Under the pieces are notes generated by a model. It was given only the letters and a program-made list of their open reading frames with translations. It did not search any database and was not told the DNA's origin. A program made the position numbers and the translations under genes. From Deltaproteobacteria bacterium (lineage in GTDB: Bacteria; Myxococcota_A; JAADFL01), in the NCBI GenBank assembly GCA_013152945.1, contig JAADFL010000209.1:1-41276 (forward strand): a stretch of 41,276 bases of DNA, in the 5' to 3' direction. Each line of letters begins with the position of its first letter. Position 1 is the first letter of the stretch. Below are positions 1-41,276 of this stretch, piece by piece.

Positions 1-136
1 TCCTTTCCCAGGTTGATTCCGACCCCAAACAGGGAAGGGGACGGATTGGAAATGGAACAGACCTGGTTTTCCCTGAGCTTTCTTGTTCATGCCCATGTCT
101 ATTTCACCTTGACGGAAATAGAAACCGATCCTTCGG
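1..136. other. Left-edge flank, no firm gene
   Basis: This is the 3' flank of the leftward 1005-residue gene. It holds an imperfect hairpin (arms at 18-25 and 37-44, 7 of 8 pairs). It also has a short leftward frame opening with ATG at 96, behind AGGTGA, that is still open at position 1 (32 codons). The encoded residues match nothing I recognise. It could be the start of a truncated gene or just repeat-like non-coding DNA. Confidence 0.25.
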
Positions 137-3100
137 CTACTGCTGACCAGCCAACTTCTCGAATTGCTGCAAATACCTGTCGGCGTTCGAAAGATAGAAC
201 GCCAGGGCTTTCTCGAACCGTTTCCCGACCAGACCATTGAGCAACATCTCGGAAATTACCTTTTTCCGCTTCAGCACTTGCTGTGAACACAGCAGGAACT
301 GCTTTTCTTCCGACGACATCTGCGCCATCTGCTGCTTCAGGGCGATCCTAGCTCGCGGTTGATACATCCAGAAGCAGAGCAAATCGAGTGCATCGATGAC
401 GATGTCACGAAACAACCCGGGATCCTTTTCCCGCAACTGTTCGAAGACGTCCTTGGGATTCTCAAGCAATGTCAAGACCTCGTCATCCGGGAAGGTCGTC
501 TCCAGCCGTCCGTACACATCATAGACTTGGGTGAGCTTTTCCTCATAATCCGCCTTTCGATGGGCCAGGTTGCGCTGGCGGTCGGCGGTCCCCTCGATGA
601 TAGCCGCGACAAAATCCGACGCCGTCTTGGAAATGACCGCAGCCCAAAGCTGCATGCCCGCCAATGCGACTTCGGATGAAACACCGTATGAGGTGATTAA
701 CCAAAGGATAACGAAGTTCAGGCCCAAGGCCACGGGGATGGAAAGGATGGTCCTGAAGAAGTTGCCGACGATCGCTCCCAGCGGCAAGCCGCGGTACGTG
801 TTGTGACTCGAAATATAGATTCCATTGGCCAAAGCGATGACCGTGTAGAGCAACAACGGATTGGTTGCCGTCGTGATGTTGAAGCTCCGCGCCAGGAGCA
901 GGTCCTTTACCAGAAAGTCAAGCAACGGCACCGAAAATCCGGTAAACAAAAGAGAGTCGGCTACGCGCCCCCAGGAGACGAGATCCTTCCATTCCAGCAG
1001 TGAAGACCTGAATAACCCGCCGCCGCCGACAACCGACTGAAGGATATTTCGTAATCCCGTGATGCCGAACCAGATCACCGCCCCGAAATAGGCTAACAGC
1101 CACCAGTCCTTTGTCAGGTAAAACGTCAGGAATGCCGGAATGAAGCCGATGAAGATCTTTGCGGCATTCATGACCCCGGAATTCAAGTGAATCATGCTCA
1201 GCCGAAGCTTGGGCGCTTCGGTTGCCGATTGCAAGAGGGACAGTCCGTTGTTTGTCTGCTCGGACTTTCCTCCCAAAGACGCAATGTTTCCAGTGTCGGC
1301 CAAGGTCGTACTATTGTGCCCCACGGACCAGGTGATCTCCTTGGCGCGAGACTCGTGCGTGAGGACTTCAGCCGCAAGATCCCGACGCACCCGGAACTCT
1401 CGAACCGGAGCCGAACCGCCGCATACGGTCCTGACTTCTCGTATGGCCATGGTTGTGACCGGCAGCATTCGCTCGGGCTCACGCCGAATCTCACGGCGAG
1501 CCCGCCGGGGCAGACTGGGTGTAATAACTAGACCCATCCCCCGCGTGTGGCGTGAATGACCGATCGAGTCGCTCCCAAGACGGCTCCGTAATCGACTCGC
1601 ACTGTAGAATCCGAGCAGGGTCTTGAGATCTTTCAAAATCGCCCTGGTCTTGTCGATGGCGCCGGTGTCACTCGAATCTTTTTCGAGAGACGCCAAGATC
1701 TCCCGCACCATCCGTTTGGCCTCCACAACATTGCCGCTGTTGATAACCAGGCGGATGTCGTTGATCAGTCGCCGATGTTTGGTACGGCCCTGGGCCCAAT
1801 CTTTCAGGTTGAAAATCTCCAGGTGTGTTATCCGTCCTTTTCCGGTGTACAGCACTTCCAGCACATCCGACGGAGAGAGGTTCGACGGATTCAGCGTGAT
1901 GCGTGATCTACAGGGAAGCCGTCCCAGCTTGTCGAGCATGGCCGCCGGGTCCAAAGTAAGCATCTCGGGAACATCGTCCCCTTCGGCCGGTCTCTTCGGA
2001 TCCCATACCGTGGGGTTCTTCTCGGGTCTAAGGTAATCCTCCACCAGTGTCTCCGGAGTCAACTCGTTCAGTGACTCCACGAGAGCATGAATACGATCCC
2101 GGTCAGCCCGGGATGCTGTCCCGTAATTCTCGGAAAGCCGCTCTACCTTCTGTTTCAGATATGGCAAAAGGGTTCTATGTGCATACTCGGCAAGGTGCAC
2201 CAAAGAGGCCTGGCCGTGCCCGACTGAATTCAAGAAAGCTTTCTCCTCCAGTTGGGGCACATCAAGGCCGAACTTCTCGTTGATAGCCGGCAGATGGTTA
2301 TCATTGAAACTCTGCAGGAGTTTGAGGATATGCAACTTCTCGTACTCGACAACCGCCCGCCCCTGCATGAAAAACGCCTGGACTTCCGGTTCCTCCAAGA
2401 AGTGTAGAAAATCCTCGCGCCCCAGAAAACCGCGAGGCGACCAGATTAATTGGACGTACTTGTTCCGGAGACGGGCTTTCACCTCGACACCGATACGGAC
2501 GTCGATGCCCATGATGTTCGCGGCTTCGAGCAACTCCGCAGCTACCTCGGGCTTGATCTCGTTGTAGTAGATGACACCGAGAAAGCGAATACCCTTGATC
2601 CATGCATCCATGATCAGATGCGTCGGCGACTTGCGGCCCTTGGTGTTCGCGTCGTGAACATGGTGATCGAAGGCAAGCTGGTTCCATGATTCGGGCATCT
2701 CGAGAAGGTGGTACTTACGCAACTGTTTTCGAATGAGGCGCGGCTTTCCCGAGGATGCCTCCCGGAAATCATGGGCCAATGCAAGTTGCTTCGGCTCATC
2801 GCCTTTGGCCCGGACGATCTCCTTCATAATTTGCATTAACACCCTGGCCATGTTCATGCGATGTGTCTGGCTGCTGTCGTGCAACGACTCTGCCCGCGCA
2901 GCGCGTAATGCAGTGATGCGTTCCCCGGCGCTTCCGTAATCGAAAGTTCCCAGCAAATCAATCATGGCGGACGCGATTCGCAGGGACTTGGGTGCGGCCA
3001 GTCCCTTGATGCCGCGCGGGTGCAGCCCCGGTTCGAACAACCTCCGCAGGAGTGTTGGGTTCTTTCCCCGGGCAAGAATCTTGTTGACGATCTCCAGGAG

Positions 3101-3154
3101 GCGGTAATCATTTTGGTCGTAGAACAGCCTGTATCGGACTCCCTGGTCACTCAC
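137..3154 (-). CDS. Large membrane protein with degenerate PHP-like N-terminal motif
   Basis: This is a 1005-residue protein of unknown function. The GTG start is fixed by AAGGAGGG six bases upstream. Residues 163-225 resemble the core of a PHP (polymerase and histidinol phosphatase) domain. An HxH pair is visible at H165/H167, followed by the spacing typical of the family and an I-G-V-E strand at 221-224. The usual D-H of the second motif is replaced by Y-N, so phosphoesterase activity is doubtful. The middle (about 350-650) is charged and partly Arg-rich. Residues from about 660 to 840 contain roughly five or six hydrophobic membrane segments, and the remaining C-terminus is helical and charged. 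The gene overlaps a 28-codon ORF by GTGA, so the two are probably translationally coupled. Seen: motif, hydrophobic segments and RBS. Inferred: a membrane-anchored nucleotide or phosphate sensor, or a structural protein. No family name can be assigned with confidence. Confidence 0.85.
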   Translation of the reverse strand: MSDQGVRYRLFYDQNDYRLLEIVNKILARGKNPTLLRRLFEPGLHPRGIKGLAAPKSLRIASAMIDLLGTFDYGSAGERITALRAARAESLHDSSQTHRMNMARVLMQIMKEIVRAKGDEPKQLALAHDFREASSGKPRLIRKQLRKYHLLEMPESWNQLAFDHHVHDANTKGRKSPTHLIMDAWIKGIRFLGVIYYNEIKPEVAAELLEAANIMGIDVRIGVEVKARLRNKYVQLIWSPRGFLGREDFLHFLEEPEVQAFFMQGRAVVEYEKLHILKLLQSFNDNHLPAINEKFGLDVPQLEEKAFLNSVGHGQASLVHLAEYAHRTLLPYLKQKVERLSENYGTASRADRDRIHALVESLNELTPETLVEDYLRPEKNPTVWDPKRPAEGDDVPEMLTLDPAAMLDKLGRLPCRSRITLNPSNLSPSDVLEVLYTGKGRITHLEIFNLKDWAQGRTKHRRLINDIRLVINSGNVVEAKRMVREILASLEKDSSDTGAIDKTRAILKDLKTLLGFYSASRLRSRLGSDSIGHSRHTRGMGLVITPSLPRRARREIRREPERMLPVTTMAIREVRTVCGGSAPVREFRVRRDLAAEVLTHESRAKEITWSVGHNSTTLADTGNIASLGGKSEQTNNGLSLLQSATEAPKLRLSMIHLNSGVMNAAKIFIGFIPAFLTFYLTKDWWLLAYFGAVIWFGITGLRNILQSVVGGGGLFRSSLLEWKDLVSWGRVADSLLFTGFSVPLLDFLVKDLLLARSFNITTATNPLLLYTVIALANGIYISSHNTYRGLPLGAIVGNFFRTILSIPVALGLNFVILWLITSYGVSSEVALAGMQLWAAVISKTASDFVAAIIEGTADRQRNLAHRKADYEEKLTQVYDVYGRLETTFPDDEVLTLLENPKDVFEQLREKDPGLFRDIVIDALDLLCFWMYQPRARIALKQQMAQMSSEEKQFLLCSQQVLKRKKVISEMLLNGLVGKRFEKALAFYLSNADRYLQQFEKLAGQQ

Positions 3155-3237
3155 GCCCGGCCCTCCTTCTGGAGGGAGTTCACGGGTTCCCTGTGTCCTT
3201 CAGGTATGACCCTGCATGGACAATGGGTGGCCCTCAT
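3151..3237 (-). CDS. Possible 28-residue coupled small protein
   Basis: This is a 28-codon frame starting with ATG at 3237, preceded on its strand by AAAGGAGG at good spacing. Its TGA overlaps the GTG start of the next gene as GTGA, the arrangement of translationally coupled operon genes. The peptide carries a C-P-C motif at residues 6-8 and is otherwise charged. I recognise no family. It may be a real small protein, a leader whose translation opens the downstream start, or the remains of a longer gene. The RBS and overlap are seen; function is unknown. Confidence 0.4.
   Translation of the reverse strand: MRATHCPCRVIPEGHREPVNSLQKEGRA
3161..3168 (-). promoter_or_regulatory. Ribosome binding site deciding the GTG start of the 1005-residue gene
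   Basis: The minus strand reads AAGGAGGG and ends six bases before the GTG at 3154. This is a near-perfect anti-SD match and supports the GTG over any internal ATG. Confidence 0.7.
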
Positions 3238-3437
3238 AGGTCGTCCTCCTTTGCACCGTCTTTTCCGGCAGCCTGTGCCGCCATCCGGAGATCGCGATCG
3301 AAGTTGCGGACTCGTCACCAGCCGCGAACCTCGAAGGCCGGTAGCTTCGTGCGTTAAGACATTAAGCAGGCAATCTTCCCGGCCGGATTGAGTATGACAG
3401 CCATCTCCATAACCGTGAGCACATGATCTCCGTTCAT
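3234..3437 (-). pseudogene. Short frame interrupted by two in-frame stops
   Basis: An ATG at 3437 with GGAG seven bases upstream opens a 27-codon frame that ends at TAA (3354-3356). The same frame runs on through a second stop, TGA at 3315-3317. It then continues to a TGA at 3234-3236 that overlaps the next ATG as ATGA. The tail between the last two stops looks coding: alternating Ala/Gly/Lys, then a run of acidic residues before the stop. A 67-codon gene broken twice explains the phase and the ATGA junction. Alternatively only the 27-residue peptide is made. Upstream to the next gene (3438-3688) I see only a promoter-like site. Confidence 0.3.
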
Positions 3438-3493
3438 ACACCGTCTCCGCTGTAACCAACCGCATCAAAGAACAAGAGACGATGAATTATGAT

Positions 3494-3523
3494 AGCATAC
3501 TATAAAATTTGATCTATTGACAA
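3494..3523 (-). promoter_or_regulatory. Candidate sigma70-type promoter
   Basis: The minus strand has TTGTCA (3523-3518), an 18-base spacer and TATGCT (3499-3494) in an AT-rich patch that contrasts with its surroundings. It lies about 55 bases before the short ORFs that lead into the 1005-residue gene. The match is partial. Confidence 0.35.
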
Positions 3524-3688
3524 TCCCTTGATCGTACAACATCCTGAAATAAATAGAGTCTTATTCGCCGGTAACCTCTTGACATCAGCCGGCCGGCCGT
3601 AAAAGAACATACCGGGGAGCGGAGGGAACGGGAACAACCAAACGCTTCGAAAACCGGCGGGATGCGGAGGACACTGCCGGCAACAGTT

Positions 3689-5221
3689 CTAACGCCTTTC
3701 TTCCTCTTCTCGCAGCTTCTTAAGCTTCTTGATGTGCTGGCTGAACGCAGCCAAAGCCACACTTACAGCCCCTATTGCCGCAAACGGAAGGGCCAGGACC
3801 AGCACGCCGAACAATGCAAACACGAAAAATATGAAAATAAAGAAATCCCTTTTTGTGACATACTTCAACCTTGCAAGGAGCCTCACCCACCAGCGCAGAT
3901 CCTCAAAGCTCTTGTCGCCCTTGTTGAAGTCGTAGTCCACGGCCATGACGTCACCGCTATCCGTGTACATTATGATGTACGAGTAAGCCAGTGGAATGGC
4001 CACTGCGTATCCAACAAGCGCCACTACTCCGAGAGGAGCCAACAATGCCTGCCAGTTTCCGGAAGTGTAAGCCATGTATGTTATCGCGGCCACATAGGAA
4101 TAATTCGATATGTCGTCGCCGATGGTGTCTATCCATTCACCCGAAGGAGAAAAATCGTACTTCAGCCTCGCCAACTCGCCGTCAACGCCGTCGAAAATCG
4201 ACGAGAACTGCATCAGGGCGGCACCGGCCAATACCTGGAAATATGAGCCCTTGCTGAATGCCACAAGCGCGGCCGCAACCAGCGAAATAAGAACGCATAA
4301 TATCGACATTTGGTTCGGCGTAGCATTCGTATGTTTCACCAACCAGCCTGAAATGGGTAAACTGATGTACCTGTTTATGTTCCTTGCAACTATCCCGTCA
4401 ATGGGCTTCCTCAAAGAACGCAACAGCTTTTTTTCAGCTTCCTTCAAATCCTGAAATGTATCGATATCCTGCCACCAGGCGTCACCGATATCCGCGGTAA
4501 ACGCCTTGTGCCGATCGGCCAGTTTTTGCACGCCGTCCTTCAGCGCGCAATCACCGTTATTTTCTTTTTTCGCCGATTCCAGGGCGTCGAATAGCCCCGG
4601 GGTACATGAAAATACGCCGCAATCCACGCAATCGTATTCTGTCAGGTCCTTGCTAATACGTAATATCCCTTTATCGCCGCCTATCCTGACCCACATGGCA
4701 TCATCTGGATCACTCAAATCATGAACCCGCCGGTCCACTGCCAAAACCAGGCCTCCATCGACCGGCTGCCTTTGTTTCAACGCCTCGATCAATTCGATAG
4801 AATAAATGTGATCCGCCATGGATAAAAAGAAGTTATCGTCACCGGCCGCCTCCCTCGCAGCCAGGACGGAAAGACCGTTGCTCTTTTGCCAGTCGTCGTT
4901 CCTGGCAAAGACCAGTTCCAGGCCCGAAAGCCGCTTGTCGTCCTTGAGGAAAGACTCCAGCTTCCCGCCTTCGTAACCGGTAACCACGACTGCCTTGCGA
5001 ACCCCGGCTTTCATCATTGTGCGAAGCACCCTTACTATTATGGGCACTCCCATTAATGGGGAAATCGGTTTGATCAAGGCATCGTCACCAGTGGAATCAC
5101 GCAGCCTTGTGCCCTGACCCGCGGCTATAATCACGGCAAGTGAAGGCGACTTTTTTTCGATATCGTCGCTTTCTTGCACCACTTGCGGACTATCCGTGTC
5201 TTTTGAATCCTGGGCCGTCAA
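3689..5221 (-). CDS. Fused nucleotidyltransferase / CDP-alcohol phosphotransferase (IPCT-DIPPS-like)
   Basis: This is a 510-residue two-domain enzyme. Residues 27-260 are a sugar-nucleotidyltransferase-type domain with the A-A-G-x-G-T-R-L signature (33-40) and a K-P pair at 51-52. Residues 270-500 are a membrane CDP-alcohol phosphotransferase domain with the full signature: D344-x2-D347-G-x2-A351-R352-x8-G361-x3-D365-x3-D369, plus several hydrophobic helices. The fusion matches the known bifunctional inositol-1-phosphate cytidylyltransferase / di-myo-inositol-phosphate-phosphate synthase. That enzyme makes CDP-inositol and transfers phosphoinositol to an alcohol acceptor. The gene directly upstream, 12 bases away, encodes the inositol-phosphate synthase that would supply the substrate. 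The TTG start has no clear SD and is probably coupled; a downstream GTG near codon 14 is an alternative. The acceptor (inositol phosphate or a lipid) cannot be read from the sequence. Confidence 0.85.
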   Translation of the reverse strand: MTAQDSKDTDSPQVVQESDDIEKKSPSLAVIIAAGQGTRLRDSTGDDALIKPISPLMGVPIIVRVLRTMMKAGVRKAVVVTGYEGGKLESFLKDDKRLSGLELVFARNDDWQKSNGLSVLAAREAAGDDNFFLSMADHIYSIELIEALKQRQPVDGGLVLAVDRRVHDLSDPDDAMWVRIGGDKGILRISKDLTEYDCVDCGVFSCTPGLFDALESAKKENNGDCALKDGVQKLADRHKAFTADIGDAWWQDIDTFQDLKEAEKKLLRSLRKPIDGIVARNINRYISLPISGWLVKHTNATPNQMSILCVLISLVAAALVAFSKGSYFQVLAGAALMQFSSIFDGVDGELARLKYDFSPSGEWIDTIGDDISNYSYVAAITYMAYTSGNWQALLAPLGVVALVGYAVAIPLAYSYIIMYTDSGDVMAVDYDFNKGDKSFEDLRWWVRLLARLKYVTKRDFFIFIFFVFALFGVLVLALPFAAIGAVSVALAAFSQHIKKLKKLREEEERR

Positions 5222-5233
5222 ATCGATACCGGA

Positions 5234-6568
5234 TCAATAAGGCTCATCATAGTATCCATAATAATCGAGGCCAAGGTGTGTAATGAGTTCTTCGCCCATT
5301 ACGTATCGCATGGTATTTTTAAGCTTCATCAACTGGATGAACAGGTCATGCTCGGGATACAGCCCTTCTGCATGAATCGGACTCTTGAAATAAAAAGAAA
5401 GCCATTCCTGGATTCCGTACATCTTTGCCCTTGAAGCAAAGTCCATGAGCAAGGTCAGGTCCAGCACCACCGGTGCAGCCAATATGGAATCACGGCAAAG
5501 GAAGTCGATTTTGATCTGCATGGGATAGCCGAGCCACCCGAAGATATCGATGTTGTCCCAGCCTTCCTTGTTGTCACCCCGCGGCGGGTAGTAGTTGATC
5601 CTGACCTTGTGATAAAGGTTTTTGTACAAGTCGGGATAGAGGTCGGTCTGGAGTATGGTGTCCAAAACACTGAGCTTGCTTTGCTCCTTGGTCTTGAAAG
5701 AATCCGGGTCGTCCAATACCTCGCCGTCACGATTGCCCAGAATGTTCGTTGAAAACCACCCGTTTATTCCAAGAGCCCTGGCCTTGAAACCCGGAGCCAA
5801 TATGGTCTTCATAAGTGTCTGCCCGGTCTTGAAATCTTTACCGGCAATGGGAACACGGTTGTCCTTTGCAAGCTGCGTCAGGGCCGGGATCTCACAATTG
5901 AGATTGGGCGCTCCGTTCGTATAAGGCACGCCCTCCTTGATTGCCGCATAAGCATAAATCATGCTCGGACTTATGGACGGATCGCTCTTTTTGAGACCTT
6001 GTTCAAAGGATGCTATATCCTCGTGGACACTGTTTCGAGTCATAAAGACCTCTGTGCTGGCACACCACACCATGACCAGGCGATCACATCCGTTTTCTTT
6101 CTTGAAGTTGCGAATATCTTCACGTACTTGCTCGGCAAGATCCATTTTATCGGATCCCTGCTTTACGTTGGTGCCGTCGAGCTTGCGAACATAGTTTTTA
6201 TCGAACACCGCTTTCATCGGCTTTATTTCAGCCAATGTCCCTGCAACCGGATCGAGGTGTTCCTGCTTCAACACGGCAGCCTTCTTGGCTGCTTCGTACC
6301 CGTTGTCGGGAATGGGATCCCATGCCCCGAACACGAGCTGGTCCAGGTTTGCGAGGGGCGCAAATTCTTTTATCAACGGGCTCTTGCCATCATCCCTTCG
6401 GCCGAGCCTGATCCTGCCCATCTGGGTCAAAGACCCGTACGGCTTGGCCAAGCCCCTTCGAATCGATTCGACACCTGCAATAAAAGTGGTTGCCACTGCA
6501 CCCAATCCGGGTAGTAAGACTCCGAGTTTTCCTTCTGGACCTGAAATCTGGCGCTTTGTGCTGCCCAT
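5234..6568 (-). CDS. ino1: Inositol-3-phosphate synthase
   Basis: This 444-residue myo-inositol-1-phosphate synthase converts glucose 6-phosphate to inositol 3-phosphate with NAD. The N-terminus has the family's Rossmann signature (L-P-G-L-G-A-V-A-T-T, about residues 18-27). The rest carries typical synthase segments, including S-T-N-I-L-G-N-R-D-G near the middle and K-I-D-F-L in the C-terminal half. The start is the ATG at 6568, because AGGAGG lies nine bases upstream; the frame is open 24 codons further but has no RBS there. It is the first gene of a two-gene operon with the cytidylyltransferase/CDP-alcohol transferase downstream. Together they would produce an inositol phosphodiester, either a solute or a lipid head group. 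Confidence 0.93.
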   Translation of the reverse strand: MGSTKRQISGPEGKLGVLLPGLGAVATTFIAGVESIRRGLAKPYGSLTQMGRIRLGRRDDGKSPLIKEFAPLANLDQLVFGAWDPIPDNGYEAAKKAAVLKQEHLDPVAGTLAEIKPMKAVFDKNYVRKLDGTNVKQGSDKMDLAEQVREDIRNFKKENGCDRLVMVWCASTEVFMTRNSVHEDIASFEQGLKKSDPSISPSMIYAYAAIKEGVPYTNGAPNLNCEIPALTQLAKDNRVPIAGKDFKTGQTLMKTILAPGFKARALGINGWFSTNILGNRDGEVLDDPDSFKTKEQSKLSVLDTILQTDLYPDLYKNLYHKVRINYYPPRGDNKEGWDNIDIFGWLGYPMQIKIDFLCRDSILAAPVVLDLTLLMDFASRAKMYGIQEWLSFYFKSPIHAEGLYPEHDLFIQLMKLKNTMRYVMGEELITHLGLDYYGYYDEPY

Positions 6569-6996
6569 GTTAAATATCCTCCTTTTCGCACCCCGGCATG
6601 AACCGGGAATCAGACGCACAGGTTGTGAACTTTTTGCCACACCATGGAGTGATGAGTCAATTGAAGCCTGACAATGAAAGGAAAACCTTTTTCAAAAATC
6701 ATTTATCGAATTCCTTGTCATGCCTCATCTTCCCATTCTCCTTGCCGGACGTTTCCCTTGCTCTATAAGCACAAATTCTCTTTTCAGCAAGACGACGACA
6801 GCCTTGCGACAATTTTAGGGTCGTGTAGTAGCACATTTTGTGCCAAGATGTCTATTGCGTAATCGGAAAAACAGCTTCCAAAATCACTCTCCTGTGGATA
6901 TAGAAACAGGCATGAGATTTGCCTGCGATTCACATTGGACAAAAATGAATCCAGGGAAGAAATGAAACGTCGAAGACAGGTGAGAGGAGGTTGAAC
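6569..6996. other. Divergent intergenic region
   Basis: This 428-base region lies between the divergent inositol operon and the mlaC-like gene. Strong Shine-Dalgarno sites stand at both ends (6578-6583 minus, 6982-6990 plus). I found no convincing -35/-10 pair, RNA gene or repeat. Only a short A/T-flanked hairpin (AAAGG / CCTTT near 6676-6691) is visible. Confidence 0.5.
6578..6583 (-). promoter_or_regulatory. Ribosome binding site of inositol-phosphate synthase
   Basis: AGGAGG on the minus strand, nine bases before the ATG at 6568. It decides the start over the 24-codon upstream extension. Confidence 0.75.
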
Positions 6997-7659
6997 ATGT
7001 GGAACACGCTGCCGATTGCAAGAAAGCTGGGATTTCTTGTTGTTCCGGGGTTATTGTTTCTATCCGTCCGGACCATGGCAAAGCCTCTAACCCCCACCGC
7101 CTTTGTCAAGAAAGAGACACGAAAGGTACGGACAATCCTCAAGAGAAGGCCCAGGAAAAACACCAGGGCTTACCAAAGAAAAAAGGACGACTTGCGAAAC
7201 GAAGTCGATTCACTGATAGATTTCAAATTGCTTGCAAAGCGCTCATTGAGAGATTTCTGGGACAAGTTGAAAGAGGACAAGAGGGACAAGTTCGTCCGCT
7301 TGCTCAAAGACCTTGTACAGGAAAGCTACATGTCCAGGATAGATGAAAATCCTAATTTCAAAATGATATATAAAGAAGAAAAGAAACTTAGTAGTGGGAA
7401 AGCAATTGTCCGCTCTGTTGCGAAAAAAGGCAAGACAGAGGTGGAAATAGCTTTTAAACTCATACCCAAAGACAACTCCTGGATCGTGTACGACATGGTG
7501 ATCGATGATGTGAGCGTAGAGAGAAACTACAGGCGTCAGTTCAAGAAAATCATCAACAAGCACGGCTTCGACGGCCTGCTTGAAAAGATGGAGAACAAGC
7601 TCAAGGAACTTCGAAACGGCAAAAAGGCCGCAAAGCCCGGCAAGGGTGATGACCTGTAA
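6997..7659 (+). CDS. mlaC: MlaC/Ttg2D-family phospholipid-binding protein
   Basis: This 220-residue exported protein belongs to the MlaC (toluene tolerance Ttg2D) family, the periplasmic carriers of phospholipid between the outer-membrane and inner-membrane Mla complexes. A basic and hydrophobic N-terminus (residues 1-28) is the signal peptide. Family landmarks are D-F-K-L-L-A-K-R-S-L in the first third and, near the C-terminus, V-S-V-E-R-N-Y-R-R-Q-F. The latter corresponds to the conserved NYR-QF segment. The ATG at 6997 follows GAGAGGAGG by six bases; a TTG at 6991 lies too close to that site. No mlaA, B, D, E or F gene is in the window, so it is an orphan here. It ends three bases from the convergent CYTH gene. 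Confidence 0.85.
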   Translation: MWNTLPIARKLGFLVVPGLLFLSVRTMAKPLTPTAFVKKETRKVRTILKRRPRKNTRAYQRKKDDLRNEVDSLIDFKLLAKRSLRDFWDKLKEDKRDKFVRLLKDLVQESYMSRIDENPNFKMIYKEEKKLSSGKAIVRSVAKKGKTEVEIAFKLIPKDNSWIVYDMVIDDVSVERNYRRQFKKIINKHGFDGLLEKMENKLKELRNGKKAAKPGKGDDL

Positions 7660-7662
7660 ATT

Positions 7663-8241
7663 TCAATCGTGTCCGTCCTTTTCAAACACCATGTCCCGGG
7701 GCCACTTTTTACCTGTTTCTTCGGCCCATTGCTTGTGGAGTTGCCTGTACGAGACTGTCACATAGTCGGTCTTCCTGAAACCAAGTTTCAATGCATACCT
7801 GTCTATGTCCCTTGGCTCCCCTTCAAGTTCGAGAAAATCGCCTATCGGCGTATTGTCCAGGCATGCGAGCAACCCTGCTTTTCGAAACTCGGCCCGGTAC
7901 TTCTGGTACCTGTAAACCACCGACAAGCCGATACCTTGCAAAATCATGCGTGAAGAGTCCATGTCCAGTACCTCTGTCTCGACCTCTTCCCTGACCTTGT
8001 AGTCTTTTCCCCCTTTGCCCGGCTTTTTGAAAGTCATTGATACCTTGTCGCCGTACCTGCGCAATCTAAGCAACTTGCCCTGCCTGGCCAACGAGCCCTT
8101 GACAGAGTCGAAGATCAGGTTGTCCTCGAATGTGCCCGGACTTATTTCAATAAAGCCCAAGTCGATCAATCGTCTTGTTACATCTTCCGTCGACAGCCCC
8201 TTTGATTCCAGGGCCAATTTAATCTCGGTTTCTATTGCCAA
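7663..8241 (-). CDS. CYTH-domain phosphatase/cyclase-family protein
   Basis: This 192-residue protein belongs to the CYTH (CyaB / thiamine triphosphatase) superfamily. It shows the N-terminal E-x-E-x-K signature (E4, E6, K8) that binds triphosphate and metal. The alternating basic and acidic strand residues that line the CYTH tunnel follow: R-L-R-R-Y-G, then T-F-K-K-P, then K-V-R-E-E-V-E-T-E. Family members are class IV adenylyl cyclases, triphosphatases or thiamine-triphosphatases. The exact substrate cannot be told from sequence, and a triphosphatase is the commonest bacterial role. The TTG start is supported by GGGAGG about eight bases upstream. It converges on the mlaC-like gene with only three bases between stops. 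Confidence 0.85.
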   Translation of the reverse strand: MAIETEIKLALESKGLSTEDVTRRLIDLGFIEISPGTFEDNLIFDSVKGSLARQGKLLRLRRYGDKVSMTFKKPGKGGKDYKVREEVETEVLDMDSSRMILQGIGLSVVYRYQKYRAEFRKAGLLACLDNTPIGDFLELEGEPRDIDRYALKLGFRKTDYVTVSYRQLHKQWAEETGKKWPRDMVFEKDGHD

Positions 8242-8329
8242 AAAAACCTCCCATGCCTTGTTTCAAATCGTGAAATCGATTATCATGCAAATTTGAAAGC
8301 GATTCAATAGTCTGTCTGGAGGACCTGAA

Positions 8330-10645
8330 ATGAAGCATGTTAACAGCATCAACCTTCTGCTTACGCTGACGGGACTCATCCTGGCTGCGCCGGCATGCTC
8401 AAACAACAACCAAGAATCCTGCACCCCGAATCAGCCCTATGGAATGGTATGTGCGTCCGCGGGCGGCACGGTCACCGGCGTCGGCGACTTGGCGGATGCC
8501 AGCATTGCCGTTCCGGCACGGGCTCTTTCGAAAAATACCCTGATAACCATATCAGCCGGTGATGAAATAATTCAATCAGGATACAAGGCAGCCGGGCCGC
8601 CCGTGTCTTTTCAGCCGAACGGCACGCTCTTTTCAAAGCCGGCAACCTTTACCATCCCTTACGAGATTCCGGGCGGCAGGTCCGCGGATGAAATAACGGT
8701 ATTCCACTTCTCGAACAAGGTGGATATCATTCCGGCCGATGCAGTCGATTACAACGAAGATACATCGACGATAAAATTCACCGCAACCACCATGGGCACA
8801 TTTGAACCAGCACTTTCAAACAAGGCCACCGGTAAACGCCATTACACGTACAGGGCCATTGCAGGATTTTCCATGGGTGGAGCAAGCGCAATCGCACTTG
8901 GAACCTTAAGACCGGACCTGTTCGACGTTATAGCGCCCCAAGGAACGGCCGTGGACATATTCCATTTCCTCAACTACCTGAAATATGCCGCCCTGGGCGG
9001 TTTCTGCAAACCCGGTGAAAAGCCTACCGCCGACGGATCCATGTGCCCCAACAATCCTTTGCCCTGTTTCGTCTCCGGACCAAAGGAATACTTTGCAAAC
9101 GCAGTCTCGTGCGGAGCCAACTACCCGTATCATTTTGAACGAATGGACTGCGGCGGGCCGAGGGCAGGCGGATTCGACAGGGATTCCATGATAGAGGCCT
9201 TTCAGGACATGACTAACGCCTTCGGCAATGCCATGTCGTACAACCCGGTCCACCCGTTCCTCCCGGCCGGCGTGTCCAGTTCATATTATTGGAATGACAA
9301 CGGCACAAAGAGATCCAGGCAGGAAAGATGCGATAATCCGGTTGTTGTAGACAAGATCTACGACCGGGTCTACAACCCGGACGGAACTTACAAGGCCATC
9401 ACATTTTGCGACGGCAACTCGGACGAGCAAGGCGTGTTCGACCCCAATGCCCCGAACGACTGGCCGACGGACATCCTCCTCGCCATAGACTACAACGGCA
9501 ACCTGAAGAGAGACCCGGGAGAGCCCGTGCTGTTCCAAATGAGTGAACCATTTGATGACGTAGGCGAGGATGGACTTGCCGACAAGGATGAACCCGGGTT
9601 CGACGCGAAGAACAATCCGGACCCTGCGAATGACGACTATGACATGATGAACAACCCGCTCGGCACCGAGGGAAACGGCAAGTACGACAAGGGGGAACCA
9701 TATGAAGATCTGGGTATCGATGGAGTCGCCTGCCCGGGTGACTGTCCTTGGGATTATGGAGAAGGAAACAACAAGTTCGACTACAACCCGAACATGAAGC
9801 AATACTTCGACTTCAACCCGACCGACCTGATAAAGAAAATGGATCCCAAGGAGTTGGCACGAATAGACTTCTATATCGATGTGGGATACAGGGACCACTT
9901 GTTCTTTGGCCCTAATACGTTCAGTTTTGTGGGCGTGCTCAAAGCCCTTGGCTGGGATTTCGGAATATACAAGGGATTTCACGAATTGATTCCCAACGCA
10001 AAAAAGTTCGACTTCAGCAAGGTGCCATGGTCACAACTTCCAAAGAACATCCTCGTAATATACGGTGACAGGACAAAGTCTGAAGAAGAGGCAAGGACAA
10101 CCGGAGATGGCGGCCACGTGGGCACTTCGATGCAGGTCATCAACAGGGCATTGGTGTTCCTTGGTTATGTGGGCGCTCACTGGCCGGGCGGGGATTATGA
10201 ACCCACCGACGAGGTGGGCAACAAGGGAGGAGAAGCCCAATACTATGAAAGCAAGTTGCCGGGCCTCGAGGGTGTGAAGAAAGAATTCTTCGTGTACGAG
10301 CCGCCCGGTTACGAGCCGCCCGACGAAAACGGCAAATGCAAGAAGAGATACCCTGTCCTGTACTCCTTGCACGGCATCGGCATGAAACCAGAGGATCAAT
10401 TGGCCGCCCCACTGCTTTTCGAGCCCAAGATGCAGGCCGGCCTGGCACAAAAATTCCTGGTTGTCGTACCTGACGGCAGGTGCATGAAAGATGAATGCGC
10501 AAGCGGACAGTTCTATTACAATACCGTGGGTTGGGGAGTTCCAGGCAAACCGCACATGGACTCCTTCTTCAACGAACTGATTCCGTACGTTGATGCCCAC
10601 TGGTGCACGAAAAAGCCTGAAGACGTGGAAAACCCGCCCTGGTAG
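8330..10645 (+). CDS. Secreted esterase with circularly permuted alpha/beta-hydrolase domain, ZU5-like and calcium-loop regions
   Basis: This 771-residue exported protein starts after GGAGGA, with a signal peptide ending at A-A-P-A-C-S (Cys about 23; weak lipobox). Residues about 40-165 look like a ZU5-type beta domain. The hydrolase motifs of the esterase D/feruloyl-esterase type follow in an unusual order. The nucleophile elbow G-F-S181-M-G-G comes first, then candidate acid D522 and His551 (G-F-H-E). Only then come the normal N-terminal parts: the E-F-F-V-Y-E-P-P-G-Y strand, the oxyanion H681-G682, P-D-G-R near 712, and a final helix ending in P-Y-V-D. In a usual family member this last block precedes the elbow. 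Between elbow and acid lie Asp/Asn/Gly-rich loops (about 385-490) resembling calcium-binding repeats. It is probably a surface or periplasmic carboxylesterase; the substrate is unknown. Confidence 0.8.
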   Translation: MKHVNSINLLLTLTGLILAAPACSNNNQESCTPNQPYGMVCASAGGTVTGVGDLADASIAVPARALSKNTLITISAGDEIIQSGYKAAGPPVSFQPNGTLFSKPATFTIPYEIPGGRSADEITVFHFSNKVDIIPADAVDYNEDTSTIKFTATTMGTFEPALSNKATGKRHYTYRAIAGFSMGGASAIALGTLRPDLFDVIAPQGTAVDIFHFLNYLKYAALGGFCKPGEKPTADGSMCPNNPLPCFVSGPKEYFANAVSCGANYPYHFERMDCGGPRAGGFDRDSMIEAFQDMTNAFGNAMSYNPVHPFLPAGVSSSYYWNDNGTKRSRQERCDNPVVVDKIYDRVYNPDGTYKAITFCDGNSDEQGVFDPNAPNDWPTDILLAIDYNGNLKRDPGEPVLFQMSEPFDDVGEDGLADKDEPGFDAKNNPDPANDDYDMMNNPLGTEGNGKYDKGEPYEDLGIDGVACPGDCPWDYGEGNNKFDYNPNMKQYFDFNPTDLIKKMDPKELARIDFYIDVGYRDHLFFGPNTFSFVGVLKALGWDFGIYKGFHELIPNAKKFDFSKVPWSQLPKNILVIYGDRTKSEEEARTTGDGGHVGTSMQVINRALVFLGYVGAHWPGGDYEPTDEVGNKGGEAQYYESKLPGLEGVKKEFFVYEPPGYEPPDENGKCKKRYPVLYSLHGIGMKPEDQLAAPLLFEPKMQAGLAQKFLVVVPDGRCMKDECASGQFYYNTVGWGVPGKPHMDSFFNELIPYVDAHWCTKKPEDVENPPW

Positions 10646-10829
10646 TCTTTGTGGCTTTTTCAAAATGTACTTGGCGCGTTTTCAAGCTGCATGTCGGGCC
10701 GCTTATGGATGTAAATCCCGGGCAAGCAGACTACAAGCACGCACCTGACTTGATACCCACATAGATCCTCGGGCGAACAACAGAGCAGTCCATTTATTCC
10801 GCCCGCCATTTCCAACCGGATATTGACGC

Positions 10830-11882
10830 TCATTCCGTTGCATCATCGTACCAACAGGTCTTTCCCTGAAACGTCCTCAACAATATCCTGCCATCCCTTC
10901 TCCCTATTACGGCCCCGGGTTCGAGATTCACCTTGCCCATTCCACCCGGCAGGTCTACTGCAAAAAAAGGCTGTGCCAGGCCGCTCACCTTGCCCCTTAC
11001 CGAGGAGATAATCTCAATTCCCCTGTCCACGGAAGTCCTGAAATGAAGCACCCCTCTGACAGGGTCGCAATGGTAAAGGTAATACGGCCTTATGCCGATT
11101 TCGAGCAACAGCGTGTTCAACCTGGTTATAATTTCCGCATTGTCGTTTATTCCCCTTAGCAACACAGCCTGGTTGTTCAATATCACGCCGGAACGCCTCA
11201 AGCAGGCCGCCGCCTCGCGGGTTTCCTCGTTTATCTCGGCAGGATGATTGAAATGCGTATTCATCCATATAGGTGAAAACGAGGCAAGCAAGTCGCACAG
11301 CCCGGAGCTGAAAATCGCCGGCATGGCTGTAAGGGATCTCGATCCGATACGAACGATCCTTATATGCTCTATGGCTCGAATACGAGCAAGTATTTGCTCC
11401 AGGCGCTCGACCGGCAATGTCAAGGGATCGCCGCCTGAAATGATCACCTCTCTTATCAAAGGCCGTTCTCTGATGTAACGTTCACATCTTTCGAGATCAA
11501 AAGAAAGAACATGGCCCTTCCAGTAACGCTTGCGATTGCAATGCCGGCAGTGCATGAAACAATTACTCGTGGTGAGGAGCAGTACCCTGTCCGGGTACCT
11601 GTGTATCAATCCGGGCACGGGTTGCTGGCTCTCCTCGCCGGTATGGTCCAAGGGGCCGCGATCATCGAGTTCCATGGGATCGGGCAATACCTGGCGCAAC
11701 AGCGGATCTTGGGGATCGGACTTGTCCGCCATAGACAAGAAATGCCCGGTCACCCTGACAGGGTAAACTCTTGCAACTTGGGCCAGGGCCTTCATGTCCA
11801 TTCCCGGAACATGCAGATAATCTGACAACTCTTCAAGAGATGTAATCGTATCTTTTTTAAAATTCATTTCCTGCAGCTTCAT
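10830..11882 (-). CDS. kamA: Lysine 2,3-aminomutase-family radical SAM enzyme
   Basis: This is a 350-residue KamA-family enzyme (radical SAM plus PLP). The cluster motif C108-x3-C112-x2-C115 is intact, and S-G-G-D-P follows for SAM binding. The C-terminal P-G-G-M-G-K places the PLP lysine at K317. The two aspartates that contact the lysine side chain in characterised lysine 2,3-aminomutase (in H-C-D-P-V and V-D-L-P-G-G) are both conserved. That favours aminomutase over the EF-P-modifying EpmB, which has the same short length without a C-terminal extension. No EF-P gene is in the window. The ATG at 11882 lacks a clear SD; an ATG five codons later has AGGA almost adjacent. A cluster-less paralogue lies just upstream on the same strand. 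Confidence 0.85.
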   Translation of the reverse strand: MKLQEMNFKKDTITSLEELSDYLHVPGMDMKALAQVARVYPVRVTGHFLSMADKSDPQDPLLRQVLPDPMELDDRGPLDHTGEESQQPVPGLIHRYPDRVLLLTTSNCFMHCRHCNRKRYWKGHVLSFDLERCERYIRERPLIREVIISGGDPLTLPVERLEQILARIRAIEHIRIVRIGSRSLTAMPAIFSSGLCDLLASFSPIWMNTHFNHPAEINEETREAAACLRRSGVILNNQAVLLRGINDNAEIITRLNTLLLEIGIRPYYLYHCDPVRGVLHFRTSVDRGIEIISSVRGKVSGLAQPFFAVDLPGGMGKVNLEPGAVIGRRDGRILLRTFQGKTCWYDDATE

Positions 11883-12085
11883 GAAAAAATGAGAGACTAT
11901 TCATAGAACAGTGCGTTACGAGCCTTTTTTCGACTTTTCCGTATAAAATAATCAGCTCCATGGTTCATGCTCCGGCTTTTTACAAAGTCGTCATTTTCGG
12001 GCTTTGCAAAATCACGGTTGGTTGCTTCCTTGTTCCAAGAAAACTTCATCTCGCGCCATATCAATCTTTACCCAAGATGCGGCTC

Positions 12086-13801
12086 TCAAAAATAGTACCA
12101 GATAGTCCTGTAGTCTTTCGGATCTTCGCCCACGATCTGTGACAACCTGGTCAGGTAGTCCAGTATGGGCAAATCGAAATATCTCTTTGTCCTGGCTGCT
12201 GCAAGTTCCCTGTCCCGCGGAAGCATCTCATAAACCCTGGAACCGTTCGGCAACAAGCCCACAACCTGCCGATTCCTCCTTCGGTTCAGGGTTCTCCTGT
12301 CCCCTTCCGATGTCACAAGGCTGACGAAGCCCAGCCTCTCGTTTTTTGGGATCAACCTCGCTTCCTCCTCGTTCTCCATCAATGCCCTTGCTACAGGCAC
12401 ACGCCGCCATTTCGATGAATCGAGGCCGGGCAGCTTGAAATTGCACGAAGAAAAGCCGCACCTTGCAAGTACGCGCCGCAACGCCGCCGGGGCGAACCTG
12501 GACGTATTGGTCGACTCGAAGGGCACTTCGGCATTCAAGGAGATTCCAGCCAGTTTAAGTCTTGAAGCAGCCTCCATCGTGTCTTTCCCCACCTCCAGGG
12601 TGCACAGGAACCGGGCAGAGATGCTCAGGCGTTTCGAGCCCGCGGCCCGGGCCAAACCTGAACAAAGAGCAGGTGTAAACCTGGAGGGTAACGTGGCGAG
12701 CAACCTCGTGTTCAGAGCAATCCTCTCGACCCATCCGATTCCGGCCAACTTTGATACGAGTGACAGAATATCAGGGTCATCGAGGAGAAAGGGCTCGCCT
12801 CCCTTTATTCTGACTTCGAAGACATTGCGCTTCGATTCCAGCTTCCGGAGCACCTTGTCCAGCCTTGCGGGCAGGCTTTTTTGTTCCCGGATGTACGGGC
12901 CGCACCTCTCCTGCCAAAAAGGAATCCGCCTGAACAACCTGAGGGTCATGACCCCCGGGCCCGTCCGCTTGATACCCGGTGTATTCTCATTCTTGCCTGA
13001 ATATGACTCGATCTCACTTTTTGTGGGCAGGCAACACAATTTCAACCGATCGCCCCCTTTGCCGGACACCATTAGAGCCGCCTGCCTGGGTAAAATCGTG
13101 ACCGGAAAACCTGCATTGCGGGCTTCTTTGAGACCAACCTGTTCTTCGTGTCCGAGACCGGCCACCCGGCTTAATTCTTCAATGTCATCCATGGCAAGTT
13201 CGAGCCGGTCCTTCCATGTCCACGAATCTTCAACTCCCTGCTTCTCGTCCTGCTTCTTGTCTTGTCTCAATTTCTGCATGAATTCCCCGACCTTGTCCCG
13301 GATACCCGCATCCATTGCATCCTTGTGTCTTTCGATACCCTTCATTGCATTTTCAGCCACCCTGGAAAGATATGCCTCCCTGGACCTGGATGCCTTGCTT
13401 CCTGATTCGATGTACGACGGCCTTTCCTCCTTGCCTGCGCCCGCCGCTCCCTGGGCACCGCGTAGAAGGTGCCTCATGTCCTGTACCAGGGCCGGCGATG
13501 CCCCATTGTAATCACCGCCTGCCAGCAGCCTCTTGATTACCATGAGGGCGCTCGCACCTGAAATCGCCTCGCCCCTTTCCGAGAAAACGTCGGAGAGAAC
13601 GTTTATTGTTTCCCTTGCAATTGCAGCATCAACACCCGGCAAGTAGTTGCCTGCCGAGTGCAGGGGAGCTTCGAGCCTGGTGATATATTCCGCTGCAGCC
13701 TTCCTGGCCGCGCCCATGTCCCTTGCCCTGGTTATTATTTCACAAAAGTACGGGTGTTCCTTCTTCAGGTCGGTAAGCGCCTTTTCGAGTCCCAAGCTCA
13801 T
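12086..13801 (-). CDS. KamA-like protein lacking the iron-sulfur and PLP sites (candidate pseudoenzyme)
   Basis: This 571-residue protein has an N-terminal helical region (1-190) of no recognised family. Residues about 192-430 then follow lysine 2,3-aminomutase step by step. They show W-T-W-K-D-R-L (194-200, compare W-x-W-Q in the family), F-P-V-T-I (232-236), L-P-T (258-260), G-V-M-T-L-R-L (283-289) and K-G-G-E-P (333-337), then L-A-T-L-P-S-R-F matching the neighbour's L-T-A-M-P-A-I-F. The CxxxCxxC loop that should sit between about 289 and 292 is absent, as if excised, and no PGGGGK lysine motif is present. It is therefore unlikely to be an active radical SAM enzyme. The reading frame is long and intact, so it is not an obvious pseudogene. 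A partner or regulatory role for the neighbouring KamA is an inference. Confidence 0.75.
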   Translation of the reverse strand: MSLGLEKALTDLKKEHPYFCEIITRARDMGAARKAAAEYITRLEAPLHSAGNYLPGVDAAIARETINVLSDVFSERGEAISGASALMVIKRLLAGGDYNGASPALVQDMRHLLRGAQGAAGAGKEERPSYIESGSKASRSREAYLSRVAENAMKGIERHKDAMDAGIRDKVGEFMQKLRQDKKQDEKQGVEDSWTWKDRLELAMDDIEELSRVAGLGHEEQVGLKEARNAGFPVTILPRQAALMVSGKGGDRLKLCCLPTKSEIESYSGKNENTPGIKRTGPGVMTLRLFRRIPFWQERCGPYIREQKSLPARLDKVLRKLESKRNVFEVRIKGGEPFLLDDPDILSLVSKLAGIGWVERIALNTRLLATLPSRFTPALCSGLARAAGSKRLSISARFLCTLEVGKDTMEAASRLKLAGISLNAEVPFESTNTSRFAPAALRRVLARCGFSSCNFKLPGLDSSKWRRVPVARALMENEEEARLIPKNERLGFVSLVTSEGDRRTLNRRRNRQVVGLLPNGSRVYEMLPRDRELAAARTKRYFDLPILDYLTRLSQIVGEDPKDYRTIWYYF

Positions 13802-13907
13802 GACCCCCGAGTGTAAGCAGCTCCGGACCGGTAATCAAGCTCCAATAGTTGTTTGTGATAGCCGAATTAAAATGTCAGCGGTACTGCCGAGTGAATATGT
13901 CAGTGGG

Positions 13908-13925
13908 AAGGGGATTCGTCCCCTT
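13908..13925. repeat. Perfect hairpin with TTCG loop
   Basis: AAGGGGA - TTCG - TCCCCTT gives seven perfect base pairs around a stable tetraloop. There is no T-tract of terminator length. It is the first of three palindromes in this gap. Confidence 0.6.
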
Positions 13926-13950
13926 TGGATTCAGGCTGTCCGCAACAATT

Positions 13951-13995
13951 CCCCTCGCCCGCTCCGCGTGAGAGGGGAACAAAATGGGGTGAGGG
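13951..13995. repeat. REP-like nested inverted repeat
   Basis: CCCCTC (13951-13956) pairs with GAGGGG (13972-13977). Alternatively CCCTCGCCC (13952-13960) pairs, at eight of nine positions, with GGGTGAGGG (13987-13995). Two mutually exclusive hairpins of this kind are typical of dispersed intergenic palindromes. Confidence 0.5.
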
Positions 13996-14053
13996 CGGTG
14001 GAAAGCCGGCCTGGTACGGGAGACAAAAATACAAATTATTAGGATCGGATCTC

Positions 14054-14081
14054 GTAGGGGTGGTTCGCGAACCGCCCCTAC
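14054..14081. repeat. 28-base palindrome
   Basis: This is a 28-base inverted repeat centred on TTCGCGAA. The 14-base arms have a single T/G mismatch, which would be a G-U pair in RNA. It looks like a dispersed repetitive palindrome rather than an operator of a nearby gene. Confidence 0.65.
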
Positions 14082-14288
14082 TTCATGAAATAACAGCATA
14101 TTTCAGGTACCTTGAAAATCAACCTGGGTAGGGAGGGCCGGGTAGAAACACGAGATACGATCCCTTGGGCTTTTGATATTCAAAGACATGGGACAAGTCG
14201 TCCAGCCGGTCATGGCATATGTCCTTGTTAAGGTATAGCAACTTATTATGTTTTCTTTCATTTCCGGAATCGACGCTCTTGAAACTCC

Positions 14289-15128
14289 TTACTCGATATC
14301 AAAGACAAGACGCATTCCCGCCTTGTTGAAAATAAAACGGTCACCGAATGCATCCGCCATCATGGCTGCTGCTTTAAAGCCGGTGCAGTGTGAACACACC
14401 ACTTTCCTGATTTTCAATTCCTTGAAGTCATTTATCGTGTTTTGAATACGCTCGTCATCGGCGCGCACGAGGTGCGTACCTCCCACCACGCCATAGACAT
14501 GATCTTCTCCGGTCACCTTACACAGGTGCCGCATGATATTGACCGGTCCGCGGTGAGCACATCCAAGTACCACGATCAATCCCCGCCCTGTCTTTATGGC
14601 AAGGGACAGGTCGTCATTGAAGGGATCCGGCCTCCTTTCACCCGGGCTCTCTTCGTAAAACAGGCCCTCGTCCAACTTTTCGTATTCCGTCCTCATGGGG
14701 ACCTCACCGCTCGTAATTACATTTTCAGCAAGTCGGACCGGGTCCCGGCTCAGCACGAATGAAGCGCCGTTTCTCTCGTATTCCTTCCGGGAATAGGGCG
14801 TGCCGATGCCCCGGCCGCCGGGGTGGCTTCTGCTGCTGAACCTGGGCTTCCATATATCCGGGTGGGCCACCACCTTCTTTGGGCCGGACAACCGGAGCAC
14901 GCCCATCAACCCGCCTGTATGGTCTATGTGTCCGTGGCTCAAGACTATCGCATCCAACCCGGTGAAATCGACATCAAGCAGCCTTGCATTGTGCACGGTC
15001 GAGACACCCATGCCCGTGTCCATCAATACCTTGAAACCGTCGATGTCGATGAGCAGGCTCAAGCCCCATTCTGCAAGAAATCCGAAATCAGCCGAATTAT
15101 CACTTAAAGTCGTTATCCCGACATGCAT
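14289..15128 (-). CDS. Metallo-beta-lactamase-fold hydrolase
   Basis: This 279-residue protein has an MBL fold of the MJ0937 / dihydropterin-aminobenzene-phosphate-synthase-like group. The metal motif S-H-G-H-I-D-H-T-G-G (H-x-H-x-D-H) is present near residue 65. Further ligands are consistent with G-C-A-H-R-G and the C-terminal C-S-H-C-T-G-F. The N-terminus includes the N-S and L-L-I-D strands usual for the group. ATG at 15128 is chosen because AGGAGG lies seven bases upstream; the TTG just before it is less well placed. The true substrate is unknown, since most members are annotated only by fold. It stands alone, divergent from the B12-type radical SAM gene. Confidence 0.85.
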   Translation of the reverse strand: MHVGITTLSDNSADFGFLAEWGLSLLIDIDGFKVLMDTGMGVSTVHNARLLDVDFTGLDAIVLSHGHIDHTGGLMGVLRLSGPKKVVAHPDIWKPRFSSRSHPGGRGIGTPYSRKEYERNGASFVLSRDPVRLAENVITSGEVPMRTEYEKLDEGLFYEESPGERRPDPFNDDLSLAIKTGRGLIVVLGCAHRGPVNIMRHLCKVTGEDHVYGVVGGTHLVRADDERIQNTINDFKELKIRKVVCSHCTGFKAAAMMADAFGDRFIFNKAGMRLVFDIE

Positions 15129-15271
15129 CAAGACTCCTCCTGATACGATGATTTCAGACTAGATGGATTATTTATGTCTTTCAAGCCAATCAACTCAAAG
15201 TGCTGCAAAAGGGAGTCAACCGGGTCGAAACGGCAACAAGACAATCCGAGTAAGGGAAGAAATCGCTCTAC

Positions 15272-15300
15272 TGGACCGCCATCTTGTTTTTCGGTATACA
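15272..15300 (+). promoter_or_regulatory. Candidate promoter of the rightward radical SAM gene
   Basis: TGGACC (15272-15277), a 17-base spacer and TATACA (15295-15300), about 33 bases before the TTG start. Four of six positions match in each box. Confidence 0.35.
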
Positions 15301-15333
15301 TTAATTTGATTTTGAAAAATTATCGGGGGAATT

Positions 15334-16974
15334 TTGTTCGTATTCGTAGAAAGACAGGGACTTGTTCCGGGCAGAGGCATGGTCTTTTCATCGTTCCCCG
15401 ACCTGGGCGCAGCCCTCATCGCCTCCGCGCTCAACCGTGAGGGAATCGAAACGAAGTTCATCGAAGGCGTCAACAGGTGGCTGGTCCGCCTGCTGTCTGA
15501 TCCGGACAAACTCCTTTACTCGGCCGGCCGGTACGACAGCGACACCAGGGCCGGCCGCCTGCGCAAGTCTTTCTCCGTGCTCGGCCCTTCCGGCTTTCGA
15601 GACCAGGTTGAAAAGACCATATCCACCTTTACCACCAACGCGCAAAACGACTTTTTTTCAATTGAGCTATTGGATCGGGCAATAGGTATAATCGAGGCGG
15701 CCCACGACATCTTCGAACATGAAATGGAATCCATGGGGCCCACCAGGCATCCGTTCGTAATCGAGCTGGCGGAAGAGATCGCATCCCACTCGCCGCGCCT
15801 CGCAGGGTTTTCCCTTGCAGGGTATCCCGAGCCCGTGACAAGGTCCGTTATTGAACTCCTGGCCAGGAAACACGGCATTCCAACAGTCGGCGGCGGCTGG
15901 ATAACACTCGGCAAGAACATCCGGGAACTCGAAGAAATACGAAAGGCGTGGGGCCTCGACTGGATGGCCGGCGGCCCGGGCGAGAACACCCTTTCAATGC
16001 TCTATGAAAAAATGGCTGACAGGAAAATCGACATCCCCAACCTGGTGGGCAGAAAAATCGAAAAGCCCAAGATGCTACCCACGAAGGACCCGGCGCCTTT
16101 GACACCCCTGTTCGACCAGCTCATGGACAGGCATTATTTCGCCCCTGCAACCACTCTACCCCTGTCCTCCAATACCGGGTGCTACTGGAAGAAGTGCGCC
16201 TTTTGTCCGCAGGGTTATAATATCTCTCCGTACAGGGAAAAAAACCCGGAACTGTTGGTTGAAATAATAGAGCAAGGTGTAATCAAATGGGGAGCAAGGC
16301 ATTACTTTTTTGTGGATGAATGCATCTCGCCCGGATTTGCGGAAAAATTTTGCAGACTCATCTTGAAAAAAGGAATCGACCACGTACACTTCGCATCCAT
16401 GGCCAGGCCTGAAAAGCGTTTCGACCGGAACCTGCTCGAACTGATGGCCTCGTGCGGCTTCGAGGAACTGCTATGGGGAATAGAATCAGGCAACCAGCGC
16501 GTACTCGACCTCATGAGTAAGGGAACCAGGATCAACGAAATAGAGAAGGTCCTCGAGCTGTCGCATGGCGCGGGAATCGCAAACTACGGATTTCTCCTTG
16601 TAGGTTTTCCGGGTGAAAGACGATATGAAGCCGAGGCCACCCTGAATTTCGCAAAAAGACACAGAGCTTGGCTCGATGGTGCACAGCTCTCCAGGTTTGT
16701 TGTGTATTCCACGTCAGAGGTGGGCAAGGAACCGGAAAAATTCGGTCTCAAGCTGGCAAATAAACTGAGCAGCCGCGAAGTAAATGTACTGCAGGTCGAA
16801 AAAGGTCTTCATCCCAGGAAAGAGCAGGACTCGATGTACGCAAAATTCGTAACCAACTACAACCAATATACGAACGGCAATTATGTCTCTTTTCCGCACA
16901 GGTACTATGCAAGTCATTCATTGCTTTCATTACTGTACAAGAAAAGATCCGGTTTGCAGGCAAATCAAACCTGA
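15334..16974 (+). CDS. B12-binding-type radical SAM protein with CX4CX2C cluster motif
   Basis: This 546-residue protein has an N-terminal region of the cobalamin-binding Rossmann type (about 1-230). G-F-S-L-A-G-Y-P and G-I-P-T-V-G-G-G-W-I strands are visible. No classic D-x-H-x-x-G is seen, so B12 may be bound base-off or not at all. The radical SAM domain follows with C283-x4-C288-x2-C291, one residue longer than the canonical CX3CX2C, then the W-G-I-E-S-G strand. The TTG start has GGGGGA close upstream; an ATG 15 codons in is the alternative. It is transcribed toward the three-gene radical SAM/glycosyltransferase operon and overlaps its last gene tail to tail by 10 bases. Its reaction cannot be predicted; class B relatives carry out methylations and cyclisations. 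Confidence 0.85.
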   Translation: MFVFVERQGLVPGRGMVFSSFPDLGAALIASALNREGIETKFIEGVNRWLVRLLSDPDKLLYSAGRYDSDTRAGRLRKSFSVLGPSGFRDQVEKTISTFTTNAQNDFFSIELLDRAIGIIEAAHDIFEHEMESMGPTRHPFVIELAEEIASHSPRLAGFSLAGYPEPVTRSVIELLARKHGIPTVGGGWITLGKNIRELEEIRKAWGLDWMAGGPGENTLSMLYEKMADRKIDIPNLVGRKIEKPKMLPTKDPAPLTPLFDQLMDRHYFAPATTLPLSSNTGCYWKKCAFCPQGYNISPYREKNPELLVEIIEQGVIKWGARHYFFVDECISPGFAEKFCRLILKKGIDHVHFASMARPEKRFDRNLLELMASCGFEELLWGIESGNQRVLDLMSKGTRINEIEKVLELSHGAGIANYGFLLVGFPGERRYEAEATLNFAKRHRAWLDGAQLSRFVVYSTSEVGKEPEKFGLKLANKLSSREVNVLQVEKGLHPRKEQDSMYAKFVTNYNQYTNGNYVSFPHRYYASHSLLSLLYKKRSGLQANQT

Positions 16975-18509
16975 GGGGCATTTATAAGGTCCCTTTTCCG
17001 TTTGCGGCCCAGTAAAAGTAACACGTCGGGTCTGTCCGGAAATGGAGCTGCGTACATCTCCCGGCCGCCGGCAAGCATCTCTCCGACCAGGATCCCGGCC
17101 CTGTCCCTGACCCGGCCAAGGCCCCCAGAGTGCCATTCCTCGTCCGGCATTTCGATTGCCTTATCGAGTAATGCCTTGAAAGGCCGTCCAAAAGAAAACC
17201 ACGAATTGACGGCAATATCGTAAATCACGCGGAGACGGTCATATAACACCTGCTGTTTCCCGGGCCACTTAAGAGGACTGACGCTCAGGTAGTTGCCTGC
17301 CAGGTCCATGCCCTTTTCAATGAGCCCCCGGCGAACGACCTCTTCATGCAACCGGGTCTTGGGGTAAGGCCAAAACACCGAGAACTGCAGTGCATCCGGA
17401 CGTAGATCGGCGGCGAAACGAAAGGTATCCCAGACATCCCGCTCTTTTTCGCCGGGTATCGCTGTCATAAAAAAAGTAAGGACGTTGACGCCATGCTCCT
17501 GAAGCGACCTCACGGCCCTGACAATGGTTTTTTCACTGAAAGACCTGTTGAGAACGTTCATCCTGATGCGATCGCTGCCGCTTTCGACGCCGATGCGCAC
17601 CATATAGGTCCCGGCATCGTCGGCCGCCGCGGCCAACTCGTCCGTAACCTGGGACGGCGCTGCACAAAAGACCAGCGGTAGATCGAACTTTTCCCTGTAA
17701 CCTTGCAGAAAACTCTTTGTCCAAGTCATGTTGCTCGGGAAAACATCGTCGGTAAAAGAAAAAACGCGAATCTTGTCTCCCCCCACTGCCGAGTATTCTT
17801 GAAGCTCCAGGAGAACCTCTTGTACAGGCCTCTTCCTCACCATGGGCGGTCTCTTTCCTCCCATGGCCTGTGTCATTATTTTCCTCATGGGTTCGTTGTG
17901 ACAATAGGAGCATCTGAAAGGACACCCCCTGCCGCTGATAGCATCGGCGTACCCGCGTTTTGCATCAAGGATGGCGTTATGGTCGAACAATTCAACGTCC
18001 ATGCGGTGCGAACCTGAAGAAAGATCAACAGGAAGCCCGATCGTATTGGCGACTATCTTTTTATCCAGGTTGAACCAGAAGCCGGGCATGTCCGGCTGCA
18101 ACCTGCCGTGTTCAAAATCGTCCACCAGCTCGACGAAACGCCCGTTGTCCGCTTCGCCCACGGCCACTGCCGTAACTCCCGGCCAACGCACGACTTCTTC
18201 GGGCAGTATGGTGGAATGAATGCCGCCGCATACTATGGGCAGGCCCGGCGAGCGCAAGCTGATCTCATGCGCCAACTCCCTTGCAGCCCATGCATGGTTG
18301 CTTCCAAAGGAAAAACCGACAAGATCCGGCGACCTCGACAACACATCCTGCGCTACTGCTCTTTTTTCATAGGGACGGCCCAGCACCTCGCTTATGTGAA
18401 CCAGCTCGACACCGTGACCCGCCTGCTTCAACTCCCTGCTCAAGACGGCCAGACCATGAGAAAGTCCTACCGGACAATCGAAGTTGAAAAAGACGAATAC
18501 CACCTTCAT
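16965..18509 (-). CDS. B12-binding-domain radical SAM protein
   Basis: This 514-residue class B-type radical SAM protein has an N-terminal cobalamin-binding-like Rossmann domain (1-140, with I-V-C-G-G-I-H-S-T). Next comes the radical SAM core with C196-x3-C200-x2-C203, F-T-D-D at the second strand and G-V-E-S-G-S-D further on. It is the last gene of a tight leftward operon. Its ATG overlaps the TGA of the preceding radical SAM gene as ATGA, so the two are translated together. Cobalamin radical SAM enzymes usually methylate or rearrange unactivated carbons in natural products, peptides or lipids. The substrate here is unknown. Its stop lies inside the 3' end of the convergent radical SAM gene. 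Confidence 0.87.
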   Translation of the reverse strand: MKVVFVFFNFDCPVGLSHGLAVLSRELKQAGHGVELVHISEVLGRPYEKRAVAQDVLSRSPDLVGFSFGSNHAWAARELAHEISLRSPGLPIVCGGIHSTILPEEVVRWPGVTAVAVGEADNGRFVELVDDFEHGRLQPDMPGFWFNLDKKIVANTIGLPVDLSSGSHRMDVELFDHNAILDAKRGYADAISGRGCPFRCSYCHNEPMRKIMTQAMGGKRPPMVRKRPVQEVLLELQEYSAVGGDKIRVFSFTDDVFPSNMTWTKSFLQGYREKFDLPLVFCAAPSQVTDELAAAADDAGTYMVRIGVESGSDRIRMNVLNRSFSEKTIVRAVRSLQEHGVNVLTFFMTAIPGEKERDVWDTFRFAADLRPDALQFSVFWPYPKTRLHEEVVRRGLIEKGMDLAGNYLSVSPLKWPGKQQVLYDRLRVIYDIAVNSWFSFGRPFKALLDKAIEMPDEEWHSGGLGRVRDRAGILVGEMLAGGREMYAAPFPDRPDVLLLLGRKRKRDLINAPQV

Positions 18510-19510
18510 GCGATGTCATCTCCGTTTCCGTGTCCCTTGCCTGCACTGTAATCACGGCCCGTCGAACCTGTATTTACCTTTGAAGCCCGACCGCAGACCT
18601 GGATTTCGTCTTCTCCGAATTCCTCCACGTAACGAGCCGCCACGCCCATGCACGCTTTGCCTTTCAACCCACACGACCTGCATTTCCGTGAAAAGACACG
18701 CTCAAAGGTCAGATCACCCGGGTGATGGGGATTGGACTCGTGGTCCAGTACGAAACCATTTGCCTGGCCCGGCTCCAAGAGATCATTGTTGAGTCCAGGC
18801 AAACAACCGATTGCACATGTCGGGAAAAAGGAAAATCCCAAATCCAGTCCAAGGCTATTTGCCTCTGCAACCAGGCCGGGCACGATCTCCCTGAAACGGG
18901 TGAGCCGGGGGGCTATTTCTTTATATCCGGCCGAAGCGCCTCCTACAGGAAATGGATTCGTCACGTGCCATCGCGCGTGTCCAAGGCGTGAAACCAGTTT
19001 GCCTGTTTCAGGAAGGCCATCCATGGTTTGTTTCACGACTGTCGTGTTTACCAGCACCCGGCCGGGTTTGCAAATATCCGCAAGATTCGCAACGGCCCGT
19101 TCCACCTTGGCGAATCCGTTCTCGTTGCCGGTAACCCATGCATAATCTTCAGCATTGCCTGCATGGATAGACAGCACTATTCGATCAGCCACGCCGCACA
19201 ACCACTCGGCCTCCCGCCTGTCAGCCAGTGCAAGGCCGTTGGTCGTAACCGTCAACCCGAGCATCCTGTCCTTGATCAACTTTGCGATTTCATGAATTTT
19301 AGGATGCGTCATGGGCTCGCCGCCGGCCAGGTCCACCTTTTTCACCCTGCCGCCGAGCTCATCGAGCCTGGAAGCAATGAATTCATAAGATAACATGTCG
19401 CCGGACGGGCATGCGCCTTGCTCGAAACAAAACACACATCTATTCTGACATGATGTCGTAACAAGAAACGACACTGTTCCCCCGCCGCCCGGCTTCGTCC
19501 GATTCATCAT
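18506..19510 (-). CDS. Radical SAM protein with C-terminal auxiliary-cluster cysteines
   Basis: This 334-residue protein has the radical SAM motif C21-x3-C25-x2-C28, G-G-E-P for SAM binding, and T-T-N-G and S-I-H strands typical of the MoaA/SPASM branch. The C-terminus has a cysteine set (C-x2-C-x5-C, then a later C) resembling a SPASM/twitch auxiliary cluster. Such enzymes often modify peptides or carry out oxidations. The start is set at the ATG at 19510 (two ATGs in tandem), because GAGGAA stands about six bases upstream and lies 10 bases after the glycosyltransferase stop. An ATG 13 codons earlier overlaps that gene and has no RBS. It is the middle gene of the operon. Confidence 0.85.
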   Translation of the reverse strand: MMNRTKPGGGGTVSFLVTTSCQNRCVFCFEQGACPSGDMLSYEFIASRLDELGGRVKKVDLAGGEPMTHPKIHEIAKLIKDRMLGLTVTTNGLALADRREAEWLCGVADRIVLSIHAGNAEDYAWVTGNENGFAKVERAVANLADICKPGRVLVNTTVVKQTMDGLPETGKLVSRLGHARWHVTNPFPVGGASAGYKEIAPRLTRFREIVPGLVAEANSLGLDLGFSFFPTCAIGCLPGLNNDLLEPGQANGFVLDHESNPHHPGDLTFERVFSRKCRSCGLKGKACMGVAARYVEEFGEDEIQVCGRASKVNTGSTGRDYSAGKGHGNGDDIA

Positions 19511-19520
19511 CCCTTGTTCC

Positions 19521-20432
19521 TCAAACCCCGAAAGAGCAAAGCAAGTCATTCATGACGCCGGCGGCCCCGGCCTCAAGCCTTGCTGATGACTTTAAGGCGG
19601 CATCCGAAAGCCCGGATGCAAGTTCACGATCGTCCTGCACCTTCCTTATTGCATCGGCCAGGGACGATGGATCTTCAGGAGGCACCATCAGAATCGATCG
19701 AGGCACACCCATGCAATCACAAAGGGCCGGCAAATCCGTTGCCACAGTCGGTACGCCGAGGTACTGGCTCAGTGCCGCTGTTGCCTGGCCTGCGGGATTG
19801 CCCGGCCTGGTGCACACGACAACACAAGCAGATCCTGCCATGAAGTCGCAGAGTTGATCAAACGGCATCAGGTCCAACGGTTCGATCCACCTGGAAGGCC
19901 CCAGTGTAATACGACCCAAGTCGGTCACAACGTGAATAGTCCTTTCAAGCCGCTCCGCTGCAAGCCTCAAGGTTTCGAAATCCCGCCAAATTCTGCCGGG
20001 AGAAACCACTCTCTTGGATCCTTCATCCGGCCTTCTCCCGGAAGGCTGTTTGAAATCTTCCAGCATAAGAGGAAAGAACATCACTGCGGCCGGAGCAAAA
20101 ACAGCTTTGAACAAACCCATGTTTTTATAGGCCTCTGCATCGGACATTATTGCGGAAACCAGGCATACTCCCGCCCTGGACAAGAGGAAGGCATCTTCCG
20201 TGGCCAACCTGTCTTGGCCGATACTGTCGAAAGCCACTATGCCACGGCCCTCCAGTCCCTGCTCATCCCGCCTCAAAAGGGAAAGTATGACTCCGAGGTC
20301 TCCCATTACAACCCGGGTATCCGGTGCTGCAACCGGCCTTGGATATTCAATTCGAATCTTTCGTCCCAGCCAGGAACGTTCGGCCTCAAAAGAACCGTAA
20401 AACAATATGTCGGCTTGATTCGACAAATACAA
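19521..20432 (-). CDS. Glycosyltransferase-like protein (GT-B type)
   Basis: This 303-residue protein looks like a short GT-B glycosyltransferase (GT4 style). Its C-terminal half contains a candidate nucleotide-sugar-binding segment: S-A-C-V-V-V-C-T-R-P-G-N-P-A-G-Q, then L-G-V-P-T-V-A-T-D-L-P. The N-terminal half is an alpha/beta domain with little recognisable signature, so acceptor and sugar are unknown. The TTG start at 20432 lies close to AAGGAAG; a second TTG two codons on has better spacing. First gene of the operon with two radical SAM genes, which suggests glycosylation of the product those enzymes make. A divergent promoter overlaps its own upstream region. Confidence 0.7.
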   Translation of the reverse strand: MYLSNQADILFYGSFEAERSWLGRKIRIEYPRPVAAPDTRVVMGDLGVILSLLRRDEQGLEGRGIVAFDSIGQDRLATEDAFLLSRAGVCLVSAIMSDAEAYKNMGLFKAVFAPAAVMFFPLMLEDFKQPSGRRPDEGSKRVVSPGRIWRDFETLRLAAERLERTIHVVTDLGRITLGPSRWIEPLDLMPFDQLCDFMAGSACVVVCTRPGNPAGQATAALSQYLGVPTVATDLPALCDCMGVPRSILMVPPEDPSSLADAIRKVQDDRELASGLSDAALKSSARLEAGAAGVMNDLLCSFGV

Positions 20433-20566
20433 ACTTCCTTTTCAACATGCCCTTCTGCATGAACAGGCGGTTCTCTTCCAACCGTGAGCCTCTTAACAAA
20501 AGCGTATATACGGGTCAATCCCATTCAGCCGGCGATTGCATCACTATCCGCCCGGAGCCGTACACG

Positions 20567-20595
20567 TTGACAGCAACTTATCATCATTATATCAA
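20567..20595 (+). promoter_or_regulatory. Overlapping divergent promoters
   Basis: Plus strand: TTGACA (20567-20572), 17 bases, TATCAA (20590-20595), reading toward the lipoprotein-pyrE genes. Minus strand: a perfect TATAAT (20591-20586) overlaps the plus -10, with only a weak -35, reading toward the glycosyltransferase/radical SAM operon. The overlap means the two could compete. Confidence 0.45.
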
Positions 20596-20693
20596 AATAC
20601 AGTTATGTATTACTCTTATGACATGGAATATTCGAGATTGGAAATCTTATCTATAGCCAGGCAGTGAATGGATTGGTATTCTTTCGGAGTAGG

Positions 20694-21479
20694 ATGGCAA
20701 TGATTTTTACAGGTAAAAAATTCGCAAAGAGGCTCACCCGGGCCACGGTCAAGCGCCCAATCAATCGGGTCGTGGTCCCCTTCATGCTGTTGCCATTGTG
20801 TTTTTATTCGTATTCATGCTCAAAAGGATCTCCCGATGAGAAAGCCGGCATTGCGCCCAATCGTAAGATGGATAAGCTGAATCCCGATGCAAGTGCAAAA
20901 TCCACGACATCGAATTCGGTCAATGATTCCAAGAAACCAGAGCAGGTGCCAAAACCAAGGGGAATAAAGATAATCAGAGAGGAGAAGTCCGGCCCCTCGG
21001 GAAGGTTGGTAATATATGCAGTATCAAGAAAGAAGATACTAAACCAAATTGTACCCTATCTCGAGTACTTGGCCAGCAGCAGAAATGCAAAAGATGCTTC
21101 CGTGTACTTATTCGACCGGGAAGATAAAGAGGCGGGTGTGCCCCTCGAGCCGGTCGACTATTTCAGGTTCTTCATCGGAGAATTGAAAATCAAGAATGGC
21201 AAAGGGGTGTTCATCGAAAACCCGGACTATTTCAAAGACGACGGGGATGTCACACCTAACGGCGACGAAATTGATCTTGCGTTCAAGATCTGGCATTGGC
21301 GAAAAAAAAATCACATGGAAGAGCTTGGACATGAAAGAGAATCCGCAGAGGCATTCGCCAAGGAAAAGGGCCTGGATCCCCACAACACCTGGCTTACCTA
21401 TGCCAAGGTATTGGATGATTCCATTTCGCTTGGAGAAAAACACTTCCTGAAACAAGAAGACAAGCTCAAGCATAAATAA
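20694..21479 (+). CDS. Predicted lipoprotein of unknown function
   Basis: This 261-residue protein has a basic start, a hydrophobic stretch (about 25-40) and S-Y-S-C-S, so it is probably a lipoprotein with an imperfect lipobox. A Lys/Ser/Asn-rich linker (about 45-90) follows, then a compact charged domain without known motifs. The last part is rich in Lys, Glu and His. ATG at 20694 is chosen because GGAG lies four bases before it; an in-frame GTG 10 codons earlier has no RBS. It sits 15 bases ahead of pyrE and probably shares its transcript from the promoter near 20570. Confidence 0.65.
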   Translation: MAMIFTGKKFAKRLTRATVKRPINRVVVPFMLLPLCFYSYSCSKGSPDEKAGIAPNRKMDKLNPDASAKSTTSNSVNDSKKPEQVPKPRGIKIIREEKSGPSGRLVIYAVSRKKILNQIVPYLEYLASSRNAKDASVYLFDREDKEAGVPLEPVDYFRFFIGELKIKNGKGVFIENPDYFKDDGDVTPNGDEIDLAFKIWHWRKKNHMEELGHERESAEAFAKEKGLDPHNTWLTYAKVLDDSISLGEKHFLKQEDKLKHK

Positions 21480-21494
21480 AAGGAGTAGATCCGG

Positions 21495-22067
21495 TTGGAC
21501 ATTGACAATCAAAATCCGTTCCAAAGACTGCTCGAAATACTGTTGGAACGTTCTTTTGAAAAACGCCGTGTCGTACTGGCCTCAGGCAGGGTGAGTGACT
21601 ATTACATTGATTGCCGCGAGACATCCCTCAACCCGGAGGGCGCATACCTGGTAGGCCGGGTATTCCTGGAAAGGCTGCAACAGGGCCCAACCGTCGAGGC
21701 AGTTGCGGGAGTGACACTCGGCGGGGACCCTCTTGTCACGGCAATCGCAGTGGTGAGCCACCTTCAGGGATCTCCATTACCGGCAATAATAGTACGCAAA
21801 CAGGAAAAAGAGCATGGTAAAGGCGGAGCATTGGTAGGGGCGTCCGGGATAAAGACCGGCACCAGGATCGCACTTGTCGAAGATGTTGTGACAACCGGGG
21901 GATCCGTCATCAGGGCTATAGACAAGTTGAAAGGCGCGGGTTTCAATGTAATAAGGGTTCTGTGTCTGGTCGATCGTGAAGAAGGCGGATCACAAAGCTT
22001 GAAGAACATGGGTTTCGAGCTTGAAGCCATATTCAGGAAAAATGATTTTATGGCACGGGAAGCTTGA
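21495..22067 (+). CDS. pyrE: Orotate phosphoribosyltransferase
   Basis: This 190-residue enzyme of pyrimidine synthesis converts orotate and PRPP to OMP. It has the type I phosphoribosyltransferase signature with V-E-D-V-V-T-T-G-G-S (about 128-137), the orotate-side S-G-R-x-S-x-Y-Y segment near 30-38, and R-K-x-x-K-x-H-G-x-G near 100. The length is usual for the family. The TTG start follows AGGAG by nine bases. No other pyr gene is present in the window. It sits between two lipoprotein-like genes with which it may be co-transcribed. Confidence 0.93.
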   Translation: MDIDNQNPFQRLLEILLERSFEKRRVVLASGRVSDYYIDCRETSLNPEGAYLVGRVFLERLQQGPTVEAVAGVTLGGDPLVTAIAVVSHLQGSPLPAIIVRKQEKEHGKGGALVGASGIKTGTRIALVEDVVTTGGSVIRAIDKLKGAGFNVIRVLCLVDREEGGSQSLKNMGFELEAIFRKNDFMAREA

Positions 22068-22074
22068 TTTGAAG

Positions 22075-22683
22075 ATGCCTTACGGGAGACATACATTGCT
22101 GTTCCTCCTGGCTGTTGCACACCTGGGGTGTGCAACCCCTACGCCCAGGGAAAATATTACCCGCGATTACAACCACATCAGGGAGAAATGGACACGTAAC
22201 GACAAGCTGTTGAACATCTTTGATCTGCAGCTTTCTATTTATGCAACCTACCTGTCCCGGGAATTCAGGAAGGCGCGAAGAGAGTTCCTGACATCCCTGT
22301 ACGCTTACGATTCGCAGGAAGTCGAAAAACTAAGGCAGCAGGATGAAAAGGAAATGCAGGACGGAGAAGCTTTTCTTGTCGGAATCTTCATGCCGGACCG
22401 TAAATACGACAAGCTCGACCGGAAGAGGAGTCCATGGCACATTCGTATGCTCGTTGACAGCCTGCCGCCCCTGACTCCGGTAAAGCTGATTCGTAAAAAG
22501 TTATCCCGTCCCGAAAGGGAGGCCTTATATCCGCACCTCAAGATGTGGGACCGTATATATATCATTGTTTTCCAAAAGGTCAGGGATGACAATAGCCTTG
22601 CAATACCACCCGGTGCCCGGACATTGGAACTGGCCCTGGATGGTCCTTTGGGCGCAGTGAGATTAATCTGGAAACTCAAATGA
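22075..22683 (+). CDS. Predicted lipoprotein of unknown function
   Basis: This 202-residue exported protein has an N-terminal hydrophobic segment ending in A-H-L-G-C-A-T, so the Cys near residue 19 is a likely lipid-attachment site. The mature part is charged and mostly helical, with a conspicuous basic/acidic helix (about 60-105) and a C-terminal strand pattern (I-Y-I-I-V-F). No family is recognised. The ATG lies eight bases after the pyrE stop with only weak SD-like GGAAG, so translation is probably coupled. An in-frame start inside pyrE (22021) would add 18 residues but lacks an RBS. Confidence 0.6.
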   Translation: MPYGRHTLLFLLAVAHLGCATPTPRENITRDYNHIREKWTRNDKLLNIFDLQLSIYATYLSREFRKARREFLTSLYAYDSQEVEKLRQQDEKEMQDGEAFLVGIFMPDRKYDKLDRKRSPWHIRMLVDSLPPLTPVKLIRKKLSRPEREALYPHLKMWDRIYIIVFQKVRDDNSLAIPPGARTLELALDGPLGAVRLIWKLK

Positions 22684-22805
22684 GATACCATCCGGCATGT
22701 TACAAACTTCATACAGGACTTGAACACACTTCCCCGGGACGGGATCTTTCATGAAAAATGCCTTTTACCGGCCTTGCATGCAGGTTGGAGTTTTTTTATC
22801 TGTCT

Positions 22806-24449
22806 CTATCCATCTTTTTCACTTCTCTTCCTGGTCGCAGGCCTCCTCCATCCGCGCAACACGGTTGGTCGCTTGTAGTGTTGATCATCCTTTTCCGGGA
22901 AATCGAGATTGTAATGCAGGCCCCTGCTCTCCTGCCTTGCAAGGGCCGACTCGACAATCAACTGGGCGACGAGGGCCAGGTTACGAAGTTCGATCAAATC
23001 GGAGGTAATGAGAAAATCCCAGTAGTACTCGCGAATCTCGTTATTTATGAGTTCAATGCGTCTTCTTGCCCTGGCCAGCCTCCTCGCAGTCCTCACGATA
23101 CCTACGTAGTTCCACATCGAGCGCCTTATCTCGTCCCAGTTCTGCGAAACCAGGACCGACTCATCGCTGTCCACAGCCCAACCCGTGTCCCAATCCGGGA
23201 CCGTTAGCTTTTCCGGGTGAGACACACATGCAAACCTGTTTCCTGCATCCATTGCAGCCTTGTGTGCAAAGACCAGGGCCTCTAGCAAGCTGTTGCTGGC
23301 CAGCCTGTTGGCTCCATGGAGACCTGTATAAGATGTCTCGCCGATGGCATATAAACCGGGAAGATTTGTCCTTCCATTTTTATCGACTTTTATTCCGCCG
23401 CAAAGATAGTGGGCCGCCGGAACCACTGGTATGGGTTCGTTCGCCATGTCATAACCGTACTTCAGGCAGGCATTATAGATATTTGGAAATCGTTTTTCCA
23501 GGAAAGAGCGATCCTTGTGGGTGATATCCAGCAATACGTAATCCGCGCCGGACTGTTTCAGTTCCGTGTCAATCGTCCTCGCCACCACGTCCCTTGGAGC
23601 CAGGTCTTTCAGCGGGTGAACGCCTTGCATCAATAGCTTGCCGCCGACGGTTCTTAATACTGCGCCTTCGCCCCTGACAGCCTCGGAAATAAGGAAAGAC
23701 TTGGCATCAGGGTGATAGAGACATGTCGGATGAAACTGGATGAACTCCATGTTTGCAACATCCGCGCCCGCCCTGTATGCCATTGCAATACCGTCACCTG
23801 TTGCAACATCCGGGTTGCTGGTAACCAGGTACACCTTGCCTGCTCCACCTGTTGCAAGTATCGTGGCCTTTGCAAGAAACGTATGAACCTTCCCGTTACC
23901 TGTTTCCAATATATACGCACCCAAGCAGCAGTCTTCATCATCCGTTCTCAAAGTTCTCCTTAAGGTGATCAGGTCCACTGCCGAATGATGCTCGAATATT
24001 TCGATGTTTTCCGATTCACGGGCCCTTTGTGCCAGGACCTTTTCGACCTCCCTGCCTGTCAGGTCGCCGACATGGAGAATGCGTCTCTTGCTGTGTCCCC
24101 CTTCCCTTCCAAGGTCGTACTCGGTGCCGTTCATGGTAGTCCTTGTGGAAAAATCCAGACCGAATCTCTCGAGTTCCCTGATCCTTTCCGGGCCCTCCCT
24201 GACGCACATTTCCACAACAGTCCTGTCACACAGGTCATCTCCGGCCTTCAAGGTGTCATCGATGTGCTTTTCAAAGCTGTCTTCAACCGATGTAACGGCG
24301 GCAATGCCGCCCTGGGCGAAAGATGTAGCCGAATCGACGAGCCCCCTCTTTGTCACCAGGGCTACAGAACCTCTTTGGGATAGTTTCAAGGCAGAGAGAA
24401 GCCCGGCCACGCCGCTGCCGATCACCAGGAATTCATATGATTTTCGCAT
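22806..24449 (-). CDS. nadB: L-aspartate oxidase
   Basis: This 547-residue flavoprotein oxidises L-aspartate to iminoaspartate, the first step of de novo NAD synthesis. The FAD-binding G-S-G-V-A-G-L is at 11-17 and A-Q-G-G-I-A-A-V near 46-53. The conserved E-F-I-Q-F-H-P-T segment and R-G-E-G-A-V-L-R follow in the capping domain. H-L-C-G-G-type residues (A-H-Y-L-C-G-G-I-K-V-D) and G-L-Y-A-I-G-E identify the aspartate-oxidase branch of the succinate dehydrogenase flavoprotein superfamily. GGAG eight bases before the ATG supports the start. nadA and nadC are not in the window; nadE lies 1.6 kb away on the other strand. Confidence 0.95.
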   Translation of the reverse strand: MRKSYEFLVIGSGVAGLLSALKLSQRGSVALVTKRGLVDSATSFAQGGIAAVTSVEDSFEKHIDDTLKAGDDLCDRTVVEMCVREGPERIRELERFGLDFSTRTTMNGTEYDLGREGGHSKRRILHVGDLTGREVEKVLAQRARESENIEIFEHHSAVDLITLRRTLRTDDEDCCLGAYILETGNGKVHTFLAKATILATGGAGKVYLVTSNPDVATGDGIAMAYRAGADVANMEFIQFHPTCLYHPDAKSFLISEAVRGEGAVLRTVGGKLLMQGVHPLKDLAPRDVVARTIDTELKQSGADYVLLDITHKDRSFLEKRFPNIYNACLKYGYDMANEPIPVVPAAHYLCGGIKVDKNGRTNLPGLYAIGETSYTGLHGANRLASNSLLEALVFAHKAAMDAGNRFACVSHPEKLTVPDWDTGWAVDSDESVLVSQNWDEIRRSMWNYVGIVRTARRLARARRRIELINNEIREYYWDFLITSDLIELRNLALVAQLIVESALARQESRGLHYNLDFPEKDDQHYKRPTVLRGWRRPATRKRSEKDG

Positions 24450-24522
24450 AGTTCGCGCTCCAACTCTTTTATCAAGCCGTCATTCCTCCGTCACTCATGC
24501 CTCCAACAACAAGCCGATACTA

Positions 24523-24550
24523 ACTATCGCCTGTTTCAATGTTCTGTCAA
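24523..24550 (-). promoter_or_regulatory. Candidate promoter of nadB
   Basis: TTGACA (24550-24545), a 16-base spacer and GATAGT (24528-24523) on the minus strand. This gives a leader of roughly 65-70 bases before the nadB ATG. The -35 is perfect; the -10 matches four of six. Confidence 0.45.
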
Positions 24551-24684
24551 ATTACCCTGCCCCATCGCCTCAAATAGGCGCAAGGGATCGGTAGGTTGGG
24601 CATTCATTATTGATAAACCTCAATGAAAGGGACGGCAACCAGGCATGTACGGATGAGGCCGAAGGTTAATTTCAGCCCGTTATA

Positions 24685-25503
24685 TTAATCGTTACCCGAT
24701 ATCGCCTTTTTCACCAACAACTTGAAAACCAGCGAATACAGCCCGGGCGTCAACCTCTTCAGCCACCACAAAGGTTTCCCTGATATTCCTATCCATAGAG
24801 GTTGTTCCTTTTGTACCGCTGAAACAATATCCATAGCCGTCTTTTCCGGGCCGGGGGCATACTTTTCCATCAATTCAATGAATCTTTGCCCCCATTTTCC
24901 GGGAAGACTCATACGTCCGTCCCTTAATACATTCGTTTTAACCGCGGACGGGCAAACAGCAAGCACCCTGATGCCATGAGCGGACAATTCAATGTCGAGG
25001 GCTTCCGAAAGACCTACCAGGGCGGCCTTGGTCATGGAATAAGGGGAAACAAAAGGAAATGCATAGAGCCCGGCTATGGATGCGGTATTGACGATTATAC
25101 CTCCGCCCTGCTCCATCATTATGGGGACAAAAGCCCTAATTCCGTGAACAGCACTCCATAGGTTTACATCAACAATGCGATTCCATCCGTCAGGGGAAAT
25201 TTCGTGGACAGGTCCTGCAACCAGGATTCCCGCGTTGTTATGCAACACATCCACCCTACCCTCTTTTTCAAGCACCTCCTTTGCAAGGGATTCCATGTTG
25301 CGCGCAACAGAACAATCCAGGACATGGGTAGTTATTCTTACACCGCTTGCAGCCGCATCCCGGCCGGTCGAAGCAATACGTTCCCTGTCTATGTCAACCA
25401 GATGAAGAACCGCGCCGTAACCTGCATAGGTCATGGCAAGGGCCCTGCCTATGCCTGAACCGGCGCCGGTTATCACAACTACCTTATCCTTGAAGTTGTG
25501 CAT
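24685..25503 (-). CDS. Short-chain dehydrogenase/reductase
   Basis: This 272-residue classical SDR has the cofactor motif T-G-A-G-S-G-I-G (about 13-20) with D-I-D after strand two, indicating NAD preference. It also has N-N-A-G near 88-91, catalytic Ser in N-T-A-S and the active Y-S-M-T-K (Y-x3-K). The C-terminal tail is hydrophobic (L-W-W-L-K-R, then L-V-F-K-L-L) and may touch a membrane, as in retinol- or sterol-type SDRs. The start is ATG 25503, directly behind TTG and the TAG stop of the HTH gene, with no SD, so translation is probably coupled. The substrate is unknown. Confidence 0.88.
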   Translation of the reverse strand: MHNFKDKVVVITGAGSGIGRALAMTYAGYGAVLHLVDIDRERIASTGRDAAASGVRITTHVLDCSVARNMESLAKEVLEKEGRVDVLHNNAGILVAGPVHEISPDGWNRIVDVNLWSAVHGIRAFVPIMMEQGGGIIVNTASIAGLYAFPFVSPYSMTKAALVGLSEALDIELSAHGIRVLAVCPSAVKTNVLRDGRMSLPGKWGQRFIELMEKYAPGPEKTAMDIVSAVQKEQPLWIGISGKPLWWLKRLTPGLYSLVFKLLVKKAISGND

Positions 25504-25506
25504 CAA

Positions 25507-25932
25507 CTATAGACTGTTACTGAGGATCTTTTTGACTTGTCGTCTTCCCATCCGTCTCAAGGTAACCAGGGCCTGACGATTTTTCCCCTCGGGCCGCGCT
25601 TTTCCATATTCCCAAGTTCCAACAGCACTCAAAGAAACGCCAAGCAGCACGGAGAGTTCCCTCTGGGAAAGACCCAATCTCTTCCTCAAGCTCCGGATGA
25701 ACTTGGGCCCGATTCGAGCAGCCTTTGCCTCGTCCAAGTCAACCAGTTGTTCCAGAAGCAACCCGTTGCTTTCAGGCACCTTGGCTCCTAATTTATTCAC
25801 AACATCCTTTAGGCGGCGAACCTCCTTTTTGAGCACCTTTAGTTGTTTTGCGATAGGCTCTAATTGAACCTTTATTTCATGCCTTGCGAGTCTTGAAATC
25901 TCATCACGAAATACTGTTTCCATCTTTGCCAT
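25507..25932 (-). CDS. Coiled-coil protein with C-terminal XRE-type helix-turn-helix
   Basis: This 141-residue protein has heptad-like helices in residues 1-55 (a charged coiled coil) and a Cro/C1-type helix-turn-helix in about 76-120. The latter is recognisable by L-R-K-R-L-G-L-S-Q-R-E-L-S-V-L-L-G-V-S and then T-W-E-Y-G. This unusual order (oligomerising coil first, DNA-binding last) suggests a dimeric repressor. AGGAG lies seven bases before the ATG. The stop abuts the SDR gene with no gap, so it probably regulates or is co-regulated with it. The intergenic space with nadE contains a candidate promoter where it could act. Confidence 0.8.
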   Translation of the reverse strand: MAKMETVFRDEISRLARHEIKVQLEPIAKQLKVLKKEVRRLKDVVNKLGAKVPESNGLLLEQLVDLDEAKAARIGPKFIRSLRKRLGLSQRELSVLLGVSLSAVGTWEYGKARPEGKNRQALVTLRRMGRRQVKKILSNSL

Positions 25933-25968
25933 TGCTTGCTCCTTTTCACAAAAAACTGACTGATTCGT

Positions 25969-25997
25969 TTATCATCATGCTACCAATTTATTGTCAA
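25969..25997 (-). promoter_or_regulatory. Candidate promoter of the HTH-SDR operon
   Basis: A perfect TTGACA (25997-25992) with 17 bases to TGATAA (25974-25969), a poor -10. The site lies about 37 bases before the HTH gene ATG in an AT-rich divergent gap shared with nadE. Confidence 0.35.
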
Positions 25998-26069
25998 ATA
26001 GTTTTTTTAATAATAGTAATCGAATCAATTCCTTGCATTAAAGGAGACATAGCTGTATTAAGTTTATCC

Positions 26070-27716
26070 ATGCGTATTGCACTGGCACAGCTTAACTATA
26101 CGATCGGTGATTTTTCAAACAACTTGGAGAAAATCAGGCAAGCCGACAAGGAGGCTGCCGGCAGGAAAGCGGACATTATCGTTTTCTCCGAACTTGCCTT
26201 AACCGGTTATCCTCCAAGAGACCTGCTCGAAGATCCCATGTTCGTCGCAGAGGCTGAAAAGGCTCTGTTCGAATCGGCCCAAACCTTTCAAACCCCATGG
26301 GCCGTACTCGGGGGAATCAGGAGCAGGATTGCATCCACGGGCCGTCCCTTGGAAAATTGCGCCTTCCTGATTTCCGGCGGCAAAGTCAAAGCTCACAGAG
26401 CCAAGAGCCTGCTCCCAAGTTACGATGTCTTCGACGAAGAGCGTTACTTTGAACCTGCCCGGCAGAACAGGGCCTTGACCGTGCTCGGGAAAAAAATCGG
26501 ACTTACCGTGTGTGAGGACCTGTGGGCCGACTATTACTACGGCGGACATAAAAGGTACTCCCGAGATCCCATAATGTCTCTGGCCGGATCGAAAGTCGAA
26601 CTCTTGTTCAATATCTCGGCATCACCTTTTGAACGCGGCAAGGGTATGTTAAGAGACCGCCTGGCCGCGGAGACGGCAAAAAAGTACAACATGGCGGTGG
26701 CATTGGTCAACCAGGTCGGGGGCAATGATGAATTGGTTTTCGATGGAAGATCCCTACTCGTATCCGAAACCGGACACATTATTGCAAGAGCGCCGGAATT
26801 CGAAGAAGAGATTTTGGTGCTCGACCTGGATTCGGGTCAAACATCAGGTGAAATAAAAAACAATCTTCCCCTTTCAGATATTGAATCAGTGCAAAAAGCC
26901 CTGGTGTGCGGAATCAGGGACTATTGCAGGAAATGCGGCTTCAAATCAGTGGTAGTCGGACTTTCCGGCGGTATCGATTCGGCTGTAACCGTTGTACTTG
27001 CATCCGAGGCCCTGGGGCCGTCGAATGTTCTCGGAGTAACGATGCCTTCCCCGTACTCATCCAGGGGAAGCGTGGAAGATTCCCGTATCCTGGCTCGAAA
27101 CCTGGGTATCAGGTTCATAGAAGCCCCGATAGAAAAACAATTGAACGCGTTCAGGAACGGCCTGTTGGAGCACCTGGACCACGTGGAGAAAACCTTGGTG
27201 GAAGAAAACCTGCAGGCCAGGATCAGGGGAACCATACTCATGGCCTTTGCCAATGCGGAACGCTCATTGGTGTTGGCCACCGGAAACAAGAGTGAACTCG
27301 CTACAGGTTACTGTACCCTGTACGGAGATATGGCCGGGGGCCTTGCCCCATTGTCAGACCTGTTCAAAACATCCGTCTATGAATTGGCAAACCTGATAAA
27401 CAGACAGAAAAACGTGATCCCAACAGCGATAATTCAAAAAGCGCCTTCAGCCGAACTCTCACCCGGCCAAAAGGATACCGATACATTACCTCCGTACGAA
27501 GTTTTGGACAGAATACTTTCCGTATATTTGGACAAGGTTTCCGCATCAGAGGAACCCCTGGACGACGTTACTGATCAACTCCTTACCAAGATAGCATCCA
27601 TGCTCGATTCAGCCGAGTACAAGAGAAGACAAGCGCCGCCGGGCCTCAAGATTAGCAGCAAGGCATTCGGTTCGGGCAGGCGTGTCCCCATAGCGCAGAA
27701 ATACAAAAGACGTTAG
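26070..27716 (+). CDS. nadE: Glutamine-dependent NAD+ synthase
   Basis: This 548-residue two-domain enzyme amidates deamido-NAD to NAD. The N-terminal nitrilase-type glutaminase domain carries the catalytic triad E41, K112 and C148. The C-terminal N-type ATP pyrophosphatase domain has the P-loop S-G-G-I-D-S at 299-304 and the later G-N-K-S-E and Y-G-D segments. The start is ATG 26070 because family members begin M-x-I-A-L-A-Q. The frame stays open 62 codons upstream over the HTH gene, but nothing there resembles the family. No SD is adjacent to 26070, and an AAGGAG at 26041 is too far, so initiation may be inefficient. It completes the pathway begun by nadB. Confidence 0.95.
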   Translation: MRIALAQLNYTIGDFSNNLEKIRQADKEAAGRKADIIVFSELALTGYPPRDLLEDPMFVAEAEKALFESAQTFQTPWAVLGGIRSRIASTGRPLENCAFLISGGKVKAHRAKSLLPSYDVFDEERYFEPARQNRALTVLGKKIGLTVCEDLWADYYYGGHKRYSRDPIMSLAGSKVELLFNISASPFERGKGMLRDRLAAETAKKYNMAVALVNQVGGNDELVFDGRSLLVSETGHIIARAPEFEEEILVLDLDSGQTSGEIKNNLPLSDIESVQKALVCGIRDYCRKCGFKSVVVGLSGGIDSAVTVVLASEALGPSNVLGVTMPSPYSSRGSVEDSRILARNLGIRFIEAPIEKQLNAFRNGLLEHLDHVEKTLVEENLQARIRGTILMAFANAERSLVLATGNKSELATGYCTLYGDMAGGLAPLSDLFKTSVYELANLINRQKNVIPTAIIQKAPSAELSPGQKDTDTLPPYEVLDRILSVYLDKVSASEEPLDDVTDQLLTKIASMLDSAEYKRRQAPPGLKISSKAFGSGRRVPIAQKYKRR

Positions 27717-27843
27717 GGGCGCCTCGACAGGCACCACCATTGGAGCCGGATTCGTCGCAGTTTTCAGGGGATTCGTCTTTATTGGTCGCTTTGATTGGAA
27801 TGGAAACAACCCGGGCCTGGAGAAAGGTGAAAGAAAAAGAAGG

Positions 27844-30800
27844 TCAATTACCATGTGCCCTGGATGCAAACGCCAACTCGGGATGGGGCCTTGCCGGTAC
27901 CAAGCCCTGTTTTTCAAGGTCGAAAACAAGGCCGCTGGCGCTCATAGCCTTCTCCAGGAAATCACTCGACGACAACTTCTCCAGGTCTGAATTTTCCTCT
28001 GGCGGGCCGATTCGGTACAAAGCCAATCTCTTGTCCCGGCCGACAGCGGCCAGCACATTGTCTACAGGTGAAAAGGCGAGAGCATTAACCTGATCCGTAA
28101 ATGCCTTGATATAGTACCTGGCCCAACCTTCCTCTCCATCCCACAATGCTATTCGCCCGTCCTCCATGCCTGCGGCAAGCCACCTGCTGTCCCGGGAAGA
28201 GACCAGGCCGGTGACAGGACCCGCCGCATCCAATGACTTCAACTCCACGCCCTGAGCAAGACTCCATAGCCTCACCTGCCCATGCTCGTTGCCAAATGCC
28301 AGGATTCCCTTCTTTGCAATGAGTGCGAGGCCGTTCACAGGCACCCCTGGTTTTCCTCTCCTGAATACCTGGTCCTTTGCCTTAAGGTAGAACACTCTTA
28401 CCATTCCACTCTTGTAACCTGCAGCAAGGAACCTGGATTCGAATCCGAACAATAAGGAAGAAACAGATTCCCAGGAAGGTCCCAATGAAACCAGGGTGGA
28501 CAAATCCTGCATTTTCAGGAGTTCCACCGAACCACGGCTTGGTGCAATTGCGATTTTGCCATCGTCGATACTTACAACGGCCCTGTTTGCGGAAATCGTT
28601 CTCTTCTTCAATGCCTCTTTTTCACCTGGAATGAAAATTACGGCCTGTTTCCCGTCACCTGTCGCTATTTCCTTGTTTTTAGAGATAAATGAGGCAAATA
28701 CGGGAGGCCCTGAAAGGCCCGGCACTATTAACGGGTCTATCGTTTCCTTGTCCCTTGAAAAAGCGCGGATGGTACCATCACTGCATGAAGCTATCAATTC
28801 ATTGCCCGCCGGATTGAAGTCCACTGATTCAAGAGCACCGGAAGGCCCATTGATCTCAAATAATTTCCTCTTCTTATCCACATCTTCAACAACGACCTCG
28901 CCTCTTGACGTAGACCAGGCCAATTCTCTCCCGCCACGGGAAACCGCGAGTGACATTACACTACGCGGCAGATTGAACACCCTGACCCTTGTTTCACCCT
29001 GCATCAATCGTAAAAGGGCCCTTCCGGTAATCTCCAGCGAGACTACCATGGTCCCACTGCTGTCCATGATCAACTTCTGAATACTTTCTTTTAATTGAGC
29101 AGGTAATTTCCTTGTTTTTCCATTATTGAAATCGACCACGTACAGGTCTTCTTGTTTTACAAAAACGGCTTTACCAGGAGCTGAAAAAATAACATTGGTA
29201 ATTCCCTGCCCCAACACCACCTGTTTATCGGCAAGAACCTTTCCATTGGCATCAAGACTAATAATATCGATGCCGCCCCCATCCTTGTGAACAGCGATTT
29301 TATCTCCCGAACCGACAAAACCCGCCGCCACCACACCGGATCTCTTTTTTCCCGTATTCTTGCCGAACCTGACCAGAACCTTTGTACCCGACTTCAATTC
29401 AATCAGGAATATCTTCCGCGGTTTTCCCGAGATTGCCATTAGCTTGTTACAATCAGGTGACATGGCAATACCGGTGACTGAACCTTGAACCTCTGATTCC
29501 AACAAACTTTCCATATCGCCACCGGGTCGAGGTTTCAAAACCCGCACTCCCCCATGGTCATCTGCTATTGCCAAAACAGATTTGGCCTCGCAAAATGTCA
29601 TCTTCGATGCTGCACGAGCCAAGTGAAAAACGTTCTGAACTTTGCCGGATCTCAAATCGAATATCAGGAGATTATCTTCGGAAACACAAGCGAGCCGATC
29701 CGTTCCATCCATGAATGTCATTGCAGAACAGGCAATTCCCGGATTCGTCCTCCACAAAAGGTTCACCGAGGGCATATCTTCAAAGGCGTTGAGGCTGGAA
29801 TTCCATGCACTGCCCTCCACAAACGAACCAGCGGCAAAATACAACAATGCATCCTGAATAAAGCCATTCTCGACTGCAGAATCGAGTCTTTCATGTAAAA
29901 ATTCGTCAAGATTATCTTTTTTCAATGTCTTGAGAGCTTTGATAAAAGACTCTGCCCTTGAATGCGCTCTCTGCGTTTCTTTCAATTCCTTCGAAATATT
30001 TAAGCCGTCCCTGCTTGCAATTGATTCAATGTGGTTCCCGGCGGAACCGGCATCCACGACCGGGCCACTTGACGAAATATTATTGAAGATTCGTGCAATC
30101 CTGCCCGGCAATCCATCCAAGCCGGTTTTAATATCCTTGACAGTCCGGGGCATGCCAATAAGCCACCAGGTGCTGCCTGCCAAGACCAACAGCAATAAGA
30201 CAACAATTGCGGATATCCACAATCCACGGCCATGGCCGGTTGGTTTACCCATGGACACGGGCTTCTTTTCACCTAATTCCAATACCTGAGACAAGCTCCT
30301 TTTCGGTAATGAATCAGATTGTTTTTTTGTATCTAAAGTCCTTGCTTCGCCGTTCTCGCCGGCAGAGTCCACGGTTTTTTCCGTATTTCCCAACTCCTCC
30401 ATTACCGAATCGCTGAAAAGCATTCTGCCCAATTCAGGGTTTGCAGGTAAAGGCGCGGCGGTTTCGTCCGCTTTCTCCGCTTGCTCCCCTATCTCGTACC
30501 CGCCCGGACCTTCACTATCCTGTTCATAGTCCATCACGGCCACAGGCTCATAACCGTCATCTTGTTCATAGTCCACTACGGCTGCAGGCTCATACCCATC
30601 CTCTTGCTCATCATATAAATCTCCCGAATCCCCGCCTTCTTCCCCGCTGTATTCGTTGTTAAAGCTTTTATGCAATGATTCAAGATGGGCTTGTGAAACA
30701 ATCCTTGTAGGAGCCTCTTCACTATCCGATTCCATGTACGAGTTTTCACCCCGGTGTGATATTGCCCCGGCCGCCTGCGGCTTGGATGGTCCGCCGTTAT

Positions 30801-30957
30801 TGGCGGGAGAATCATTTAAGGTTCCGACTTTGGCCTGACGTTTGGGTTTCAGGACATTTACCTTGCCACATCCCCTGCATCGGACCTTGCGGCCCTGGGC
30901 GGGGACATCACCGGCCACTTCATTCAGCGTTCCGCAGGATCTACACTTAAAACGCAT
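27844..30957 (-). CDS. Zinc-ribbon, transmembrane, WD40-propeller protein
   Basis: This 1037-residue protein starts with an MJ0042-type zinc ribbon (C5-x2-C8, C27-x2-C30). A disordered acidic region (about 70-240) follows and includes a duplicated 14-residue unit at 120-147. One transmembrane helix lies at about 246-268. From about 385 to the end run WD40-like repeats with S-x-D-x-x-x-L-A-A-G and F-x-P-x-x-N-x-L patterns (for example V-D-F-N-P-A-G-N-E-L-I-A-S-C-S-D-G-T near 700), enough for one or two beta-propellers. The topology suggests a cytoplasmic zinc ribbon and an extracytoplasmic propeller on one anchor. The function is unknown; such proteins scaffold complexes in Myxococcota and relatives. 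The SD-like GAGGAAG precedes the ATG, and a strong promoter lies 60-100 bases upstream. Confidence 0.85.
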   Translation of the reverse strand: MRFKCRSCGTLNEVAGDVPAQGRKVRCRGCGKVNVLKPKRQAKVGTLNDSPANNGGPSKPQAAGAISHRGENSYMESDSEEAPTRIVSQAHLESLHKSFNNEYSGEEGGDSGDLYDEQEDGYEPAAVVDYEQDDGYEPVAVMDYEQDSEGPGGYEIGEQAEKADETAAPLPANPELGRMLFSDSVMEELGNTEKTVDSAGENGEARTLDTKKQSDSLPKRSLSQVLELGEKKPVSMGKPTGHGRGLWISAIVVLLLLVLAGSTWWLIGMPRTVKDIKTGLDGLPGRIARIFNNISSSGPVVDAGSAGNHIESIASRDGLNISKELKETQRAHSRAESFIKALKTLKKDNLDEFLHERLDSAVENGFIQDALLYFAAGSFVEGSAWNSSLNAFEDMPSVNLLWRTNPGIACSAMTFMDGTDRLACVSEDNLLIFDLRSGKVQNVFHLARAASKMTFCEAKSVLAIADDHGGVRVLKPRPGGDMESLLESEVQGSVTGIAMSPDCNKLMAISGKPRKIFLIELKSGTKVLVRFGKNTGKKRSGVVAAGFVGSGDKIAVHKDGGGIDIISLDANGKVLADKQVVLGQGITNVIFSAPGKAVFVKQEDLYVVDFNNGKTRKLPAQLKESIQKLIMDSSGTMVVSLEITGRALLRLMQGETRVRVFNLPRSVMSLAVSRGGRELAWSTSRGEVVVEDVDKKRKLFEINGPSGALESVDFNPAGNELIASCSDGTIRAFSRDKETIDPLIVPGLSGPPVFASFISKNKEIATGDGKQAVIFIPGEKEALKKRTISANRAVVSIDDGKIAIAPSRGSVELLKMQDLSTLVSLGPSWESVSSLLFGFESRFLAAGYKSGMVRVFYLKAKDQVFRRGKPGVPVNGLALIAKKGILAFGNEHGQVRLWSLAQGVELKSLDAAGPVTGLVSSRDSRWLAAGMEDGRIALWDGEEGWARYYIKAFTDQVNALAFSPVDNVLAAVGRDKRLALYRIGPPEENSDLEKLSSSDFLEKAMSASGLVFDLEKQGLVPARPHPELAFASRAHGN
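30517..30600 (-). repeat. Two tandem 42-base units inside the WD40 gene
   Basis: Two adjacent copies encode 14 residues each with 12 identical positions (D-G-Y-E-P-x-A-V-x-D-Y-E-Q-D). They sit in the disordered linker before the membrane helix and point to a recent internal duplication. Confidence 0.75.
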
Positions 30958-31024
30958 GCTCCACTTCTTCCTCTTTAAAAAATCACAACAAACATCCAGT
31001 AGAAATTACACAGGCCTATTTGAC

Positions 31025-31053
31025 ATTACAAGACAATTTCGATGGTGTGTCAA
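31025..31053 (-). promoter_or_regulatory. Strong candidate promoter of the WD40 gene
   Basis: TTGACA (31053-31048), exactly 17 bases, then TGTAAT (31030-31025) on the minus strand. Eleven of 12 consensus positions match, and the leader to the ATG is about 60 bases. This is the best promoter match in the window. Confidence 0.6.
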
Positions 31054-31148
31054 ATATACGCATGGATTTTTCATATGAGCCATTCAGTGCTACACCAAAG
31101 GTATTACAAAGAGCAAATACCACCTACTTGAACAAACGGCTCCGGAAC

Positions 31149-31706
31149 CTAGTGTATCAATTTATCCGGATCGACAGTATAATTGTCGCTCATGTCTTGT
31201 TTTTCAGAATCTTTTTCCTTTTCGAACATGATATTCAGCCGGTCCATTAATTCCAGGCGGTCATCTTTGATCCTGGTACCTCTCCCGGGAATATGCACCC
31301 CGTTGATGGACCATGTCGGCCTGAAAATTATGGGTTGACCCGCCCCGTTGTACCCGAGTTGAACCAAGTCTCCCGGTTCAAAGCTCGTGCAGTGTTTTTC
31401 ACAGCAATAAAACTGCTTGCGCACCCGGTAGAACCCTTCGGGAGGCAGGGGCTCGAGAGTGGCGGCGTAGTGCTCGTCCGGCACCATGTGGCCTTTCTCG
31501 CTAAATATGGCCTTGTTGTTACTCCAGCGTTCCACGAGGTACACACCGGGACCCGGGTCACCATGGTTATGGTAGAATACGAGCACGCCCGGTCCGATGG
31601 AGGCGCCCATAGGCTCGGTGGTTCTATACAGTCCGCATGGAACACGATCGGATGTATCGTCCAGGTTGGTCCCGGGAAAAAAGTCGTTATCTTTCCTGCT
31701 GCTCAT
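31149..31706 (-). CDS. Uncharacterised 185-residue protein
   Basis: A soluble protein with no recognised family name. The first 130 residues look like a compact beta domain with conserved-seeming blocks: Y-R-T-T-E-P near 27-32, Y-H-N-H-G-D-P-G-P-G near 45-54, and a cysteine cluster C-C-E-K-H-C near 102-107. The histidines and cysteines could bind a metal. The C-terminus is acidic and probably flexible. No signal peptide or membrane segment is seen. AGGAGG seven bases upstream supports the ATG. It lies upstream of and in line with the WD40 gene, but the strong promoter between them argues for independent control. Confidence 0.75.
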   Translation of the reverse strand: MSSRKDNDFFPGTNLDDTSDRVPCGLYRTTEPMGASIGPGVLVFYHNHGDPGPGVYLVERWSNNKAIFSEKGHMVPDEHYAATLEPLPPEGFYRVRKQFYCCEKHCTSFEPGDLVQLGYNGAGQPIIFRPTWSINGVHIPGRGTRIKDDRLELMDRLNIMFEKEKDSEKQDMSDNYTVDPDKLIH

Positions 31707-31826
31707 GAGTGCTCCTCCTAATACCCGGTATTATTACCATGATTTAGGCAATGAATGCAAAGCAGCCCGACTCCATTACCCTTGTTAAGAAAATCAGGAT
31801 ATTGTAGAGGATTAACAAGTGTATCT

Positions 31827-31850
31827 GTTGACTCAAGACAATTGAGCAAC
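31827..31850. repeat. Short inverted repeat upstream of mscS
   Basis: GTTG-a-CTCAA / gacaa / TTGAG-CAAC is a nine-pair stem with one bulged base, about 80 bases before the channel gene. It could be an operator or a weak hairpin; no T-tract follows. Confidence 0.4.
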
Positions 31851-31929
31851 TGCAAACGCATTTAAAAAGCCCGGAAACGATCCACATGGCTTGGGTATCG
31901 CGTCAGGGTGCATTAAAAGGAGATGAATC

Positions 31930-32760
31930 ATGGAGAAGTGGACCGACATCGCTCTGAGTCTTATCAAGACACACGGACCGGCCGTCTTGTACGCACTTAT
32001 TATTTTCGTCCTTGGATGGATCACGGCGAAAATAATATACAGCGTGTTGAAGAACGTTCTTCGCAAGGCCCGGATGGAAGAGACCCTTGTGTCTTTCATC
32101 GGCAACCTGGCATACACGCTCATGGTGGCCTTTGTGGTTATAGCCTCCCTGTCGAAACTCGGGGTGGACACCACCAGCTTTGCTGCAATCATCGCCGCCG
32201 CAGGCCTTGCAGTGGGTTTTGCCCTGCAGAACTCCCTGGGCAACTTTGCATCTGGTGTTATGATCATCGGCCTCAAGCCGTTCAAGATCGGCGACTACAT
32301 CGAGACAAGCGGCACCGCCGGCGTAGTCGAGGAGATCTCCGTGTTCGCCACAAAACTGCGCACGCCGGACAACAAGACCATAATTGTGCCGAACGGTTCG
32401 ATCACTGCAGGAAACATCACGAACTACTCGGCCAAGGATACACGCCGGGTGGACATGGTTTTCGGCATCGGTTACAACGACGACATCAAGCAGGCCAAGA
32501 AAATACTATTGCAGATCATATGCGAGGACGATCGCGTTTTGAAAAACCCGGAGCCCATGGTCGTGGTGGCCGAGCTCGCTGACAGCAGTGTCAACTTCGC
32601 AGTGCGGCCATGGGTCAAATCCGCGGATTACTGGGACGTGCTCTGCCACGTGACCGAGCAGGTCAAGCTGCGCTTCGATGCCGCCAAAATCAGCATCCCT
32701 TACCCACAAACCGATGTACACCTGCACAGCGTCGTTCCGGGAAACAGCACGGCTGCCTGA
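31930..32760 (+). CDS. mscS: Small-conductance mechanosensitive channel
   Basis: This 276-residue MscS-family channel releases solutes on hypo-osmotic shock. Three membrane helices occupy about residues 15-115. The pore helix is Gly/Ala-rich (A-A-A-G-L-A-V-G-F-A-L-Q-N-S-L) and is followed by the family's G-N-F-A-S-G-V segment. The beta domain (I-G-D-Y-I-E, then G-x-V-E-E-I) and the alpha/beta vestibule follow. Its length is that of the minimal E. coli-type channel. AAGGAG eight bases before the ATG fixes the start. It stands on the plus strand 53 bases before the SGNH gene, which may be co-transcribed. Confidence 0.95.
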   Translation: MEKWTDIALSLIKTHGPAVLYALIIFVLGWITAKIIYSVLKNVLRKARMEETLVSFIGNLAYTLMVAFVVIASLSKLGVDTTSFAAIIAAAGLAVGFALQNSLGNFASGVMIIGLKPFKIGDYIETSGTAGVVEEISVFATKLRTPDNKTIIVPNGSITAGNITNYSAKDTRRVDMVFGIGYNDDIKQAKKILLQIICEDDRVLKNPEPMVVVAELADSSVNFAVRPWVKSADYWDVLCHVTEQVKLRFDAAKISIPYPQTDVHLHSVVPGNSTAA

Positions 32761-32813
32761 TCCAAAGCAATAAATGGAACCGTGCCAAGCGCTCGAACGG
32801 ATCCAAACCCTTT

Positions 32814-34214
32814 ATGCTGGATTTGCACAAATCCCGGCTATCGATTAGCATCCACATCATGACGCCCAAAGGCCGATTCACACTCAAAGAGAGCGTGCTG
32901 GTGGTAACATCGTTTATACTGGCCGCGGCAGCAGCTCTGGGTTTACTGCGCTGGCTCGCCCCTCAACTGCTCGGCATCCCGGTGGACCTGCAATTGGTGC
33001 AAACCGATGAACGACTGCCTCCCTATTACGAGGGCGTGTTCCGCGAATCGGACTGGCGGAATTTTTCCTTTACTCTCAAGGATCCACGCACCAAGACACG
33101 AATGCACCCGTTATTCCCGGATATGGGCCTTGCCGGGCCAAATGACCTGATCGGCTTTCGTAACCGGTCGGTGCCGGACCGGGCCGATGTCGTGGTGATT
33201 GGAGACAGCCAGACGTACGGCCTCAACGCCACCTTCGAGGATAGCTGGCCCCAACAGTTGCGCCAGGCGCTTCCGGATCATACCGTTCTATACTCGATGG
33301 CCTCATCCGGCTGGGGGCCCCTGCAGTACCTCGACATGACGCCCAAGGCACTGCGACTGCAGCCAAGGGTGTTGGTCGTGGCATACTACACCGGCAACGA
33401 CGCCCTCGACGCATTCATGCTGGCGTACGGCACGGATCTCAACCCGGACCTGCGCGTCGATCCCGCACTGACCGCCGCGGACGCACCCAAGGTAAAGTAC
33501 CCGCCGCCCGGGGACGAACTGTGGCATGTACGGTTGCCCAATGGCATCAAGGTAGTGCTCGCGCCCGAGTACCGTCTCTCCTGCAATCGCCGCCAACCGG
33601 CAATCGATGCCGGGTACGAAATTATGGCCCGTACCGCCGAGCGCATCGCGGCCCTGGCCCGGGCCAAGAATGTGCTGCCCGTGTTCACCGTGATTCCGAC
33701 CAAGGAACTTGTTTACGCAAAACGTGTAAAAGAGACAGGCCTGGATGCGCCGCGGCAGTATCTTGAACTGGTCCAGGCCGAAACCGGGCATATAGACATG
33801 CTCTTGCAGCGGTTGCATGCGATTCGCGACGCCGTGGTAGTCGACCTGCTGCCTTTCCTGCGTGCGGCTGCCGATCATGACGTAAGGCTGTACGGCACCG
33901 ATTCCGACAGCCATCCGCAACGCGGCGGGTACCGGGTCATCGGTACTGCACTGGCCCCGGTGGTGTCGGCACGCATTCCGCCGCCGTTGACCGATGGAGT
34001 GTACCTTAGACCCATAAAGGGTCAGGTCCCGCACTGGGTGCTGTTACGTAACGGGCGCTTCAGGCCGTTCAAAAGCCCTGGGGTCGTGAAGGCTTGCGGC
34101 TGGAGTCTTTCATCCCCTCCCCGTACCCTTACACCACGAGACCTGGTGACCTTTCCGTTTGGTCCGGCCATTACGAAGGCAGATGAAATGCACTGCGGCC
34201 CGCTTGTGCGGTAA
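32814..34214 (+). CDS. Membrane-anchored SGNH/GDSL hydrolase
   Basis: This 466-residue protein has one N-terminal transmembrane helix (about 28-46) and a large extracytoplasmic SGNH domain. The nucleophile block I-G-D-S132-Q-T-Y-G is clear. The last block has D365-S-H367-P, matching the D-x-H of AlgJ/AlgX-type polysaccharide O-acetylesterases or acetyltransferases. G-N-D in Y-T-G-N-D supplies the Asn of block III. The likely role is acetyl transfer to or from a surface glycan (inference). The start is uncertain: neither ATG 32814 nor ATG 32859 has a good SD, and the frame is open further upstream over mscS. The gene reads richer in GC at third positions than its neighbours, which may indicate transfer. 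Confidence 0.8.
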   Translation: MLDLHKSRLSISIHIMTPKGRFTLKESVLVVTSFILAAAAALGLLRWLAPQLLGIPVDLQLVQTDERLPPYYEGVFRESDWRNFSFTLKDPRTKTRMHPLFPDMGLAGPNDLIGFRNRSVPDRADVVVIGDSQTYGLNATFEDSWPQQLRQALPDHTVLYSMASSGWGPLQYLDMTPKALRLQPRVLVVAYYTGNDALDAFMLAYGTDLNPDLRVDPALTAADAPKVKYPPPGDELWHVRLPNGIKVVLAPEYRLSCNRRQPAIDAGYEIMARTAERIAALARAKNVLPVFTVIPTKELVYAKRVKETGLDAPRQYLELVQAETGHIDMLLQRLHAIRDAVVVDLLPFLRAAADHDVRLYGTDSDSHPQRGGYRVIGTALAPVVSARIPPPLTDGVYLRPIKGQVPHWVLLRNGRFRPFKSPGVVKACGWSLSSPPRTLTPRDLVTFPFGPAITKADEMHCGPLVR

Positions 34215-34238
34215 ACTTCCATTCCTGCAAAGGAGAAA

Positions 34239-34262
34239 ATGATTGGCCGTCCTCGAGCATAA
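34239..34262 (+). other. Seven-codon mini-ORF with strong RBS
   Basis: AAGGAG stands four bases before an ATG that is followed by only six more codons and TAA. The frame is the same as that of the reductase gene 108 bases downstream. It may be a leader peptide or the start of a lost gene. Confidence 0.3.
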
Positions 34263-34370
34263 AAATATTTGCCGACCCCGGGTGATACAACAAAGAGGCG
34301 GCCCGGCCGGATTTACCCGGCACACGCCCCACTTGATCCGAACCGCGTCCAGTGCTATCAGCTTGATTTC

Positions 34371-35129
34371 ATGAGGTCGTATTCAAAGTCCGGCAACAAA
34401 GACAGGCATGCACTCGTGACCGGTGCGAGCCGCGGCATAGGCAGGGCTATTGCCAAGCGTCTTGCTCTCGATGGTTTCACGGTTTGGGTCAACTACAAGT
34501 CCAGCGAGGAAGCGGCATTAAGCCTGGTAAAAGAGATCGAGAAACAATCCGGCAAGGCGATCCCGGTCCGTTTCGATGTTTCAGACAGAGATGATGTCGA
34601 GACTTCCTTGAATCGTATGTTCGAATCCAACCCCGTGCCTCACGTGATCGTGAACAATGCGGGTATCACGAGGGACAAGCTCTTGTTGCAGATGAAGCCC
34701 GAGGACTGGCTCGACGTAATAAATACCGATCTCAACGGCCCATACAATGTCACAAAACTCGTCTTGTGGCGGATGTTCAAAAAAAAGATACCCGGTTGCA
34801 TCGTGTTCATATCTTCCGTAAGCGGACTTGTCGGCCTTCCCGGACAGGCAAACTATGCAGCGGCAAAGGCAGGCCTGCTTGGTTTTGCAAAAAGCCTTGC
34901 GAAAGAGATGGGAAGGCGCAACATTCGTGTGAATGCAATCGCACCCGGTCTCATCCGCACCGGCATGACCAGCGGTATGGAAAACAACAAGGAAGTGCTG
35001 GCACAAATACCGATGCGCAGGGCCGGCACGCCCGAGGAAGTGGCTTCGGTAGTAAGCTTCCTGTGTTCTGAAGACGCTTCATACGTCACCGGCCAGGTCA
35101 TTGGAGTGAACGGCGGCATGGTGACCTGA
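34371..35129 (+). CDS. fabG: 3-oxoacyl-ACP reductase-like SDR
   Basis: This 252-residue classical SDR of the FabG group carries T-G-A-S-R-G-I-G (about 16-23), N-N-A-G-I-T, S-S-V-S-G and the active Y-A-A-A-K. The typical N-A-I-A-P-G and C-terminal V-T-G-Q-V-I-G-V-N-G-G-M follow. It should reduce a 3-ketoacyl-ACP with NADPH. The ATG at 34371 has no SD, so the start is by family length. Its TGA overlaps the next gene as TGATG, so it is coupled to a glycosyltransferase-acyltransferase fusion. That pairing points to a specialised lipid or polyene pathway rather than general fatty-acid synthesis. No other fab gene is present. Confidence 0.85.
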   Translation: MRSYSKSGNKDRHALVTGASRGIGRAIAKRLALDGFTVWVNYKSSEEAALSLVKEIEKQSGKAIPVRFDVSDRDDVETSLNRMFESNPVPHVIVNNAGITRDKLLLQMKPEDWLDVINTDLNGPYNVTKLVLWRMFKKKIPGCIVFISSVSGLVGLPGQANYAAAKAGLLGFAKSLAKEMGRRNIRVNAIAPGLIRTGMTSGMENNKEVLAQIPMRRAGTPEEVASVVSFLCSEDASYVTGQVIGVNGGMVT

Positions 35130-36847
35130 TGGCGCCAGTTAATCTCAAGCCTTTTGTCCTTATACCGGTCTACAATCACTCATCGACCATAGGAAGCGTG
35201 GTGAAATCGGCATCGAAATATTTGGATGTAATCGTTGTGGACGACGGCTCCAGCGACGGCTCCGGCGAAAACGCGGAACGAGCCGGGGCTTTTTTGCTCC
35301 GCCACGGGACAAACATGGGCAAGGGCGCAGCCCTCCTGACAGGCATGAAACACGGCCTTACCCTCGGTTATACCCATGCAATTTCAATGGATGCAGACGG
35401 CCAACACGATTCGAACGATATCCCTGTATTGTTGAATGAGCTGAAAGCCCATCCGGATTCACTGGTTGTCGGCAACAGGATAATGCAGGGGACCGATGCG
35501 CCTATCGGTTCGAGAATAGGCAGATATATCTCGGATTTCTGGGTATCTATAGAGGGGCTTACATTTGCAAGAGACGCGCAGTGCGGTTTTCGCATATACC
35601 CGCTTTCAAGCATACTGGCTCTTGATCTGCGGACCAGTGGATTCGATTGGGAGATCGAAGTCCTGGTCAAGGCGGCGAGAGCGGGCATACCAATCAGATC
35701 CATACCTGTACACGTTTCTTACGGCGCCCTTCGTATAACTCATTTCGATCTCTGGAAAGACAATGTGAAACTTTCCAAGCTCAACGCCAGGCTCTTCATG
35801 GAACTTCCGTTTGCAATTCCAACGATATCTTACAATAGGCTGAAGAGACTGCTTGGTGACGCCGGCAACGGCGCGGGCGGCAATGTCTCGAAATTGCAGG
35901 AACTGGGTCTCGATGCGGCAGCATTCATGTCCCAACTGCTCGGGCGTGAAACCGCAAAAAAACTCGTCTTGCCTATTGTGGTCCCGTATTATCTTTTTAC
36001 ACGCCCTGATGTGAGAAAAAACCTCCTCGTATATGCATACAAGGTAAGGCCGACGACAACCAAATATAGAAAGGTTCAACTTGCCGGCAACGTGCTCAGG
36101 GAATTTGCGTCATCCCTGTTCGATCGTTACACCTCGGACAACACTAATCCCACATTGTTCTGGGACGAAAAACTCTCGAAGCCGGGCTTGGACAAGATAA
36201 AGAAGGTAATCGAAAACGGGTCCGGGGCCGTCCTGGTCACGGCCCATGTAGGCAGGTGGGCACAAGCCGTGCATATCCTCCAAGGCCAAGGCCTGGATCC
36301 CATAGTGGTAATGGATTCCAGGGAACGGGATTCTTTTACAAGGGCCTTTAATAGAACAAAAAAAATTGGAGCCCGGACTTTCTCGATACTGCCTGTTGAA
36401 GATGGGATCAATGGAAGCCTTGAAAGCCTCAAAGCTCTCAAGGCAGGAAAACTCGTGGCAATGATGGGCGACAGGCCTGTTCCCTCGGCAAACGTGAAGG
36501 TAAAATTCCTGGGTGGAGTTGCACATTTTCCTGCCGGCCCTTATCTCCTTTCATACCATGGTCATGTCCCTTGGTTCGCCATCGGTCCTTATGTCAACCA
36601 TGAAAACAAACTGGTAACCCTGGTTGAAGGTCCTTACTTTGTCGAAAATACAGACAAACAGACCAACAAGAACAAAAACAAGAGAGACATTATTCGAGCG
36701 GCAGCCCGGGCAAACGCTCAAAGATTTGCAACCTTACTCGAAACATGGTGTAAACGTTACCCGGAGCAATGGTTCAACTTCGATTATCCCTGGGAAGGTA
36801 TTGACATCAGGCGATCTCACGGCCGGGGTTTCCAAACAGGCCGATGA
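35129..36847 (+). CDS. GT2 glycosyltransferase fused to LpxL-type acyltransferase
   Basis: This is a 572-residue fusion. Residues 1-230 are a family 2 glycosyltransferase of the dolichol-phosphate-mannose synthase type, with V-D-D-G-S-S-D-G-S and a D-A-D-G motif near 88-91. Residues about 270-550 match lipid A/lysophospholipid acyltransferases (LpxL/HtrB) with T-A-H373-V-G-R-W and M-G-D-R-P-V-P-S. The catalytic His is there, but the acid expected five residues later in the H-x4-D/E motif is Ala378. Such fusions occur in aryl-polyene-type and related lipid clusters, and the coupled FabG fits that picture. A degenerate acyltransferase site means activity on the acyl side is uncertain. The last gene of this unit, 18 bases before larE. 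Confidence 0.85.
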   Translation: MAPVNLKPFVLIPVYNHSSTIGSVVKSASKYLDVIVVDDGSSDGSGENAERAGAFLLRHGTNMGKGAALLTGMKHGLTLGYTHAISMDADGQHDSNDIPVLLNELKAHPDSLVVGNRIMQGTDAPIGSRIGRYISDFWVSIEGLTFARDAQCGFRIYPLSSILALDLRTSGFDWEIEVLVKAARAGIPIRSIPVHVSYGALRITHFDLWKDNVKLSKLNARLFMELPFAIPTISYNRLKRLLGDAGNGAGGNVSKLQELGLDAAAFMSQLLGRETAKKLVLPIVVPYYLFTRPDVRKNLLVYAYKVRPTTTKYRKVQLAGNVLREFASSLFDRYTSDNTNPTLFWDEKLSKPGLDKIKKVIENGSGAVLVTAHVGRWAQAVHILQGQGLDPIVVMDSRERDSFTRAFNRTKKIGARTFSILPVEDGINGSLESLKALKAGKLVAMMGDRPVPSANVKVKFLGGVAHFPAGPYLLSYHGHVPWFAIGPYVNHENKLVTLVEGPYFVENTDKQTNKNKNKRDIIRAAARANAQRFATLLETWCKRYPEQWFNFDYPWEGIDIRRSHGRGFQTGR

Positions 36848-36865
36848 GACCAAAAGGAGCGGTGC

Positions 36866-37729
36866 ATGGACCGGAATACTGTTTCTCCAAGAGAGGCCAT
36901 CAAGGGGCTCAAAACATATCTCTCATCCTTGGGTGATGTAGCGGTCGCCTTCTCCGGGGGCGTGGATTCATCTGTCTTGCTTGCGGTTGCAGTACAGGCC
37001 CTGGCTGACAGTAAAAACAAGCTGACGGCCTTGACGGCAATTTCACAGGCATACCCCGGCTCGGATTTGCGATCCGCCGAACAGGTAGTGGAAACACTAA
37101 GCGTGCCCTGGGAAAAGCTCAAAACAGACGTGCTTTCGATTCCGGGAGTCTCGGCCAACCGGGAAGACAGGTGCTACCATTGCAAGAAACACGTGTTTTC
37201 GAAACTAATCGTGTTTGCCCAAAAGCATGGTCTCGGGACAGTCGTGGATGCGACCAATTTTTCCGACCTGTCCGAGTACAGGCCGGGCAGGAAGGCCCTC
37301 GAAGAACTGGGTGTAAAGAGCCCTTTTCTTGAACTTGGAATCGACAAGGCGACAATCCGTATTCTTGCCCGGGACTTATCGCTGAAAACAGCGGACAGGC
37401 CGTCTACCGCCTGCCTTCTCACCAGGCTGCCATATGGGACCCGGCCCACGAACGGGCTGCTGGCAAGGTTGGACAAGGCGGAAGATTTTTTGCGATCCAT
37501 TGGGTTCGGGGTTGTCAGGGTGAGGCACCATGGCGATATTGCAAGGCTGGAACTCGGAGAACAAGAGCTTCCACTGGCGATAGAGATGCACGACAACATT
37601 TCAGAAACTTTGCTGGGCATGGGCTGGAAATTTGTTACCCTGGACCTGGCCGGGTACGAACCGGGCAGGTTCGACAAGATAGGAGATAATAATAAAAACG
37701 GTGAAAGGCAAAGACAGGAAGAGAAATGA
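36866..37729 (+). CDS. larE: Nickel-pincer cofactor sulfurtransferase LarE
   Basis: This 287-residue ATP-dependent sulfur transferase builds the pyridinium-3,5-bisthiocarboxylate mononucleotide cofactor. The PP-loop S-G-G-V-D-S is at 30-35. The family's R-P-S-T-A-C183-L-L-T-R-L-P-Y-G holds the reactive cysteine. C103-x2-C106 in R-C-Y-H-C-K is also present. Relatives with these three cysteines bind an iron-sulfur cluster that recycles sulfur, whereas single-cysteine LarE sacrifices its own sulfur. So the cluster type is predicted here. AAGGAG seven bases before the ATG gives the start. Stop and next start overlap as ATGA. Confidence 0.93.
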   Translation: MDRNTVSPREAIKGLKTYLSSLGDVAVAFSGGVDSSVLLAVAVQALADSKNKLTALTAISQAYPGSDLRSAEQVVETLSVPWEKLKTDVLSIPGVSANREDRCYHCKKHVFSKLIVFAQKHGLGTVVDATNFSDLSEYRPGRKALEELGVKSPFLELGIDKATIRILARDLSLKTADRPSTACLLTRLPYGTRPTNGLLARLDKAEDFLRSIGFGVVRVRHHGDIARLELGEQELPLAIEMHDNISETLLGMGWKFVTLDLAGYEPGRFDKIGDNNKNGERQRQEEK

Positions 37730-38499
37730 CCAAACAAGACTTGAAATCACTACTCGAAGAAGTGGCACAGGCAAGGATGTCTCCGGACCAGGCACTGGAA
37801 CAACTGGGCCGTACCATGGGTACAGGGATTGAAAATCTCGGGTTCGCTAGGCTGGATACCTCCAGGGAGGCCAGAACCGGAATAGAAGAGGTAATATTCG
37901 CACCAGGTAAAACAATAGAGCAAATACAAAGACTCGTCGGCGTGTGCATGGACAAGATGGGCAAGGTGCTGGTTACCAGGGTCCAAGAGGACATTGCCCT
38001 TTCGATCATGAGAAACCACCCGGTTCTCATCCATAACCCGATTGCGCGGACATTGCGGTATGCAAAGGAGAGCAAAAAAAGGGGGGCTGTAATATCGGTG
38101 GTGTCGGCGGGCACCTCCGACCAGTCGGTTGCGGAAGAAGCCGCTGTTACGCTCGACCACCTCGGGTACGATACAATAAAAACTGCGGATGTGGGAGTGG
38201 CGGGACTCCACAGGCTACTGGATGTAATTGATGATCTTCGTTCCAGTGATGCCCTTATCGTGGTAGCCGGCATGGAGGGAGCATTGCCTTCGGTCATAGC
38301 AGGCCTGGTTACAGGACCGGTGGTGGCGGTACCTACATCCGTGGGTTACGGAGCCAGTTTCAAGGGCATCGCCGCGCTTCTCGGCATGTTGAATTCCTGT
38401 GCCGGTGGTGTAGGCGTGGTGAACATCGACAATGGTTACGGTGCAGCTCTGCTGGTGCACAGGATCGTATCGGGTTGCAAGAAAAAGAACAGGACATGA
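37726..38499 (+). CDS. larB: Nickel-pincer cofactor biosynthesis protein LarB
   Basis: This 257-residue protein is of the AIR-carboxylase-like LarB family, which carboxylates and hydrolyses nicotinic acid adenine dinucleotide in the first step of the pincer cofactor pathway. The C-terminal half carries the PurE-like core: V-S-A-G-T-S-D near 125-131, then G-M-E-G-A-L-P-S and P-T-S-V-G-Y-G-A-S-F-G-type strands. The length is usual. It overlaps larE by four bases (ATGA) and larC by four (ATGA), so the operon is fully coupled. NaAD is made by the pathway to which nadB and nadE in this window also belong. Confidence 0.95.
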   Translation: MTKQDLKSLLEEVAQARMSPDQALEQLGRTMGTGIENLGFARLDTSREARTGIEEVIFAPGKTIEQIQRLVGVCMDKMGKVLVTRVQEDIALSIMRNHPVLIHNPIARTLRYAKESKKRGAVISVVSAGTSDQSVAEEAAVTLDHLGYDTIKTADVGVAGLHRLLDVIDDLRSSDALIVVAGMEGALPSVIAGLVTGPVVAVPTSVGYGASFKGIAALLGMLNSCAGGVGVVNIDNGYGAALLVHRIVSGCKKKNRT

Positions 38500-39692
38500 G
38501 AAACAATAAAGACATTCGTATCCTTTATTTCGATTGCGTAGGCGGAATAGCCGGCGACATGGTGCTCGGCGCACTCGCCGATGCCGGTGGAGATTTGTCC
38601 GTGCTCAAAGGACTGCCTGCCAAGCTCGGATTCAACGACCTTGTAATCGAATATTCCACAGAGAGGCCCCATGGTTTTAGAGCAGGCAGGGTAAAGGTAT
38701 CCTTTGATCCGAAGTTGCATCCCTCGCACAGGACACTTGCGGACATTGAAAATATTCTAGACAACGCCGGCTTGAAACCCAATGTCGAGGAAACTGCGCT
38801 GGATGTGTTTAGAAACCTGGTCCGGGCAGAGGCTGATGCCCATGGGGTCGATTTGCATGAGGCCCATCTTCACGAGGCGGGAGCAGTAGATGCAATTGCA
38901 GACATCGTCGGATCATGCATGCTCCTGGATTCCATGCGAATCAACGAGGTCGCCTGTTCTCCCCTACCCATGGGCGCAGGGTTCGTACAAAGCGCACACG
39001 GAAAGCTCCCATTGCCGGCTCCGGCCGTGGCAATACTCCTCGAGGGCGTCCCGGTCACGCCTGCCGGTATAGAAGGAGAAACAGTCACTCCCACGGGTGC
39101 TGCTCTGGTCAAGACTCTATGCAAGGACAATTTCGGCCCCATGCCGGCAATGACCGTCGAATGCGTCGGAGTCGGAGCAGGCTCAAGGGATCAACCCGGC
39201 CTACCGAATATAACGAGGGCCTTTGTTGGAACAAAAACCGGGCGAGAACCGGTTCGTCCAAAGGATAACCGTGTCATAGAATGCACCGTGGACGACATGG
39301 ATTCCAGGCTCTTTCCGCAAGTCATGGAAAAACTCATGTCCGTGGGCGCACTCGATTGCCACGTGATACCGGTTCTCATGAAAAAGGGAAGACCCGGCCA
39401 CTTGATATCCGTTCTCGCAAAGCCGGGCATAGAAGATGCCTTGCTGGACATTCTCTTTACACACACGACCACCCTTGGTTGCAGGATTCATAATGTTGAA
39501 AAGCGCGCGCTTGACCGCCGCATGAGCTCAATTACATTTATGGGCGAAAAAGTCAGGGTGAAAGAGGCGATCTATAAAGGAAAGGTTATCAGGATTTCGC
39601 CGGAATACGACGATTGCTTGAAGATAGCTGAAAAGCATGGCCTTCCGCTGATTCAAGTCATGGAGGCTGTATCAAGACTCGCCTCTAAATAA
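38496..39692 (+). CDS. larC: Nickel-insertion protein LarC
   Basis: This 398-residue LarC (DUF111 family) is the CTP-dependent nickel-insertion cyclometallase of the pincer cofactor pathway. It starts with the family signature Y-F-D-C-V-G-G-I-A-G-D-M. It has the His-rich H-E-A-H-L-H-E-A-G-A-V-D segment near 125-136 that handles nickel and ends with the DUF111 C-terminal domain. It is one continuous frame, unlike the lactobacillus gene that needs a programmed frameshift. The start is ATG 38496, overlapping larB; an in-frame ATG seven codons earlier sits inside larB. No lactate racemase (larA) gene is in the window, so the enzyme served by the cofactor lies elsewhere. Confidence 0.93.
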   Translation: MRNNKDIRILYFDCVGGIAGDMVLGALADAGGDLSVLKGLPAKLGFNDLVIEYSTERPHGFRAGRVKVSFDPKLHPSHRTLADIENILDNAGLKPNVEETALDVFRNLVRAEADAHGVDLHEAHLHEAGAVDAIADIVGSCMLLDSMRINEVACSPLPMGAGFVQSAHGKLPLPAPAVAILLEGVPVTPAGIEGETVTPTGAALVKTLCKDNFGPMPAMTVECVGVGAGSRDQPGLPNITRAFVGTKTGREPVRPKDNRVIECTVDDMDSRLFPQVMEKLMSVGALDCHVIPVLMKKGRPGHLISVLAKPGIEDALLDILFTHTTTLGCRIHNVEKRALDRRMSSITFMGEKVRVKEAIYKGKVIRISPEYDDCLKIAEKHGLPLIQVMEAVSRLASK

Positions 39693-39710
39693 CAGTTTCA
39701 GGGATCATGC

Positions 39711-41276
39711 CTATGGCTCTATGGGTATGGTGGACGTCAGCCCGATTTCGCCGCGCAGCATCTTTGATGCTTCGCCTGTTAGACGCAGGTACCAGTCACT
39801 CGGCAGGTTTTCACCGTCTGCATCCAGGGTCACGAAAGAGCCTGTGGTTGGGACCTGCGACGAATTCTCAGCTATCTTGTAGATTGCCGTGCCTTCATCG
39901 ACCTCGTCGAACATGGCCACATAGATCATGTCGTTGCCGGAATCCACTGCATTGTAAGCCTGGCGCCAGAAAAACCTTCCTCCCTGCCTCGATATCTGGT
40001 TCAGGTCTCCGCCATGCAGGTTGAACCACGAAAAGCCCGGAAAGATGACCGGCATGTAGTCTATACCGAGCCTGCGGCATTCTTTGAGATCCGGCTCGAT
40101 GTTTTTTTGCCTGTAATCATCTGCAAGAGCCGGGGTTCCATACCTGCCGACCGCCCAGGGACTTATTATATCGAAGCTTCTATAAACATCCGACCAGGCG
40201 GTATCCTCTTTCGAGTCACCGGTCAATGTGCGCCAGTGAGTGGGCAGGCCTCCCATGAGGGTCACGCGATATTTTTGCGGCGCATCCCTTTCAAACCAGG
40301 ATATAAGTTCTGCGGCTTGGGCCGGTGTTCCGGGATGATTCTTGAACCCCAGGCCCCAAATCGCCAGCACAGGTTTGCCCTTATGCCAAAGATAGCGGGA
40401 ACTCCCGGTTATCTTCTCGTCGTCCACCAGGTGTTTCCAATCGTTTTCAAGGTCCTGGACAAGAGTTTTCTCGTTTGCACCTGAAATATCGTACATATTG
40501 GCAAAAACCCGGCCATATTGCTCTGCCCCATGCCTGATACTATTCAGGACCTTGTCCCTGATCTGCAGGAAACGCAAATCCTTTATTGAAACAAGGAACC
40601 GCTGTACGAACACGCCGTCGATTCCGTAGTCCTTCATCCACTTGACATGTCGAACAACGGTTTTCGCAGTGTACGCGCTGTAAAGGCCTGCATTCGATCC
40701 ATCCCGGTATTTGAAGCTTGTGGCAAAAAGCTCCTCTGTCGAGTATTCGCGCATGTCAGGCCACATGTCGAAGGTAATGTTGTCCGCATTCGGAGAACCA
40801 CCGCTGCACCAATGGCGCCATCCCACGCCGGCGCCGTCGCCTTGTGCGGAAAACCACCCCTGGTACCCGGCCATCACTTTTCTAGTTAAAGTGCTGCTGT
40901 CCACCGGCTTTTCGCACGATACCCGAACCATGCTCGATGCTGTTTCGCCGAACCAGTGGACACCTTCATGAACCATTTGCCAATCCGTGACGTAATCCCC
41001 GGGCAAGCCAGGCGCCTTCAGCGCCATTTCAAAGGTATGCTCTCCCATGGGCGGCACCGAGTCTGTGCTGGACAGCCATACCCGTGTCTTATCGAAAAAG
41101 GGATCTTCGTCATCCTTGGTCCCAAGTTTGAATCCTCCAGCCCTTGTCCACGTAACATCACCTGTATTTTGCATGGTTACAGATGCCTGGTACACGGCAT
41201 TGCAATCAAGAGTTGAAGGCAGGTCATAACTAATAACGACAGCATGGTCTCCATGCCGGACAATGGTGTCGGTGTC
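39711..41276 (-). CDS. GH71/GH99-like glycosidase with NBR1-type Ig domain (5' end cut by window)
   Basis: The frame remains open to the right edge, so at least 521 residues are encoded and the true start is missing. The first visible part (about 1-135) is an Ig-like domain of the NBR1 type, with repeated W residues and L-P-G-D-Y-V-T-D-W-Q-M. The catalytic region follows with M-A-G-Y-Q-G-W-F, W-R-H-W, D-G-V-F-V-Q-R-F and near the end A-M-F-D-E-V-D-E-G-T-A-I. Those fit the GH71/GH99-related family of endo-acting glycosidases, with the two late acidic residues as catalytic candidates. It is probably secreted and acts on mannan- or glucan-type chains (inference). It converges on larC with 18 bases between stops and no terminator. 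Confidence 0.85.
   Translation of the reverse strand, partial: DTDTIVRHGDHAVVISYDLPSTLDCNAVYQASVTMQNTGDVTWTRAGGFKLGTKDDEDPFFDKTRVWLSSTDSVPPMGEHTFEMALKAPGLPGDYVTDWQMVHEGVHWFGETASSMVRVSCEKPVDSSTLTRKVMAGYQGWFSAQGDGAGVGWRHWCSGGSPNADNITFDMWPDMREYSTEELFATSFKYRDGSNAGLYSAYTAKTVVRHVKWMKDYGIDGVFVQRFLVSIKDLRFLQIRDKVLNSIRHGAEQYGRVFANMYDISGANEKTLVQDLENDWKHLVDDEKITGSSRYLWHKGKPVLAIWGLGFKNHPGTPAQAAELISWFERDAPQKYRVTLMGGLPTHWRTLTGDSKEDTAWSDVYRSFDIISPWAVGRYGTPALADDYRQKNIEPDLKECRRLGIDYMPVIFPGFSWFNLHGGDLNQISRQGGRFFWRQAYNAVDSGNDMIYVAMFDEVDEGTAIYKIAENSSQVPTTGSFVTLDADGENLPSDWYLRLTGEASKMLRGEIGLTSTIPIEP

What the first reader, a model, noticed from the sequence alone, without database searches (positions are those of the whole stretch)
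8330..10645. Esterase with hydrolase motifs in circularly permuted order
In esterase D-type hydrolases the order is oxyanion HG, PDG, helix ending P-Y-V-D, then G-x-S-M-G-G, Asp, His. Here the serine elbow (181), Asp522 and His551 come first. The strand, HG (681-682), PDG and the P-Y-V-D helix come last, and the protein ends exactly where the elbow would follow. Calcium-loop repeats and a ZU5-like domain are inserted around it.
Basis: partly seen in the sequence, partly recalled or inferred. Interest (0 to 1): 0.65.

Follow-up and report, generated by a model that had tools for sequence, protein, structure and literature searches.

The report
Naturally circularly permuted esterase family
This gene encodes a secreted ester-cutting enzyme whose chain has been naturally re-cut, so that its back half comes first and its front half last; the same arrangement is kept in about a hundred related bacteria, so it is real and old, although one other enzyme family (type 2 PHB depolymerases) was already known to have this order.

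Summary
ORF 8330-10645 (771 aa) is a putative lipoprotein with an ankyrin-type ZU5-like domain, then a PF00756/CE1 (feruloyl esterase/esterase D-like) hydrolase in circularly permuted order: β5-elbow(S181)-β6-cap-β7(D522)-αE-β8-(H596)-αF-linker-β1-β2-β3(H681-G682)-αA-β4(PDG)-αB-stop. The C-block matches Pfam PF00756 positions 9-114 and the N-block 111-144; rejoined, they score as one domain. It is not a truncated tandem: all 104 distinct relatives examined, from Myxococcota and 'Deltaproteobacteria' MAGs, keep this order and end at the same place (one is cut by a contig end), and none has a second hydrolase domain. Two AlphaFold models (pLDDT 88.6 and 92.1) align best, over both blocks, with the Penicillium type-2 PHB depolymerase (2D80/2D81), which has the same element order; canonical esterases align to one half or the other. 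Correction: the catalytic His is almost certainly the invariant H596 (67/67), not H551 (mostly A/S/P/D). The Ca-loop-like repeats lie in a ~275-aa insertion at the usual cap position. The order is precedented by type-2 PHB depolymerases, but sequence points to a separate permutation in the PF00756/CE1 lineage. Substrate unknown.

The parts
8330..8398 (+). Signal peptide with lipobox-like APAC; Cys23 the putative lipidated residue (aa 1-23)
   Evidence: translation; C23 conserved in 90% of 42 relatives
8435..8824 (+). ZU5-like beta domain, aa 36-165 (absent in the shortest relatives)
   Evidence: VIA-align Z 11-13 to ankyrin ZU5 structures; Pfam ZU5 only below cut-off, E 0.085
8834..8974 (+). 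N-block of hydrolase: beta5, nucleophile elbow GFSMGG (S181 at 8870-8872), alphaC, beta6 (aa 169-215)
   Evidence: PF00756 model 111-144; S181 67/67
8975..9799 (+). Cap insertion between beta6 and beta7 (aa 216-490), including Ca-loop-like acidic repeats at 9467-9769 (aa 380-480)
   Evidence: D387, E398, D410, D435, E456, D460, D464, D475 identical in 67/67; pLDDT mostly above 90 from aa 280 on
9800..10177 (+). beta7-D522 (9893-9895)-alphaE-beta8-H596 (10115-10117)-alphaF (aa 491-616)
   Evidence: G519xxD522 and GDGxH596VG: G519, D522, G594, H596, G598 identical in 67/67; secondary structure
9980..9982 (+).
   Evidence: column mostly A/S/P/D/T in 67 homologues
10178..10231 (+). Linker joining the canonical C-terminus (after alphaF) to the canonical N-terminus (beta1) (aa 617-634)
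   Evidence: DSSP of model and variable length and sequence in alignment
10232..10609 (+). C-block of hydrolase: beta1, beta2, beta3, oxyanion HG (H681-G682 at 10370-10375), alphaA, beta4-PDG, alphaB ending PYVDAHW (aa 635-760); stop 10643-10645
   Evidence: PF00756 model 9-114; matches N-terminal halves of CE1 esterases

Best explanation
The gene encodes an exported, probably lipid-anchored serine ester hydrolase of the PF00756/CE1 (feruloyl esterase/esterase D-like) lineage that has undergone a natural circular permutation. The new termini lie in the alphaB-beta5 loop, just ahead of the nucleophile elbow, and an ~18-residue linker joins the old C-terminus (after alphaF) to the old N-terminus (beta1). 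Inferred mechanism: S181 attacks an ester, with H596 as base, D522 as acid and the backbone NH groups of M182 and I683 (following H681-G682) as oxyanion hole, so two ends of the chain assemble one ordinary active site. A ~275-aa cap between beta6 and beta7, with invariant acidic loops that look Ca-binding, probably shapes or stabilises the substrate cleft. The ZU5-like domain is an optional N-terminal module. The permutation most likely arose by tandem duplication of an ancestral CE1 gene followed by loss of the outer halves (inferred). Shown: order, family-wide conservation, complementarity of halves, predicted fold topology. Inferred: catalysis, Ca binding, lipidation, route of origin. Substrate unknown.
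For: PF00756 halves complementary and additive. PDB profile hits abut in CE1 enzymes, E 6e-24 and 1e-24. 118 of 377 genomes of the phylum match the protein and 154 relatives were found in genome contigs. 124 family ORFs, 104 distinct, 123 in the same permuted order and one cut by a contig end, while seven of eight canonical relatives fetched from the same phylum show HG-block then elbow. AF2 models pLDDT 88.6/pTM 0.87 and 92.1/pTM 0.90. VIA best match 2D80/2D81, Z 14.2 and 17.7, 232-238 residues, model 172..759 and 35..584 on chain 30..338; the offset puts S181 and S44 on S39 if that stretch is ungapped. Most canonical hydrolases align to one half only. Catalytic residues invariant in 67 homologues. 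Tandem PF00756 domains exist in one chain in Hymenobacter.
Against: No coordinates were returned, so distances between S181, D522, H596 and G682 were not measured. The post-elbow part (after PF00756 position 145) is too diverged for a Pfam match, so D522 and H596 rest on motif context and invariance. The spacing D522 to H551 (29) looks more canonical than D522 to H596 (74). No activity data. No intermediate (tandem, half-lost) form of this family was found.
Confidence: 0.88

Rival explanations
1. The family is a divergent branch of type-2 extracellular PHB depolymerases and inherited their permutation, rather than being permuted independently.
For: Same element order and best structural match 2D80/2D81; order Ser-Asp-His-oxyanion documented for type 2 (PMC2666664; residues in PMC7034887).
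Against: 0 of 35 family members match the type-2 model NF050059 at E<=0.1; 2D80 is absent at E<=10 from a family-profile search of PDB sequences that finds CE1 esterases at 1e-24; 34 of 35 members match PF00756; some match type-1, xylanase/feruloyl-esterase and FghA models instead.
Confidence: 0.15
2. A tandem pair of hydrolase domains was truncated at both ends, leaving two half domains that do not form one active site.
For: Tandem PF00756 domains do occur in one chain (Hymenobacter plasmid); tandem gene copies exist in L114.
Against: No homologue has an extra half; relatives end within 4-28 aa (median 11) of the same alphaB position; active-site residues of both halves are invariant; models place both halves on the 2D80 topology.
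Confidence: 0.03
3. The fold is permuted as described but the protein is a non-catalytic binding or structural protein.
For: No substrate or activity known; large cap and ZU5-like domain suggest binding functions; no conserved neighbourhood was apparent.
Against: Ser, Asp, His and the oxyanion Gly are invariant in 67 of 67 homologues, which pseudo-enzymes rarely show.
Confidence: 0.1

Closest known systems
Type-2 catalytic-domain extracellular PHB depolymerases (Penicillium funiculosum 2D80/2D81; NCBIfam NF050059)
   Same: Alpha/beta hydrolase with order Ser-Asp-His-oxyanion, N-terminus just ahead of the elbow strand; best structural match of both models (Z 14.2 and 17.7)
   Different: No detectable sequence relation (0/35 at E<=0.1; absent at E<=10 in the PDB sequence search); this family has a ~275-aa Ca-loop-like cap, an optional ZU5-like domain and an esterase-type LHGxG oxyanion motif
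CE1 feruloyl/acetyl xylan esterases and esterase D-like proteins (PF00756; 7xrt, 1jjf, 8z91, 3fcx)
   Same: Sequence relation across both blocks (E about 1e-24 for the profile; PF00756 above cut-off); elbow GxSMGG, HG oxyanion motif
   Different: Order of the two halves is swapped; long cap between beta6 and beta7; His at a longer spacing from Asp
ZU5 domains of ankyrins, UNC5 and ZO-1
   Same: N-terminal domain fold, Z 11-13 to ankyrin ZU5, about 8 to UNC5b and ZO-1
   Different: Below Pfam ZU5 cut-off by sequence; here part of a putative bacterial lipoprotein esterase and absent in the shortest relatives

Membership tests
PF00756 Esterase / CE1 lineage | Pfam score above curated cut-off (22 bits) | tested here: met
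   35.8 bits for the window protein; 34/35 relatives match at E<=0.1
PF00756 Esterase / CE1 lineage | Canonical order: HG, PDG, alphaB, elbow, Asp, His | tested here: not met
   123 of 124 family ORFs have elbow and acid/His first, HG block last, the other is cut by a contig end; canonical relatives differ. So it is a permuted relative, not an ordinary member
PF00756 Esterase / CE1 lineage | Ser-Asp-His residues and oxyanion Gly | tested here: met
   S181, D522, H596, G682 identical in 67/67; geometry not measured
[quoted passage not shown]
   H681-G682 after S181, D522, H596; definition in PMC2666664
Type-2 extracellular PHB depolymerase | Sequence match to NF050059 (e_dPHAscl_type2, cut-off 280 bits) | tested here: not met
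   No match at E<=1 for P0001, 0/35 members at E<=0.1, none in the own genome
Type-2 extracellular PHB depolymerase | PHB hydrolysis | not testable with these tools
   needs an enzyme assay
Circularly permuted alpha/beta hydrolase fold (topology) | Both blocks form one alpha/beta sandwich with new termini in one loop | tested here: met
   Two predicted models align over both blocks to 2D80/2D81; predicted, not solved
ZU5 domain | ZU5 fold | tested here: met
   aa 36-165, Z 11-13 to ankyrin ZU5; sequence match below cut-off

The most novel reading that the evidence does not exclude
Probability: 0.7. Interest if true: 0.58.

Novelty: new variant of a known kind. Interest (0 to 1): 0.52.

Why it matters
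[quoted passage not shown] the one clear precedent found here is the type-2 PHB depolymerases. A family of at least 104 distinct proteins, with recognisable canonical relatives in the same phylum, offers a direct test of how permutation arises (tandem duplication and loss) and whether the alphaB-beta5 loop is a preferred cut point, because two apparently unrelated lineages were cut there. It also shows that annotation by order-dependent domain models sees only fragments of such enzymes.

Tried and rejected
Truncated second copy or frameshift at the 3' end: rejected, since relatives end at the same alphaB position. H551 as catalytic His: rejected on conservation. Unpermuted relatives carrying the same Ca-loop insertion: none found; the only other carrier in 57 genomes is an LptD-like protein. 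Conserved operon partner: none apparent in 80 loci, the shared clusters looked mostly like overlapping-frame artefacts. Type-2 PHB depolymerase by sequence: no match. First genome-contig scan with the single protein found nothing and the 35-row alignment was too diverse to search with; an 11-row alignment worked. Literature: no paper in the held library found that describes a permuted PF00756/CE1 esterase; most subscription papers are not held.

Full report
Observation. The ORF 8330-10645 on the + strand encodes 771 aa. Pfam gives PF00756 (Esterase) at E=9.6e-9 in two stretches. Scanned apart, the C-block (aa 636-771) matches model positions 9-114 and the N-block (aa 165-620) positions 111-144; rejoined in canonical order, with most of the insert left out, they give one hit over 9-145 with 41.8 bits, about the sum of the two (20.7 and 19.7). 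The halves are therefore complementary and barely overlap, as a permutation predicts and a truncated duplicate does not.

Homologues. The protein matches 118 of 377 genomes of the same phylum, although the weakest of these matches cover only the ZU5-like or Ca-loop part, and an 11-row alignment finds 154 relatives in genome contigs, titled Myxococcota, Myxococcales, 'Deltaproteobacteria', Kofleriaceae, Sandaracinaceae, Polyangiaceae and the like; 80 were fetched. Across all loci, block HMMs give 124 family ORFs, 104 of them distinct; 123 have the order [ZU5]-elbow-insert-Ca-loop-acid/His-HG block, and one lacks the last block at a contig end. The stop falls 4-28 aa (median 11) after the alphaB end, and the shortest members start about 40 aa before the nucleophile, signal peptide included. 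Eight lower-scoring hits of the C-block in the same phylum were fetched: seven show HG block then elbow, the canonical order, and the eighth has a weak HG-block hit only. A Hymenobacter plasmid protein has two complete HG-elbow units in tandem, confirmed as two PF00756 stretches. So the kind of duplication that precedes circular permutation does occur in PF00756 proteins, though no intermediate of this family itself was found.

Active site. S181, D522 (GxxD) and H596 (GDGxHVG), with G682 and G684, are identical in 67 of 67 aligned relatives, H681 in 64; the H551 column is mostly A, S, P, D or T. H596 lies just ahead of helix 600-616, the usual place of the catalytic His before alphaF. In the family-profile alignment with CE1 enzyme 7xrt the D522 region falls on the 'CGDDDF' segment of 7xrt, though that stretch alone is not significant.

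Structure. AlphaFold2 models of the window protein (pLDDT 88.6, pTM 0.87) and of the 593-aa relative L047 (pLDDT 92.1, pTM 0.90) were compared with the PDB. By VIA-align the best match of both is the Penicillium funiculosum PHB depolymerase: Z 14.2, 233 residues, rmsd 3.4, model 172..759 on chain 30..338 (2D80), and Z 17.7, 236 residues, rmsd 3.4, model 35..584 on chain 30..338 (2D81). In both cases the start offset places our serine (S181, S44) on S39 of that enzyme, if the first nine positions are ungapped. Canonical esterases align in halves: 169..621 on the C-terminal half of 7xrt, or 626..763 on the N-terminal half of 8bf3; a few rows stray a little into the other block. This is what a permuted chain gives with order-preserving aligners, and it shows the C-block completing the sheet rather than forming a separate domain. 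Atomic distances could not be measured because no coordinates are returned. Foldseek's own ranking by E-value puts ZU5 and CE1 half-matches first and 2D81 at rank 27 for the window model, with the longest aligned stretch (281 columns) among the esterase hits. Residues 36-165 are a ZU5-like domain (Z 11-13 to ankyrin ZU5). The insertion of aa 216-490 sits between beta6 and beta7, where alpha/beta hydrolases usually carry their caps (PMC11878206), and holds invariant acidic loops (D387xNxNxxxDxxE398, D410xGxD414, D460xGxD464) that look like Ca-binding loops (inference).

Comparison with the known. The order Ser-Asp-His-oxyanion is the defining feature of type-2 catalytic domains of extracellular PHB depolymerases (PMC2666664; S39, H155, C250 in PMC7034887). 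By topology this family works like those. By sequence it is not shown to be one of them: none of 35 members matches the type-2 model NF050059 at E<=0.1, and 2D80 does not appear at E<=10 where CE1 esterases score 1e-24, whereas 34 of 35 match PF00756. The best reading is an independent permutation at the same loop in the CE1/esterase D lineage; a shared, very old permutation is not excluded.

Mechanism and function. Inferred: an exported serine esterase, probably an outer-membrane lipoprotein (C23 with Ser at +2), acting on ester bonds of extracellular or surface polymers; substrate unknown. No conserved neighbours were apparent. The window neighbours (MlaC, CYTH, radical SAM aminomutase-like) give no functional clue. 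The genome has two other PF00756 matches above cut-off and this one.

Verdict. It is a new variant of a known kind, because natural permutation of this fold was already known in type-2 PHB depolymerases.

Noticed in passing
L019 (G054:C47:6673-6843), aa 434-485 of an 818-aa ORF: A protein that looks like LptD (LPS assembly; recognised by eye, not scanned) carries a segment 47% identical to the Ca-loop region of this family; the acidic loop module may be mobile between unrelated outer-membrane proteins.
   Followed up: partly
L114:3869-6133 and L114:6447-8711: Two permuted esterase genes of this family lie in tandem in one Myxococcales MAG.
   Followed up: no
L149 (NZ_CP094673.1, Hymenobacter tibetensis plasmid): Single 642-aa protein with two complete canonical PF00756 domains in tandem, next to a GH43 gene; a living example of the duplication needed for permutation.
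   Followed up: partly
window:3689-6640 (-): Fusion of nucleotidyltransferase and CDP-alcohol phosphatidyltransferase beside myo-inositol-1-phosphate synthase; resembles a di-myo-inositol-phosphate or inositol-lipid pathway pair.
   Followed up: no
window:8702-8710 (aa 125-127): The ZU5-like domain contains HFS, the motif cleaved in PIDD-type ZU5 domains, but it is absent in the relatives looked at, so probably chance.
   Followed up: partly
window:15334-18509: Convergent neighbouring radical SAM proteins with B12-binding domains (one + strand, one - strand).
   Followed up: no
window:137-3154 (-) and window:12086-13801 (-): Two long ORFs (1005 and 571 aa) without any Pfam match at E<=0.001.
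   Followed up: no
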